54,062 bases of DNA, from positions 1 through 54,062 of the forward strand of contig CAJXTJ010000004.1 in assembly GCA_913061165.1 (NCBI GenBank), given 5' to 3'. This DNA is from an uncultured Polaribacter sp. (lineage in GTDB: Bacteria > Bacteroidota > Bacteroidia > Flavobacteriales > Flavobacteriaceae). Position 1 is the stretch's first letter. Each line of letters begins with the position of its first letter. Under the pieces are notes generated by a model. The model saw only the letters and a program-made list of their open reading frames with translations. It was not told the DNA's origin and made no database searches. Positions 1-54,062 of the stretch are shown here, piece by piece. Position numbers and translations under genes: made by a program.

Positions 1-2148
1 CTTCTAGATGAAATTTATAATGAGTTTTCCTCAGGTTCTAAAGACATAACAGGTATCAGAGATTTTATTAAGTTCATATACGATACAAGCTCTTCTGAAG
101 AGAAAAAACTAAAATATGTTTGCTTTTTTGGTGATGCATCTTATGACTATAAAGACAGACTTTCAAACAATAACAATATTGTACCTGTAAAATTATCAGA
201 AGAAAGTTTTAACTTGGCATACTCATGGGTTACAGATGACTTTTTTGTGATGTTAGGTGAAAATGATGGTAACATGAATGGTGCCGATACAATAGAGGTT
301 GTTTCTAGTAGAATACCGGTTACTGGAGCGGCACAGGCAAGAATAGTAGTAGATAAAATTTTAAGTTATTACAGTAAGAATGCTATTGGAGATTGGCGAA
401 ATACAATTACTTTACTAGCAGATGATATAGATGATGATTATGATATACCGATTCAAAAAGGAGTAGAGGTTATTGCAGATGCTATTAAAAAAAATAAGCC
501 GGTCTTTAACGTCAATAAAATTTATGTAGACTCATATGTACAACAAAATGCTTCTGGCGGCGAGCGTTACCCAGAAGTAAATGATGCAATTACAAATGCG
601 ATTGAAAAAGGAACGTTGGTTTTAGATTATTTTGGTCATGGAGGAGAAGATGGTTTTGCTTCTGAGAAAATTTTAGAAAAACCACAGATTCAAGGGTTTT
701 ATAACCCCAATACATTGCCTTTATTAATAACAGTTACGTGTGATTTTTCTAGATTTGATAATCCGAGTAGGATCACTGCAGGTGAGTTAACATTTTGGAA
801 TAAGACTGGCGGTGCAGCAAGTATGATTACAACTACGAGAGAGGTTTTTATTTCTGTAGGGCAGCGTTTTAATGTAGCTTTAATTAAAGTTTTATTAGAA
901 TTTAATAATGAGGATGTAACAATCTCTGAGGCTTTAATGAATACTAAAAATAGTTTTTCGGATAAGCAAAAGTTCTTTATCTATTCTTTTGGTGATCCCG
1001 CAATGAAATTGGCAGTACCAGAGCCAAATATTCAAATCACAAAAATGAATGGTAAAGAGATGACCCAACCACAAGATACTTTAAAAGCGCTTTCTAAAGT
1101 TAGTTTTGAAGGCGTTGTTTTAGATAATATTGGCAATCGTTTATCTGATTTTAATGGTACACTTTCTGCCACCGTTTTTGATAAATCTTTAGATAGAAAA
1201 ACTTTAGGAAATAATAGTTTTGGTGAAATAATGGATTTTGATACGCAAGACAGTAAAATATTTAAAGGCAAATCTAGCGTTGTAAATGGTGGTTTTAGCT
1301 TTGATTTTATTGTACCTAAAGATATTAAAATTGCTTTTGGAGAAGAAACAGATATAAATGGGAATCCTATTTTTAAAAAAGGGAAAATAAGTTTATACGC
1401 AAATGATACACTCTCATATAAAGAAAAGGCGGGGTATAATATAAATATTACGGTTGGTGGAATAGATGAAAATGCACCAGAAGACACTACGGGCCCTGAT
1501 TTGAAGTTATTTATGAATGATGAATCTTTTATAGATGGCGGTAATACAAATGCTTCTCCTAATTTAATTGTAGTGCTTTCAGATATTAGTGGAATTAATA
1601 CTTCTATTACGGCAATAGATCATGATATTATTGGAGTTTTAGACGGCGATGCCTTAAATCCTCTGGTATTAAATGATTTCTATGAGACCGAGTTAGATGA
1701 TTTTACAAAAGGGAAAGTTACGTATAGACTGAGAGATTTGGAAGTAGGGCCGCATACCTTAAAAATAAAAGCATGGGATACTTATAATAATTCATCTGAA
1801 ACAACGTTAAACTTTGTGGTGATTAGTGATGCAGTATTAAATTTAGAAAATGTGTTAAATTATCCAAATCCTTTTGTAAATTACACAGAATTTTGGTTCA
1901 ATCACAACAAACCAAATGAAGTATTAGAGGTGCAAGTTCAAATATTTACAGTTTCTGGTAAACTCATAAAAACGATTAACCAAAACGTACAAACAACAGG
2001 CACTTTGTCTAGAGATATTACTTGGAATGGTTTAGATGATTTTGGTAATAAAATAGGAAAAGGAGTCTATGTTTATAAGTTAAGGGTAAAGGCAACGGAA
2101 ACTAATTTAGTTTCTGAAAAGTATGAAAAGTTAGTAATACTTCAATAA
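1..2148 (+). CDS. porU: PorU, type IX secretion system C-terminal signal peptidase (5' end missing)
   Basis: PorU is the gingipain-like cysteine protease of the T9SS outer-membrane attachment complex; it removes the C-terminal sorting domain of cargo and links cargo to the cell surface. Frame 1 is open from base 1, so the gene starts outside the window; 715 residues are visible. The Peptidase_C25 catalytic His lies in DYFGHGGEDGF (codon 637-639) and the Cys in TVTCDFSRF (codon 739-741). Ig-like beta domains follow, and the end is a FlgD-like/sorting-type domain (YPNPF, then GKGVYVYKLRV) reaching the stop. porV follows after 38 bases, the usual flavobacterial order. An apparent start at 214 is only an internal TTG and is rejected. 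Confidence 0.93.
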   Translation, partial: LLDEIYNEFSSGSKDITGIRDFIKFIYDTSSSEEKKLKYVCFFGDASYDYKDRLSNNNNIVPVKLSEESFNLAYSWVTDDFFVMLGENDGNMNGADTIEVVSSRIPVTGAAQARIVVDKILSYYSKNAIGDWRNTITLLADDIDDDYDIPIQKGVEVIADAIKKNKPVFNVNKIYVDSYVQQNASGGERYPEVNDAITNAIEKGTLVLDYFGHGGEDGFASEKILEKPQIQGFYNPNTLPLLITVTCDFSRFDNPSRITAGELTFWNKTGGAASMITTTREVFISVGQRFNVALIKVLLEFNNEDVTISEALMNTKNSFSDKQKFFIYSFGDPAMKLAVPEPNIQITKMNGKEMTQPQDTLKALSKVSFEGVVLDNIGNRLSDFNGTLSATVFDKSLDRKTLGNNSFGEIMDFDTQDSKIFKGKSSVVNGGFSFDFIVPKDIKIAFGEETDINGNPIFKKGKISLYANDTLSYKEKAGYNINITVGGIDENAPEDTTGPDLKLFMNDESFIDGGNTNASPNLIVVLSDISGINTSITAIDHDIIGVLDGDALNPLVLNDFYETELDDFTKGKVTYRLRDLEVGPHTLKIKAWDTYNNSSETTLNFVVISDAVLNLENVLNYPNPFVNYTEFWFNHNKPNEVLEVQVQIFTVSGKLIKTINQNVQTTGTLSRDITWNGLDDFGNKIGKGVYVYKLRVKATETNLVSEKYEKLVILQ

Positions 2149-2186
2149 AATTATATATTTTTAATAAGAATAATTAGGTCATAGAG

Positions 2187-3317
2187 ATGAAAGAAGTAAA
2201 GAAAATAGTTTTATGTGTAGTATTAAGTGTTTTTGCAATTGTTAAAATTTCATCTCAAACAGGTGGTATTACAACAGCAACCCCTTTTTTATTAATTGTG
2301 CCAGATGCAAGAGCTGGTGGTATGGGAGATATGGGAGTAGCTACAAGTGCAGATGCTTTTTCATTATTTCATAACCCCGCAAAAATAGCATTTAGTAACA
2401 GGCAAATTTTAACAGGAATTACCTATTCCCCTTGGTTAAGAAACCTAACAGATGATATTTTTATAGGAAGTGGTTCTTATATTAATCGATTTAGTGAAAA
2501 TGCAGCTTGGGGTGCAGATTTTAAATATTTTTCTTTAGGTCAAATCGATTTGACAAATGACAGAGGAGAATCAAATGGCTCTATAAATCCGAATGAATTA
2601 GTTGCAACTGGTTCTTATTCTTTGAAATTAAGTGAAACTTTTGCAATGGGAGTTTCTCTGAAATACATTCGTTCTAATTTAACTTTTAACGGCACAGAAG
2701 GAAATGCAATACAACCAATAAATTCTTTTGCAGTAGATGTTTCTGGATATTACCAATCTTTAGAAGAAAATTATGGCAATTTTAATGGTCGTTATAGAAT
2801 AGGTTTTAATATTGCTAATATTGGGCCAAAAGTATCATACACACCAGGTGATGAGGATTTTATACCTACTAATTTAAAATTAGGTGGTGGTTTTGATTTT
2901 ATAATGGACGATTACAACACCATTTCTACAACCATAGAATTTACAAAGTTATTAGTGCCAACGCCAGATATTCAAGATGGTGTAGATGTAAATGAAGACA
3001 AAGGTTTTGTACAAGGAATGTTCTCTTCATTTGGGGATGCTCCTGGAGGTTTTAGTGAAGAGTTAAAGGAGTTTACATATGCTTTAGGTGCAGAATATTT
3101 ATACAACAATGCATTTGCATTAAGAGCTGGTTACTTTCATGAAAATGAAGACAAAGGGAATAGACAATATTTTACATTAGGTGGAGGTTTTAAAACAAAT
3201 GCTTTAAATATCGATTTATCGTATTTAATAAATGCCTCAGATGTTAATAATCCCTTAGAAAATTCGCTGCGTTTCTCTGTGTCTTTTGATTTAGGTGAAA
3301 TTTACGAAGACTATTAA
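2187..3317 (+). CDS. porV: PorV (LptO), T9SS outer-membrane beta-barrel
   Basis: PorV is the outer-membrane shuttle of the type IX secretion system: it binds the cargo sorting domain leaving the SprA translocon and delivers it to PorU. The 376-residue product has a signal peptide (about residues 1-23, ending near KISSQ), the family-typical motif PDARAGGMGDMGVAT, NPAKIAF, and alternating amphipathic strands throughout. It ends in a short segment, FSVSFDLGEIYEDY, with aromatic residues suited to a last barrel strand. It sits 38 bases after porU with no terminator between, and a strong hairpin follows it, so porU-porV look co-transcribed. Confidence 0.94.
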   Translation: MKEVKKIVLCVVLSVFAIVKISSQTGGITTATPFLLIVPDARAGGMGDMGVATSADAFSLFHNPAKIAFSNRQILTGITYSPWLRNLTDDIFIGSGSYINRFSENAAWGADFKYFSLGQIDLTNDRGESNGSINPNELVATGSYSLKLSETFAMGVSLKYIRSNLTFNGTEGNAIQPINSFAVDVSGYYQSLEENYGNFNGRYRIGFNIANIGPKVSYTPGDEDFIPTNLKLGGGFDFIMDDYNTISTTIEFTKLLVPTPDIQDGVDVNEDKGFVQGMFSSFGDAPGGFSEELKEFTYALGAEYLYNNAFALRAGYFHENEDKGNRQYFTLGGGFKTNALNIDLSYLINASDVNNPLENSLRFSVSFDLGEIYEDY

Positions 3318-3350
3318 AAAATCAATTTTTTTTAGTAATTTTAGCATATT

Positions 3351-3382
3351 AAAAAAAGCAGTCCATTTAGGCTGCTTTTTTT
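3351..3382 (+). terminator. Rho-independent terminator after porV
   Basis: Stem AGCAG(T)CC / GGCTGCT around an ATTTA loop is flanked by seven A on the left and seven T on the right, so it can work in both directions. It closes the porUV transcript about 35 bases after the stop. Confidence 0.8.
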
Positions 3383-3486
3383 GACTGCTTTAATCGGGGA
3401 AACAGGTTGCTAAAATTCATCACATCTAAATAAAAGATGCAAAGAGAAAAGTAGGTGCTTTTTAAAATTGAATTAAAAATACATAC

Positions 3487-3969
3487 ATGAAACAAATAAA
3501 GATAACGAGTTCTGCAACTGTTTACAGTAATCTTGGCGCGCTTTCTACAGAAGATCAAATGCTAATGAATAAGGCTATTAAAGCTCGTGGAAATGCCTAT
3601 GCGCCGTATTCTAAATTTCATGTTGGGGCAGCTTTGTTGTTAGATAATGGAGAAATTGTTTTAGGGAATAATCAAGAAAATGCGGCATATCCGTCAGGGA
3701 TGTGTGCAGAAAGGGTTGCTGTCTGGCAAGCAGGTTCTTTATTTCCCGGAGTAAAAATTAAAAAATTAGCCATCTCAGCAAGCTCTACAATTACAAAGGT
3801 AGATAAGCCAATTGGTCCTTGTGGTGCTTGTAGACAAACATTGTCAGAGTATGAAATAAATCAGAAGGAACCTTTTCCTGTTATTTTTATGGGAGAAGTT
3901 GGTGAGATTGTAAAAACACCCTCTTTACTTTCACTACTGCCTTTTTCTTTTGATAGTTCATATCTATAA
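3487..3969 (+). CDS. cdd: Cytidine deaminase
   Basis: Zinc-dependent hydrolytic deaminase of cytidine and deoxycytidine to uridine and deoxyuridine (pyrimidine salvage, cytoplasm). The 160-residue protein has the homotetrameric-type signature: YSKFHVGAAL at about 41-50, the first zinc ligand with catalytic glutamate in GMCAER (C73, E75), and the remaining ligands in PCGACRQ (C112, C115). The family is commonly about 130-160 residues, so it is complete. cdd following porV is a known flavobacterial neighbourhood, although the terminator at 3351-3382 implies its own promoter; I see no convincing TAnnTTTG box before it. Confidence 0.93.
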   Translation: MKQIKITSSATVYSNLGALSTEDQMLMNKAIKARGNAYAPYSKFHVGAALLLDNGEIVLGNNQENAAYPSGMCAERVAVWQAGSLFPGVKIKKLAISASSTITKVDKPIGPCGACRQTLSEYEINQKEPFPVIFMGEVGEIVKTPSLLSLLPFSFDSSYL

Positions 3970-3993
3970 ATAATATCTCTTTTTCTAAATTTT

Positions 3994-4010
3994 AAGAGGA
4001 TCTCTTTTTT
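3994..4010 (+). terminator. Possible weak terminator after cdd
   Basis: AAGAG-GAT-CTCTT followed by four more T, 25 bases after the cdd stop. The stem is only 5 bp with a 3-base loop, so this is weak. The rest of 3970-4227 shows no gene. Confidence 0.35.
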
Positions 4011-4227
4011 CAATTTGGACATCGTATTATTTAGAACTACTAAAAATACTATAATCCCTTTGGGAACAGCAATACAACTTTAACAATTGCCTTCTTCCGC
4101 TAAGCTTGTTTTAATGTTTCAAAAATAAAGTGTTTTGAATATCATTGTTTTACGATGATAAATATTTAATTGGAAAGAAAATTTATAACTTACCCATAAT
4201 TAAGTAATTTCTAAAGTATTATTAATT

Positions 4228-5292
4228 ATGATTTTATCAAAAATAACAGGAACAGGAAGTTTTATTCCGTCTATAAAGAAGGAAAATAACGATTTTTTGG
4301 ATACTCATTTTTTAAACGAAGATGGTAGTGGTTTTTCTTTAGAGAATGATGTTATTATAGAAAAATTTAAAAATATTACAGGAATTGCAGAAAGACGTTA
4401 TGCTAAATCTGAATATAAAACTTCTGATATCGCCTTTTTTGCGGCAGAAAAAGCAATTAAAGATGCAGCTATAAATGCAGAAGAATTAGATTATATTATT
4501 CTAGCACATAATTTTGGAGATGTAAAACAGGGCGCTATCCAAGGAGATATGTTGCCAAGTTTAGCTACTAGAGTTAAATTTAGATTAGGTATTGAGAACC
4601 CTAATTGTGTTGCATATGATATACTTTTTGGTTGTCCTGGTTGGGTAGAAGGTGTTATTCAAGCACAAGCTTTTATAAAGGCAGGGATTGCAAAAAAATG
4701 TTTGGTAATTGGTGCAGAAACATTGTCTAGGGTTGTAGATAAATTTGATAGAGATTCTATGATTTATAGTGATGGTGCTGGGGCCTGTATTGTAGAAGAA
4801 ACAGAAGACCAAGCATCCGGAATTATGAGTCATGCTACACAAACTTTTGCAAAGGATGAAGCTTATTTTTTGCATTTTGGTAAGTCTTTTAATAAGCAGG
4901 AAGATGAAAATGTACGTTATATTAAAATGTACGGAAGAAAAATTTATGAATTTGCCATAACACATGTGCCTGCTGCTATGAAAACGGCATTAGATAAGAG
5001 TGGAATAGATATCAAAGAGGTTAAGAAAATTTTTATTCATCAAGCAAATGAAAAGATGGATGAGGCAATTGTGAAACGTTTTTATAGACTCTTTAAAGCA
5101 CCCGTCCCAGAGGGTGTCATGCCAATGACGATTCATGAATTGGGAAATAGTTCTGTTGCAACTGTGCCTACTTTATTAGATTTAGTTTTAAAAGGGAACG
5201 TTGCAAACCAAGAAGTAAACAAAGGAGATGTTGTTATTTTAGCCTCTGTAGGTGCCGGAATGAATATCAATGCAATTGTATATCGATTTTAA
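4228..5292 (+). CDS. FabH-like 3-oxoacyl-ACP synthase III family protein
   Basis: Thiolase-fold condensing enzyme that joins an acyl-CoA starter to malonyl-ACP or a related acceptor. The 354-residue product keeps the full KAS III triad: Cys136 in FGCPGW, His271 in FIHQANEKM and Asn307 in ELGNSSVATVP. The N-terminus (TGTGSFIP) and the late glycine-rich ASVGAGMN segment are typical. It differs from housekeeping FabH in carrying an insert around residues 26-50 (DTHFLNEDGSGFSLENDV) and in having no fatty-acid synthesis genes beside it. It may be a specialised KAS III for a dedicated acyl product; the substrate cannot be told. It stands alone, between cdd and guaA. Confidence 0.82.
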   Translation: MILSKITGTGSFIPSIKKENNDFLDTHFLNEDGSGFSLENDVIIEKFKNITGIAERRYAKSEYKTSDIAFFAAEKAIKDAAINAEELDYIILAHNFGDVKQGAIQGDMLPSLATRVKFRLGIENPNCVAYDILFGCPGWVEGVIQAQAFIKAGIAKKCLVIGAETLSRVVDKFDRDSMIYSDGAGACIVEETEDQASGIMSHATQTFAKDEAYFLHFGKSFNKQEDENVRYIKMYGRKIYEFAITHVPAAMKTALDKSGIDIKEVKKIFIHQANEKMDEAIVKRFYRLFKAPVPEGVMPMTIHELGNSSVATVPTLLDLVLKGNVANQEVNKGDVVILASVGAGMNINAIVYRF

Positions 5293-5474
5293 GTAAGCTC
5301 TCGTGCTTCATGGTTCTTTTAAAAATGTCTTTTTTTATACTATTAAGGTCTAAGTGGTATTAAGGTTTATCTTTATTTTCTATTTTTTATGCTCTATTTT
5401 GTTGATATGTTGCACTTTATTTTTTTTAATTAAAAAATCTATGGTCTAAACTCTTATTTCTAAAATCAAAATAT

Positions 5475-5482
5475 TATTTTTG
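5475..5482 (+). promoter_or_regulatory. Candidate -7 box abutting the guaA start
   Basis: TATTTTTG matches the Bacteroidota -7 element TAnnTTTG. Only three bases (CGC) separate it from the ATG at 5486, so the predicted start of transcription falls at or next to the A of the ATG. No clear -33 TTG was found at the usual distance. Confidence 0.45.
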
Positions 5483-5485
5483 CGC

Positions 5486-7024
5486 ATGCAACGACAACAC
5501 AACGTACTTATATTAGATTTCGGATCGCAATACACGCAACTAATTGCAAGAAGAGTTAGAGAATTAAACATTTATTGTGAAATTCATCCATACAATCATC
5601 TTCCTAAAAATCATGCTGAATTCAAAGCCATTATCTTGTCTGGTAGTCCGAATTCTGTAAGAGGAGAAAATGTTTTACATCCTGATTTATCAGGAATTAG
5701 AGGAAAAAAACCAATGTTAGCGGTTTGTTATGGTGCACAGTATTTAGCACATTTCTCTGGCGGAAAAGTTGCATCTTCTAACACTAGAGAATATGGTAGA
5801 GCAAATTTATCATTTATAAAAAGTAATGAAACTTTCTTTGAAAATATTTCAGAAGGAAGCCAAGTTTGGATGAGTCATTCAGACACTATAAAAGATTTAC
5901 CAACGAATGGTGAATTATTAGCAAGCACAAAAGATGTTGAGAATGCGGCTTATAAAATTAAAGGAGAAGAAACGTATGCAATTCAGTTTCACCCAGAAGT
6001 ATATCATTCAAAGGATGGTAAACAATTACTAGAAAACTTTTTAGTGAAAATTGCAGGAGTCGCACAAACCTGGACTCCAGATTCTTTTGTAGAAAGTACC
6101 GTTGCAGCAATTCAAGAAAAAGTAGGAAATGATAAGGTGGTTTTAGGGCTTTCTGGAGGAGTAGATTCTACCGTTGCAGCAGTTTTATTGCATAAGGCAA
6201 TTGGTAAAAATCTATACTGTATTTTTGTAAATAATGGCTTGTTGCGTAAGAACGAGTTCGAAAGCGTTCTAACACAATATGAAGGAATGGGATTGAATGT
6301 GAAAGGTGTAGATGCATCTGAACGTTTTTTATTAGCTTTAGAGGGTTTAACAGATCCAGAAAAGAAACGAAAAGCAATTGGTAATTCATTTATAGAGGTT
6401 TTTGATGATGAAGCAAATCAAATAAAAGATGTAGTTTGGTTGGCGCAAGGAACCATTTACCCAGATGTAATTGAATCTGTTTCTGTAAATGGTGGTCCAT
6501 CGGCAACAATTAAGAGTCATCACAACGTAGGAGGTTTGCCAGATTACATGAAATTAAAAATTGTAGAACCTTTGCGTATGATTTTTAAAGATGAGGTAAG
6601 AAGAGTAGGAGCTTCTATGGGAATAGATGCCGAGCTACTAGGACGTCATCCTTTTCCTGGACCCGGTTTAGGAATTCGTATTTTAGGAGATATTACCGCT
6701 GAAAAAGTGCGTATTTTACAAGAAGTAGATGCTGTATTTATTAATGGACTAAAGGAAGACGGTTTGTACGATAAAGTTTGGCAAGCTGGCGCAATGTTAT
6801 TGCCAGTTAATTCTGTTGGAGTAATGGGAGACGAGAGAACGTATGAAAAAGTAGTGGCTTTAAGAGCTGTAGAAAGTACAGATGGTATGACGGCAGATTG
6901 GGTAAATTTACCCTATGAGTTTTTACAAAAAACATCAAATAAGATAATAAATCAAGTAAAAGGGGTTAATAGAGTAGTATATGACATTAGTTCTAAACCA
7001 CCTGCGACTATAGAATGGGAATAA
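5486..7024 (+). CDS. guaA: GMP synthase (glutamine-hydrolysing)
   Basis: Converts XMP to GMP using ATP and glutamine, the last step of purine nucleotide synthesis for G. The 512-residue protein has the class I glutamine amidotransferase domain (nucleophile C81 in AVCYGAQ; H169 and E171 in QFHPEVY), the ATP-pyrophosphatase P-loop SGGVDS at 223-228, and the C-terminal dimerisation domain ending [12 protein letters not shown] chose ATG 5486 (MQRQHN) rather than an upstream TTG at 5480, because family members start close to this point and the TTG is inside the -7 box. The next gene starts 5 bases after the stop. Confidence 0.96.
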
Positions 7025-7029
7025 AATAT

Positions 7030-8652
7030 ATGAAACATCTTAAATTTTTTGTTTTTCTGTGTATCCTAACGTTTACTGTTTCTTGCGGTCAGCAAAAGAA
7101 ATATGTGCAATACAAAGTAAAGGAAGGAGAAACCTTGCGTGTCATTGCTAAGAAATTGGATATGAAAACCAGAGATTTATTACGTCTAAACCCTGATATA
7201 GGCAGAAAACCTGAAGTCAATACGGTAATTATAGTTCCTAGTAAGCAGTTAAAAAATAGAGATGTCAATAAAGATGAAGTTATTGTTTCCAATACTTTAA
7301 ATCTTAATGATAAAGAATCGAAAGCTGCTCTCATTGCCGAAAAAGAGAAACAGAAAGAATTATTAATTTTAGAGTTAGAAAAAGAATTTAAACTTCATGA
7401 AGTTAAAAAAGGAGATACCTTTTATGGATTGACTAGATTTTATAATGTGACTCAAGAAGATTTAATTGCTTTAAATCCTGAATTAATTGAAGGTCTAAAG
7501 TTATCTCAAATCATTAAAATAATGCCTTTAGAGGCTAGTGTAGGAGAAGAGAGTTTTCTTTATAGAGATGAAATTGAAGCAGGTATTGCGCTTAAGATTG
7601 CAATTTTACTCCCCTTTAGAGCAATTGAATTAGATACGCTTTCTGGTGAAGAAATTTTTGAGAATAGTAGGTTGGCAAATATTGTAACAGATTTATATTT
7701 TGGAGCAATGATGGCTATAGACTCTCTTCGAGAACAGGGTGTAGAAATAGATGTAGATGTTTTTGATACCGGCAGAAACAGCACAGAGATAAACAAAATC
7801 TTATCAGAAAATAACTTAGAGGAGAATGACGCTGTTATTGGGCCTTTGTACTCAGAGGAAGTTCAGTTTTTAGCAGATAAGTTAAATGTACCAATAGTAT
7901 TTCCAATATATTCCCCAAAACAAGTAGCATTTACTGGAAATAAGATAGTAAAAACTGCACCTAATAAACAATTATTTAAAGACAAGTTATTTGCATATAT
8001 GCAGGATACTTTTATGGACGGTAATATTATTGTTGTGGGAGATGGAAAAGTAGATTCACAGAATGATGCTACTAAAATTAGAGAAATTCTTCAATCTAAT
8101 GATTCTATAAATAGCTTTCATATTATTATGGCAGCGGATGGATATATAAAAACAGAGAAGTTTACAGAGGTGCTGCAACCCAATATGAAGAATACAGTAG
8201 TAATGGCAACCAATGATAATATAATTGTAGCAAGTGCTATAAATAGTCTTATTAGTTTACCCGAAGAAACTACAGCTACTGTGTATGCTTTTGATCAGAT
8301 AAGTGTTTTCAATCAAATTGATAATTTGAAACTTGCGCAGTTAGGTTTTACATTTATTAGTGATGTATATGTAAAAGAAGATTCTTTTGAAGCGAATGCT
8401 TTTAATTTAAAATATAAAGCTAAAAACGGAAGGCTACCTTCTTCAGATGCTACAAAAGGTTTTGACGTTGCGTATGATATATTAATGCGTTTAGCTTCGG
8501 GTAATGATTTAGATACTACTTTTAAGGAAGGGATTTCATACAGATTAGAAAGTAAATTCGATTATACTGATAACACCATTAAAATTCCAGAAAACAAGGG
8601 TTTATTTATTCTAAAATACAATGTGGATTTAACGCTAACAAGAATAGAATAA
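7030..8652 (+). CDS. Lipoprotein with two LysM domains and a type 1 periplasmic-binding domain
   Basis: Starting at ATG 7030, the protein has a short hydrophobic leader and a lipobox-like FTVSCGQ, so it is probably an envelope lipoprotein. Two LysM modules follow (about residues 24-75, YKVKEGETLRVIAKKL, and about 120-165, HEVKKGDTFYGLTRFY), which in general bind peptidoglycan. The rest (about 180-540) resembles the type 1 periplasmic-binding/receptor fold: KIAILLPF, AIGPL-type motif DAVIGPLYSEEV, and VPIVFPIYSP. This layout recalls LpoA-like regulators of cell-wall synthesis, but no function is shown here. It lies 5 bases after guaA and probably shares its transcript. An in-frame ATG at 7015 inside guaA is possible but less likely. 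Confidence 0.8.
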   Translation: MKHLKFFVFLCILTFTVSCGQQKKYVQYKVKEGETLRVIAKKLDMKTRDLLRLNPDIGRKPEVNTVIIVPSKQLKNRDVNKDEVIVSNTLNLNDKESKAALIAEKEKQKELLILELEKEFKLHEVKKGDTFYGLTRFYNVTQEDLIALNPELIEGLKLSQIIKIMPLEASVGEESFLYRDEIEAGIALKIAILLPFRAIELDTLSGEEIFENSRLANIVTDLYFGAMMAIDSLREQGVEIDVDVFDTGRNSTEINKILSENNLEENDAVIGPLYSEEVQFLADKLNVPIVFPIYSPKQVAFTGNKIVKTAPNKQLFKDKLFAYMQDTFMDGNIIVVGDGKVDSQNDATKIREILQSNDSINSFHIIMAADGYIKTEKFTEVLQPNMKNTVVMATNDNIIVASAINSLISLPEETTATVYAFDQISVFNQIDNLKLAQLGFTFISDVYVKEDSFEANAFNLKYKAKNGRLPSSDATKGFDVAYDILMRLASGNDLDTTFKEGISYRLESKFDYTDNTIKIPENKGLFILKYNVDLTLTRIE

Positions 8653-8675
8653 AATATTCTTCTCTTATAAATACC

Positions 8676-8709
8676 AAAAAATCCGATGAAGCTTCATCGG
8701 ATTTTTTTT
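8676..8709. terminator. Bidirectional terminator between convergent genes
   Basis: Perfect inverted repeat ATCCGATGAAG / CTTCATCGGAT with A6 on one side and T8 on the other, between the stops of the LysM gene (+) and the 171-residue gene (-). It can serve both. Confidence 0.9.
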
Positions 8710-8731
8710 GTATTTGTGATAAAAAAAAAGC

Positions 8732-9247
8732 TTAGATTTTTTTCATTTGCTGCTTCATCATTTGCATTTGTTCTTTTAGCATACCATGCTTGTCTAATTT
8801 TTTAGCTTCTGCCATTAAATTGGTAGCTTCTCGTTTACGTCTTTTAGTCATAGAGATTCCTGCTAATTGTAGTTTTGCCATTGCTAAATCATGATCCATT
8901 GCCAAGCCTAGTTTTATAGCTTTACGTAAATACTTCTCAGCTTGTGTCATGTTTGTCTGACTTAAAATAATACCATGTAGATAGTTAAAATATCCTTGTT
9001 GTTTAACAGTCAATGCTGCTTCTGGGTTTTTAATATAACCTAACCATTTTTGAGTTCCTGGAAAATTTTGTTTACGAAGTTGTAAAAAAGCCAGTAAGAT
9101 AAACTCATTTTTAAAGTAGAATAACACAAAAAGACCAGCCAATAATAAAACAGAAATTCCGTTCATAATATTTCCTTGACTAAATTGGTATACTGCCCAA
9201 ACTGTAATTAAACCAGCTAAAATTAGCTTTATATTTTTATGAAACAT
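8732..9247 (-). CDS. Small membrane protein with TPR-like tail
   Basis: 171-residue protein with two predicted membrane segments near the N-terminus (about 7-25 and 30-50, rich in L, V, F) and a cytoplasmic-looking helical remainder. The segment YFNYLHGIILSQTNMTQAEK and the following helices resemble one to two TPR-like repeats (G at turn, A/L pattern). The basic, Met-rich end (KEQMQMMKQQMKKI) looks like a coiled coil. I recognise it as a widespread flavobacterial hypothetical but know no function. It is a single gene with its own promoter box upstream. Confidence 0.7.
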   Translation of the reverse strand: MFHKNIKLILAGLITVWAVYQFSQGNIMNGISVLLLAGLFVLFYFKNEFILLAFLQLRKQNFPGTQKWLGYIKNPEAALTVKQQGYFNYLHGIILSQTNMTQAEKYLRKAIKLGLAMDHDLAMAKLQLAGISMTKRRKREATNLMAEAKKLDKHGMLKEQMQMMKQQMKKI

Positions 9248-9306
9248 AGATTGTTTTCTTTTGTAACCTCGAGTAAATTCGAATTGTTATGATTTCTTTT
9301 CAAGAA

Positions 9307-9314
9307 CAAAAATA
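9307..9314 (-). promoter_or_regulatory. Candidate -7 box for the 171-residue membrane protein gene
   Basis: Reads TATTTTTG on the minus strand (TAnnTTTG). The implied leader is about 55-60 bases. It also lies just beyond the ccsBA stop at 9354. Confidence 0.5.
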
Positions 9315-9353
9315 CATTTTCTTATGAAAATATTTAGGTACTTCTCTGTAAAA

Positions 9354-12300
9354 TTATTTTTTATAATATTTTTTATATTTGATAAAAGCAATAGTTCCTA
9401 GAATAGTTATAAAACCAACAGAATAATAAACAGAAGTTGGTGTAATAACTCTATCTCCACTTGCATAAGAATGCAAGCCAGACAGGTAAAAGTTTACTCC
9501 AAAATAGGTCATCATAATAGATGCATATGCAATTATAGACCATAAATTAAAGGTAAACCTACCGCGTAAACCAGGAATTAAACGCATGTGCAATACAAAG
9601 GCATAAACCATTATAGAAATTAGGGCCCAAGTCTCTTTAGGATCCCATCCCCAATAACGTCCCCAACTTTCATTAGCCCACATACCACCTAGGAAGTTTC
9701 CAATGGTTAACATAATTAAACCTATGGTAATTGCCATTTCATTAATAATAGTAATTTCCTTAATGTTTAAGTCCATTTTCTTCTTATTCTTTTCATTGGT
9801 AAATGCCATTAAAAAGAGTGCGAAAATCCCTAAAATCATCCCTAAAGAAAAAGGCCCGTAACTAGCTACAATAATAGAAACATGCACAAGAAGCCACCAA
9901 GAATTTAAAACAGGTTGTAAATTTGCAATTTCTGGATCTAACCAATTTTGGTGTGCAAAAGCCAAGATGATTGCTGTTAAGAACGTGGTTGCGGTTAGTG
10001 TAAGTGCAGATTTTCTTCCGAAGAATAAACCGAAGAGCATGGTTGCCCAAGCTACATAGATAATAGACTCATAAGCATTACTCCAAGGTGCGTTGCCACT
10101 GATGTACCATCTCGATATCAATCCTAAGGTGTGAAACACGAATAAACCAATTACAATACCAATCAATATTTTTACAACAATATTAATCCATGGTTTTGAA
10201 GTGAAAATTTGCCAAATCACAAAAAGGATTAAAAACAAACTAGCAAAACCGTAATACTTTGCTAATTGTTCAAAGGGTTGTATTTTATTATATGAAATTT
10301 CTAAAGAAATTTCTTTTTCTGTAGGCAATACTTCTGCACCAAATTTAAGTTGAAATTTCTTTATACCATCTAATATTTTATTTGCTTCAGAATAGTCATT
10401 TGTTTTTTTTGCTTTCTGTAAAAATTGAATATAAACTGGCAGAGATTGCCGCACAAAAACAGAATCTGTCCCTGTAAAATTAGCGGTTGAGGTTTCTGGT
10501 TGTGAGACCCATTTGTTATTTTCATCGTTAGGAATAGGGTAAATTTTTAAAATCCCACCGAAAATAGCACTATATAATAATCCAATCCTTCTATCTATTT
10601 TAATAATATCTTTTTCAAACTTATTTTTTTCCTTTTTCTTTTGTGCTTCAGCAACTTCCTCTTTTATTTTATAAACACCCATTGGGGTTAAAAAATCTGA
10701 TAAAGCTGCGTATTTAGAAGTAGCTGAAATACCGATAAGTTTTCTGATTTCGGTATTTCCTTTTTCTAAATAAATTACCGGAACTTCATACCAAAGTCGA
10801 GGGTTTTCTATGATAGATAATAAAACCTGACTAGGCTCCATATCCTTAAATTTTTCTGTCTTGCTTACTTTTCTTACCAATTCAGAGGCAAAAGTATGTG
10901 CAGGTTTCATTCTACCACCAGCATCTTGAATAACCAATTTATTAAAACTTTCTGCGTGTTTTGCATCTACCATATTGGCAAGCAAAATAGAGTCTATTTG
11001 TTGAATGGTTATTCTTGCAGGTTGATGCGTATTTTCATGTTGCGCAAAGGTGAAACTTGATAAAAGTAATGCAGCAACAATAGAGAGCATTAGTTTTTTC
11101 TTTTTAATTTTAGTCAGTCCTTTTTTCAAAACGTCAAACCTAGTATTTTTTGCAAAAAGAATACAAATCATACCAATGTATAAAAGAGAGTAACCTAAAT
11201 ACGTAACAAAAGTCCCAAGAAAATCGTGATTTACAGAAAGGTGCGTTTCTTCTTTACCGTCAGATAAATCATAACTTGCTTGAAAGAACTTATAACCTCT
11301 GTGATCTAAAATATGGTTCATAAAAATTTTATAATCAAAAGTTTCTTTTGGGTCTATAATTGTAACCTCACTTGCATAGGCTGCTGCACTCTCAGATCCT
11401 GGGTATTTATCTAGTTGAAAATCGTTTAACTTTATACTAAAAGGAGTTTTTAATGTTTTTGAACCATATAAAACTCTAAAATTTAAACCACCAACAGACA
11501 CTTCTTTAGAACCGTCAGAATTAAATTTCCCTCCTTTTAATTCTAAACGTTCTGTTTTGTTATTAGCTGTAATATCTACAAAAATAACATCTTGTATTTT
11601 GTCATTTTTTGGGCCGCTAATCGTTTTCATAATTCCTTTTTCTGCTGGTCTAGGGATTACAAATTGGAGTTCACCAATATTATGAAGTGTTAGATATTTA
11701 AAGTCTTGTAAAGAATCTTTAGTAATCTTGCCTTTTTCTTGATCTGCCATTCTAAACCAATCTCCATTGTCTTTAGAAATCATTTTTAAAACACCACTTT
11801 TATTTGTGAAATTGACGGTTGCATTGTCATTGTTGGCATCAAATCCAACTAAAATACCGTGTATATTTTGTATGGTGCCTTTTTTAATCCAATGCTCATG
11901 ACGGGAACCTTCAGAAGACTCTACAAAAAATAAATGTTCTATACCATTTTCATCTTCAACTAAGTTTTTTTCAGCCCACGGGATATAATCTACTAACTCA
12001 AATTTAATATCAATACTTTTTTCTTTTGTTTGAAATGAATCTGTATAAGTCCAAGAATTGGTGCCCCAAGCAGAAAGCATTATTGGTGCATTTATTTCCG
12101 GTTTTTGAGAGTTTCCATCATCTACAACAGCATTTAGGTAGGTGGTTTCAGATAGAAACTGATTGGTAGTTTCACCCTCTTCAATAAGCATAATGCCTTC
12201 ATAACCAACATAACGAGTAATTCCTGCACCGACTAAGATTAATAAAAAAGAGGCATGGAACATTAAAACGGGCCATTTCTCTTTTTTATAAAGGCGGTAT

Positions 12301-12500
12301 CTGAATATATTTCCAAAGAAATTAATTACAAAAAAGCCCATAATTGCCTCGAACCACCAAGCATTATATATTAGTGCTTTAGAGGTTTGTGTACCAAAAT
12401 CGTTTTCTATGAATGTGGCAATTGCCATTGCAGTTGCAAACAAGATAAATAAAACAGCTGTTAATCTTGTAGAATATAGGAAATCGAATAATTTTTTCAT
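9354..12500 (-). CDS. ccsBA: Fused ResB-CcsA cytochrome c biogenesis protein
   Basis: System II cytochrome c synthase: moves haem across the inner membrane and joins it to apocytochrome c in the periplasm. At 1048 residues it fuses a ResB/CcsB half (first membrane segments at about 10-100, a large periplasmic part, then a membrane segment near 430-450) to a CcsA half with many membrane segments (about 770-1045). The CcsA haem-handling WWD motif is visible as WGRYWGWDPKETWA, with conserved histidines in FAHQNW, LVHVSI and GLHSYAS. The roughly 290-residue linker between the halves begins with a signal-like hydrophobic stretch (LMLSIVAALLLSSFTFA). Single-chain CcsBA proteins are normal in Bacteroidota. 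Confidence 0.92.
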   Translation of the reverse strand: MKKLFDFLYSTRLTAVLFILFATAMAIATFIENDFGTQTSKALIYNAWWFEAIMGFFVINFFGNIFRYRLYKKEKWPVLMFHASFLLILVGAGITRYVGYEGIMLIEEGETTNQFLSETTYLNAVVDDGNSQKPEINAPIMLSAWGTNSWTYTDSFQTKEKSIDIKFELVDYIPWAEKNLVEDENGIEHLFFVESSEGSRHEHWIKKGTIQNIHGILVGFDANNDNATVNFTNKSGVLKMISKDNGDWFRMADQEKGKITKDSLQDFKYLTLHNIGELQFVIPRPAEKGIMKTISGPKNDKIQDVIFVDITANNKTERLELKGGKFNSDGSKEVSVGGLNFRVLYGSKTLKTPFSIKLNDFQLDKYPGSESAAAYASEVTIIDPKETFDYKIFMNHILDHRGYKFFQASYDLSDGKEETHLSVNHDFLGTFVTYLGYSLLYIGMICILFAKNTRFDVLKKGLTKIKKKKLMLSIVAALLLSSFTFAQHENTHQPARITIQQIDSILLANMVDAKHAESFNKLVIQDAGGRMKPAHTFASELVRKVSKTEKFKDMEPSQVLLSIIENPRLWYEVPVIYLEKGNTEIRKLIGISATSKYAALSDFLTPMGVYKIKEEVAEAQKKKEKNKFEKDIIKIDRRIGLLYSAIFGGILKIYPIPNDENNKWVSQPETSTANFTGTDSVFVRQSLPVYIQFLQKAKKTNDYSEANKILDGIKKFQLKFGAEVLPTEKEISLEISYNKIQPFEQLAKYYGFASLFLILFVIWQIFTSKPWINIVVKILIGIVIGLFVFHTLGLISRWYISGNAPWSNAYESIIYVAWATMLFGLFFGRKSALTLTATTFLTAIILAFAHQNWLDPEIANLQPVLNSWWLLVHVSIIVASYGPFSLGMILGIFALFLMAFTNEKNKKKMDLNIKEITIINEMAITIGLIMLTIGNFLGGMWANESWGRYWGWDPKETWALISIMVYAFVLHMRLIPGLRGRFTFNLWSIIAYASIMMTYFGVNFYLSGLHSYASGDRVITPTSVYYSVGFITILGTIAFIKYKKYYKK

Positions 12501-12528
12501 CCTTTTTGAAGTAGTTTTTAATCTACTG

Positions 12529-12536
12529 CAAATTTA
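12529..12536 (-). promoter_or_regulatory. Candidate -7 box for ccsBA
   Basis: Reads TAAATTTG on the minus strand, giving an implied leader of about 25 bases before the ATG at 12500. Confidence 0.5.
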
Positions 12537-12640
12537 AGCATAAAAGGAGGAAAACTATCTAAGAGTGCCGTATTTTTCTTGTTAAGAACTGTTAAAAATA
12601 AGATGGTATTTGTATTTGAGTGGCAGGGCTGAATGCGTAT

Positions 12641-14704
12641 TTATTCTGCAACGCTATCAATTAAAATGGTTAGCATATCTATTGCTGCTTGGGCGATTTT
12701 TGTTCCAGGACCAAAAACCCCAACAGCACCAGCATCAAATAGAAATTGATAGTCTTGAGCAGGGATTACACCACCCACAATTACCATTATGTCTTCACGT
12801 TCATACCTTTTTAATTCTGCAATAACTTGTGGTACCAATGTTTTATGTCCGGCTGCTAAAGAGGAAACTCCGAGAATATGTACATCATTTTCTACAGCCT
12901 GCTTTGTAGCTTCTTTTGGTGTTTGAAAAAGTGGCCCAATATCTACATCAAAACCTAAGTCGGCATAGCCAGTAGCTACTACTTTTGCACCTCTATCATG
13001 GCCATCTTGTCCTAATTTGGCAATCATAATTCTTGGTCGTCTGCCTTCTAACTCAGCAAATTTATTTGCAAACTCTTTTGCTTTTTTAAATAACGGATCT
13101 TCTTTTATTTCTTTGCTATACACGCCAGATATTGTTTTATGTACTGCTTTATGCCTGCCATATACAAGTTCTAAAGCATCAGAGATTTCTCCTAATGTAG
13201 CTCTATTTTTCGCAGCTGTAACCGCCAAATCTAATAAGTTTTCTTTTCCAGATTTTGCAGCTTTAGTTATTGCCGATAAAGATTCCTTTACGGCAGTATT
13301 ATTTCTGTTCGCTTTTAACTCATTTAATCTTTCAATTTGAGAATTTCGAACCGCTTCATTATCCACCTCTAAAAAATGTAAGGGGTCTTCTTTTTCTAAC
13401 TGATATTTATTTACGCCAACAATTATATCTTGTCCGCTGTCTATTTTTGCTTGTTTGATTGCTGCTGCCTCTTCAATTCTCATTTTCGGAATTCCTTTCT
13501 CAATAGCTTTAGTCATCCCGCCTAACTTTTCAACTTCTTCAATTAGTTTCCAAGCCTTATTGGCTATGTTTTCTGTTAGTTCTTCTATATGGTAACTTCC
13601 TGCCCAAGGATCTACAGTTTTTGTTATATACGTTTCTTCCTGTAAGTAGATTTGTGTGTTTCTAGCAATTCTAGCAGAAAAGTCTGTGGGTAGCGCAATT
13701 GCTTCATCTAATGCATTTGTGTGCAGACTTTGTGTGCCACCAAATGTTGCCGCCATTGCTTCAATTGTTGTTCTTGCAACATTGTTAAAAGGATCTTGTT
13801 CTGTTAAGCTCCAACCACTAGTTTGGCAATGCGTTCTTAGTGCTAAGGATTTTTGGTTTTTAGGGTTGAACTTCTTTACAATTTTTGCCCACAACATTCT
13901 TGCTGCTCTTAATTTGGCTATTTCTGTAAAATGATCCATTCCTATTGCCCAAAAGAAGGACAATCGTGGTGCAAATGAATCAATATCCATTCCGGCATCA
14001 ATACCTTTTCTAATATATTCTAAACCGTCTGCAAGCGTATATGCCAATTCAATTTCTGCGGTTGCACCAGCTTCTTGCATATGATAACCAGAAATTGATA
14101 TTGAATTGTATTTTGGCATCTTATCGCTGGTGTATTTAAAGATATCAGCAATAATCTTCATAGATGGTGCAGGAGGGTAGATATAAGTATTACGAACCAT
14201 AAACTCCTTTAATATGTCATTTTGAATGGTTCCTGTTAAGTTTTCTAAAGAGACACCTTGTTCTTGTGCAGCAACGATATAAAAGGCTAAAATGGGTAAG
14301 ACAGCGCCATTCATAGTCATAGAAACAGACATTTTGTCTAACGGAATTTCGTCAAATAAAACTTTCATATCTTCTACAGAATCTATGGCAACACCTGCTT
14401 TTCCTACATCTCCTTGCACGCGTTCATGATCTGAATCGTAACCTCTATGGGTGGCTAAATCAAAAGCTACAGAGAGTCCTTTTTGGCCGGCCTCTAAGTT
14501 TCTTTTATAAAAAGCATTACTTTCTTCTGCGGTAGAGAAACCTGCATATTGTCTTATCGTCCAAGGCCTTCTAACGTACATTGTACTATAAGGTCCTCTT
14601 AAATTAGGTGCTATTCCTGCCACAAAATCTTCATGTTTAAAGCTTTGTGGAGTTGCTGTTTTAGCACTTTTGAGTTTGATATGTTCAAATGATTTTCTAG
14701 TCAT
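12641..14704 (-). CDS. mutB: Methylmalonyl-CoA mutase, large (catalytic) subunit
   Basis: Adenosylcobalamin enzyme that interconverts (R)-methylmalonyl-CoA and succinyl-CoA (propionate metabolism). The 687-residue protein has an N-terminal TIM barrel binding the CoA ester ([42 protein letters not shown]) and a C-terminal B12-binding domain with the base-off motif DGHDRGAKV at about 567-575, followed by GxG-type segment VGGVIP. Family length is about 700. Its ATG overlaps the end of the small-subunit gene by 8 bases, which suggests translational coupling. Confidence 0.96.
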
Positions 14705-16052
14705 TTTCTTTTTCTAACCGTTCTTTTTCTATGATTTCAGAAAGACGTTTTCTGTTAATTGGGACAATTAAAGTTTTTATATTTCTTTGTTTTATAAAAG
14801 GGAATAATTCCAACTCATTTTTCATGATATCATTTTTATTGGGTTGCATATTGGTGCCCAATAAAATAATCCTTTTAGCATGGAAGTCTTCTTCCTCCTT
14901 CGCAACACTTTCTGCTATTTTCTTTTGAATAATTCCCGCTTTTAATTGTTTTAAAAATCCCCCGCCTTTTTCTATTTGTTTAAATAGGGTCAATGCTTTT
15001 TCTGCTAATTGGTGGGTAATTGCCTCTATATAATAAGTGCCATCAGCAAAATTTTGTGCTTCTTGTAAATAACTTTCCTGTTGTAAAATTAAAAGTTGAT
15101 TTCTTGCAATTCGTTCACCAAATTCATTTGATTTATGATACATAGCGTCGTACGATATAGAAGAAACCGTATTGGATCCTCCTAAGATAGCACTCATATA
15201 CTCAGTTGTTGTTCTAAGCATATTTATATTATAGTCATACAATGTTTTATTTCTTAAACTGGGCTGCGTAAAAATATGCACTGCACTATTTTCTTGATCA
15301 TATTCATTTAATAGCGTTGCCCATAAAATTCTAAATGCCCTTAGTTTTGCTATTTCAAAAAAGTAATTGCTACCCGCAGAAAATGTAAAGTGAATTTTTT
15401 CTGCTATGTCTTTTCCAAAATGATTTAAATATTCGTTTGCGTGGGCTAAAGTATAGGCTAATTGCTGTACAATGGTAGCGCCTGCGTTTTGATATAAGTC
15501 ACTAGAAACCGAAACACAATTTTTATTGGATTTAAGAATAAGATCTAATTGTTTGAAATCTTCATTTAAATTGATAAACCAATTTCCGTTTTCGGCCAAA
15601 TTTCCAATAATATCTAATTGGATAAACGTCTTATTAGGATTTATGAATTTTGATAATTCAACCAAAAACACGGAAGGTAAAAACTGAAATTTAAAATATA
15701 TTAGAATTGTATTAATATCAATATTTTGCAATAGTAAACTGCAATTAAAAGGTTTTGTACTAATAAATTGAATTGAAGTTGCTCCTCTTCTTAAAGCATC
15801 AAGAGCTAAGGAATTTGCTATTTTCTCGTTATCAATGAAAATAGTTTGACAAATATTAAAGCCTTTTTTTGGTAGATCTAGTTTTGTGTTTGTTCTGTCT
15901 TCTTTTGAGTAAAAAGGTTTTACTGTAATACCTTCATTCGTTTTCCAAAGCAAAGTTTCATTATAATCTGCACCCTTTAAGTCTGCTTGAATTTTTTGCT
16001 TCCAAGCAGCCGATGATATTCCTATAAATTCATTAAACAGAAATGTATTCAT
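14697..16052 (-). CDS. mutA: Methylmalonyl-CoA mutase, small subunit
   Basis: Non-catalytic partner of the large subunit. The 451-residue product has the mutase barrel fold ([59 protein letters not shown]) but no DxHxxG motif. The family's small subunit has a degenerate B12 domain; here the chain ends with a short piece of it ([18 protein letters not shown]). At 451 residues it is shorter than the roughly 600-residue actinobacterial small subunits, which is usual for Bacteroidota. Its ATG shares one base with the stop of the DivIC-like gene (TAATG). Confidence 0.9.
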
Positions 16053-16369
16053 TACTTTTTTATGGTATCAAATTCTATAATATAAATATCTTCATTTTCT
16101 TTTTTCATTAAGTACTGCTCTCTTGCAAAACGCTCTAGTTGAAGAGAATCATTTAGTTTCATGATGGTGGCTTTATCTTCGGCTATTTTAGTTTTATAAA
16201 AAGATACGGTACTCTCTAAATCTTTAATTTCTTTATTAAATTTTCTATGAACTAAATAAGAATTCTCGTCAAAAAATAACATCCAGATCAAGAAAGGAAT
16301 AAAAATTAGAACAAAAATATTTGTCAAAATTTTAAATACTTTATTATTTTTTAGAGTGTTAATGGTCAT
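16052..16369 (-). CDS. FtsB/DivIC-like septum formation protein
   Basis: 105-residue bitopic membrane protein: a short cytoplasmic N-terminus, one membrane segment at about 14-32 (ILTNIFVLIFIPFLIWMLF), then a periplasmic coiled coil (KFNKEIKDLESTVSFYKTKI) and the FtsB/DivIC-type end LERFAREQYLMKKENEDIYIIE. Such proteins bridge FtsL and FtsQ/DivIB in the divisome. It lies 3 bases after udk and overlaps mutA by one base, an arrangement common in flavobacteria. Confidence 0.85.
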   Translation of the reverse strand: MTINTLKNNKVFKILTNIFVLIFIPFLIWMLFFDENSYLVHRKFNKEIKDLESTVSFYKTKIAEDKATIMKLNDSLQLERFAREQYLMKKENEDIYIIEFDTIKK

Positions 16370-16372
16370 ATT

Positions 16373-16978
16373 CTATAAACGTTCATTAATAACTGTTCTA
16401 ACAATATCTATGGCAACATTATTATATCTATCATTAGGTATAATTAAATCTGCAAAGTTTTTTGTAGGTTCTATAAATTCTTGATGCATAGGCTTTAAGG
16501 TAGTCTGATACCTGCTTAAAACTTCATCCATATCTCTTCCTCTTTCTGTGATATCTCTTTTTAACCTTCTAATTAATCGTTCATCTGTCTCTGCGTGCAC
16601 AAATATTTTAATGTCAAATAAATCTCTTAATTCCTTATTGTTTAGGATCAATATTCCTTCAACAATTACTACTTTTCTTGGATGTGTCTTAATAGTATCT
16701 TTTGTTCTATTGTGAGTTACAAAAGAATATACTGGCTGATCGATAGTATTTCCAGCTTTGAGTGCTTTTAAATGGTTAATAATTAGATTAAAATCGATAG
16801 CTCTTGGATGGTCAAAATTAATTTTAGCTCTTTCTTCATAAGGCATATTGTCTGTAGCATTATAGTAAGAGTCTTGAGAAATTACGCATACTTCATCTGT
16901 AGGTAATTGTTTAATAATTTGATTTACAACTGTTGTCTTTCCACTACCAGTTCCGCCCGCAATTCCAATAATTAGCAT
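16373..16978 (-). CDS. udk: Uridine kinase
   Basis: Phosphorylates uridine and cytidine to UMP and CMP (pyrimidine salvage). The 201-residue protein has the P-loop GIAGGTGSGKTTV at 5-17, the substrate segment SQDSYYN near 35-41, FDHPRAID near 55-62, the YSFVTHNRT region, and the lid RLIRRLKRDITERGRD. Length matches bacterial Udk (about 205-215). First gene of the udk-divIC-mutA-mutB run. An inverted repeat ACCTT-N7-AAGGT lies about 35 bases upstream, of unknown meaning. Confidence 0.95.
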   Translation of the reverse strand: MLIIGIAGGTGSGKTTVVNQIIKQLPTDEVCVISQDSYYNATDNMPYEERAKINFDHPRAIDFNLIINHLKALKAGNTIDQPVYSFVTHNRTKDTIKTHPRKVVIVEGILILNNKELRDLFDIKIFVHAETDERLIRRLKRDITERGRDMDEVLSRYQTTLKPMHQEFIEPTKNFADLIIPNDRYNNVAIDIVRTVINERL

Positions 16979-17165
16979 AAAAAAATATGATTTTGTTAAA
17001 GTTTTAACCTTAAAAGTAAAGGTATTATAAAAATATATATTTAAGGACTATCTCAGTTTTTTTTAGGATTCAATTTTATGAGGCTTGAAACCGCCATAAT
17101 TATGATTTTCTATCTGTATCGTTTGCTTAATAACTTTAATTTTTGAACTACTACATAGAAATAAA

Positions 17166-17195
17166 AAAGCTTCAAAAATAAATTTTTGAAGCTTT
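17166..17195 (-). terminator. Terminator after tRNA-Thr
   Basis: Near-perfect inverted repeat AAAGCTTCAAAAAT / ATTTTTGAAGCTTT with a 2-base loop, starting 11 bases past the tRNA 3' end on the minus strand and followed there by a T run. Confidence 0.75.
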
Positions 17196-17205
17196 AAATA
17201 AATTG

Positions 17206-17279
17206 AGCCGATGGAGGGACTCGAACCCACGACCTGCTGATTACAAATCAGCTGCTCTAGCCAGCTGAGCTACATCGGC
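17206..17279 (-). tRNA. tRNA-Thr (anticodon TGT)
   Basis: On the minus strand, acceptor GCCGATG pairs with CATCGGC. The D arm holds GCTCAGCTGG, the anticodon stem-loop is CTGAT-TTGTAAT-CAG with anticodon TGT, and the T arm has GGTTCGAGTCC. No CCA is encoded. The 74-base length is normal. Confidence 0.96.
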
Positions 17280-17432
17280 TTTTGTTTTCAGTTGGCAAAT
17301 AAAATAAAAATTGGGAACACAACCTAACTAAAAATGTTATTTTTTTACCTTGTTTGTGTAAGTGCCTTATTTGTAATATTTTGCTTAAAATATTAAAAGA
17401 ACGTATTGATTAGTAGAATTAAAAGTAGCTTC

Positions 17433-18737
17433 TTAATTTAAGGCTTCTTTATAGGTTGCGAGACACCTTTCTCTTGCTTCTTTATGATCTACCATTTCTT
17501 TAGAGTATGTGAATTCTTGAAAATCTGGCACCCATTTTTTAATATAGGCTAAGTCGCTATCAAATTTTTTAATTTGAGTAGTAGGATTAAAAATTCTAAA
17601 ATAAGGTGCTGCATCTACACCAGAGCCTGCAACCCATTGCCAATTACCAATATTGCTGGCCATTTCATAGTCATGTAATTTTTCGGCAAAATATGCTTCT
17701 CCCCATCGCCAGTCTATTAATAAGTGTTTGCATAAAAAACTACCCACTAACATTCTAATTCTATTGTGCATAAAACCTGTTTCATTTAGTTGGCGCATTC
17801 CAGCGTCCACTAAAGGGTATCCTGTCTCGCCATTACACCATTTAAGAAATTCAGCTTCATTATTGCGCCAGTCAATTCTATCGTACTTTGCTTTAAAAGA
17901 TTTTTTTGATGTATGCGGAAAATGCCATAGAATTTGCATAAAAAATTCTCTCCAAATTAGTTCTTGCCAAAAAATCTCATTTTTTTCTGTAATCGCTTTT
18001 TCTATCATCTTACGAATACTAACCGTGCCAAAACGTAAATGCGGTCCTAGTTTAGAGGTAGCGTCTTGTGCAGGAAAGTTCCGTGTATCTTCATAATTTT
18101 GAATAAGCGCAGGTGTGACGATATGCTTTTTTATTTTTTGATTTGATTTTGTAAAACCAATATCAGATAAAGTTAAATTTGGTAGTTCTTTATCTTGTAT
18201 TAAGTTTTTTAAAAATGAACTGGTGTAGTAAAAATCTAAGGTGTATGTTTTGAATTGCTCTTTCCAGACCTTCATGTATGGCGTATATACTACATAAGGT
18301 AATCCATCTTTTTTAGTAACTTCATTTTGTTCAAAAATTACTTGATCTTTAAATGTTTTAAACTTAATATTATTATCATTTAATAATTGTTGAATTTTAT
18401 CATCTCTCTCTTTAGCATAGGGTTCATAATCTCTATTTGTAAATACGGTATCTATATTATATTTTTCTAATAGATTTTTGTATACAGCTTTTGGCTCTCC
18501 ATGAAACATGGCGATACTGCTACTATTTTTATCTTCTAATTTAGTACGCATTTTTTGAAGCGTTTCATAGATAAAAGTAAGTCTAGCGTCGTCTTTAGGG
18601 AGTTTTTTTAAAATTTCTTCATCAAAAATAAAGATAGGTAGCACCGGATGTTCACTTTTAAGCGCGTTATAAAATCCAACATTATCATCCAATCTTAAAT
18701 CTCTGCGAAACCAAAAAATATTTACAGTATCCTTCAT
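17433..18737 (-). CDS. phr: Class I-type deoxyribodipyrimidine photolyase
   Basis: Light-driven repair of cyclobutane pyrimidine dimers with FADH-. From ATG 18737 the product is 434 residues: an antenna-binding alpha/beta domain (FWFRRDLRLDDN at 7-18) and the helical FAD domain with DATSKLGPHLRFGTVSIR, WQELIWREFF, ETGYPLVDAGMRQLNETGFMHNR (family core) and NIGNWQWVAGSGVDAAPYFR. The WQW of the electron-transfer chain and DWRWGE are intact. I prefer 18737 over a start six codons upstream because the family begins at this point; it then lies one base after the SRPBCC stop. Last gene of the light-stress cluster. Confidence 0.93.
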   Translation of the reverse strand: MKDTVNIFWFRRDLRLDDNVGFYNALKSEHPVLPIFIFDEEILKKLPKDDARLTFIYETLQKMRTKLEDKNSSSIAMFHGEPKAVYKNLLEKYNIDTVFTNRDYEPYAKERDDKIQQLLNDNNIKFKTFKDQVIFEQNEVTKKDGLPYVVYTPYMKVWKEQFKTYTLDFYYTSSFLKNLIQDKELPNLTLSDIGFTKSNQKIKKHIVTPALIQNYEDTRNFPAQDATSKLGPHLRFGTVSIRKMIEKAITEKNEIFWQELIWREFFMQILWHFPHTSKKSFKAKYDRIDWRNNEAEFLKWCNGETGYPLVDAGMRQLNETGFMHNRIRMLVGSFLCKHLLIDWRWGEAYFAEKLHDYEMASNIGNWQWVAGSGVDAAPYFRIFNPTTQIKKFDSDLAYIKKWVPDFQEFTYSKEMVDHKEARERCLATYKEALN

Positions 18738-18738
18738 C

Positions 18739-19203
18739 TTATTTAATTTTACCAAAAAGTGCTAGTAATTTTTCTTGTCTGTAATTAAAAATTTCATCTA
18801 ATTTTGGTTTTACTAAAAAAGGGTGTACCATTTGACCTAGAATCCCTAAAGGAATTTTATAATCTATAATATCTTCTAATTCTACTCCACCTTCTATTTC
18901 TTTTACAAAATGCTTGTGATGCCAAAGAGCATAAGGTCCGTACATTTGCACATCTACAAAGTATTTTTTTTCCTCTATATGCGTAATTTCAGAGATCCAT
19001 TTTGTTTTAATACCTAAAAGAGGTGTTACATTATATTGAATTACCTGCCCTGTGTATAATGGTCTATCTATTTTAGAAAGAATATTAAAACTCATGTAAT
19101 CTGGTGTAATGATACTTAGATTTTTAGGGTTTGATAAAAACTCCCAAGCTGTATCCAATGAAATAGGCAGCTGTTGTTTCTTGTGAAGTGTGTATATTTT
19201 CAT
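18739..19203 (-). CDS. SRPBCC-fold ligand-binding protein
   Basis: 154-residue START/Bet v1-like protein of the polyketide-cyclase/SRPBCC superfamily: it opens YTLHKKQQLPISLDTAWEF and has the typical central YNVTPLLGIKTKWISEI and the final long helix EIFNYRQEKLLALFG. Homologues often accompany photolyases and SDR proteins in bacterial light-response clusters. The ligand is unknown. It sits one base from both neighbours, tspO and phr, so co-translation is likely. Confidence 0.8.
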   Translation of the reverse strand: MKIYTLHKKQQLPISLDTAWEFLSNPKNLSIITPDYMSFNILSKIDRPLYTGQVIQYNVTPLLGIKTKWISEITHIEEKKYFVDVQMYGPYALWHHKHFVKEIEGGVELEDIIDYKIPLGILGQMVHPFLVKPKLDEIFNYRQEKLLALFGKIK

Positions 19204-19204
19204 T

Positions 19205-19666
19205 TTAATTATGGACTAGAATATAGAGGTTTAAAGAAGTTGCTATGCATAGCCAAAGCATATAAGGTAGCAACAAGTATTTGTAATTATTTACTGCACT
19301 GCTTCGTTTGAAAAAATAAACAAATATAAGTGAAGTCAATAATAGAATATTTATAAGCGCAAATAATACGAGGTGCTGATTAAAGAAAATAAAATTCCAA
19401 CTGACATTGAGTACAAATTGAATTAGAAAAATAGTACGATTTTTACTTGTATTATCTTCTGTAAAAAGTTTTCCTAAATAAATGGAAAAGCAAATCATAA
19501 TAAGCGTCCAAGCAATGCCAAAAACAAAACCAGGTGGTGTCCAAGGAGCTTGTTGTAAATTTGTATACCAATTAGAAAGTGGGCCATTATTCATTAGCCA
19601 ACTCCCGATAGCTAAGCCACCAAAGTTTACAGCTAGAAATAATAGCATTAATTTTAATTGTTTCAT
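19205..19666 (-). CDS. tspO: TspO/MBR family membrane protein
   Basis: Five-helix membrane protein that binds porphyrins and, in some bacteria, degrades protoporphyrin IX in light. The 153-residue product has the family hallmarks GGLAIGSWL, WYTNLQQAPWTPPGFVFGIAWTLI, NVSWNFIFF and a tryptophan-rich loop; five hydrophobic segments span the chain. Length is typical (about 150-160). Position between a Lacal_2735-like gene (2 bases) and the SRPBCC gene (1 base) within a photolyase cluster fits a role in photo-oxidative stress. Confidence 0.94.
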   Translation of the reverse strand: MKQLKLMLLFLAVNFGGLAIGSWLMNNGPLSNWYTNLQQAPWTPPGFVFGIAWTLIMICFSIYLGKLFTEDNTSKNRTIFLIQFVLNVSWNFIFFNQHLVLFALINILLLTSLIFVYFFKRSSAVNNYKYLLLPYMLWLCIATSLNLYILVHN

Positions 19667-19668
19667 TC

Positions 19669-19842
19669 TTATTCCTCTGCTTTTAAAGCATCAATTTTCT
19701 TAAGGATATCGTCTGCTTCTTTATATTTAGAATCGCTATCGGTTCTATTTATAGATTGCAACTTATAGGCCTCTTCCATTACTTTTTTGTACTTGTCTTG
19801 AAGTTTGTCTGCTTCAGATTTTTTCTTAAAGATTCCGAACAT
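19669..19842 (-). CDS. Lacal_2735-type small protein (57 aa)
   Basis: Short gene read directly from the minus strand: it begins MFGIFKKKSEADKLQ and ends KIDALKAEE, with no cysteine or membrane segment. The whole chain is charged and helical, with a basic start (FKKK) and a heptad-like middle. It resembles the flavobacterial 'Lacal_2735 family' of about 55-60-residue proteins, whose function is unknown. It fills the space between the glutathione peroxidase (5 bases) and tspO (2 bases), which supports it being a real gene. Confidence 0.78.
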   Translation of the reverse strand: MFGIFKKKSEADKLQDKYKKVMEEAYKLQSINRTDSDSKYKEADDILKKIDALKAEE

Positions 19843-19847
19843 AGTTT

Positions 19848-20321
19848 TTAGATTAAGTGTTTTGTTATTTTCGAACTTGATGGCTTTGTAATTGAAAAAT
19901 AATAATCAACCAATTGACCTTCAGGAGAAACTAGATATTTTTGAAAATTCCATTTTACTGAAGAACTTTTAGAATTATTTAACGCTTTATCTGTTAGCCA
20001 GTTGTATAAAGCATGTTGCTTACTTCCTTTTACATCAATCTTTTCTGTTATTAAAAAAGTTACTCCAAAATTAACTTTACAGAAAGCTTCAATGTCTTCG
20101 GCAGTTCCTGGTTCTTGACTTCCAAATTGGTTACAAGGAGAACCAATGATCATTAAATTATCTTTATGCATTTTGTACAACTCTTCTAATTCTTTGTACT
20201 GAGATGTAAAGCCACATTTTGAGGCTACGTTTACAAAAAGAATATATTTGTTTTTGTACTCGAATAAGTCAATAGCTTTGTTTTGTAAGCTATTGATTTT
20301 GATGTTATAAATATCTGTCAT
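19848..20321 (-). CDS. Glutathione peroxidase family thiol peroxidase
   Basis: Reduces hydrogen and lipid peroxides; bacterial Cys-type members usually take electrons from thioredoxin. From ATG 20321 (MTDIYN) the protein has 157 residues, the usual length. The catalytic set is visible: Cys36 in ASKCGFTS, Gln65 in PCNQFGSQEPG, and Trp124-Asn125 in VKWNFQKYL. A longer reading from 20354 would overlap the SDR gene by 28 bases and adds nothing conserved, so it is rejected. It is cytoplasmic (no signal peptide) and lies 5 bases after the SDR gene. Confidence 0.92.
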   Translation of the reverse strand: MTDIYNIKINSLQNKAIDLFEYKNKYILFVNVASKCGFTSQYKELEELYKMHKDNLMIIGSPCNQFGSQEPGTAEDIEAFCKVNFGVTFLITEKIDVKGSKQHALYNWLTDKALNNSKSSSVKWNFQKYLVSPEGQLVDYYFSITKPSSSKITKHLI

Positions 20322-20326
20322 ACTTT

Positions 20327-21010
20327 TTAAATTTTGAAACTTACAATGCCACAATCAAGTTCGAAAATTTGGCCTGAAATGGATTTTGCTTTGTCTGAAA
20401 TAAGGAAAGTTGCTAAATCTGCAACCTCATTTGGTTTAAGGAACTTTTTAAGGGGATGACGTTCTGTGATACTCTCTATCATTCTATCATTTCTTAAAAG
20501 TTTAGATGCCAGATCTGTTTCTGTAACCGTTGGCGCAATTGCGTTTACACGTATCGTAGGGGCTAGTTCTGCACCTAAAGATTTAGCTAAACCTTCTACA
20601 GCAGATTTTGCGGCTGCCACACTTGCATGGTAAGGCATTCCTAATTTAGCAGCTACCGTGCTAAAAAGTAGGATGGAAGGGTTTTCTCCATTTTTTAATT
20701 TAGGAAGATATTTTTGAACTGCTTTTACAGCACCAATAACATTTATTTCAAAGTCTTCTCTAAAATCTTCTAATTTTAATCGTGAAATTGGTTTTAGATT
20801 AATACTTCCAGGGCAATAAATTAAGGTATCTATTGCTTCAATTTCTGGTAATTCGTCTGTAAGTATGTCACAATTATAATGAGTAAGGTTAGTGTGGGGC
20901 TGCAAAGGAGCTGTTCTACTAATATTTACAACTATATTCTCTTCAATTAAAGATTGCACAATCGCATTTCCAATTCCTTTGCTTCCTCCAACTACTACTA
21001 TTTTTCTCAT
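20327..21010 (-). CDS. SDR-family protein lacking the catalytic tyrosine
   Basis: 227-residue Rossmann-fold protein of the short-chain dehydrogenase family. The dinucleotide motif GGSKGIG (8-14), the DTLIYCPG segment, the structural Asn (INVIGAV, N90) and Ser117 (LFSTVAA) are present. In the YxxxK position the sequence reads VAAAK (V131, K135), with codon GTG for the valine; a tyrosine lies four residues earlier (MPYHAS) but is out of register. The C-terminal ISGQIFELDCG is family-typical. It may be a binding protein, or may use another residue. Similar SDR proteins with HASVAAAK are, from memory, found next to photolyases. Confidence 0.87.
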   Translation of the reverse strand: MRKIVVVGGSKGIGNAIVQSLIEENIVVNISRTAPLQPHTNLTHYNCDILTDELPEIEAIDTLIYCPGSINLKPISRLKLEDFREDFEINVIGAVKAVQKYLPKLKNGENPSILLFSTVAAKLGMPYHASVAAAKSAVEGLAKSLGAELAPTIRVNAIAPTVTETDLASKLLRNDRMIESITERHPLKKFLKPNEVADLATFLISDKAKSISGQIFELDCGIVSFKI

Positions 21011-21016
21011 ATACTT

Positions 21017-21232
21017 TTAAGGTCTTCCTTTCAAGCGCTTTTCAATTTTCTGTTTCACAGCTGTCAAGCGCTTCATTTGATCCATTATTTCAAGATCTTT
21101 TTCTATTTTATATACTTCGTTTAGCTCTAGAATAAGGGCTTTAACCTCTCTAGATGCTACAATTCTATCACTTGTTGTTTTAAATGAGAACTTTCTGTGT
21201 TCAAATTCTGCTGCGCGTTCCGTTAAATTCAT
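21017..21232 (-). CDS. Small charged protein, paralogue B (71 aa)
   Basis: Unrecognised family. The 71-residue chain is almost fully charged/helical, with no cysteine and no membrane segment. Conserved with its upstream neighbour are TTSDRI, a run of REvKaLILeLNE, and the basic end KRLTAVKQKIEKRLKGRP. By eye about 45 of 71 aligned residues match the 74-residue paralogue. The basic C-terminus could suit nucleic acid or anionic membrane contact, but this is a guess. It starts 74 bases after paralogue A and ends 6 bases before the SDR gene. Confidence 0.75.
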   Translation of the reverse strand: MNLTERAAEFEHRKFSFKTTSDRIVASREVKALILELNEVYKIEKDLEIMDQMKRLTAVKQKIEKRLKGRP

Positions 21233-21306
21233 TGTTACTTTTAAGATTTTATAAACGGTAATATAATTATAAAACTTAGAAGCGCAATAAAAATAATTAT
21301 TATTTA

Positions 21307-21531
21307 TTAAGAGGTAAGCGGTTTTCCTTTTAATCGTCTTTCAATTCTTTGCTTTATTACAGTTAATCTTTTCATGATATCCATAATATTAGAATCGTTA
21401 TTCTCTTTGTAAATTTCATTTAAGCCTAAGATCAAATCTTTTGCTTCTCTAGCGGCCATTATTCGGTCGCTTGTTGTAGGAAATCTCATTTTCCTAGTTT
21501 CAAATTCTAGTGCTTTTGTAATTAATTCCAT
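21307..21531 (-). CDS. Small charged protein, paralogue A (74 aa)
   Basis: Tandem paralogue of the 71-residue gene that follows. It begins MELITKALEFETRKM and shares TTSDRIMAAREAKDLIL, LNEIYKEN and MKRLTVIKQRIERRLKGKP. All helical by composition. It starts 2 bases after the folE stop, so it is in the folE transcript. Function unknown; presence of two copies inside a light-stress operon suggests a paired or heteromeric role, which is inference only. Confidence 0.75.
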   Translation of the reverse strand: MELITKALEFETRKMRFPTTSDRIMAAREAKDLILGLNEIYKENNDSNIMDIMKRLTVIKQRIERRLKGKPLTS

Positions 21532-21533
21532 AG

Positions 21534-22322
21534 TTAATATTTTAGGGTATTTTGTAATTCAGTAATCTTTTCCGGACTGTCAAATTTTCCACCAAAGTAA
21601 GATGTTACTGTTGCAGAAGTATCATCTTTAATACCTCTTGAAGAAACACATAGGTGTTTCGCATCTATTATTACTGCAACGTCTTTGGTATTTAAAATTG
21701 CTTTTAATTCTTCAGCAATTTGGTTTGTTAAGCGCTCCTGAACCTGAGGTCTCTTTGCATAATATTGAACAATTCTATTTAATTTTGATAATCCAATTAC
21801 CTTTCCTGAAGAAATATAAGCTACATGTGCTTTTCCTACAATTGGTACAAAATGATGCTCACAGTTAGAGTAGAATGTAATATTTTTTTCTACCAACATT
21901 TGATTGTATTGATATTTATTATCAAACAACGCTACTTTGGGTTTATTGGCTGGGTTTAATCCTGAAAAAATTTCTTCGATATACATTTTGGCAACTCTAT
22001 TTGGAGTTCCTTTTAAAGAGTCATCTGTTAAATCTAAGCCCATTACATTCATTATTTTAGAAAATAACACAGCTATTTTATCTTTTTTTTCGGCATCTGA
22101 TAATTTAAAAGCATCTGCTCTCATAGGAGTTTTTAGTCCTGTATAAAGATGGTCATCACCAATTTCTTCTGATGAAAATCCGTTAAATTTTCCTAAATTT
22201 TCTTTTGTTGCCAATGTATACGCTTTTATAGTTTTATTATCTTTTAGATATCGAGTTATTAGAGATGCTTCTTTGTCTAGTACATTTAAATCTCCCTTTT
22301 TCAAAAGTTCTGAGCTTTTCAT
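21534..22322 (-). CDS. folE: GTP cyclohydrolase I
   Basis: Makes 7,8-dihydroneopterin triphosphate from GTP, the first step to folates and pterins. Zinc and catalytic motifs are clear: YSNCEHHFVPIVGKAHVAYI, VIGLSKLNRIVQYYAKRPQ and KHLCVSSRGIKD. The conserved domain begins near EEIGDDHLYTG. The N-terminus is uncertain: ATG 22322 gives 262 residues but overlaps the previous gene by 86 bases in another frame; a TTG at 22214 gives 226 residues, close to the family length, and starts just past that gene. In this cluster FolE probably supplies the pterin antenna of photolyases as well as, or instead of, general folate. Confidence 0.92.
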   Translation of the reverse strand: MKSSELLKKGDLNVLDKEASLITRYLKDNKTIKAYTLATKENLGKFNGFSSEEIGDDHLYTGLKTPMRADAFKLSDAEKKDKIAVLFSKIMNVMGLDLTDDSLKGTPNRVAKMYIEEIFSGLNPANKPKVALFDNKYQYNQMLVEKNITFYSNCEHHFVPIVGKAHVAYISSGKVIGLSKLNRIVQYYAKRPQVQERLTNQIAEELKAILNTKDVAVIIDAKHLCVSSRGIKDDTSATVTSYFGGKFDSPEKITELQNTLKY

Positions 22323-22527
22323 GTTTAGTCTTTCTTCCTTGCACTCGTTTACGCCACATTTGAAAACTTTTCAGTTTCATTTCTCTTCGCATTAAATCGA
22401 TAACTTCTTGTTCTTTTAAACCGAATTGAAATTGAATAGACTCGAATGTGGTTCTGTCTTCCCAAGCCATTTCTATAATTCTATCTATAGAAATAGTACT
22501 TAATTGATCTGAACTATTGGAAATCAT
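22237..22527 (-). CDS. DUF2805 / TIGR03643 family small protein
   Basis: 96-residue protein of a family often found near photolyases. It has the conserved core IDRIIEMAWEDRTTFESI, QFGLKEQEVIDLMRREM, SFQMWRKRVQGRKTKH and the end RFKCTRQRSISNNSISKR, which I recall as conserved too, so the C-terminus is real and not a frameshift artefact. The helical arrangement resembles a helix-turn-helix with a basic arm, so nucleic acid binding is plausible but unproven. It overlaps the 140-residue gene by 14 bases and the long reading of folE by 86. Confidence 0.88.
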   Translation of the reverse strand: MISNSSDQLSTISIDRIIEMAWEDRTTFESIQFQFGLKEQEVIDLMRREMKLKSFQMWRKRVQGRKTKHEKLRTFEKGRFKCTRQRSISNNSISKR

Positions 22528-22936
22528 ATTGTTTGTTGTTTTCTATCTTGCAATTAATAATTTTATCTATAAATTTTTTGTTTTCTTTCAATAACTTATT
22601 ACTTTTAAACCTTACAAAGTTTCCTTGAGCATGTATACTAAACCCTTCAGTCTTGTATGTGTGCAATTGATAATAAGGTATTGCCCAACTAAAATTTTTT
22701 AAACCCTTATTAATATGAATTACGACACCTTTTTCTCTGAGTTCTATGTTACCATAATTAATATCGGAGACAGCATTAATTAATTTTAAAAACCCTGGAC
22801 TAACGGCATCAATGATCATTCTTTTAGATCCAACTCCACCTAGCTTTATCGCTTTAACAAAGCTGTAAGGCTGCCCTAACAAATCATTCATTGTTGCGGT
22901 AGCATCTTTATTTTTAAGAGTCGTGTTAAATATCAT
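22514..22936 (-). CDS. Unknown 140-residue protein, first gene of the second light-cluster operon
   Basis: I do not recognise this family. The product has no membrane segment or signal peptide; it alternates beta-type and helical segments (VKAIKLGGVGSKRMIIDA, KGVVIHINKGLKNFSWAIPYYQLHTY, GFSIHAQGNFVRFKSNKLL). A strikingly Trp/Tyr-rich stretch, FSWAIPYYQLHTY, and the sequence KGVVIHINKG suggest a compact beta-barrel-like domain, but this is only an impression. It starts four bases after a TATCTTTG box and carries the second TetR-type element upstream, so it leads an eleven-gene run to phr. Confidence 0.75.
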   Translation of the reverse strand: MIFNTTLKNKDATATMNDLLGQPYSFVKAIKLGGVGSKRMIIDAVSPGFLKLINAVSDINYGNIELREKGVVIHINKGLKNFSWAIPYYQLHTYKTEGFSIHAQGNFVRFKSNKLLKENKKFIDKIINCKIENNKQYDFQ

Positions 22937-22940
22937 TACT

Positions 22941-22948
22941 CAAAGATA
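22941..22948 (-). promoter_or_regulatory. -7 box of the second light-cluster operon
   Basis: Reads TATCTTTG on the minus strand, identical to the tetR box at 31511. Only four bases (AGTA) separate it from the ATG at 22936, so the transcript probably begins at or beside the start codon. The position expected for the -33 element falls in the palindrome at 22965-22992. Confidence 0.6.
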
Positions 22949-22964
22949 CAAAAAATATCATTAT

Positions 22965-22992
22965 GTTTAATGATTTATATATTTAGTTAAAC
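22965..22992. promoter_or_regulatory. Candidate TetR operator O2
   Basis: 28-bp imperfect palindrome with outer arms GTTTAA and TTAAAC separated by 16 bases. It has the same arms and the same length as the element at 31524-31551 (about 21 of 28 positions agree in the minus orientation). It covers the expected -33 position of the promoter for the 140-residue gene, 16 bases upstream of the -7 box. Confidence 0.6.
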
Positions 22993-23032
22993 AAAAATTA
23001 ACACATATTTGTATTTTAAGAAATCTTATAAA

Positions 23033-24523
23033 TTAATCAGTATTTAATAAGCTGTCTCTATTCGAAAGTGTGTGTTTTCTTAAAATCCTTTCACTTTCTT
23101 TTTTCACTTCAGTATTTTTTTTCATATTCCAGAGAATATCACTTGCTTTTTTTCTAGCAACTTTAATTTCTACAATCGGATTTGGGTAATCAACACCTAA
23201 TTCAAAATTATTAAATTGCTGATCTAAAGGTGTCATTAAATAAGGTTCGTGCACAAAAGGAGTTTCTAAGTGTGCTAATTCAGGAATCCATTTTCTAATA
23301 AATGTTCCATCTTCGTCATGTTCTAAGCTATTTTTTATTGGGTTGTATATTCTAAGAAGATTAATGCCCGTTTCACCGGCATTCATTTGCAATTGTGGAA
23401 AATGTATCCCGGGTTCAAAGTCTAAGAATAATCGAGACAAGTGCTGAGACGACGCTTGCCAAGGTTGCCATAAAATATGGGTAAAGAAAGAGACCAGCAT
23501 AGCGCGCATTCTAAAGTTTAAATACCCTGTTTCTGTTAAGCAACGCATGCAGGCGTCAATTAATGGAAAGCCGGTTTTACCTTCTTCCCAAGCTTTTTGG
23601 TATTCTAATGAAATACTCTTCTTTAGTTTTTGATACCCTTTATTTATACTTGCGTTTTCCATGGTGTGTTCCATTTCAAACTTTTGTATAAAGTGTGCTT
23701 GCCAGCGTAATCTTGAGATAAATGCACCCAAATGTTTTTTATTTATTGCTGTTTTACATTTTAAAGCTTCATTAAATACTTGGCGTATTGAAATGTTTCC
23801 CCAAGCAATATAAGGAGATAGCCTACTGCAACTTTCTCTAGCTAGTGCTGGTTTAGAGATATTAAACATGTATTTTTCATGGCGTTTATCAAAAAATGTA
23901 TTGGCATATCTCCAAGCTGTTCTTGTCCCTCCTTTTTGAAAATATTTGTGTTTGGGTGTTTTTAAATCTACTATTTGGAAATATTTTTCTAACTGCGTAA
24001 TTTCTTCAATTGAAATAAACTTAGCAGCATTATATTCGTTTTTAATTAGAGAATCATACATAAAATCGTCCCATTTGTCGAACCAATCTTCTCTATTTAA
24101 TAATCCTCGTAAAACACCATTGTTATTATTTTCAACCCAATTTACCGAATTGTTTCTGCAGTATCTTGTGAACTCTTTATCTCTATTGTAAGTGATTAAT
24201 AAACCTGTTTCTTGATGAGAAAATACGGTGTTTATTTTATAATAATTAAAAAGCTGGTTAAAAGTATTTACAACTTCGGTTTGCACACAAAGTACTTTTG
24301 TGTCGTATTTTTTTAAATCGGTATTTAAATCTGCTAAAGATTGTTTTATGAAATTCCAATGACGTTTATCGTAATGAGGATCTTCAATTAAAGAATCTTC
24401 AAAAACATATAAAAAAAGCACACGTTTGTTGGCTTCTAAAGCATTGTAAATTGCCTCATTATCCTGTAAACGCATATCGCGTTTAAACCAAACAACATGT
24501 ATTTCTTCTTTGTTAGTATTCAT
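23033..24523 (-). CDS. Cryptochrome/photolyase family protein, atypical class
   Basis: 496-residue flavoprotein with a photolyase N-domain (HVVWFKRDMRLQDNEAI at 9-25) and a helical FAD domain (LSPYIAWGNISIRQVF, GKTGFPLIDACMRCLTETGYLNFRMRAM). Where classical photolyases have NWQW, this one reads FPQLQMNAGETGIN, so both tryptophans are replaced (L, M), while a Trp in HILWQPWQ remains. Related proteins are, from memory, common in photolyase clusters of Proteobacteria and cyanobacteria; substrate specificity is not assigned. Its start overlaps the FeS photolyase gene by 11 bases. Repair or sensing are both possible. Confidence 0.88.
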   Translation of the reverse strand: MNTNKEEIHVVWFKRDMRLQDNEAIYNALEANKRVLFLYVFEDSLIEDPHYDKRHWNFIKQSLADLNTDLKKYDTKVLCVQTEVVNTFNQLFNYYKINTVFSHQETGLLITYNRDKEFTRYCRNNSVNWVENNNNGVLRGLLNREDWFDKWDDFMYDSLIKNEYNAAKFISIEEITQLEKYFQIVDLKTPKHKYFQKGGTRTAWRYANTFFDKRHEKYMFNISKPALARESCSRLSPYIAWGNISIRQVFNEALKCKTAINKKHLGAFISRLRWQAHFIQKFEMEHTMENASINKGYQKLKKSISLEYQKAWEEGKTGFPLIDACMRCLTETGYLNFRMRAMLVSFFTHILWQPWQASSQHLSRLFLDFEPGIHFPQLQMNAGETGINLLRIYNPIKNSLEHDEDGTFIRKWIPELAHLETPFVHEPYLMTPLDQQFNNFELGVDYPNPIVEIKVARKKASDILWNMKKNTEVKKESERILRKHTLSNRDSLLNTD

Positions 24524-26045
24524 CTAAGTGCTCTATGATATGATTTGCTTTTTCTTTTATTTTTGTCCTGTCTTCAGATGACATTTTATTTAGTAAACTA
24601 TACATCATTTTCATTCGGAAATTTGAAGATAATTTTTCTTGCTTCTCGTCTAAGAAATTCCAGTATAGCGTATTAAAAGGACAGGCGTCAGCCTCAAATT
24701 TCTTTGCTTTTTTATACACACATGCATCACAATAATTACTCATCTTACTAATGTAACTACCGCTAGATACATAGGGCTTAGTTGCTATTTTACCACCATC
24801 TGCAAACTGACTCATTCCTCTTGTATTGGGTAATTGAACCCATTCTATGGCATCTACATAAATACCTAAATACCACGCGTCTATTTCGTCTGGATGTATT
24901 TGTGTTAAGAGTGCAAAATTACCGGTAATCATTAAACGTTGAATATGATGTGCATATCCGTTTTCTAAGGAATTATTAATGGCATTTTTTAGGCAGTTCA
25001 TTTTTGTTTTTCCTGTCCAAAAGAAATCTGGTAACTTGTTTTTATTCTCAAAGAAATTTTCTTTTTTATAATCTGGCATTAGCATCCAATACATACCTCG
25101 CATGTATTCTCGCCAACCTAGTATTTGTCTTATAAACCCTTCTACTTGAGAAATATCTATAACATTTTCTTGCCTTCTATAGGTTTCTAAAACAGTTTCA
25201 ATAATTTCTTTGGGAGAAATCATCTTAGTATTCATAGCAAACGAAATTCTACTATGAAAAAGATAAATTTTGTCTGTATGCATTGCATCTTGGTAATCAC
25301 CAAAATGAACCAATAAGTGTTCGCAGAAATAGGCTAATTGAATTAAAGCCTGACTTCTAGAAATAGGGTATTCAAAATATTTAGAGTTGATTTTTCCGAT
25401 CGTTTTTATTTCAGCTTTTTCAATAGCATCAATAATATGGGTTACGTCTATATCGAAGCTAATTTCTTGAGGAATTAGCGCTTCTCCTTTCCATTTTTTA
25501 CGATTGCTGGCATCAAAATTCCATTTGCCACCTTCAGGTTGATTGTCAACTACTAAAATTTGATGTTTTTTACGCATATTGCGATAAAAATTTTCCATCA
25601 AAAATTGTTTTTTACCTTTGAAGAAAGTTTCTAAATCTGCTCTTTCTGTATAGAAATGTTCTGTAGAAAAAATTTTGGTTTCCAAATTTAAGTGCGCGGA
25701 AAATTCTTTTAATTGGGTATCTAGTCTATATTCATCGGGAGATAAATACTCAAATTTTTCAATATTTTTCTCTTTAAGCAACAAAGCTAAATTATCAACT
25801 AAGCTTTGTGTGTTTTTGGTATCATTTATATTGAAATAAACAACTTCATGATTTGATTTTTCTAAATCACTAGCAAAATTCCGCATTGCAGCAAAAAAAC
25901 CAACAACTTTCTGAATATGATGTGTTACATAATCTGTTTCTTGTCGCATTTCAAACATACAATAGGTAACATTCTCATTTGCTTCTAAAAACCAAGAATG
26001 TTGGCTGTTTAGCTGATCGCCAAGAATTAATCGTAATTTTCTCAT
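24513..26045 (-). CDS. Iron-sulfur photolyase (FeS-BCP, PhrB type)
   Basis: 510-residue member of the prokaryotic FeS-BCP class, whose characterised members repair (6-4) photoproducts with FAD, a 6,7-dimethyl-8-ribityllumazine antenna and a [4Fe-4S] cluster. The cluster ligands are visible: C351 (KMNCLKN), C439 and C442 (YCDACVYK) and C455 (DACPFN), the same spacing as Agrobacterium PhrB. The class N-terminus LRLILGDQLN and the FAD-domain segments NGYAHHIQRLMITGNF and WVQLPNTRGMSQFADGG are present. Starts one base after the Cry-DASH stop and overlaps the next photolyase gene by 11 bases. Confidence 0.95.
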   Translation of the reverse strand: MRKLRLILGDQLNSQHSWFLEANENVTYCMFEMRQETDYVTHHIQKVVGFFAAMRNFASDLEKSNHEVVYFNINDTKNTQSLVDNLALLLKEKNIEKFEYLSPDEYRLDTQLKEFSAHLNLETKIFSTEHFYTERADLETFFKGKKQFLMENFYRNMRKKHQILVVDNQPEGGKWNFDASNRKKWKGEALIPQEISFDIDVTHIIDAIEKAEIKTIGKINSKYFEYPISRSQALIQLAYFCEHLLVHFGDYQDAMHTDKIYLFHSRISFAMNTKMISPKEIIETVLETYRRQENVIDISQVEGFIRQILGWREYMRGMYWMLMPDYKKENFFENKNKLPDFFWTGKTKMNCLKNAINNSLENGYAHHIQRLMITGNFALLTQIHPDEIDAWYLGIYVDAIEWVQLPNTRGMSQFADGGKIATKPYVSSGSYISKMSNYCDACVYKKAKKFEADACPFNTLYWNFLDEKQEKLSSNFRMKMMYSLLNKMSSEDRTKIKEKANHIIEHLDEY

Positions 26046-26046
26046 A

Positions 26047-27357
26047 TTAAAACAATGTTTTTATCAACCATATTTTTCTAAATTTATGATTCCCATCATA
26101 TCGTTCTGCTTGCAGCTGGGTATTAAATTTTCGATCTCTCGGGTCGTTGCCAACACCAGAAACATACATCCAGTTTCCGTAATTGCTATGCACATCATAA
26201 TCTAATAGCATCGATTCAAAATACGCTGCACCAATTCTCCAATCTAAGAGAAGTTCTTTTGCAAAATAAGAAGCTACATTTTGTCTACCTCTGTTGCTCA
26301 TAAAACCAGTTTCTTTTAATTCAATCATATTGGCATTTACAAAATCGTCTTTTGTTTCTCCATGAATCCATTGATTAATTAACTGTTTGTCATAGCTCCA
26401 TTGGTAGTCTTTCTCTAAAATTCCACCAAGTTGAAAAACTTTAGCATTGTATTTTAAAGAGATGTATTTAAAATAATCTCGCCAAATCAATTCAAAAATT
26501 ACCCAATAGGTAGAGTCATTTGCACCAAACTTAGCCTCATATTCTTTAATTTTCCAATAGATAGTTTTAGCAGATAGGCTACCGTTTGCCAACCATGGCG
26601 AAAACTTTGTACTATAATCTACACCTAGCAATCCGTTTCTAGTTTTCTTATAAAAGCCAACCTTTTTAGTTTCAAAAAAATAATTCTTCAATCTTTCTAA
26701 AGCGGAAGTTTCTCCTCCAGAGAAAGGGAATGCTGTGTTTTCATGTACCTCAAAATCTTCAAAACCGAGGTCTTGTAATGTTGTAATTATTGTTTTATTT
26801 TCAATTAAATTTTCTGACGTACATTTTGAAACTTGAACTTCTTTCTGAATTTGTACCGTCTTTTCTAGTTTCTTTCTAAAAGCAGTAAACACATTTGGGA
26901 TGTTCGAAAAATCTTTAGAAACTGTAGTTGGATTGTATAAAAATTGATCGTTATCTTCCACAAAATTTACTGTTTCTGAAAGCGTATTTTTTATGAAATT
27001 ATTAGTAGTAACCTCTTCTTTTGTCCATTCCTTTTGCGTGTAAATAGTTTCAATTTCATAGGCATCACAAATCTCATGAAGTTTATCTTCAGGACTTTCA
27101 AAATAGGTGAGAAGCGTTATATTTAAATCTTCTAAATTCTTTTTTAAGTCTGTAACTGTCTCGATAAGAAACTTTGCACGGTATTTTGCTGTTTTCTGAA
27201 TTCCAAATTTATCAAATTCAAACAATTTCGGATCGAAGAAATATACTGCAATTACTTTTGTGTGGTTTTGTACGGCTTTTTTTATTGAGGTATTGTCATG
27301 AACTCGTAGATTATTACGAAACCAAATTAAGCTTGTGTTTTCTTGTTTCTTCTGCAT
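26047..27357 (-). CDS. Cryptochrome DASH
   Basis: 436-residue Cry-DASH: FAD and methenyltetrahydrofolate-binding photolyase that repairs CPDs in single-stranded DNA and may also signal. Diagnostic segments are [14 protein letters not shown] at 9-22, [68 protein letters not shown] and [21 protein letters not shown], with the class-typical end [16 protein letters not shown]. Its first 31 bases overlap the DUF2256 gene in another frame, so the start at MQKKQEN is coupled to that gene. The pterin antenna links it to folE in the same cluster. Confidence 0.95.
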
Positions 27358-27467
27358 TTTTCGCTACAATATTTTACATCATCCCAATTTTTCTCCCATT
27401 TTTTTCGCCAAGTAAAAGGCCGGTCGCATACGAGACATGTTTTTTCGGGTAGATGTTGTTTCTTCAA
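27327..27467 (-). CDS. DUF2256 zinc-ribbon protein (46 aa, TTG start)
   Basis: Tiny gene read from the minus strand: (M)[17 protein letters not shown], then [20 protein letters not shown] and RRNKKTQA. The CxxC...CxxxC pattern (C11, C14, C34, C38) and the WRKKWEK core are the DUF2256 signature; such proteins accompany photolyases in many bacteria, function unknown. No ATG is available: an in-frame stop lies three codons before the TTG at 27467, and the family starts MKK at this place. It begins 2 bases after the previous stop and its last 31 bases overlap the Cry-DASH gene. Confidence 0.87.
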
Positions 27468-27469
27468 AA

Positions 27470-28891
27470 TTATTTATTGATATTATTAATCATTCCATTA
27501 AAAACAAACCAATGGAAGGGTATTACAGAATACCAGTATAATCTACCAGCAAGGCCATGTGGCCTAAAAGTAGCTGTCTGATATATGTTGCCATCTTCTA
27601 TTTTAAACTCTAACCAGGCTTCTCCTGGTAAAATCATTTCGGCATATAATAGTAGTTTTCCTTTTTCTTTATCTGCATAAATAACCCGCCAAAAGTCTAA
27701 TGCATCACCAGAATTTAATTCTGTAGGATGTCTTCTTCCTCTTCTTAAACCTGCACCTCCATAAAACTGATCTACAATACCACGAATTTTCCAAAGAAAA
27801 GTACCATAATACCAGCCTGTCTCTCCGCCAATTGCCCAAATTTTATCTAGCGCCTCTTTTTTGTTTTTTACTTTTCTTTGTTTGAAGTCTTTAAAACAAC
27901 CGTGTTTAGGCACGTTAATAAACTCGTGAACATAGTTTTTTAATTTTCCGCTACTTATGTAGGAATCCTTCCAACTAGAAATAATACTATTTTGTTTTAT
28001 TTTTACAAATGCATATTCAACAGCTTGTTTGTATGACATTGGTTGAACATCTAAAATACTGTTGATATTGCTTTTATTACCAATAACTTCTACGCCCATA
28101 GAGTTCACCAAAGTTGTCGCCAGCTTATAAGAGGTCGAAGTAACAAAATACAACCAATAAGAGGATAGCTTGGGTGTCATTACTGGCACGGTTACAATAC
28201 GTCTTTTTAGTTTCCTTACTTCAGCGAATTGAAGCAGCATTTCTTTATACGTCATTATTTCCGGACCAAAAACATCATATGAGTTGTTGTACAATTCCTT
28301 TTTTTCGATAGCGCTGTGTAAAAAAGACAAAATATCTCGTATGCCTAAGGGTTGTGTTTTTGTATTTAACCATTTTGGGGCAATCATAAAAGGTAGCTTT
28401 TCTACAATATCTCTAATTATTTCAAAAGAAGAACTGCCAGAACCCACAATAATACCTGCTTTAAAAGTAGTTAATGCATATTTTTTAGAGGCCAATGTTT
28501 TTTCAACATTTTTCCTGGAAAGTAGGTGCTTAGATAGTTTTGTGTCGTTCGTGATTCCGCTTAAATAAATGGCTTGTTTTAGTTGAGACTGTTCTGCAAA
28601 CCTTTTAAAATTGAAAGCACATTTTTCTTCTAAAAGGTGAAATTCCTTTACTGAATTAGACATCGAGTGAATTAAGTAATAGGCAATGTCTATATCTTTA
28701 GGTATGTTTTCTAAGCTTTGAGAATTTAAAAAATCGGCCTCAACTAGAATTATATTTTTCCTGTCTTTAAAATAATTTTGTGCTCTTGTTTTATCTCGAA
28801 CTGCACACACCACAACATGCCCATCATTCAGTAAAAGAGGTATTAATCTTTTTCCAATATATCCGGTGGCACCTGTTACGAGAATCTTCAT
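27470..28891 (-). CDS. NAD(P)-binding epimerase-like protein with DUF2867 domain
   Basis: 473 residues. N-terminal atypical-SDR Rossmann domain ([16 protein letters not shown] at 5-20; [33 protein letters not shown]) followed by a C-terminal DUF2867 domain (about 310-473; [55 protein letters not shown]). Proteins of this layout are found in many photolyase and light-stress clusters; the reaction is unknown. It starts 5 bases after the flavin reductase-like gene and ends 2 bases before DUF2256. Confidence 0.88.
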
Positions 28892-28896
28892 ACACT

Positions 28897-29520
28897 TTAA
28901 CTTATTTTCTTAGGTCTTTGGTAAGACAGTTGTTTGTTAAATTGCGGAATTGCATAGGTGTCTAAACCATTTATGGCAGCTATGTTTCCTTTAGATAAAT
29001 TAATTAAGCCATCTTCTTGCAATAATGCGTCATCAATATACAACTCTTGAATTTGAGAAACAATGAGCATTACATCATTAGAAGGAACATATACTTCTTC
29101 TATAAATTTCATACTCATTTGTACTGGAGCACCTTTTACAAAAGGAGCTTTAAAATTTCCTTTGAACTCTTCTTCTAATCCAGTCATATCAAATTCTGAT
29201 ACTTCTTTTGGGTATTTTGCCGAGGTATGATGCGCATCTTCTATGATGTCTTGATGAATATGGTTTATTGTGAAAACACCTAAATCTTTTATATTTTTAT
29301 ACGTGTCTCTTGGAACAGTTGTAGGGCGTAAAATAAAACCTAGCGTAGGCGGCTTAGACCCTAAATGTGTAACCGAACTAAAAACAGCTACATTAGAAAT
29401 TCCTTCTTCCGATATGGACCCCAATAGATTTGCTGATTTAAAACCAGAACAGCTATTTATTAAATTTATTTTATAAATTTTTTCTAGGTTTTGTATGTCA
29501 TCAAAGTTGAAAAACGCCAT
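28897..29520 (-). CDS. Flavin reductase-like FMN-binding protein
   Basis: 207-residue protein of the split-barrel flavin reductase family (NAVFSSVTHLGSKPPTLGFI-like segment near 44-63, PRDTYKNIKDLGVFTINHI, HHTSAKYPKEVSEFD). Such proteins bind FMN and reduce free flavin or act as part of two-component monooxygenases. In this cluster it might keep FAD reduced for photolyases, which is inference. The ATG shares one base with the UbiB-like stop (TAATG), so translation is coupled. Confidence 0.83.
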   Translation of the reverse strand: MAFFNFDDIQNLEKIYKINLINSCSGFKSANLLGSISEEGISNVAVFSSVTHLGSKPPTLGFILRPTTVPRDTYKNIKDLGVFTINHIHQDIIEDAHHTSAKYPKEVSEFDMTGLEEEFKGNFKAPFVKGAPVQMSMKFIEEVYVPSNDVMLIVSQIQELYIDDALLQEDGLINLSKGNIAAINGLDTYAIPQFNKQLSYQRPKKIS

Positions 29521-30824
29521 TATAAACTTTTATAATTATTAATTTTAATTTCTTTTCCTTTTAAGTCGTGCATTAAATTATACAATCCGAAAAAGGTTCT
29601 GTTAATATAAATAAAGTGCTTAGAACCTCTATTACCATTCATGTTTTTTAATTCAGAGCTTTTCATGTACTTACTCCCTAAATCAGAGATTTGTCCAAAA
29701 AAGATAGCATCAGAAAAATCGAATTCCTCTTCATGAAAAGGTTGTGTAAATAAACTTAACATTTCATGAAACATACCTCTAAAAAAGTCTAATTCCTCCT
29801 CAGAATCGTCTTCTCTTAAGATTTCTAATTCATATAATTTTTGTTCAAAAAGTATAGGGTCATTAATACATTCTGGCTTGGCCAATTCAAAGTAAGGTGT
29901 GTAGAAGTCCATCGGAATCGTTTTCATACATCCAAAATCAATTACAATGAGTTCGTTTTCTGGAGATACTAAAAAATTTCCAGGGTGCGGATCTGCATGT
30001 ACCTTTTTCAAGGAATGAATTTGGAACATATAAAAATCCCATAAGGCTTGTGCCAACTTATTAGATATTTCTTGATCATTTGTAGAAAATTCAGACAAAT
30101 GCAATCCATTCATCCAATCCATTGTTATAATTCTATCCGAAGATAAATCAGCATAATAATTGGGGAAATTTAAGTGCGGTATGTGTTTGCATGCGGCAAC
30201 AATTGCAATACTTTGCTCCACTTCTAAAACGTAATTAGTCTCTTCAACTAGCTTGCTTTCTACTTCTTTAAAATATCTATCAGAATCTTTACCTCTAATA
30301 TTAAACATTTTAACAGCAATTGGCTTTACCATCGATAAATCTGAGGTAATACTATCTGCTATTCCGGGATATTGAATTTTTACAGCTAATTTTTTACCGT
30401 TTTTTTCTGCTCTATGCACTTGCCCTATGCTTGCTGCATTTGTAGAAACAGTATCAAACTTGTCATAAATTTCATTCGGATCTTTTCCAAAGTACCTTTT
30501 AAAAGTTTTAACCACTAAAGCCGGAGATAAAGGAGGTACAGAGAATTGAGAAAGTGAAAACTTTTCTACATACGCTCTCGGTAAAACACTTTTTTCCATA
30601 CTTAACATCTGTGCTACTTTTAAAGCACTTCCTTTAAGTTGTTGCAGGCCATTGTAAATGTCTTCTGCATTGTTTGTGTTTAACTTCTCTTTTGCTTCAA
30701 CTTCTGATTTGGTAAATTTGTCACCGTAATATTTTAAATAATTTACACCAATTTTTGCTCCAGTGGTTACTAATTTTGATGCGCGTTGTATTTTGGATGT
30801 AGGTATAGAATCTATTGTTTTCAT
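29520..30824 (-). CDS. UbiB/ABC1 atypical kinase family protein
   Basis: 434-residue protein kinase-like ATPase family linked to isoprenoid quinone and lipid handling. Visible motifs: the KxxQ motif in GSALKVAQMLSM (about 65-76), the A-rich loop in NAASIGQVHRA in place of the glycine-rich loop, the invariant Lys in LAVKIQYPG, and the catalytic-loop and metal motifs HADPHPGNF and IDFGCMKTI. No membrane segment is obvious at the C-terminus. It lies 6 bases after the tetR gene and is the first enzyme gene of the operon. Target lipid unknown. Confidence 0.9.
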   Translation of the reverse strand: MKTIDSIPTSKIQRASKLVTTGAKIGVNYLKYYGDKFTKSEVEAKEKLNTNNAEDIYNGLQQLKGSALKVAQMLSMEKSVLPRAYVEKFSLSQFSVPPLSPALVVKTFKRYFGKDPNEIYDKFDTVSTNAASIGQVHRAEKNGKKLAVKIQYPGIADSITSDLSMVKPIAVKMFNIRGKDSDRYFKEVESKLVEETNYVLEVEQSIAIVAACKHIPHLNFPNYYADLSSDRIITMDWMNGLHLSEFSTNDQEISNKLAQALWDFYMFQIHSLKKVHADPHPGNFLVSPENELIVIDFGCMKTIPMDFYTPYFELAKPECINDPILFEQKLYELEILREDDSEEELDFFRGMFHEMLSLFTQPFHEEEFDFSDAIFFGQISDLGSKYMKSSELKNMNGNRGSKHFIYINRTFFGLYNLMHDLKGKEIKINNYKSL

Positions 30825-30830
30825 TGCTTC

Positions 30831-31493
30831 TTAATTGAAGTTAACTTTTTCTTTTAAAATAAATTTCCCGAAATCAATAATGCTTTTTAATGGTTTTATA
30901 TCTAACAAGTCAAATCGAGCATTTACAGATTTTTCAATAAAAATATCTGTTTTTTCAAAAGAGGCAGAAGTGTCATCTAACCAGAATTTCATAGTAAGAA
31001 CTAATTGTATCCAAGAAGATTCTTGCGTAGCTTTATCTTGAATTTCACCTAATTTTTCTTGTTGAAGATCGATCTTCTCAATACCAATATTATTTGCAAA
31101 CGTTTTAAAGTCTTGTTTTAAATCTTTTAATAATTTTAAAGATTTTAATTTTATAACATTTTCATTACCCTCTAGCGCATACACAACGTAGCTTCTGTTT
31201 GCCGTTAGCATCTCAAAAAATGTAAAATAGAAGCTCAATAGTTTGTTTCGAGCATCGTAATTGGGATACTCTTCACTTTTAGCGAGCATCTTTATTGTAT
31301 TGTTAAAGAATTCACTAAAAATAGATTGTTCTATCGCTTCAAATGAACCATAGAATTTATAAAAATCAGCTTCTTCAAAATTGTTTTCTTTTGCGAAACT
31401 GAATACAGATTTAGGGTGGTGGTTGTGTTCTAGTACAAACTCCATGTACCAAGAAATTAAGTTGTCTTTACTAATGTTTTTCTTGCGAGCCAT
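30831..31493 (-). CDS. TetR-family transcriptional regulator, likely controller of the light-stress cluster
   Basis: 220 residues. The N-terminal 50 residues form a TetR-type helix-turn-helix (ISKDNLISWYMEFV, SVFSFAKENNFEEADFYKFYGSFEAIEQSIFSEFF), and the rest is the all-helical ligand-binding half ending in KSIIDFGKFILKEKVNF. The N-terminus diverges from textbook TetR. No cysteine pair or B12-binding motif is visible, unlike the LitR/CarH regulators of similar clusters elsewhere, so the signal may be a lipid or small oxidised molecule; that is inference. It is the first gene of the cluster and has a palindrome right over its own promoter, pointing to autoregulation. Confidence 0.82.
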   Translation of the reverse strand: MARKKNISKDNLISWYMEFVLEHNHHPKSVFSFAKENNFEEADFYKFYGSFEAIEQSIFSEFFNNTIKMLAKSEEYPNYDARNKLLSFYFTFFEMLTANRSYVVYALEGNENVIKLKSLKLLKDLKQDFKTFANNIGIEKIDLQQEKLGEIQDKATQESSWIQLVLTMKFWLDDTSASFEKTDIFIEKSVNARFDLLDIKPLKSIIDFGKFILKEKVNFN

Positions 31494-31510
31494 AATAATT
31501 ATATTTTACA

Positions 31511-31518
31511 CAAAGATA
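31511..31518 (-). promoter_or_regulatory. -7 box of the tetR-led operon
   Basis: Reads TATCTTTG on the minus strand (TAnnTTTG), 17 bases before the tetR ATG. The palindrome begins five bases upstream and covers the place of the -33 element. Confidence 0.65.
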
Positions 31519-31523
31519 CGAAT

Positions 31524-31551
31524 GTTTAAGGAATTAACGAATTACTTAAAC
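31524..31551. promoter_or_regulatory. Candidate TetR operator O1
   Basis: 28-bp palindrome with outer arms GTTTAAG and CTTAAAC and inner AATT on both sides; 22 of 28 positions are self-complementary. It lies over the tetR -33 region. The same arms at the same spacing occur at 22965-22992. Confidence 0.65.
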
Positions 31552-31860
31552 AATAATATTTTCATAATTAGTGAAAGAAAAAGGAATTTAAATAGATCTT
31601 TGAATTATTCTTATTTATTGATTTTAAATTCTGTTTTTTATGCCATTTAATTTATATAAAGGCTATTATTGTTATATAGTCAATAAAATTTTACGAATAT
31701 AAGTTGTGCATAGTCGCTTTTATATAGGTTGTGAATTTTATCTTAATATTTAACTGGATTAAAGTTATTATAAAAAGGTAAAACGAATTAAAAGTATAAT
31801 TTTTAATTTTGTTTTATTTGTGACTAAATTTACAAGAAATATTTTATTTTATAAAAAGAT

Positions 31861-31894
31861 AAAAGCCATAATAAATTAAATTATTATGGCTTTT
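31861..31894 (-). terminator. Terminator after tRNA-Pro
   Basis: Inverted repeat AAAAGCCATAATAA / TTATTATGGCTTTT with a 6-base loop, 3 bases past the tRNA 3' end on the minus strand. Confidence 0.75.
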
Positions 31895-31896
31895 AG

Positions 31897-31971
31897 TCGG
31901 GGTGGCAGGATTCGAACCTGCGACCTCCTCGTCCCAAACGAGGCGCGATGACCGGGCTACGCTACACCCCG
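31897..31971 (-). tRNA. tRNA-Pro (anticodon TGG)
   Basis: On the minus strand, acceptor CGGGGTG pairs with CACCCCG, discriminator A. The anticodon stem-loop is CCTCG-TTTGGGA-CGAGG with anticodon TGG, and the T arm holds GGTTCGAATCC. No CCA encoded; 75 bases. Confidence 0.96.
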
Positions 31972-31996
31972 AAAATGATTACTCATTTAAGGTCTG

Positions 31997-32026
31997 CAAA
32001 GATACATTCTTTTTGTAAAAAAGCAA
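31997..32026 (-). promoter_or_regulatory. tRNA-Pro promoter
   Basis: On the minus strand TTG, 19 bases, then TATCTTTG: the textbook Bacteroidota -33/-7 arrangement, about 25 bases before the mature tRNA 5' end. Best promoter in the window. Confidence 0.75.
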
Positions 32027-32160
32027 TTAAATTAATGTTTATTATTCAAGATAAATCTTTAATTAAATTGAGTTATATTTTCATTGTTAAAACTTATAAA
32101 CATTCCCTATGATAAATAACAAAAAACTATATTTTTACGATTCCAAACTCGATAGATAAT

Positions 32161-33111
32161 ATGATGTCAGATACAATAGAAAAAATAAAATGTTTAATTA
32201 TAGGTTCTGGTCCTGCCGGTTATACTGCCGCAATTTATGCAGCTAGAGCAGACATGAATCCTATTATGTATACAGGAATGCAAATGGGAGGTCAATTAAC
32301 TACAACAACAGAAGTAGATAATTTTCCGGGATATGCAGAAGGTACAGATGGCCCAGCAATGATGGAGGACCTAAAAAAGCAAGCAGAACGTTTTGGAACG
32401 GAAGTTCGTTTTGGTTTAGTTACCAAAGTAACATTAAGTGACAAGGTTGGCGGAATTCATAAAGTTGTTGTAGACGAAAGTAGACATATCGAAGCAGAGA
32501 CAATTATTATCTCTACAGGAGCAACTGCAAAATATCTTGGTATAGAAAGCGAGCAGCGTTTAATTGGTGGAGGAGTATCTGCTTGTGCAACTTGTGATGG
32601 TTTTTTCTATAAAGGGCAAGATGTTGTCGTAGTTGGTGCAGGTGATACAGCAGCAGAAGAAGCAACCTATTTAGCTAATATTTGTAGTAAGGTTACAATT
32701 TTAGTGCGTAAAGATTTTATGAGGGCTTCTAAAGCGATGCAGCATAGAGTTGAAAAAACTAAAAATATTGAGGTTTTATACAATACAGAGATCGAGGAGG
32801 TTTTAGGTTCTAATGTGGTTGAAGGAGTTAGAGCAATTAACAATATAACAAAAGATACGCATGACATTGCTGTAACGGGTGTGTTTATTGCAATCGGGCA
32901 TACGCCGAATTCAGATTTATTTAAAGGTGTTTTAGATATGGATGATACAGGGTATTTAATAACGCAAGGAAAAACAACTAAAACGAATGTACCAGGAGTT
33001 TTTGCTGCTGGAGATATTCAGGACAAAGAGTACAGGCAAGCAGTAACGGCTGCAGGTACCGGTTGTATGGCAGCATTAGATGCAGAACGTTATATAGGTG
33101 CCTTAAAATAG
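32161..33111 (+). CDS. trxB: Thioredoxin-disulfide reductase
   Basis: NADPH- and FAD-dependent reductase of thioredoxin. The 316-residue protein has the FAD motif IGSGPAGYTAAIYAARA (14-30), QMGGQLTTTTEVDNFPGY, the redox-active pair C142-C145 in ACATCDG, the NADPH-binding GAGDTAAEEA and the late AGDIQDKEYRQ FAD contact. Length matches the low-molecular-weight class. Two adjacent ATG codons (32161, 32164) are possible starts. It is a single gene, with a strong hairpin after it; it probably serves the thioredoxin-dependent peroxidases encoded in this window. Confidence 0.96.
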   Translation: MMSDTIEKIKCLIIGSGPAGYTAAIYAARADMNPIMYTGMQMGGQLTTTTEVDNFPGYAEGTDGPAMMEDLKKQAERFGTEVRFGLVTKVTLSDKVGGIHKVVVDESRHIEAETIIISTGATAKYLGIESEQRLIGGGVSACATCDGFFYKGQDVVVVGAGDTAAEEATYLANICSKVTILVRKDFMRASKAMQHRVEKTKNIEVLYNTEIEEVLGSNVVEGVRAINNITKDTHDIAVTGVFIAIGHTPNSDLFKGVLDMDDTGYLITQGKTTKTNVPGVFAAGDIQDKEYRQAVTAAGTGCMAALDAERYIGALK

Positions 33112-33134
33112 GCTTTAGCGCCGTGTTTACTAAT

Positions 33135-33170
33135 AAAAAAAGAGATTACATTAATGTAATCTCTTTTTTT
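33135..33170. terminator. Terminator after trxB
   Basis: Perfect 18-bp inverted repeat: A7 then GAGATTACATT, mirrored by AATGTAATCTC then T7. Works in both directions; the J-domain gene on the other strand ends at 33211. Confidence 0.9.
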
Positions 33171-33210
33171 ATTTACTATTATTTCTGCAAAAGCAGGAAT
33201 CTAAAAATGC

Positions 33211-33657
33211 TTACACCGTTACGGCAGCTTTCATAGATTTTCTATAAGTGAAAGAATTAAATATATTTCTTTTTCCAAAGTTATTCATAGATTTTGCGTT
33301 TATAAATTTTCCAAAAAGGATTTTGCTAACACCAAAATATTCATATTTATTACCATCTGTAAAAGTAACTTCTAAGAGCATACTTTTATGATGCCAATCT
33401 GAAACCTGAAATTGGGTAATCGTAGTTTTATAAGCTTCTAAATTAGCTTCTTTAGTTTCTGGAGCAATGCTAACTAAAAAATGATACCCATCTATAATTT
33501 GAGTACTCATAACGTCTGCTTCATCCTTTTTTTCTTGATCTTGAAATTTATCTGGATGCCATTCTTTTACTAAACCTCTGTAAGCCGTTTTTAATTCTTT
33601 TAAATTAATAGCGCCTTCTACTTTAAAAAGTTTCTTATATTCTTTAATACGTTTCAT
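33211..33657 (-). CDS. J-domain protein with C-terminal KTSC domain
   Basis: From ATG 33657 the product has 148 residues. The first 70 form a DnaJ-type J domain with the HPD motif in KEWHPDKFQDQ, which would stimulate an Hsp70. The C-terminal part (LEVTFTDGNKYEYFGVSKILFGKFINAKSMNNFG) matches the KTSC pattern. It has no zinc-finger or substrate domain. A longer reading from 33702 is unlikely, since a TACTTTTG promoter box sits at 33680-33687, inside that extension. Function beyond a possible co-chaperone role is unknown. Confidence 0.83.
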   Translation of the reverse strand: MKRIKEYKKLFKVEGAINLKELKTAYRGLVKEWHPDKFQDQEKKDEADVMSTQIIDGYHFLVSIAPETKEANLEAYKTTITQFQVSDWHHKSMLLEVTFTDGNKYEYFGVSKILFGKFINAKSMNNFGKRNIFNSFTYRKSMKAAVTV

Positions 33658-33679
33658 TCTTGTGTTTTCAAAATTCGTG

Positions 33680-33687
33680 CAAAAGTA
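33680..33687 (-). promoter_or_regulatory. Candidate -7 box for the J-domain gene
   Basis: Reads TACTTTTG on the minus strand, 22 bases before ATG 33657. It decides the start choice of that gene. Confidence 0.5.
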
Positions 33688-33804
33688 TTGATAAAAAAGC
33701 AATTAGCTCTTTTTAAACGCTTTTATTTTTTAAAAGACCCTCTTTTAATTGCTTTGGAAACAGATTTCTATGTGCAGGATGACGTTCATTATATAATAAT
33801 AAAA

Positions 33805-33828
33805 AAGACCATCTATATTGATGGTCTT
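33805..33828 (-). terminator. Terminator of the beta-oxidation operon
   Basis: Stem AAGACCATC / GATGGTCTT with a 6-base loop, 28 bases past the fadE stop on the minus strand, followed there by a run of T. Confidence 0.8.
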
Positions 33829-33856
33829 CTTAATAATCAACTATATTTAAATAGTA

Positions 33857-35653
33857 TTAGAAACAGTATTTGTTTTCTACTTTTAATTTTTCTGCAATTT
33901 CATCTCGTAATTCTACAATATTCGGATAATTAGTATATTTAGAAAAACGTTTTAAACCCATTAATAACATGCGTTGTTCATCATCTTTAGCAAAAGAAAT
34001 AATAGCTTCTTTTCCTTTTTTTGCAATGATATCTACTGCATGGTATAAATATAATCTAGACATGGCAATTTGTACCGATTGAGAAGCTGCTCCAAAACGT
34101 TTTGCATTTTTGTCTGTTCTTAAAATTGCAGATTCAGACATGTATATTTCAATTAAAATATCTGATGCTGCAATTAATAATTGTTGATGCTTATCTAAAT
34201 CTGGACCAAATTTCTGAATTGCTGAACCAGCAACCATTAAAAAGGTTTTCTTCATTTTTGCAATCATATCCTTTTCTTCAGAAAATAATTCAGAGTAATC
34301 TGGCGTTTCAAAAGAAGGTATTCCCATCAAGTCATCAGCAACTTTCGTTGCAGGACCTAATAAATCTACATGCCCTTTCATTGCCTTTTTCACCAACATA
34401 CCAACAGCCAGCATTCTGTTAATTTCATTGGTGCCTTCATAGATACGTGCAATTCTTGCATCTCTCCAAGCAGACTCCATCGGAGTTTCTTCCGAGAATC
34501 CCATTCCACCAAAAATCTGAATTCCCTCATCTGCACAACTTTGTACATCTTCTGAAACGGCAACTTTTAAAATGGAACATTCAATAGCATATTCTTCTAC
34601 ACCTTTTAATTCTGCTTCTTGGTGCGTATTACCAGCAGCAACTCTTAGTGCAATTCTATCTTCAATATCTTTTGCTGCTCTGTAAGAAGCAGATTCACCA
34701 ACATAAGCGTCGGTAGTCATTTCTGCTAACTTTTCTTTGATAGCTCCAAAATCTGCAATTGGTGTTTTAAATTGTCTACGTTCTGTAGCATATTTTACTG
34801 CATATGTAATTACTCTTCTTTGAGAATCTAAACAAGCGGCAGCTAACTTTATACGACCAACGTTTAAAGCGTTCATTGCAATTTTAAATCCTTCTCCACG
34901 GCCTGCTAACATATTTTCTGCAGATACAACCGTATCATTAAAAAATACTTGCCTTGTAGAAGAAGCTCTAATACCTAATTTATGCTCTTCTTCACCCATG
35001 GTAATTCCGTTTGGGTTGTCTTTGTCATATTCAACAATAAAACCAGTAATATTTTTATCATCTTCTATTCTTGCGAAAACAATCATTAAACGACAAAAAC
35101 CTGCGTTAGAAATCCACATTTTTTGTCCGTTAATCTTATACGTTTTTCCATCTTCAGAAATTTCTGCAGTTGTTTTTCCAGAATTTGCATCAGAACCCGC
35201 TCCAGGTTCTGTTAAACAATATGCACCAAACCACTCTCCAGTAGCTAATTTAGGTACATATTTTTCTTTCTGTTCTTGTGTTCCATATAAGGTAATTGGC
35301 ATGGTTCCAATTCCTGTATGTGCGCCAAAAGCAGTGCTAAAAGAACCAGTTCCTGAAGAGATATAATCACAAGTTAACATGGTAGATACAAACCCCATTC
35401 CTAGACCACCAAATTCTTCTGGTACTGCTACACCTAGAAAACCTAATTCTCCAGCTTTGCGCATTACTTCTTCGGTTAAAGCATAATCTTTAGCTTCGAA
35501 ACGCGTTTTATGAGGAATGATTTCACGATCATTAAATTCCATCACGGCTTCTTTCATCATTTGTTGCTCCTCAGTAAAGTCTTCCGGAGTAAATACATCT
35601 TCACAATTTGTTTCTTTAACAAGGAACTGACCACCTCTTAATAATTCTGACAT
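33857..35653 (-). CDS. fadE: Acyl-CoA dehydrogenase
   Basis: FAD enzyme for the first step of fatty-acid beta-oxidation. 598 residues, longer than short-chain dehydrogenases (about 380) and close to the FadE of Bacillus (about 594). Visible motifs: AYCLTEPGAGSDANSG (substrate/FAD site), KMWISNAGF, LAGRGEGFKIAMNALNVGR, the FAD-binding QIFGGMGFSEETPMESAWRDARI and the catalytic region YEGTNEINRML. A C-terminal extension of about 170 residues follows (KADDLMGIP on). It is the last gene of the marR-fadN-fadA-fadE run, separated by 169 bases from fadA; no gene was seen in that gap. Confidence 0.94.
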   Translation of the reverse strand: MSELLRGGQFLVKETNCEDVFTPEDFTEEQQMMKEAVMEFNDREIIPHKTRFEAKDYALTEEVMRKAGELGFLGVAVPEEFGGLGMGFVSTMLTCDYISSGTGSFSTAFGAHTGIGTMPITLYGTQEQKEKYVPKLATGEWFGAYCLTEPGAGSDANSGKTTAEISEDGKTYKINGQKMWISNAGFCRLMIVFARIEDDKNITGFIVEYDKDNPNGITMGEEEHKLGIRASSTRQVFFNDTVVSAENMLAGRGEGFKIAMNALNVGRIKLAAACLDSQRRVITYAVKYATERRQFKTPIADFGAIKEKLAEMTTDAYVGESASYRAAKDIEDRIALRVAAGNTHQEAELKGVEEYAIECSILKVAVSEDVQSCADEGIQIFGGMGFSEETPMESAWRDARIARIYEGTNEINRMLAVGMLVKKAMKGHVDLLGPATKVADDLMGIPSFETPDYSELFSEEKDMIAKMKKTFLMVAGSAIQKFGPDLDKHQQLLIAASDILIEIYMSESAILRTDKNAKRFGAASQSVQIAMSRLYLYHAVDIIAKKGKEAIISFAKDDEQRMLLMGLKRFSKYTNYPNIVELRDEIAEKLKVENKYCF

Positions 35654-35822
35654 TTTTATTTTGTTTTAAGATTCTAGAAGAAATAAATAGCGAATAGACA
35701 TTTTGACTATTTTAAAACTCCAATGCTATTGGCTGGAATTCTTCTATTTTACCTTCTAATATTGTTGATTTATTTTTTAATAATTAAGATTTTTGAGGCC
35801 TTAATTGGTACTTGTTTTTCAA

Positions 35823-37016
35823 TTACGACAGAAATTCAAATACACCAGCAGCACCTTGTCCTGTTCCAACACACATGGTTACCATTCCGTATTTATTTTT
35901 CATGTCGCGTTTGCGCATTTCATCAAATAACTGTACCGATAATTTTGCACCTGTACAACCTAAAGGATGTCCTAGTGCAATGGCACCACCGTTTACATTT
36001 ATGATATCCTGATTTAAATTCAATTCTCTCATTACTGCTAAAGATTGAGAGGCAAAGGCTTCATTTAACTCTATCAATTCGATATCGTTTTGCTCCAAAC
36101 CGGCTTGTTTTAATACCTTCGGGATAGCAGCAACAGGTCCAATGCCCATAATTCTTGGCTCCACGCCAGCTGCAGCATAATTGACAACTCGAGCAATAGG
36201 TTCAATATTTAACTCTTTTACCATTTCTTCACTCATCACCATTACAAAAGCAGCACCATCACTCATTTGAGATGAATTACCAGCAGTAACACTACCACCA
36301 GCCGCAAAAACAGCACGTAATTTATTCAAAGCAGCAATCGAAGTTCCTGCTCTTGGACCTTCATCTTTGTTCACTGTATATTTCCGTGTTGCTTTCTTTC
36401 CGTCTGCGCCTAAATACGTTTCTTCAACCTCAATAGGAACTATTTGGTCTTGAAAACGATTTTCTGCTTGCGCTTTTAAAGCTTTCATATGAGATTTAAA
36501 AGCAAACTCATCTTGGTCTTCTCTAGAGATTTTAAATTGATTTGCTACTGCTTCTGCAGTATTTCCCATTCCCCAATAATAATCTGCATGACCGTCTTTT
36601 ATGGTGTTGTAATTCAATTCCGGTTTAAAACCGGTCATTGGTACAGAACTCATACTTTCTGCTCCACCAGCAATAATACAACTTGCCATTCCTGCTTGAA
36701 TTTTAGCTGCTGCCATGGCAATCGTTTCTAATCCTGAAGAACAGAATCTATTTACAGTAACTCCAGGAACGTCTACAGAATTTAATCCTATTAAAGAGAT
36801 AAAACGTGCCATGTTTAATCCTTGAGAACCTTCTGGCATTGCATTTCCTACAATTACGTCATCGATACGTTTTACGTCTAGATTTGGTAATTCTTTCATC
36901 ATGTGCTGAATAGTTTCTGCACCTAATTCGTCTGCACGTTTAAAGCGAAAAACACCTTTTGGAGCTTTTGCAACTGCAGTTCTATATGCTTTTACGATAT
37001 ATGCTTGTTTGCTCAT
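35823..37016 (-). CDS. fadA: Acetyl-CoA acyltransferase (3-ketoacyl-CoA thiolase)
   Basis: Cleaves 3-ketoacyl-CoA to acetyl-CoA and a shortened acyl-CoA. The 397-residue thiolase has the acylation Cys in [14 protein letters not shown], the His in [17 protein letters not shown] and the second Cys in [13 protein letters not shown]. Length and order are normal. It starts 5 bases after the fadN stop. With fadN it forms the trifunctional beta-oxidation set. Confidence 0.95.
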
Positions 37017-37021
37017 AATTT

Positions 37022-39427
37022 CTAGTTTCTTAAAGGTTTTCCAGTTTTTAACATATTTTGAATTCGCTCTAGCGTTTTACGCTCTGTACAAAGGGATAAA
37101 AAGGCTTCTCTTTCTAGGTCTAACAAGTATTGTTCTGAAACCATTGTAGGTTCAGATAAATCTCCACCAGCCATTACATACGCTAGTTTATTAGCTATTT
37201 TCATATCGTGTGCGCTAATGTATTTAGAATCTTTCATGGAATCTGTTCCTACTAAGAACATTCCCAATGCTTGTTTTCCTAATACTTTTACGTCTTTTCT
37301 TGTAACAGGTTGCGTATAACCACTTTCTGCCATTAATTTAGCATGTGCTTTTGCAGTTGCAATTTGTCTCTCTTTATTTACAACAATAACATCTTTTCCT
37401 TTTTGAAGTAAGCCTAAATCAAATGCTTCATAACCTGAAGTAGAGACTTTTGCCATACCTATGGTTAAGAAGTTTTCTTGCAGAATATTTAGCTCTACAT
37501 CTCCTTTACTAAAAGAATCTGATGCTCTTAAAGCCATTTCTTTAGAACCACCACCACCAGGAATTACACCAACTCCAAATTCGACTAATCCCATATAAGT
37601 CTCTGCTGCTGCAACAACTTTATCTGCGTGTAAAGAAATTTCACAACCACCACCTAAAGCCATTCCATGCGGAGCAGAAATAGTTGGGATTGATGAATAC
37701 CGCATGCGCATCATGGTGTCTTGAAAATATTTGATCGCATAATTTAATTCTTCATATTCTTGCTCTACAGCCATCATGAAAATCATACCAATATTTGCAC
37801 CAACAGAAAAGTTTGGAGCTTGATTACCAACAACCAAACCTTGAAAGTCTTTTTCTGCTAAATCAATTGCTTTGTTAATACCTGCTAAAACATCTCCACC
37901 AATGGTGTTCATTTTAGATTGGAATTCTAAATTTAAAATACCGTCTCCAATATCTTCAACTACAACACCAGAATTTTTAAATACGGCATTCGTTTTTCTA
38001 ATATTATCTAAAATAATAAATGATTCTTGGCCTGGTTTCTTAGTAGTAGATTTCGAAGGAATATCATAAAAATAAGTTGCACCTTCTTTAACTGAGTAGA
38101 AAGAAGTTACACCAGAAGCTAACATATCTGTAATCCAAGTTGCAGGTTCAGTCCCTTCAAGCTTCATTAATTCAATTCCTTTCTCGATACCAACTGCATC
38201 CCAAATTTCGAAAGGTCCATTTTCCCAACCAAAACCAGCTTTCATAGCATCGTCTATCTTGAATAGCTCATCAGAAATTTCAGGAATTCTATTTTGAACA
38301 TAGGCAAACATCGCACCAAAGTTCTTTCTATAGAATTCACCTGCTTTGTCTTTTCCGCCAATTAATACCTTAAATCTATCAATTGGTTTGTCTATTGTTT
38401 TTGTTAATTCTAAAGTTGCAAATTTTGCTTTCTTAGAAGGGCGGTACTCTAAAGTGTCTAAATCTAACGTTAGAATTTCTTTTTTTCCGTTTGCATCGAC
38501 AGATTTTTTATAAAAACCTTGGCCTGTCTTGCTTCCTAACCACTTATTATCCATCATGGTATTTATAAAACCTGGAAGTTTAAACAATTCATGGGCTTCA
38601 TCATTAGGACAGTTTTCATAAATACCATTGGCAACATGCACTAAAGTATCTAAACCAACAACATCTACCGTTCTAAAAGTAGCAGATTTTGGTCTACCAA
38701 TAACCGGTCCGGTTAATTTGTCTACTTCTTCAACAGTTAAACCCAATTCTTTTACTTGATGAAATAAAGACTGAATTCCGAAAATTCCGATTCTATTTCC
38801 AATGAAAGCAGGTGTGTCTTTGGCTAAAACAGAAGTTTTTCCTAAGAATTTTTCACCGTACATCATTAAGAAGTCGGTAACTTCTTGAGCGCAATCTGGA
38901 CCAGGAACAACTTCAAAAAGTTTTAAATATCTTGGTGGATTAAAAAAGTGAGTTACGGCAAAATGCTTTTTAAAATCTTCACTTCTTCCTTCATTCATAA
39001 ACTGAATAGGAATACCAGAAGTATTAGAAGAAATAATAGTTCCTGGAGTTCTATGTTTTTCTAGTTTTTCAAAAACGATCTTTTTAATATCTAGTCTTTC
39101 AACTACAACTTCCATAATCCAATCTACATCAGCAACTTTTGCAATGTCATCTTCTAAATTACCTGTAGTAATTCTGTTTGCAAATTTTTGATGATAAATA
39201 GGTGAAGGTTTCGATTTTAAAGAAGTTGTTAATGCATCATTTACTAAACGATTGCGAACAACTTTGTCTTCTAACGTTAATCCCTTTGCTTTCTCTTGAG
39301 CGGTTAATTCTCTTGGAACAATATCCAATAAGAGAACTTCTACGCCAATATTAGCAAAATGACAAGCAATACCACTTCCCATAATTCCGGAACCAATAAT
39401 TGCTATTTTTTTAATTCTTCTAGTCAT
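37022..39427 (-). CDS. fadN: 3-hydroxyacyl-CoA dehydrogenase/enoyl-CoA hydratase (FadN type)
   Basis: 801-residue bifunctional beta-oxidation enzyme. The dehydrogenase is N-terminal (NAD motif IGSGIMGSGIACHFA at about 10-24; ISSNTSGIPI; HFFNPPRY; the GFYKK end of the domain) and the crotonase domain C-terminal (about 485-790; VGNQAPNFSVGANIG, HGMALGGGCEISLHAD, GVGVIPGGGGSKEM). This is the reverse of E. coli FadB and matches Bacillus FadN, whose operon order fadN-fadA-fadE is repeated here. It starts 11 bases after the marR stop. Confidence 0.94.
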   Translation of the reverse strand: MTRRIKKIAIIGSGIMGSGIACHFANIGVEVLLLDIVPRELTAQEKAKGLTLEDKVVRNRLVNDALTTSLKSKPSPIYHQKFANRITTGNLEDDIAKVADVDWIMEVVVERLDIKKIVFEKLEKHRTPGTIISSNTSGIPIQFMNEGRSEDFKKHFAVTHFFNPPRYLKLFEVVPGPDCAQEVTDFLMMYGEKFLGKTSVLAKDTPAFIGNRIGIFGIQSLFHQVKELGLTVEEVDKLTGPVIGRPKSATFRTVDVVGLDTLVHVANGIYENCPNDEAHELFKLPGFINTMMDNKWLGSKTGQGFYKKSVDANGKKEILTLDLDTLEYRPSKKAKFATLELTKTIDKPIDRFKVLIGGKDKAGEFYRKNFGAMFAYVQNRIPEISDELFKIDDAMKAGFGWENGPFEIWDAVGIEKGIELMKLEGTEPATWITDMLASGVTSFYSVKEGATYFYDIPSKSTTKKPGQESFIILDNIRKTNAVFKNSGVVVEDIGDGILNLEFQSKMNTIGGDVLAGINKAIDLAEKDFQGLVVGNQAPNFSVGANIGMIFMMAVEQEYEELNYAIKYFQDTMMRMRYSSIPTISAPHGMALGGGCEISLHADKVVAAAETYMGLVEFGVGVIPGGGGSKEMALRASDSFSKGDVELNILQENFLTIGMAKVSTSGYEAFDLGLLQKGKDVIVVNKERQIATAKAHAKLMAESGYTQPVTRKDVKVLGKQALGMFLVGTDSMKDSKYISAHDMKIANKLAYVMAGGDLSEPTMVSEQYLLDLEREAFLSLCTERKTLERIQNMLKTGKPLRN

Positions 39428-39438
39428 TTGGTTGATTT

Positions 39439-39897
39439 TTAAACTGCTTTTTTACTTGTTTCTTTATAAATTTCTTTGTCTGCAATTAATTTGTTTATTA
39501 CTGAAGTTACCTTGAAAAAACCTTCCAAATCCTTTTCTGTAACATTATTAATTACGGTTTCATTAAATAGAATTACGTGTCCTTTAGACACCTTCCGCAT
39601 TTCTTTGCCGTAATCTGTTAACTTTATAAGTACACTTCTACCATCATCTGGATTCTTCTCTCTAGAAATTGCACCTTTATCTTCCATGTTTTTTAAAATT
39701 CTAGAAAGACTTGTTGGTTCCATCCCCATTAAAGGACCTAAAGCTGTAGAAGGTGTTCCTTTTTCGGTATCAATATTTAATAAAACAAAGGCTGTTGCCA
39801 TGGTACTATCGTGCTTTGCGGCTTGTTCATTATATACTTTTGCAACGGCTTGCCAAGTTGCTCTTAATTGATGATCTATTGATGTATGTTTATTCAT
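39439..39897 (-). CDS. MarR-family repressor, likely regulator of the fad operon
   Basis: 152-residue winged-helix dimer. The HTH and wing are visible as TPSTALGPLMGMEPTSLSRILKNMEDKGAISREKNPDDGRSVL (about 55-97), followed by the long dimerisation helix ending in LIADKEIYKETSK. First gene of the beta-oxidation operon, 11 bases ahead of fadN. Its promoter carries two copies of a palindromic repeat, so autorepression is the simple reading; an acyl-CoA effector is plausible, but inferred. Confidence 0.87.
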   Translation of the reverse strand: MNKHTSIDHQLRATWQAVAKVYNEQAAKHDSTMATAFVLLNIDTEKGTPSTALGPLMGMEPTSLSRILKNMEDKGAISREKNPDDGRSVLIKLTDYGKEMRKVSKGHVILFNETVINNVTEKDLEGFFKVTSVINKLIADKEIYKETSKKAV

Positions 39898-39902
39898 TGC
39901 TT

Positions 39903-39910
39903 CAAATATA
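39903..39910 (-). promoter_or_regulatory. -7 box of the marR-fad operon
   Basis: Reads TATATTTG on the minus strand. Five bases (AAGCA) separate it from the ATG at 39897, so the leader is only one or two bases, if any. Confidence 0.6.
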
Positions 39911-39920
39911 TACTAATTTA

Positions 39921-39940
39921 TTATGCATGCATAGTAAATT
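39921..39940. promoter_or_regulatory. Candidate MarR operator, copy 1
   Basis: TTATGCATGCATAGTAAATT, containing the perfect 12-bp palindrome TATGCATGCATA, located over the expected -33 region. Repeated 29 bases further with a single change. Confidence 0.65.
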
Positions 39941-39949
39941 GTAAAAAAG

Positions 39950-39969
39950 TTATGCACGCATAGTAAATT
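39950..39969. promoter_or_regulatory. Candidate MarR operator, copy 2
   Basis: TTATGCACGCATAGTAAATT, 19 of 20 bases the same as copy 1, same orientation, spaced 29 bases. Lies between the divergent marR and natA-like genes, so it could touch both. Confidence 0.6.
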
Positions 39970-40029
39970 TTAACACAATTTTTACTGTAACGTTTGTTGT
40001 TGTTGAACTACTAATACATAGAAAATATG

Positions 40030-40037
40030 TAGTTTTG
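40030..40037 (+). promoter_or_regulatory. Candidate -7 box for the ABC exporter operon
   Basis: TAGTTTTG matches TAnnTTTG; a TTG lies 24 bases upstream (40003-40005), a little farther than usual. Implied leader is about 33 bases to ATG 40074. Confidence 0.45.
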
Positions 40038-40073
40038 TCTAGCTTTCTATTCAAAAAAAAGAAAATTTTATTT

Positions 40074-41003
40074 ATGAAAAATTTATTAGAAATTAATAAT
40101 GTTGTAAAAAAATATGGCGATTTTACAGCATTAAATGATGTTTCCATTCACATACCAAAAGGCAGTGTTTATGGTTTGTTAGGGCCTAATGGTGCCGGGA
40201 AAACCTCATTAATTAGAATCGTTAATCAGATAACATTACCAGATAGTGGTTCTATTATTCTAGATGGCGAAGTTCTGGCACCGCACCATACCGCACAAAT
40301 TGGTTATTTACCAGAAGAACGTGGTTTGTATAAGTCTATGAAAGTAGGTGAGCAAGCGTTGTATTTAGCGCAGTTAAAAGGATTGAGTAAAGCAGAGGCA
40401 AAAAAACGCTTGAAATATTGGTTTGATAAATTTGATATTTCTGCATGGTGGAATAAAAAAATAGAAGAACTCTCTAAAGGAATGGCACAAAAAGTGCAGT
40501 TTATTGTAACGGTAATGCACAAGCCAAAGTTGTTGATTTTTGACGAGCCTTTTTCTGGTTTCGACCCTATAAATGCACAATTAATTGCTAATGAAATTTT
40601 ACAGTTACGAGATGAAGGGGCAACTATTATTTTCTCTACCCATAGAATGGAATCTGTTGAAGAGATGTGTGATGAAATTGCTTTGATTGATAAGTCTAAT
40701 AAAATTTTAGATGGAAAGTTAGTAGATATTAAACGTGAATTTAGAACCCATATGTTTCAGGTAGGTTTAAAAACAGTAAATATAGCGGCAGTAGAAAAGG
40801 AATTAAAAGAGAACTTTAAAGTGTTTCCTGCAGATTTTAAATTATTAAATGAAGGTCTGGCTTTAAATGTAAAGTTAAATGCTACAGATAATTCTAACGA
40901 TTTATTATCATTTTTAACAAGTAGAGGAGAAGTGCAGCATTTTTTAGAATTGATACCAAATGCAAACGATATTTTTATTCAGGCAATAAATAAAAACAGT
41001 TAA
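40074..41003 (+). CDS. ABC exporter ATP-binding protein (NatA-like)
   Basis: ATPase subunit of a DRA-type ABC exporter. From ATG 40074 (MKNLLEINNVV) it has 309 residues: Walker A GPNGAGKTSLIR, signature LSKGMAQKVQF, Walker B LLIFDEPFSGFDP and the H-loop STHRM. A C-terminal roughly 90-residue domain follows, as in NatA. The start thirteen codons upstream in the same frame is unsupported, since it lies in the promoter region. The permease gene follows by 2 bases. Confidence 0.92.
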   Translation: MKNLLEINNVVKKYGDFTALNDVSIHIPKGSVYGLLGPNGAGKTSLIRIVNQITLPDSGSIILDGEVLAPHHTAQIGYLPEERGLYKSMKVGEQALYLAQLKGLSKAEAKKRLKYWFDKFDISAWWNKKIEELSKGMAQKVQFIVTVMHKPKLLIFDEPFSGFDPINAQLIANEILQLRDEGATIIFSTHRMESVEEMCDEIALIDKSNKILDGKLVDIKREFRTHMFQVGLKTVNIAAVEKELKENFKVFPADFKLLNEGLALNVKLNATDNSNDLLSFLTSRGEVQHFLELIPNANDIFIQAINKNS

Positions 41004-41005
41004 TT

Positions 41006-42331
41006 ATGAGCAAATTAAAATTAATTATTCACAGAGAGTTTATTGCAAAGGTTCGAAATAAATCATTTATAATGATGACTTTTTTGAGTCCAATAATTTT
41101 GGTAGGTATGGGTTTTTTGATCTATTTTCTAACACAGAAAAATGATGAAAAAATTAAGGAGATTGTGTATGTAGATAATTCTGGCATGTTTTCTAAAGAA
41201 GATTTTAGAGACACAAAGACTATTAAATACATAGATTATTCTGCCCTAGGAGTGGCGTTGACTAAGAAAAAAGTGGAAGAAGGTGATTATTACGGGGCAC
41301 TTCTAATTCCGAAACAAGACAGCTTAGAATTATTGGCAAAATCAATAGAATTTTATTCAAAAGATTCTCCAGGAATGTCTGTTATGAGCTCTTTAGAAAA
41401 TAAAATTGAACAGAAAATTAGAAATGAGAAACTAAATAGTTTTGGCATTGATTTAGAAAAGATAAAAGCTTCTAAAATTAATACAGACATTAAAATGTTG
41501 AATTTTTCTGGTGAAGAATCTTCAAAATTAATAAACGGATTAAAAATTGGTGTTGGTGCAATTTCAGGCTACTTATTAATGATGTTTGTAATTATCTATG
41601 GATCTTCTGTTATGCGAAGTGTTATCGAAGAAAAAACAAGTAGAATTATAGAAATTATTGTGTCTTCTGTAAAGCCTTTTCAACTAATGTTGGGCAAAAT
41701 ATTAGGAAATGCCTCTGCAGGTTTATTACAGTTCTTAATATGGGGAATTATAATTTTTGTTATCTCTACCGTGGCCTCTGCTGTTTTTGGGGTAGATATG
41801 GCAGAAATGCAATCAGCAAGAATACCTGCAGAACAAATGGATGCTGTAAAACAGGCTACAGCTGGCGACAAGGGGCAACTTATTATTCAAGAAATTTTGA
41901 AATTACCGCTTCTAAAAATGTTTGTGTTATTTATCTTTTACTTTTTAGGAGGTTTTATGTTATACAGTTCTCTTTTTGCAGCTGTTGGCGCAGCCGTAGA
42001 TAATGAAACAGATACACAACAATTTATGTTGCCTATTATGTTCCCTTTAATTTTGGGTGTTTATGTTGGTTTTGCAACTGTTATTAATGATCCGCATGGT
42101 TCTATTGCAGTTTTATTTTCACATATTCCGTTTACAAGTCCTATTGTTATGTTAATGCGTGTGCCTTTTGGTGTCTCTTGGACAGAGTTAATAATTTCTA
42201 TGACGTTATTATTGGTTACTTTTGTTTTTATGGTGTGGTTGGCTGCAAAAATCTACAGAGTTGGTATTTTGATGTATGGAAAGAAACCAACATATAAAGA
42301 TTTATATAAATGGTTAAAATATAAAGGCTAG
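41006..42331 (+). CDS. ABC exporter permease (NatB-like, ABC-2 type)
   Basis: 441-residue inner-membrane protein. One membrane segment lies at about 22-42, a periplasmic domain of about 130 residues follows, then a cluster of five more segments from about 180 on (GAISGYLLMMFVIIYGSSVM, LLQFLIWGIIIFVISTVASAV, LLKMFVLFIFYFLGGFML, PIMFPLILGVYVGFATV, ELIISMTLLLVTFVFMVW). EEKTSRIIEIIVSSVKPFQLMLGKIL is the ABC-2 signature. With the preceding ATPase it forms a NatAB-like exporter, whose substrate (Na+, peptide, drug) is not shown. Confidence 0.9.
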   Translation: MSKLKLIIHREFIAKVRNKSFIMMTFLSPIILVGMGFLIYFLTQKNDEKIKEIVYVDNSGMFSKEDFRDTKTIKYIDYSALGVALTKKKVEEGDYYGALLIPKQDSLELLAKSIEFYSKDSPGMSVMSSLENKIEQKIRNEKLNSFGIDLEKIKASKINTDIKMLNFSGEESSKLINGLKIGVGAISGYLLMMFVIIYGSSVMRSVIEEKTSRIIEIIVSSVKPFQLMLGKILGNASAGLLQFLIWGIIIFVISTVASAVFGVDMAEMQSARIPAEQMDAVKQATAGDKGQLIIQEILKLPLLKMFVLFIFYFLGGFMLYSSLFAAVGAAVDNETDTQQFMLPIMFPLILGVYVGFATVINDPHGSIAVLFSHIPFTSPIVMLMRVPFGVSWTELIISMTLLLVTFVFMVWLAAKIYRVGILMYGKKPTYKDLYKWLKYKG

Positions 42332-43198
42332 ATGCAAGATAAATTAGAACAAGTAGCAGATACTATTTTTGAGGAGGCTAATTCAATTTTAGATTATACT
42401 TTTACGTTTAGTGAAGAAATAAGTATTTCTTTTAAAGGATTATTGTCTGTGGCAATTGCCATTATTATAACGGCTTTTGTGCTAAAACTAGTAAGAAGAT
42501 TTATCACTAGAAAGATACCAGAAAATGATAAAGTTAAATTCGTAAGTGTTTTTAGCTATATAAGATGGGTAATCTTTATTGCTATTTTTTTAATTGCTAT
42601 GGATGCTTCAGGAGTAAATGTAACAGCACTTTTTGCGGCATCAGCGGTACTTTTAATTGGTGTTGGTTTAGCTTTACAGACCTTATTTCAAGACATAATA
42701 TCGGGTATTTTTATTCTAGTAGACCAGTCTGTGCATGTTGGTGATATTATTGAATTAGAAGGTAAAGTTGGTAGGGTTTTAGATATAAGACTTAGAACTA
42801 CAAGGGCTGTAACTATTGATAATAAGGTTTTAGTAATTCCGAATCATTTATATTTAACCAATATTTTGTTTAATTGGACAGAGAACGGAACAGAAACTAG
42901 AGAATCTGTTAATATTGGTGTGGCCTATGGTAGTGATGTAGCGCTTGTAAAACAACTTTTATTAGATTCGGCTAAAAATCATAAAAAGGTTTTAATAGCG
43001 CCAGTTCCTAAGGTGCTGTTTACCGATTTTGCTGATAGTTCTTTGAATTTTAAACTTATTTTTACGCTAAATGATAGCTTTGAAACTAGATTTGTACAAA
43101 GTGATTTACGCTTTGAAATAGATAAAAAATTTAGAGAGCATAATATTAAAATTCCTTTTCCTCAGAGAGATGTTCATTTTTTTCAAAATAAGTTATAA
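42332..43198 (+). CDS. MscS-family small-conductance mechanosensitive channel
   Basis: 288-residue channel that opens on osmotic downshock. Its ATG follows the permease stop directly. Membrane segments lie near 33-52, 68-88 and 92-115; the pore helix region is ALFAASAVLLIGVGLALQTLFQDIISGIFILVDQ, followed by the MscS beta domain (HVGDIIELEGKVGRVLDIRLRTTRA) and a C-terminal alpha/beta domain ending IPFPQRDVHFFQNK. Typical length (about 286) for the E. coli type. Confidence 0.93.
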   Translation: MQDKLEQVADTIFEEANSILDYTFTFSEEISISFKGLLSVAIAIIITAFVLKLVRRFITRKIPENDKVKFVSVFSYIRWVIFIAIFLIAMDASGVNVTALFAASAVLLIGVGLALQTLFQDIISGIFILVDQSVHVGDIIELEGKVGRVLDIRLRTTRAVTIDNKVLVIPNHLYLTNILFNWTENGTETRESVNIGVAYGSDVALVKQLLLDSAKNHKKVLIAPVPKVLFTDFADSSLNFKLIFTLNDSFETRFVQSDLRFEIDKKFREHNIKIPFPQRDVHFFQNKL

Positions 43199-43269
43199 AT
43201 AAAAGAGTTATAAAGCAGTAGATTTAGGATTGAGTATTATTTTTAGCAAAATTTTAAAATTAAAAATGC

Positions 43270-44433
43270 ATGAGTAAGATATTAATTATTGAAGATGAAG
43301 CTGTTATTAGAAGAGTTTTGTCAAAGATTATTTCAGAAGAAAATGAATCTTATAATGTAGAGCAGGCAGAAGACGGATTGTTAGGAATTGAAATGATTAT
43401 GAACAATGATTATGATTTGGTTTTATGCGATATTAAAATGCCAAAAATGGATGGTGTTGAGGTGTTAGAAAAAGCGAAGAAAATTAAACCAGAAATACCA
43501 ATTGTTATGATTTCTGGGCATGGAGATTTAGATACAGCAGTAAATACAATGCGCTTGGGTGCTTTTGATTATATATCTAAGCCACCAGATTTAAACAGGC
43601 TTTTAACTACCGTAAGAAATGCATTGGATAAAAAAGTACTGATTGTAGAAAATAAACGTCTAAAAAATAAAGTAAGCAAAAGTTACCAGATGATTGGTGA
43701 AAGTACTGCTATTTCTCATATTAAAGATATTATAGAAAAAGTAGCTGCTACAGATGCAAGAGTTTTAATTACTGGTCCAAACGGAACAGGAAAAGAATTA
43801 GTAGCGCATTGGTTGCACGAAAAATCAGATAGAGTAAAAGCGCCAATGATTGAAGTAAACTGTGCTGCAATTCCTTCAGAACTAATAGAAAGTGAGCTAT
43901 TCGGTCATGTAAAAGGTTCTTTTACAGGAGCAAATAAAGACAGAGCAGGTAAGTTTGAAGCTGCAAATGGAGGTACTATTTTTTTAGATGAAATTGGAGA
44001 TATGAGTTTGTCTGCGCAAGCAAAAGTATTACGTGCTTTGCAAGAAAGTAAAATTTCTAGAGTTGGTTCAGATAAAGATATAAAGGTAAATGTTAGAATT
44101 GTTGCTGCCACAAATAAAAATCTAAAAGAAGAAATTTCTGAAGGTAGGTTTCGAGAAGATTTGTATCATAGGTTGGCCGTAATTTTAATTAAAGTACCTG
44201 CATTAAATGATCGAAGAGAAGACATCCCTTTATTAATAAGTTTTTTCGCCAATAAAATAACAAAAGAACAAGGAATGCCAGAAAAAACATTTTCTTCTCA
44301 AGCGATTACTTTATTACAAAAGTATGATTGGACTGGTAACATACGAGAGTTAAGAAATGTTGTGGAACGTTTAATAATTCTTGGAGAAAAAGAAGTTTCT
44401 GTAAATGATATAAAATTATTCGCTAGTAAGTAA
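43270..44433 (+). CDS. Sigma-54-dependent response regulator without DNA-binding domain
   Basis: 387-residue NtrC-type protein. An N-terminal receiver with phospho-acceptor Asp in LVLCDIKMPKMDG (about D54) precedes an AAA+ domain: Walker A GPNGTGKELVAHWLH, the sigma-54 contact loop as GSFTGA rather than GAFTGA, and Walker B GGTIFLDEIGDM. It ends at RNVVERLIILGEKEVSVNDIKLFASK, so the usual Fis-type HTH of about 50 residues is missing. No frameshift remnant was seen after the stop, and a terminator follows. No histidine kinase gene is adjacent. Confidence 0.9.
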   Translation: MSKILIIEDEAVIRRVLSKIISEENESYNVEQAEDGLLGIEMIMNNDYDLVLCDIKMPKMDGVEVLEKAKKIKPEIPIVMISGHGDLDTAVNTMRLGAFDYISKPPDLNRLLTTVRNALDKKVLIVENKRLKNKVSKSYQMIGESTAISHIKDIIEKVAATDARVLITGPNGTGKELVAHWLHEKSDRVKAPMIEVNCAAIPSELIESELFGHVKGSFTGANKDRAGKFEAANGGTIFLDEIGDMSLSAQAKVLRALQESKISRVGSDKDIKVNVRIVAATNKNLKEEISEGRFREDLYHRLAVILIKVPALNDRREDIPLLISFFANKITKEQGMPEKTFSSQAITLLQKYDWTGNIRELRNVVERLIILGEKEVSVNDIKLFASK

Positions 44434-44468
44434 ATTTATACATGTAACTAATAGCAAATTATACTACT

Positions 44469-44504
44469 AAAAAAGGGAATCAAAATAATTTGATTCCCTT
44501 TTTT
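44469..44504. terminator. Bidirectional terminator between the response regulator and katG
   Basis: Stem AAAAAAGGGAATCAAA / TTTGATTCCCTTTTTT with a 4-base loop, between convergent stops at 44433 and 44530. Confidence 0.9.
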
Positions 44505-44529
44505 AATAAAACTTAGACTGTATTACTCT

Positions 44530-46713
44530 TTAAACATCCAAGAAACCTAGGTGCATTACCTTTGTCCAAGCAACCACAAAATCATTAACAAAGCGCTCTT
44601 TTGCATCATCTGCAGCATACACTTCCGCAATAGCTCTTAGTTCTGTATTTGATCCAAAAATTAAATCTGCTCTTGTTCCTCTATATTTAATAACACCTGT
44701 TTTTCTATCCGATCCCTCAAATAGAGTGGCGTCACTAGAAGTTGCTTTCCAAGTAGTACTAAAATCTAAAATATTTACCAAGAAATCATTCGAAAGGGTA
44801 CCAACAGTATCTGTGAACACTCCATATTTAGAAGCATCATAATTGGTTCCTAAAGTTCTCATACCAGCAACTAAGACAGTCATTTCTGGAATACTAAGTG
44901 TTAATAATTGTGCTTTGTCAATTAATAATTCTTCCGCTGCTAGATTTAGGTCTTTCTTAATGAAATTTCTAAATCCATCTGCTTTCGGTTCTAAATAACC
45001 AAAAGAAGCAACATCTGTTTGTTCTTGAGAAGCATCTCCTCTTCCAGAGGTAAAAGGAACAGCAATGTTATACCCTGCATTTTTTACTGCTTTTTCAACA
45101 GCTACATTTCCTCCTAAAACAATTAAATCTGCCATAGAAACAATGCCGTTAAACTCTTTTTGAATGGCCTCTAAAATAGTAAGTACTTTTTTTAGTTCGT
45201 ACGGATTATTTGCTGCCCAACTTTTTTGAGGTTCTAAACGAATTCTACCTCCATTTGCGCCACCTCGCATGTCTGAACCTCTATATGTTGAAGCAGATGC
45301 CCAAGCAGTAGTTGCTAATTGAGAAATTGATAAATTGGTATTTGAAATAGCCTCTTTTAAGGTTGTTATTTCTGAATCAGAAAGGACTGTTCCTTGAGGA
45401 ATTGGATCTTGCCAAAGTAATTCTTCTTTTGGAACTTCTGGACCTAAATAACGAGAAATTGGCCCCATATCTCTGTGGGTTAATTTATACCACGCTCTTG
45501 CAAAAGCATCTTCAAAAGCTTTGTGGTCTTTATGAAAACGTTTAGAAATTTCTAAATATTTAGGATCTACTTTTAAAGCGATATCCGCAGTAGTCATCAT
45601 TAAATCTTGTGTATTCTTAGCATCACCGGCTTTTGGTGCTTTTTTTGCATTTGACGCTGCTGTAGGTTTCCATTGATGTGCACCTGCGGGGCTCTTGGTT
45701 AATTCCCAATCATAATTTAATAAAACATCAAAATAATCATGATCCCAAGTTATTGGATTGGGTGTCCAAGCGCCTTCTATTCCGCTTGTAATCGTATCAT
45801 CTAAAACACCAGACTTGTAAGTGTTTTTCCAACCAGTGCTCATTTCTTCTATTGGAGCTCCATGTGGTGATGGCCCAACATAGGTGTCTGGATTAGCAGC
45901 ACCATGTGCTTTACCAAATGTATGTCCGCCAGCAACAAGAGCTACTGTTTCTTCATCATTCATTGCCATTCTTCCAAAAGTTTCTCTTACGTCTTTAGCA
46001 GAACCCATTGGATCTGGATTTCCGTTAGGTCCTTCAGGATTTACATAAATCCAACCCATCATTACAGCTCCAAGCGGATCTTCTAACTCACCCTCTTTAT
46101 AACGTTCTTCATTGGCTCCCATAACGGTTTCAGAACCCCAATATATATCTTGTTCTGGTTCCCAAATGTCTTCTCGTCCGCCTGCAAATCCGAAGGTTTT
46201 AAATCCCATAGATTCCATTGCGGAGTTTCCTGCAAGAATCATTAAATCTGCCCATGATAATTTATTTCCATACTTCTTTTTAATTGGCCAAAGTAATAAA
46301 CGTGCTTTGTCTAAATTACCATTATCTGGCCAACTATTTATTGGCGCAAAACGCTGTGAACCAGAACGTGCGCCACCACGCCCATCTCCAACTCTGTAAG
46401 TACCAGCACTATGCCAAGCCATACGAACCATAAAAGGACCATAACTCCCATAATCTGCTGGCCACCAATCTTGTGAATCAGTCATAAAATGGTTTACATC
46501 TTTTTTTAATTCTGCATAATCAATACTCTTAAAAGCAGTTGCATAATCAAAATCTTTAGCCATTGGGTTTGAGGCTTCTCCGTTTTGACGAAGAATGTTT
46601 AACTTTAACTCATTTGGCCAAAAATCTCGAACAGAAGTTCCACCCCCAGCTGTTTGTTTTTGAGTACCTCCCATAAATGGGCATTGGCTAATATTTCCGT
46701 TGTTATTATTCAT
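44530..46713 (-). CDS. katG: Catalase-peroxidase
   Basis: Bifunctional haem catalase and peroxidase. 727 residues, with the distal Arg97, Trp100 and His101 in VRMAWHSAG, the adduct tyrosine in [14 protein letters not shown], an adduct methionine candidate in EEMSTGWKN and the proximal His in [15 protein letters not shown]. The C-terminal duplicated peroxidase domain is complete (about 420-727). No export signal, so probably cytoplasmic. Promoter box TAAGTTTG and an OxyR-like palindrome lie upstream, divergent from the peroxiredoxin operon. Confidence 0.97.
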
Positions 46714-46744
46714 TTTTTTGACTTTTTTAAAAATTGATAATACC

Positions 46745-46752
46745 CAAACTTA
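46745..46752 (-). promoter_or_regulatory. Candidate -7 box for katG
   Basis: Reads TAAGTTTG on the minus strand, implied leader about 28 bases. No good -33 TTG, which fits activator-dependent transcription. Confidence 0.5.
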
Positions 46753-46796
46753 CAATAAAATTTTAAATAATTTTTATCTATATTTTTTATTTAATC

Positions 46797-46811
46797 ATAG
46801 TTAAAAACTAT
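46797..46811. promoter_or_regulatory. OxyR-like half operator upstream of katG
   Basis: ATAGTTAAAAACTAT matches the OxyR module ATAGntnnnanCTAT at all ten specified positions. A second module at the usual 7-base spacing is not present on either side. It lies about 45 bases upstream of the katG -7 box. Confidence 0.45.
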
Positions 46812-46948
46812 ATAATTTAATCTACGAGTTTGTTTATTTATCAAAAGATAATTGAATTCGATTGCGGGTTATGAACACTATAAGTAAAGCTGATATATCT
46901 ATAAATAGTTAACATTAAATTTTTTAGTTACAAGATACATTAGGGTAT

Positions 46949-46956
46949 TATATTTG
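46949..46956 (+). promoter_or_regulatory. Candidate -7 box for the peroxiredoxin operon
   Basis: TATATTTG (TAnnTTTG), with an implied leader of about 40 bases to ATG 47000. Confidence 0.5.
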
Positions 46957-46999
46957 CAGCTTGAAAATAAATAATAATATCATAAATAATTTTTAAAGT

Positions 47000-47647
47000 A
47001 TGGCAACATTAGTAGGTAAGAAATTTCCAGATTTAAACGTAGATACCATGAATGAAATGGGTGATACTTTTAAATTAAATGTATTAGAAGAAGCAGTAAA
47101 AAACAAAAAGAAAGTATTATTATTTTGGTACCCAAAAGATTTTACATTTGTTTGTCCGACAGAATTACATGCTTTTCAAGCTGCATTGGGAGAATTCGAA
47201 AAAAGAAATACAATTGTAATTGGTGCTTCTTGTGATACTCCAGAGGTTCATTTTGCATGGTTAAGTACTTCTAAGGATAATGGTGGAATTGAAGGTGTAA
47301 CCTACCCAATCTTAGCAGACAGCAATAGAAATTTATCATCAATCTTAGGAATTTTAGATATCACCAATGAAACTTTTGATGAAGTTTCACAAACAATTCA
47401 AGTAGAGGGAGATAACGTAACGTACAGAGCAACTTACTTAATTGATGAAGAAGGAACTGTTTTTCATGAAGGAGTAAATCATATGCCAGTTGGTCGAAAT
47501 GTAAACGAGTTTTTACGTTTAGTTGACGCGTATGCGCATGTTCAAAAAAATGGTGAAGTTTGTCCTGCAAACTGGGAAGAAGGAAAAACAGCAATGGCCC
47601 CAAATGCAAAAGGAACTGCTGAATATTTAGCTGCTCACTTAAATTAA
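47000..47647 (+). CDS. Typical 2-Cys peroxiredoxin (AhpC/TSA, Prx1 class)
   Basis: Thiol peroxidase for hydrogen and organic peroxides. 215 residues; peroxidatic Cys52 in FTFVCPTELHAFQ and resolving Cys188 in GEVCPANW. The order FWYPKDFTFVCP and the C-terminal tail (KTAMAPNAKGTAEYL) are typical. Reduction by thioredoxin is suggested by the thioredoxin gene 9 bases downstream. First gene of a three-gene operon that ends with a hairpin at 48247-48272. Confidence 0.94.
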   Translation: MATLVGKKFPDLNVDTMNEMGDTFKLNVLEEAVKNKKKVLLFWYPKDFTFVCPTELHAFQAALGEFEKRNTIVIGASCDTPEVHFAWLSTSKDNGGIEGVTYPILADSNRNLSSILGILDITNETFDEVSQTIQVEGDNVTYRATYLIDEEGTVFHEGVNHMPVGRNVNEFLRLVDAYAHVQKNGEVCPANWEEGKTAMAPNAKGTAEYLAAHLN

Positions 47648-47656
47648 TTATTAAGG

Positions 47657-47965
47657 ATGGTTCAAGAATTAAGTCAAGATAATTTAGCCGAATTGGTATC
47701 GGATAACAAAACCGTTATTGTACAATATACTGCTACATGGTGCGGAAATTGTAGAATTATGAAACCAAAATTTAAAAAGTTAGCTTCAGAAAATGAAAAC
47801 ATAACTTTTATAATTGTTGATGCAGAAAAATTTCCAGAGAGCAGAAAATTGGCAGATGTAAGTAATTTACCAACTTTTGCAACTTTTGAAGGAGGTACTT
47901 TTAAAAATCAAACACAAACAAATAAGTTTGATGTGTTGAAGGAATTAGTAAACGAAGTAATTTAA
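47657..47965 (+). CDS. Thioredoxin-family protein (CGNC active site)
   Basis: 102-residue thioredoxin-fold protein with active site WCGNC (C29, C32), the cis-proline region SNLPTFATFEGG and no signal peptide, so cytoplasmic. CGNC replaces the CGPC of TrxA and may alter redox potential. It lies between the peroxiredoxin (9 bases) and DUF6952-like (1 base) genes and probably reduces the peroxiredoxin; trxB in this window (32161) could recycle it. Confidence 0.88.
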   Translation: MVQELSQDNLAELVSDNKTVIVQYTATWCGNCRIMKPKFKKLASENENITFIIVDAEKFPESRKLADVSNLPTFATFEGGTFKNQTQTNKFDVLKELVNEVI

Positions 47966-47966
47966 T

Positions 47967-48224
47967 ATGAAGTTACCTGTAATTAAACATCTTACGAGCT
48001 TTATTGAAGAAAACGACCAAGACTATGTATTAGAAACTATTGAAACTCTAGAGGCTTTAACAGAAGTTCCGTCTTTAAAAGATGAGGAATTAGATGTTAT
48101 TGGAGAGTTAATATCGAATATGTATGGTGCACTTGAAGTAGATAAAATGGTAAAAGAGGGAGCACCAAAGAAAGAAGCGTTAAATACTTTTATGAAACGT
48201 GTTTTGGGTGCTATAGATCAATAA
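47967..48224 (+). CDS. DUF6952-like small helical protein (85 aa)
   Basis: 85 residues, acidic and all-helical, no Cys: MKLPVIKHLTSFIEENDQ, ETIETLEALTEVPSLKDEELDVIGELISN, KEGAPKKEALNTFMKRVLG. I recognise it as a short protein co-encoded with peroxiredoxin and thioredoxin in many flavobacteria (DUF6952 as far as I recall). No known function. It starts one base after the thioredoxin stop. Confidence 0.72.
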   Translation: MKLPVIKHLTSFIEENDQDYVLETIETLEALTEVPSLKDEELDVIGELISNMYGALEVDKMVKEGAPKKEALNTFMKRVLGAIDQ

Positions 48225-48246
48225 AATAGAAACTATTTTATATGTA

Positions 48247-48272
48247 AAATCTCAAGTGAAAACTTGAGATTT
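48247..48272. terminator. Terminator after the peroxiredoxin operon
   Basis: Stem AAATCTCAAGT / ACTTGAGATTT with a GAAA loop and more T after it. Lies just before the SGNH hydrolase stop on the other strand. Confidence 0.85.
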
Positions 48273-48274
48273 TT

Positions 48275-49051
48275 TTATTTTCTAATTTTTGATTTAATAA
48301 AAACGCCAGTTTCTTTTCCCCAAACTTTGTATGTTAATTCTGAAGGATGCATGCCATCACTAAAGAAAAGTTTAGAGTCATTGGTGGGTAATGTGTTTCT
48401 TTTACTCCATGCTTTCAAAGTAATAACTTCATTATTATAATATATGTTTGGTTTGTTATTTACCAAAATATGTAAATGTTCTCCTAAAACTTCAACTAAA
48501 TTACCAATCACAAATTTAATCGGTTTTGTAAATGCAGGAAACTCCTTGATAGGAGGCATATTTGTAAAGAATATTGGAGTTTCGGGGAATTTAATTTGTA
48601 ATAAGTTTATAAGATTTTCTATTGCCTTTGTCCATTTTTTAGGCGAATTTAGTGTAAAAGCATCGTTTCCACCCATTCCAATAACAATAAGATCAGTAGT
48701 TTTTTCTTCAATTTTAGGAATAATTTTTTTACAAACTTGTTGCACAGTATAACCACTTTTTGCATATACTCGCCAATTAATGTTGCTTTTTAGTTCAGTA
48801 GAAAGGGAGTTTGCTAAAGCACCTGTAAATCCGTTTTCATGAAACTCTACACCAACTCCTGCAATGGTACTTTCACCAATAGAAAGTAGGTGTAAAGTAT
48901 CTTTAAAATTACCATTTACAAAACCTTTTGGGTTTTTTGCTTCTGGAAGCTTAGGAATTTCTTTTTTAATTTTTTTCCCTTGAAAATATAAAACAGGTAA
49001 TAGCGATAAAGAAATAAATACATCAAAAAAATATCTTAATTTATTGGTCAT
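48275..49051 (-). CDS. SGNH/GDSL hydrolase
   Basis: 258 residues. A hydrophobic stretch near the start (FFDVFISLSLLPVLYF) suggests membrane anchoring or export. SGNH blocks: Ser in LSIGESTIAGVG (block I), Gly in the ENGFTGALA region (block II), Asn in VIGMGGNDAF (block III) and Asp-His in SDGMHPSELTYKVWG (block V). The family covers esterases, lipases and acetyl hydrolases; substrate unknown. Overlaps the small basic gene by 11 bases. Confidence 0.87.
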   Translation of the reverse strand: MTNKLRYFFDVFISLSLLPVLYFQGKKIKKEIPKLPEAKNPKGFVNGNFKDTLHLLSIGESTIAGVGVEFHENGFTGALANSLSTELKSNINWRVYAKSGYTVQQVCKKIIPKIEEKTTDLIVIGMGGNDAFTLNSPKKWTKAIENLINLLQIKFPETPIFFTNMPPIKEFPAFTKPIKFVIGNLVEVLGEHLHILVNNKPNIYYNNEVITLKAWSKRNTLPTNDSKLFFSDGMHPSELTYKVWGKETGVFIKSKIRK

Positions 49052-49211
49052 TTTCTGTATTCACTTTTTCTTCATTCACTTTTTTAATAATAGCTTTCAA
49101 ACGTTCTTTATGTAGCTGTTTTTCTAGTTTCACTTTGTTAATTTTCCGATTCATTAACTTGGTGTGCTTTGCTTTATTCAACGTATTTTTTGCTTTTCCT
49201 TTTTTTGGCAT
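49041..49211 (-). CDS. Small basic hypothetical protein (56 aa)
   Basis: From ATG 49211 (MPKKGKAKN) the protein has 56 residues, with about one third Lys/Arg: a basic start, KHTKLMNRKINKVKLEKQLH and a more acidic end VNEEKVNTENDQ. No membrane segment. It overlaps the SGNH hydrolase start by 11 bases. Unrecognised; possibly nucleic acid-binding or a coiled coil. The reading nine codons longer (MYILLITHK...) is less likely. Confidence 0.55.
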   Translation of the reverse strand: MPKKGKAKNTLNKAKHTKLMNRKINKVKLEKQLHKERLKAIIKKVNEEKVNTENDQ

Positions 49212-49308
49212 CTTATGTGTTATCAATAAAATATACAAATAGAATAAACGCTTCTATTTTTTATTCAAATTCTACTATCTTCGTTTTTTACAAAAATAAG
49301 AAAATATA

Positions 49309-50232
49309 ATGGGAAGAAGTTTAAAAGAGTATATAGTTATTGGACTTAAAGGAATGGCAATGGGATCGGCAGATGTAGTTCCTGGGGTTTCTGGAGGTAC
49401 AATTGCATTTATTTCTGGAATTTATGAAGAGCTTTTAGAATCGATAAGCAATATAAACTTTAAACTATTAAAAACGTTAAAATCAGAAGGAATAAAAGCT
49501 GCTTGGAAACAAGTAAACGGTTCTTTTTTATTAGCACTTTTTGTTGGAGTTTCTATCAGTATTTTTTCTTTGGCAAAAACCATTAAATGGTTGTTAGAAA
49601 ACGAACCCATTTTATTGTGGTCTTTCTTTTTCGGATTGGTGTTAGCGAGTATTATTTATATAGGGAAACAAGTAGAAACCTGGAATGCTAAGATTATTAT
49701 TATATTCATTTTAGGTATTTCATTTGGTTATTTAGTTACGGTTGTACCTCCTACAAATGTTGGTGAAATTAATTATTTATTTTTAGTTTTTGCAGGTGCT
49801 ATTGCTTCTTGTGCCATGATTTTACCTGGAATTTCAGGGGCTTATATTTTATTATTATTAGGAGCATATCCAATTGTTATGACTGCGATTACAACTAAAG
49901 ATTATAAAATTATTGCAGCAGTTGCATTGGGTGTAATTATTGGGTTGCTTTCATTTGCAAGATTATTAAAATGGCTTTTTTCAAATTATAAGAACCAAAT
50001 GTTAATTGTATTGACTGGTCTTATGTTAGGTTCTTTAAATAAAGTTTGGCCATGGAAAGAGGCTGTCTCTACTTATATAGACAGACATGGAGTTATAAAA
50101 CCCTTAGTAGAACAAAGTATTTCACCATTTTCTTTTGATGGCGACCCTAAATTAATGTTTGCAATTATTTTAGCATTTGTTGGTTTTGGCTTAATTTTAT
50201 TAATGGAAAAATTAGCAGTTAAAAAAGAGTAA
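49309..50232 (+). CDS. DUF368 polytopic membrane protein, copy 1 (PopT family)
   Basis: 307 residues with about eight hydrophobic segments. DUF368 motifs: GMAMGSADVVPGVSGGTIAFISGIYEE near 15-41 and, in the second half, ILPGISGAYILLLLGAYP, an inverted-repeat layout. DUF368/PopT members were recently shown to move undecaprenyl phosphate back across the membrane for cell-wall and surface-polymer recycling. It shares one base with the next DUF368 gene (TAATG). Confidence 0.92.
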   Translation: MGRSLKEYIVIGLKGMAMGSADVVPGVSGGTIAFISGIYEELLESISNINFKLLKTLKSEGIKAAWKQVNGSFLLALFVGVSISIFSLAKTIKWLLENEPILLWSFFFGLVLASIIYIGKQVETWNAKIIIIFILGISFGYLVTVVPPTNVGEINYLFLVFAGAIASCAMILPGISGAYILLLLGAYPIVMTAITTKDYKIIAAVALGVIIGLLSFARLLKWLFSNYKNQMLIVLTGLMLGSLNKVWPWKEAVSTYIDRHGVIKPLVEQSISPFSFDGDPKLMFAIILAFVGFGLILLMEKLAVKKE

Positions 50233-51239
50233 TGCAAAAAGAACGAACTTTTTCACAGAAAATAACTCTTTTTTTAAAGGGTTTGGCAATGGGTGCGGCA
50301 AACAAAGTACCTGGTGTTTCTGGCGGAACAGTTTCTTTTGTTCTTGGTTTTTATGAAGAATTAATTTATTCTTTTAGAAAAATTAACTACGTGGCTCTAA
50401 AGCTCTTAATTAACTTTCGATTTAAAAGTTTTTTCAGCTATGTAAATGGCTCGTTTTTATTGTTAGTTATGGGTGGAAGTATTTTTAGCTACTTCAGTAT
50501 TTCTTTAGTTTTAGATTATTTTTTACAGCAATATGAACTCTATGTTTGGAGTTGGTTTTTTGGAATGATAATAGGGTCCGTTTATTACATTGGTAAAGAT
50601 TTTGACAAATGGAATAGCGCAAATACAATTTCTTTAATAGTAGGTATTTCTGTAGGTTTAGGAATTAGTTTTTTAAACCCAGCAAAAGAGAATGATAACC
50701 TTTGGTTTGTTTTTATTTGTGGAATAATTGGTGTTTCTGGGATGACGCTTCCTGGGCTTTCAGGCTCTTTTATCCTAATTTTAATGGGTAATTATGTGTT
50801 ATTATTAGTAGATTCTGTAAATGAATTACTGTTTGTAGTTACCAATTTAATAACTGGTAATTTTGAAGTATTAGAGGATCCAGAAAAAATTAGATATCTT
50901 AAAATAATTAGTGTTTTTACGTTAGGTTCTGTATTTGGCTTAGTTTCTATTAGTCATGTATTAGGGTATGTTTTAAAAAGATGGAATACTTTTGTTACTG
51001 CTATAATTATTGGTTTTATAACAGGTTCTTTGGGGATTGTTTGGCCTTGGAAAAAAGCTATTTATTTAATTAATAATGAAACGCTGTTGTTAGACAAAAA
51101 AGGGAATAAAATTATTGAGAACTACAACCGATTTATACCAGATTTTTCACTTTTAGAAACTTGGGTTGCCATATTTTATATTATTTTTGGTATCTTATTA
51201 GTATTAAGCATAGATTATTATGGAAGAAAAAAAAAATAA
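50232..51239 (+). CDS. DUF368 polytopic membrane protein, copy 2 (PopT family)
   Basis: 335 residues, paralogue of copy 1: GLAMGAANKVPGVSGGTVSFVLGFYEE and GMTLPGLSGSFILILMGNY are the matching repeats. It differs in SAD/AAN before the VPGVSGG motif and has a longer C-terminus and an extra loop (about 285-310, LLDKKGNKIIENYN). Translation is coupled to copy 1 by a one-base overlap and to aroE by a 20-base overlap. Two copies may work as partners or serve two lipid pools. Confidence 0.92.
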   Translation: MQKERTFSQKITLFLKGLAMGAANKVPGVSGGTVSFVLGFYEELIYSFRKINYVALKLLINFRFKSFFSYVNGSFLLLVMGGSIFSYFSISLVLDYFLQQYELYVWSWFFGMIIGSVYYIGKDFDKWNSANTISLIVGISVGLGISFLNPAKENDNLWFVFICGIIGVSGMTLPGLSGSFILILMGNYVLLLVDSVNELLFVVTNLITGNFEVLEDPEKIRYLKIISVFTLGSVFGLVSISHVLGYVLKRWNTFVTAIIIGFITGSLGIVWPWKKAIYLINNETLLLDKKGNKIIENYNRFIPDFSLLETWVAIFYIIFGILLVLSIDYYGRKKK

Positions 51240-51978
51240 AGTTTTCGGTCTTTTAGGTAAAAATATTTCTTACTCATTCTCTAGAGGCTATTTTGCTAAA
51301 AAGTTTGAGTTATTAGGTTTAAATAAACATGAATATAAAAATTTTGATATTCAAGACATCGCAGATTTTTCTTCAATAATTAAGGATGAAACCTGTTTAA
51401 AAGGAATAAATGTAACAATTCCATACAAAGAGGAGGTAATACAGTATTTAGACACCTTAGATAAAACTGCAAAAGAAATAGGAGCTGTAAATACTATTAA
51501 ATTCACAAAAAGAGGAAATTTAAAGGGTTATAATACAGACGTTGTAGGTTTTGAGAACTCAATTTCTCCTTACTTTAAATCACATCATAAATTTGCCTTA
51601 ATACTAGGAACTGGAGGCGCTTCTAAAGCAATCGCATATGCACTTAAAAAGAATAAAATACAGTATAAATTTGTTTCTAGGAAACCTTCAGGAAAAGAGG
51701 AGATTTCTTATGATGCCTTAACGAATGAGGTGCTCAATAAATATCACATAATTGTTAATTGTACGCCAATAGGAACTTCACCAGATATTCATGTATCACC
51801 AAATATTCCGTATCAATTTTTATCAGAGAAACACTTATTATTCGATTTAATATACAATCCAGAAATTTCTACTTTTTTAGCAAAAGGAAAACAACAAGGT
51901 GCAAGTATTAAAAATGGTTTCGAAATGTTAGAAATGCAAGCTGAGGAATCTTGGAGAATTTGGAATGCATCAATATAA
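51220..51978 (+). CDS. aroE: Shikimate dehydrogenase
   Basis: NADPH-dependent reduction of 3-dehydroshikimate in the aromatic amino acid pathway. 252 residues, short for the family (about 270) but complete: FGLLGKNISYSFSRGYF (substrate site), GINVTIPYKEEV with the catalytic Lys, GAVNTI, GYNTDVVGF and the nucleotide motif ILGTGGASKAIAYALKK, ending at FEMLEMQAEESWRIW. The first 20 bases overlap the DUF368 gene in a different frame. Confidence 0.95.
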   Translation: MEEKKNKVFGLLGKNISYSFSRGYFAKKFELLGLNKHEYKNFDIQDIADFSSIIKDETCLKGINVTIPYKEEVIQYLDTLDKTAKEIGAVNTIKFTKRGNLKGYNTDVVGFENSISPYFKSHHKFALILGTGGASKAIAYALKKNKIQYKFVSRKPSGKEEISYDALTNEVLNKYHIIVNCTPIGTSPDIHVSPNIPYQFLSEKHLLFDLIYNPEISTFLAKGKQQGASIKNGFEMLEMQAEESWRIWNASI

Positions 51979-51996
51979 TAGATTTTAGGCTCACTT

Positions 51997-52028
51997 TTTG
52001 TGTAATTAGTAAGTTGTCTGTATCTTTA
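51997..52028 (+). promoter_or_regulatory. Candidate promoter for the DUF349 gene
   Basis: TTTG at 51997-52000, 20 bases, then TATCTTTA at 52021-52028, close to the Bacteroidota pattern (last base A in place of G). Confidence 0.5.
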
Positions 52029-52030
52029 TA

Positions 52031-52047
52031 CACTATTAATAATAGTG
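52031..52047. promoter_or_regulatory. Palindrome at the predicted start of the DUF349 transcript
   Basis: CACTATTA-A-TAATAGTG, a perfect 8-bp inverted repeat with a single central base, right after the promoter and 25 bases before the ATG. Could be an operator or a 5' mRNA hairpin. Confidence 0.4.
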
Positions 52048-52071
52048 AATTATTAACCGAACTTAAACATT

Positions 52072-53985
52072 ATGAATATGTTAGATAATAATGAAGAAAA
52101 CGTTGAAAAAACGGTAAAAACAAATGAAGTCTTAGTAAACGAGGTTGCAGATGTAAAGGTAGATGAACCGATAGTAGTTGAAGAAGTGTTAGAGGAGATT
52201 CCTAAAGAGACAGAACTCGAGGTAACAGCTTCAGTCGAAAAAGTAGTTAATAAAGCGCAGGATGAGGTGAAGACTGATAAAATTGTTGCTACAGATTATA
52301 CTATTTTATCTTTAGAAGAATTAGTAAAAGAACTACAAAATATATTATCTAACAACCCAGTAAATAAAATAAAGGACCAAATAGAAGTTATTAAAAGTGC
52401 TTTTAACATAAAGTTTGGTGCTTTATTAGCAGAAAAGAAGAAAGTATTCTTAGAAGAAGGAGGGAATGTAATTGATTTTCAATTTACCAGCGCTATAAAA
52501 GGAGATTACAATACGCTATTATCTGATTATAAAAAACAAAGAGATGCGCATTATAATGCTATAGAGAAGCAAATGAATGATAATCTTGATAAAAGAGTTC
52601 AAGTAATTGAGGGCTTAAAGAGTCTTATCGAGAATGCGGATGCAAACACGATGTATAAAGAGTTTAGAGTATTGCAAGATACTTGGCGCTCTATTGGTGC
52701 CGTTTCTAAAACTCGTTACAATGATACTTGGAAAACATATCATCACCATGTAGAGCGTTTTTATGATTTATTGCATTTAAGTAATGACTTTAGAGACCTA
52801 GACTTTAAAAACAATTTAGAAGAAAAATTAAAAATTATTTTAAAAGCTGAAGCTTTAGCAGCATCTGCTGATGTAAACGAAGCCTTTAAAGAATTGCAAG
52901 AGTTACACAAGATTTGGAAAGAAGATATTGGACCAGTAGCAAAAGATGTAAGAGAAGAGGTATGGCAGAAATTTAGTGCTATAACTAAAGAAATACACGA
53001 CAAGCGTCACGAACATTTTCGTGATATGAAGTCGAAGTATCAAGATATTATAGCTTTAAAATTAGCAGTTATCGATCGTTTTAATGCGTACGACACTTCA
53101 AATAATAAAACACACAAAGATTGGCAAAATAGTATTGTAGAAACAGAGAAGTTAAGACAAGAGTATTTTAATGCAGGTAAATTGCCATATGCTAAAAGTG
53201 AAGAGGTTTGGCAAAAATTTAAAACGGCGACAAAGAAATTTAATAGCTCAAAAAATCATTTTTATAAAGATGAAAAATCTGAGCAACAAGAAAATTTAAA
53301 AAAGAAGACCGCTTTAATAGAAGTTGCAGAGTCTTTAAAAGAAAGTGAAGATTGGGAAGTGGCTACAGAAGCAATGAAGAAGATTCAGGCAGATTGGAAA
53401 AAGATAGGGCATGTTCCTAGAAAATTTTCTGATGATATTTGGAATAAATTTAAAGCAGCTTGTAACTCTTATTTTGACAGATATCACGATCAGAAAAATT
53501 CAGTTAGTAAAGAGCAGCAAGCAAATGTAGATGCGAAGAAAGCCTTTTTAGAGACTTTGAAAGAAAATAAAGAACATACAAAAGAAAGTGTTTTAGATGC
53601 TATTAAAACTTGGCAGGAATTAGGGCAATTACCAAGAAATGTTAGACATTTAGAGGGTAAATTTAACAAACAAATAGATAGATTGTTAGAAGGGTTGTCT
53701 TTAGACAAGAAAGAAGTTGCCATGCTAAAATTTACGCATGTTATAGATGGTTTGTTTGTAAATGAAGATTTTAGAAAATTAGATTCAGAGCAATTATTTA
53801 TTAGAAAAAAGATGGACGAAGTTGTGAAAGAAATGCAACAACTAGAAAATAATCTTGGTTTCTTTGCAAATGCTAAAGATGACAATCCGTTAGTCTTAAA
53901 TGTTAAGAACAGCGTAAATGAATTTAAAGAGGATTTAAAGATTTGGAAAGAAAAACTAAGTTATTTAAGAAAGTTAGATTACTAG
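52072..53985 (+). CDS. DUF349 repeat coiled-coil protein
   Basis: 637 residues, almost entirely helical. An acidic low-complexity region (about 1-75, rich in E, V, K) comes first, then five or six DUF349 repeats of about 70-75 residues, each marked by W followed by I/G-P/x-V (DTWRSIGAVSKTRYNDTW, KIWKEDIGPVAKDVREEVWQKF, ADWKKIGHVPRKFSDDIWNKF, KTWQELGQLPRNVRHLEGKF). DUF349 proteins in other bacteria are poorly known. No membrane or signal segment. ATG 52078 is a possible alternative start. Confidence 0.92.
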   Translation: MNMLDNNEENVEKTVKTNEVLVNEVADVKVDEPIVVEEVLEEIPKETELEVTASVEKVVNKAQDEVKTDKIVATDYTILSLEELVKELQNILSNNPVNKIKDQIEVIKSAFNIKFGALLAEKKKVFLEEGGNVIDFQFTSAIKGDYNTLLSDYKKQRDAHYNAIEKQMNDNLDKRVQVIEGLKSLIENADANTMYKEFRVLQDTWRSIGAVSKTRYNDTWKTYHHHVERFYDLLHLSNDFRDLDFKNNLEEKLKIILKAEALAASADVNEAFKELQELHKIWKEDIGPVAKDVREEVWQKFSAITKEIHDKRHEHFRDMKSKYQDIIALKLAVIDRFNAYDTSNNKTHKDWQNSIVETEKLRQEYFNAGKLPYAKSEEVWQKFKTATKKFNSSKNHFYKDEKSEQQENLKKKTALIEVAESLKESEDWEVATEAMKKIQADWKKIGHVPRKFSDDIWNKFKAACNSYFDRYHDQKNSVSKEQQANVDAKKAFLETLKENKEHTKESVLDAIKTWQELGQLPRNVRHLEGKFNKQIDRLLEGLSLDKKEVAMLKFTHVIDGLFVNEDFRKLDSEQLFIRKKMDEVVKEMQQLENNLGFFANAKDDNPLVLNVKNSVNEFKEDLKIWKEKLSYLRKLDY

Positions 53986-54011
53986 TTGACCAGAAAAATA
54001 ATTCAAAAAAA

Positions 54012-54030
54012 AACTCGAAGCTTTAAGGCT
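54012..54030 (+). terminator. Left half of a terminator hairpin cut by the adapter
   Basis: A run of A followed by ACTCGAAGCTTTAAGG, 26 bases after the DUF349 stop. A normal terminator would continue CTTCGAGTTTT; instead the sequence changes to the adapter. The right arm is missing. Confidence 0.45.
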
Positions 54031-54062
54031 GTCTCTTATACACATCTGACGCTGCCGACGAC
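54029..54062 (+). other. Sequencing adapter (Tn5 mosaic end and Nextera read-1 tail), not genomic
   Basis: 54029-54047 is CTGTCTCTTATACACATCT, the 19-bp Tn5 mosaic end, and 54048-54061 is GACGCTGCCGACGA, the complement of the Nextera read-1 adapter tail. This is untrimmed library sequence at the end of a contig. Confidence 0.97.

Follow-up and report, generated by a model that had tools for sequence, protein, structure and literature searches.

The 54,062 nt window analysed here, from a Polaribacter-like marine bacterium, contains a light-repair cluster of 19 genes with a TetR-like gene at its head, which raises the question of what switches these genes. An earlier note on this DNA had favoured the TetR-like protein, responding to a small molecule and not sensing light directly, and had stated that no B12 regulator is present. 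As detailed below, sequence comparisons instead suggest that a B12 light sensor, and not the TetR-like gene at the head, switches the cluster.

Gene content and conservation of the cluster

The features of the locus, all on the minus strand, are as follows.

31522..31553, minus: operator-like inverted repeat 1, TTGTTTAA-N16-TTAAACAT, upstream of tetR; 15/16 match, spacer 16
31511..31518, minus: -7-like promoter box TATCTTTG, read from the sequence upstream of tetR
30831..31493, minus: TetR-fold protein; TetR_C_23 match, no TetR_N match
29520..30824, minus: ABC1/UbiB (COQ8-like) atypical kinase; library matches
28897..29520, minus: flavin reductase-like protein (FlavR); library match
27470..28891, minus: SDR-type NAD(P)-binding protein joined to DUF2867; library match
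27327..27467, minus: DUF2256 small protein
26047..27357, minus: DASH-type cryptochrome (CryDASH); TIGR02765, 474 bits (cut-off 317)
24513..26045, minus: FeS-BCP (6-4) photolyase-type protein (DPRP); 7ykn, E=1.4e-160
23033..24523, minus: divergent cryptochrome/photolyase (CRYb); divergent FAD_binding_7 protein
22963..22994, minus: operator-like inverted repeat 2, TTGTTTAA-N16-TTAAACAT, upstream of u140
22941..22948, minus: second -7-like box TATCTTTG, read from the sequence upstream of u140
22514..22936, minus: u140, 140-aa protein; no convincing family in the library search
22237..22527, minus: DUF2805/TIGR03643 protein
21534..22322, minus: GTP cyclohydrolase I FolE; start uncertain
21307..21531, minus: s74, small protein resembling s71 (by eye, from the translations); no Pfam match
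21017..21232, minus: s71, small protein resembling s74 (by eye); no convincing Pfam match
20327..21010, minus: short-chain dehydrogenase
19848..20354, minus: glutathione peroxidase (GPx)
19669..19842, minus: DUF6435 small protein
19205..19666, minus: TspO/MBR protein
18739..19203, minus: 154-aa protein that looks SRPBCC/START-like; no convincing library match
17433..18755, minus: class I-like DNA photolyase (PHR1); best solved matches 4u63, 1tez and 1owl

The run of 19 genes described in the earlier note is present in full between positions 17433 and 31493, and its four photolyase/cryptochrome proteins (PHR1, CRYb, DPRP and CryDASH) do belong to differing classes. FolE, the flavin reductase-like protein, TspO, GPx, ABC1, two SDR-type proteins (one joined to DUF2867), DUF2805 and DUF2256 were likewise all found, along with a DUF6435 protein. 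Spacing is as tight as had been claimed, with overlaps or gaps of at most 6 bases throughout, save 96 bases between CRYb and u140, and 74 between s74 and s71; FolE, from its start as called, overlaps DUF2805 by 86 bases. Because the CRYb–u140 gap contains a second operator-like site together with a TATCTTTG box, the sequence probably represents at least two transcription units.

A comparison of gene order across Flavobacteriaceae, for which the earlier note had asked, reveals that the order is conserved in relatives, and the nine-gene run TetR-ABC1-FlavR-SDR/DUF2867-DUF2256-DASH-DPRP-CRYb-u140 is identical in 40 of the 80 named loci. The arrangement is therefore more than chance, and the order kept among relatives supports a jointly inherited gene set directed at light and photo-oxidative damage.

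An operator-like site ahead of tetR and u140

The predicted site is an inverted repeat, TTGTTTAA-N16-TTAAACA(A/T), located before tetR and again before u140. With a spacer of 16, it occurs at tetR in all 16 TetR-headed loci of 15 own-genus genomes, which form the discovery set. It was also present in each of the 79 named loci that could be tested, from 16 named genera, compared to 6 of 1486 control pieces. The named loci overlap in part with the discovery set, and L262 was left out as its upstream sequence is too short. Across genomes, the exact pattern yields 135 strand-hits in 59 genomes (symmetrical sites being counted on both strands), against one for the reversed pattern. The second site was found in 11 of the 12 TetR-headed loci that possess u140. 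Downstream, a TAnnTT[T/G] box lies within 18 bases of the site in all 78 loci tested (L262 and L232 left out), although this is a weak test in AT-rich DNA; the Bacteroidota -7-like promoter consensus is TAnnTTTG. Within the window alone the two sites are not distinctive, with 30 of 100 shuffles giving at least two matches at up to 3 mismatches.

In the host genome, 22 places match at up to 2 mismatches, versus 11 for a control pattern, and 7 match at up to 1 mismatch, three of these lying at tetR, u140 and crtI. An exact site also lies 15 bases before an AraC-type gene (C15:24328), and single-mismatch-or-better places are found 57 bases ahead of a gene for a 312-aa protein (C177), inside a gene (C26) and overlapping a gene start (C64). 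Among other genomes, L096, a tetR locus away from the cluster, displays a 14/16 match overlapping the tetR start. In G003, whose litR run includes tetR, a 15/16 match with a spacer of 14 precedes tetR.

LitR in the same genome and its link to the site

With regard to the supposed absence of a B12 regulator, this holds for the window but not for the genome, where a LitR/CarH-type gene is located upstream of crtI-crtB, split by a contig break into two open pieces. The N-terminal piece (C40:15098-15415) shares 75 % identity, over residues 1–106, with the LitR of a relative, which itself gives a MerR_1 match (E=1.4e-15), and an N-terminal MerR-type winged helix–turn–helix is present in the host LitR. 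A relative's LitR also matches CarH 5c8d (E=4.8e-10). Its C-terminal piece harbours both W-x9-EH (WQTDTILPAHEH) and the B12-binding ExHxxG (ENEIHDLG), the latter in the form taken from the CarH alignment. In a passage of PMC8156234, two signature motifs define CarH homologues, and a passage of PMC11796333 gives the signature as GxxW, EH, GxxH and GxxxP, of which the host LitR has GLLW, EH and GQNLP, with NEIH where GxxH is given. The genome also encodes a cobalamin adenosyltransferase. Loss of LitR, considered since the sole B12-binding_2 match falls in an 892-aa frame (presumably MetH), was ruled out by the two LitR pieces.

The same site occurs in the litR–crtI interval, or overlaps the crtI start as called, in 33 of 36 testable genomes (excluding G012, where crtI is outside the fragment), among them the TetR-less G011, G020, G037 and G054. 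It was not found in the litR–crtI interval of G023, reaches only 13/16 in G010 and G007, and was not found at the host litR start. At litR starts, the right half of the site falls on conserved start codons. An exact site is missing from nine genomes that have a LitR-like frame of around 300 aa (G022 of the same genus, and eight from other families), with G022 and G054 carrying 15/16 versions. In eight relatives, litR-crtI-crtB-crtZ-crtY-tspO-tetR-ABC1 and the following genes all share a strand; in some, litR is followed by an additional gene, and in some the cluster part of this single run is shortened. Amongst the 80 named loci, litR is found within 10 kb upstream in 10, all Arenibacter.

A predicted LitR regulon

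Gene content and order, the LitR pieces with their key residues, the adenosyltransferase gene, and the association of the site with LitR and light genes, and not with TetR, were all computed directly. As the cluster shares the litR/crt promoter site, it probably belongs to the regulon of the LitR encoded elsewhere in the genome, beside crtI-crtB. From this arrangement we infer LitR binding, a light response, B12 dependence and the direction of control. LitR would be a CarH-like, MerR-type repressor and photoreceptor that binds B12; in the dark and with adenosylcobalamin, it would bind the inverted repeat at the tetR, u140 and crtI promoters and block transcription. Light would cleave the adenosylcobalamin cofactor, causing LitR to release DNA, such that photolyases, pterin and flavin supply, peroxidase, TspO and lipid-associated genes would be made together with carotenoids. 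The TetR-like protein would be a co-transcribed member rather than the main switch. In the titles, abstract openings and some passages of open-access literature, no description of a LitR operator, or of control of this cluster, was recognised for Flavobacteriia. On the LitR reading, what looks like a TetR-controlled cluster would be the predicted regulon of a B12 photoreceptor, marked by a precise 32-bp site, and would tie DNA photorepair to carotenoid synthesis in marine flavobacteria.

The TetR-fold protein and alternative regulators

If LitR controls the operon, the TetR-like protein may have a secondary regulatory role, or it may be COQ9-like. A reading that has a real, though minority, chance of being correct is that it is a COQ9-like carrier of isoprenoid lipids, partnering the ABC1/COQ8-like kinase and having no transcriptional role, with the operon still under LitR. 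The TetR-like gene stays beside that of the ABC1 kinase; however, the COQ9 domain PF08511 scores 12.4 bits on the protein, below the cut-off of 20.5, and a search of its sequence profile against solved structures does not list COQ9 at E≤10. Somewhat more tentatively, the two proteins could form a COQ8–COQ9-type module, induced by the B12 photoreceptor, that protects membrane isoprenoids under light; the same pair lies divergently beside crtI in some relatives of Chryseobacterium that lack a full-length LitR.

It is improbable that the TetR-like protein acts as the cluster's main repressor, responding to a lipid, porphyrin or oxidation product and not to light. In its favour, tetR heads the run in 15 own-genus genomes, and the protein is near the fatty-acid-responsive FadR in fold and sequence, with a weak match over profile positions 1–137 that spans the helix–turn–helix. 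Conversely, a TetR_N match is not listed for any of 50 family members, and the stretch taken as the recognition helix looks acidic by eye. Furthermore, tetR is internal to the litR–crt run in the eight genomes described above, and is missing from the head in six others where the head is visible; these FlavR-headed clusters nonetheless all keep the site (6/6; G004 and G006, also without tetR at the cluster, were left out, as the head is outside the fetched stretch). Where the tetR-ABC1 pair is located away from the cluster, the site remains at the light genes, and the pair itself scores at most 12/16 in 9 of 9 loci. A palindrome of TetR's own was also sought at the Polaribacter tetR promoter, where by eye the LitR-type site alone looked conserved upstream.

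In a sister family, judged to be relatives of Chryseobacterium, the site was not found at tetR in any of 15 loci, and the TetR-bearing genomes show no full-length LitR. In seven of the 15, tetR-ABC1 is divergent from crtI, separated by 71–95 bases in four and 714–802 in three. Four of the 15 loci carry, before tetR, a short palindrome, AGTAAAATATTTTACT, that scores 15–16 of 16; none of these is amongst the four closely spaced ones. In this sister family, where the divergent arrangement occurs, the idea of TetR control through a small molecule may hold. In a passage of PMC7064467, a Chryseobacterium with light-induced carotenoids is reported to have no car/lit operon genes. For the cluster under study, TetR control is not supported, because the promoter-proximal site is the litR–crtI site, is also present in TetR-less genomes, and is absent at sister-family tetR; as it goes with LitR and light genes, small-molecule control by TetR as the main switch was rejected as the best reading.

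Least probable of all is that the site belongs to a third factor governing crt and repair genes, with LitR merely a neighbour: exact sites do occur in G030 and G033, where no LitR-like frame was found (assemblies 53 % and 68 % complete), and the site is unlike, in spacing and symmetry, the operators in published passages on CarH/LitR (PMC9758184, PMC8156234), but its frequency at litR–crtI, its absence from every sister-family tetR locus without full-length LitR, and the apparent fit of the half-site TAAACA to the TnnACA part of the CarH/LitR sites in those same passages argue against this.

Comparison with known systems

The LitR regulon proposed here has partial counterparts elsewhere. Like FadR of Bacillus, a TetR-family member, the protein at the head of the cluster has a TetR fold, but its C-terminal part is a TetR_C_23 domain, which has invariant residues of its own. 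In the COQ8–COQ9 pair of ubiquinone biosynthesis, an ABC1/UbiB kinase similarly adjoins a TetR-fold protein, although the sequence evidence for this likeness is weak; moreover, that pair serves ubiquinone, whereas flavobacteria use menaquinone. PplR/PmlR of Pseudomonas (class II LitR) resemble the proposed case in that, according to passages of PMC9758184, photolyase, cryptochrome, FolE and SDR genes are under LitR-type regulators, yet are described there as working with LOV photoreceptors and TGTACA-N12-TGTACA sites, rather than a B12-type LitR. Unlike their gene sets, the cluster described here includes the TetR-ABC1 pair, TspO and GPx, and is continuous with crt genes in some relatives. With the CarH/LitR systems of Thermus, Myxococcus and Bacillus, whose definition is given in passages of PMC8156234, the regulator itself shares the MerR DNA-binding and B12-binding domains, W-x9-EH, ExHxxG and crt neighbours. 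The operators given for these are 11-bp direct repeats, whilst here a single broad inverted repeat, TTGTTTAA-N16-TTAAACAA, is predicted, which, unlike those of CarH/LitR systems, also marks a large DNA-repair cluster.

Conservation of the cluster

The 19 genes of the light-damage cluster all lie on the minus strand, from tetR to a photolyase gene, between two tRNA genes:

31896-31971: tRNA-Pro, flanking on the tetR side
30831-31493, minus strand: tetR
17433-18755, minus strand: photolyase gene
17205-17279: tRNA-Thr, flanking on the photolyase side

The tight packing described in the earlier note holds for most of this span, where genes overlap or are separated by at most 6 bases, but not between the small-protein genes s74 and s71 (74 bases) or between the divergent cryptochrome/photolyase gene CRYb and u140, encoding a 140-aa protein (96 bases). 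The s71 and s74 genes (21017-21531) resemble tandem paralogues, with a single copy in some relatives. The kinase-like ABC1 protein (29520-30824) has KVAQ in place of the KxGQ of COQ8/UbiB proteins.

The genome itself is Polaribacter-like (2.3 Mb, 230 contigs), and its TetR shares 89 % identity with the P. irgensii 23-P protein and 99 % with one from a MAG. A TetR relative is present in 35 of the 59 genomes searched, this one included, and DUF2805 in 37. Relatives' loci were fetched, and the 35 TetR genomes were sorted by gene order. Fifteen carry the TetR-headed cluster, some shortened or on partial contigs (type A, in which G021 is counted though it has both tetR–ABC1 pairs). Eight have light-cluster genes with no adjoining tetR, the tetR–ABC1 pair lying near udk, about 12 kb or more downstream, or on a separate contig in one genome (type B). 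In another eight, the cluster, shortened in some, forms an unbroken run with litR and crt genes (type C), and four have other arrangements (G038, G039, G041 and G052). Amongst 80 named loci from Polaribacter, Arenibacter, Winogradskyella, Lutibacter, Olleya and others, all 79 that extend far enough have ABC1 no more than 116 bases after TetR, and an identical nine-gene run is common to 40 of the 80. The cluster is thus co-conserved, in keeping with the earlier grouping of its genes. One genome, G034, has a second DUF2805/CRYb/DUF2256/DPRP cluster (L106, G034:C1:2003000-2020000) with two operator-like sites.

A shared operator-like site

In the upstream regions, TTGTTTAA-N16-TTAAACA(A/T) lies approximately 60 bases upstream of tetR, followed by TATCTTTG. 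With a threshold of at least 14/16 at spacer 16, the discovery set has this site at tetR in 16/16 type A loci and at 6/6 visible type B cluster heads. In a wider test it occurs at tetR in 79/79 usable named loci, a set partly drawn from discovery-set genomes; the same score is reached at the next commonest spacer in nine named loci, and by 6 of 1486 random 200-base pieces from these loci. The exact pattern gives 135 strand-hits in 59 genomes, with symmetrical sites counted twice, and the reversed pattern gives 1. Within the window by itself they do not stand out, as 30 of 100 shuffles gave at least two matches at up to 3 mismatches. A further copy precedes u140, as it does in 11 of the 12 type A loci holding that gene:

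22963-22994: second operator-like site, upstream of u140, with its own TATCTTTG after it

Elsewhere in the same genome, an exact copy (L187, C15:24328-24359) lies 15 bases upstream of an AraC-type regulator gene. In some relatives (L211, L218 and L147) the site is upstream of genes that we read, from sequence, as presumably fasciclin-domain-like, and these are a possible further LitR target. In L202, from the TetR-less G048 of another family, an exact site approximately 1 kb from a litR B12-domain match precedes what we take to be an ECF-sigma-factor-like gene.

Association with LitR rather than TetR

On balance, the site tracks LitR and the light genes, not TetR. It scores at least 14/16 in the litR–crtI interval or overlapping the called crtI start in 33 of 36 testable genomes, the shortfalls being G023 (none), G010 and G007 (both 13/16). 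Amongst these 33 are G011, G020, G037 and G054, all without a TetR match. Type B light genes retain it, whilst tetR promoters near udk have none within 200 bases (at most 12/16 in 9/9 loci, including the second pair of G021), save for a 14/16 match overlapping the tetR start in L096. At spacer 16 it was found at no type C tetR, with G003 having a 15/16 match at spacer 14. Within sister family f5, a TetR match was obtained for 15 of the 60 genomes (14 intact); no full-length LitR was found in these 15, some having short MerR-like matches, and their tetR loci score 12/16 at most. Exceptions to a strict LitR link are nine genomes with a LitR-like frame in which the exact site is absent, and the incomplete G030 and G033, with exact sites but no LitR-like frame found. 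Four of the 15 f5 tetR promoters (L311 and L313-L315) carry a short palindrome, AGTAAAATATTTTACT, at 15-16/16.

LitR in the Polaribacter genome and a proposed mechanism

Of 36 genomes in this genus, 32 yielded a frame of approximately 300 aa in a B12-binding_2 search, and this genome yielded solely an 892-aa frame. A relative's LitR matches Thermus CarH (E = 4.8e-10). With a relative's LitR as query, litR was recovered here as two pieces, the contig break falling inside the gene:

end of contig C40: LitR N-terminal piece, residues 1-106
start of contig C140: LitR C-terminal piece, residues 128-290, then crtI and crtB

The earlier statement that no B12 regulator is present holds for the window but not for this genome, which also has a cobalamin adenosyltransferase gene. 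The C-terminal piece contains WQTDTILPAHEH and ENEIHDLG, fitting the W-x9-EH and B12-binding motifs by which a review (PMC8156234) defines CarH homologues. From a second published signature, GxxW, EH, GxxH and GxxxP (PMC11796333), all are kept except GxxH, which is replaced by NEIH.

Most likely, by analogy, LitR carrying adenosylcobalamin would repress the cluster in the dark, and light would release it. The crtI copy of the site covers a −7-like box (TACCTTTG in this genome), and the tetR copy stops three bases short of such a box. We infer binding, the response to light and the dependence on B12 from the CarH family.

Comparison with known systems

Photolyase, FolE and cryptochrome genes are already known under LitR-type control in Pseudomonas (PMC9758184). 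The predicted half-site TAAACA agrees with the TnnACA found within the sites published for Thermus and Pseudomonas (PMC8156234, PMC9758184), but their spacing and symmetry are unlike those seen here. No description of the site, the crt continuity or the TetR–ABC1 member was recognised in searches of the open-access literature, and together these appear to be a new variant of LitR-type control.
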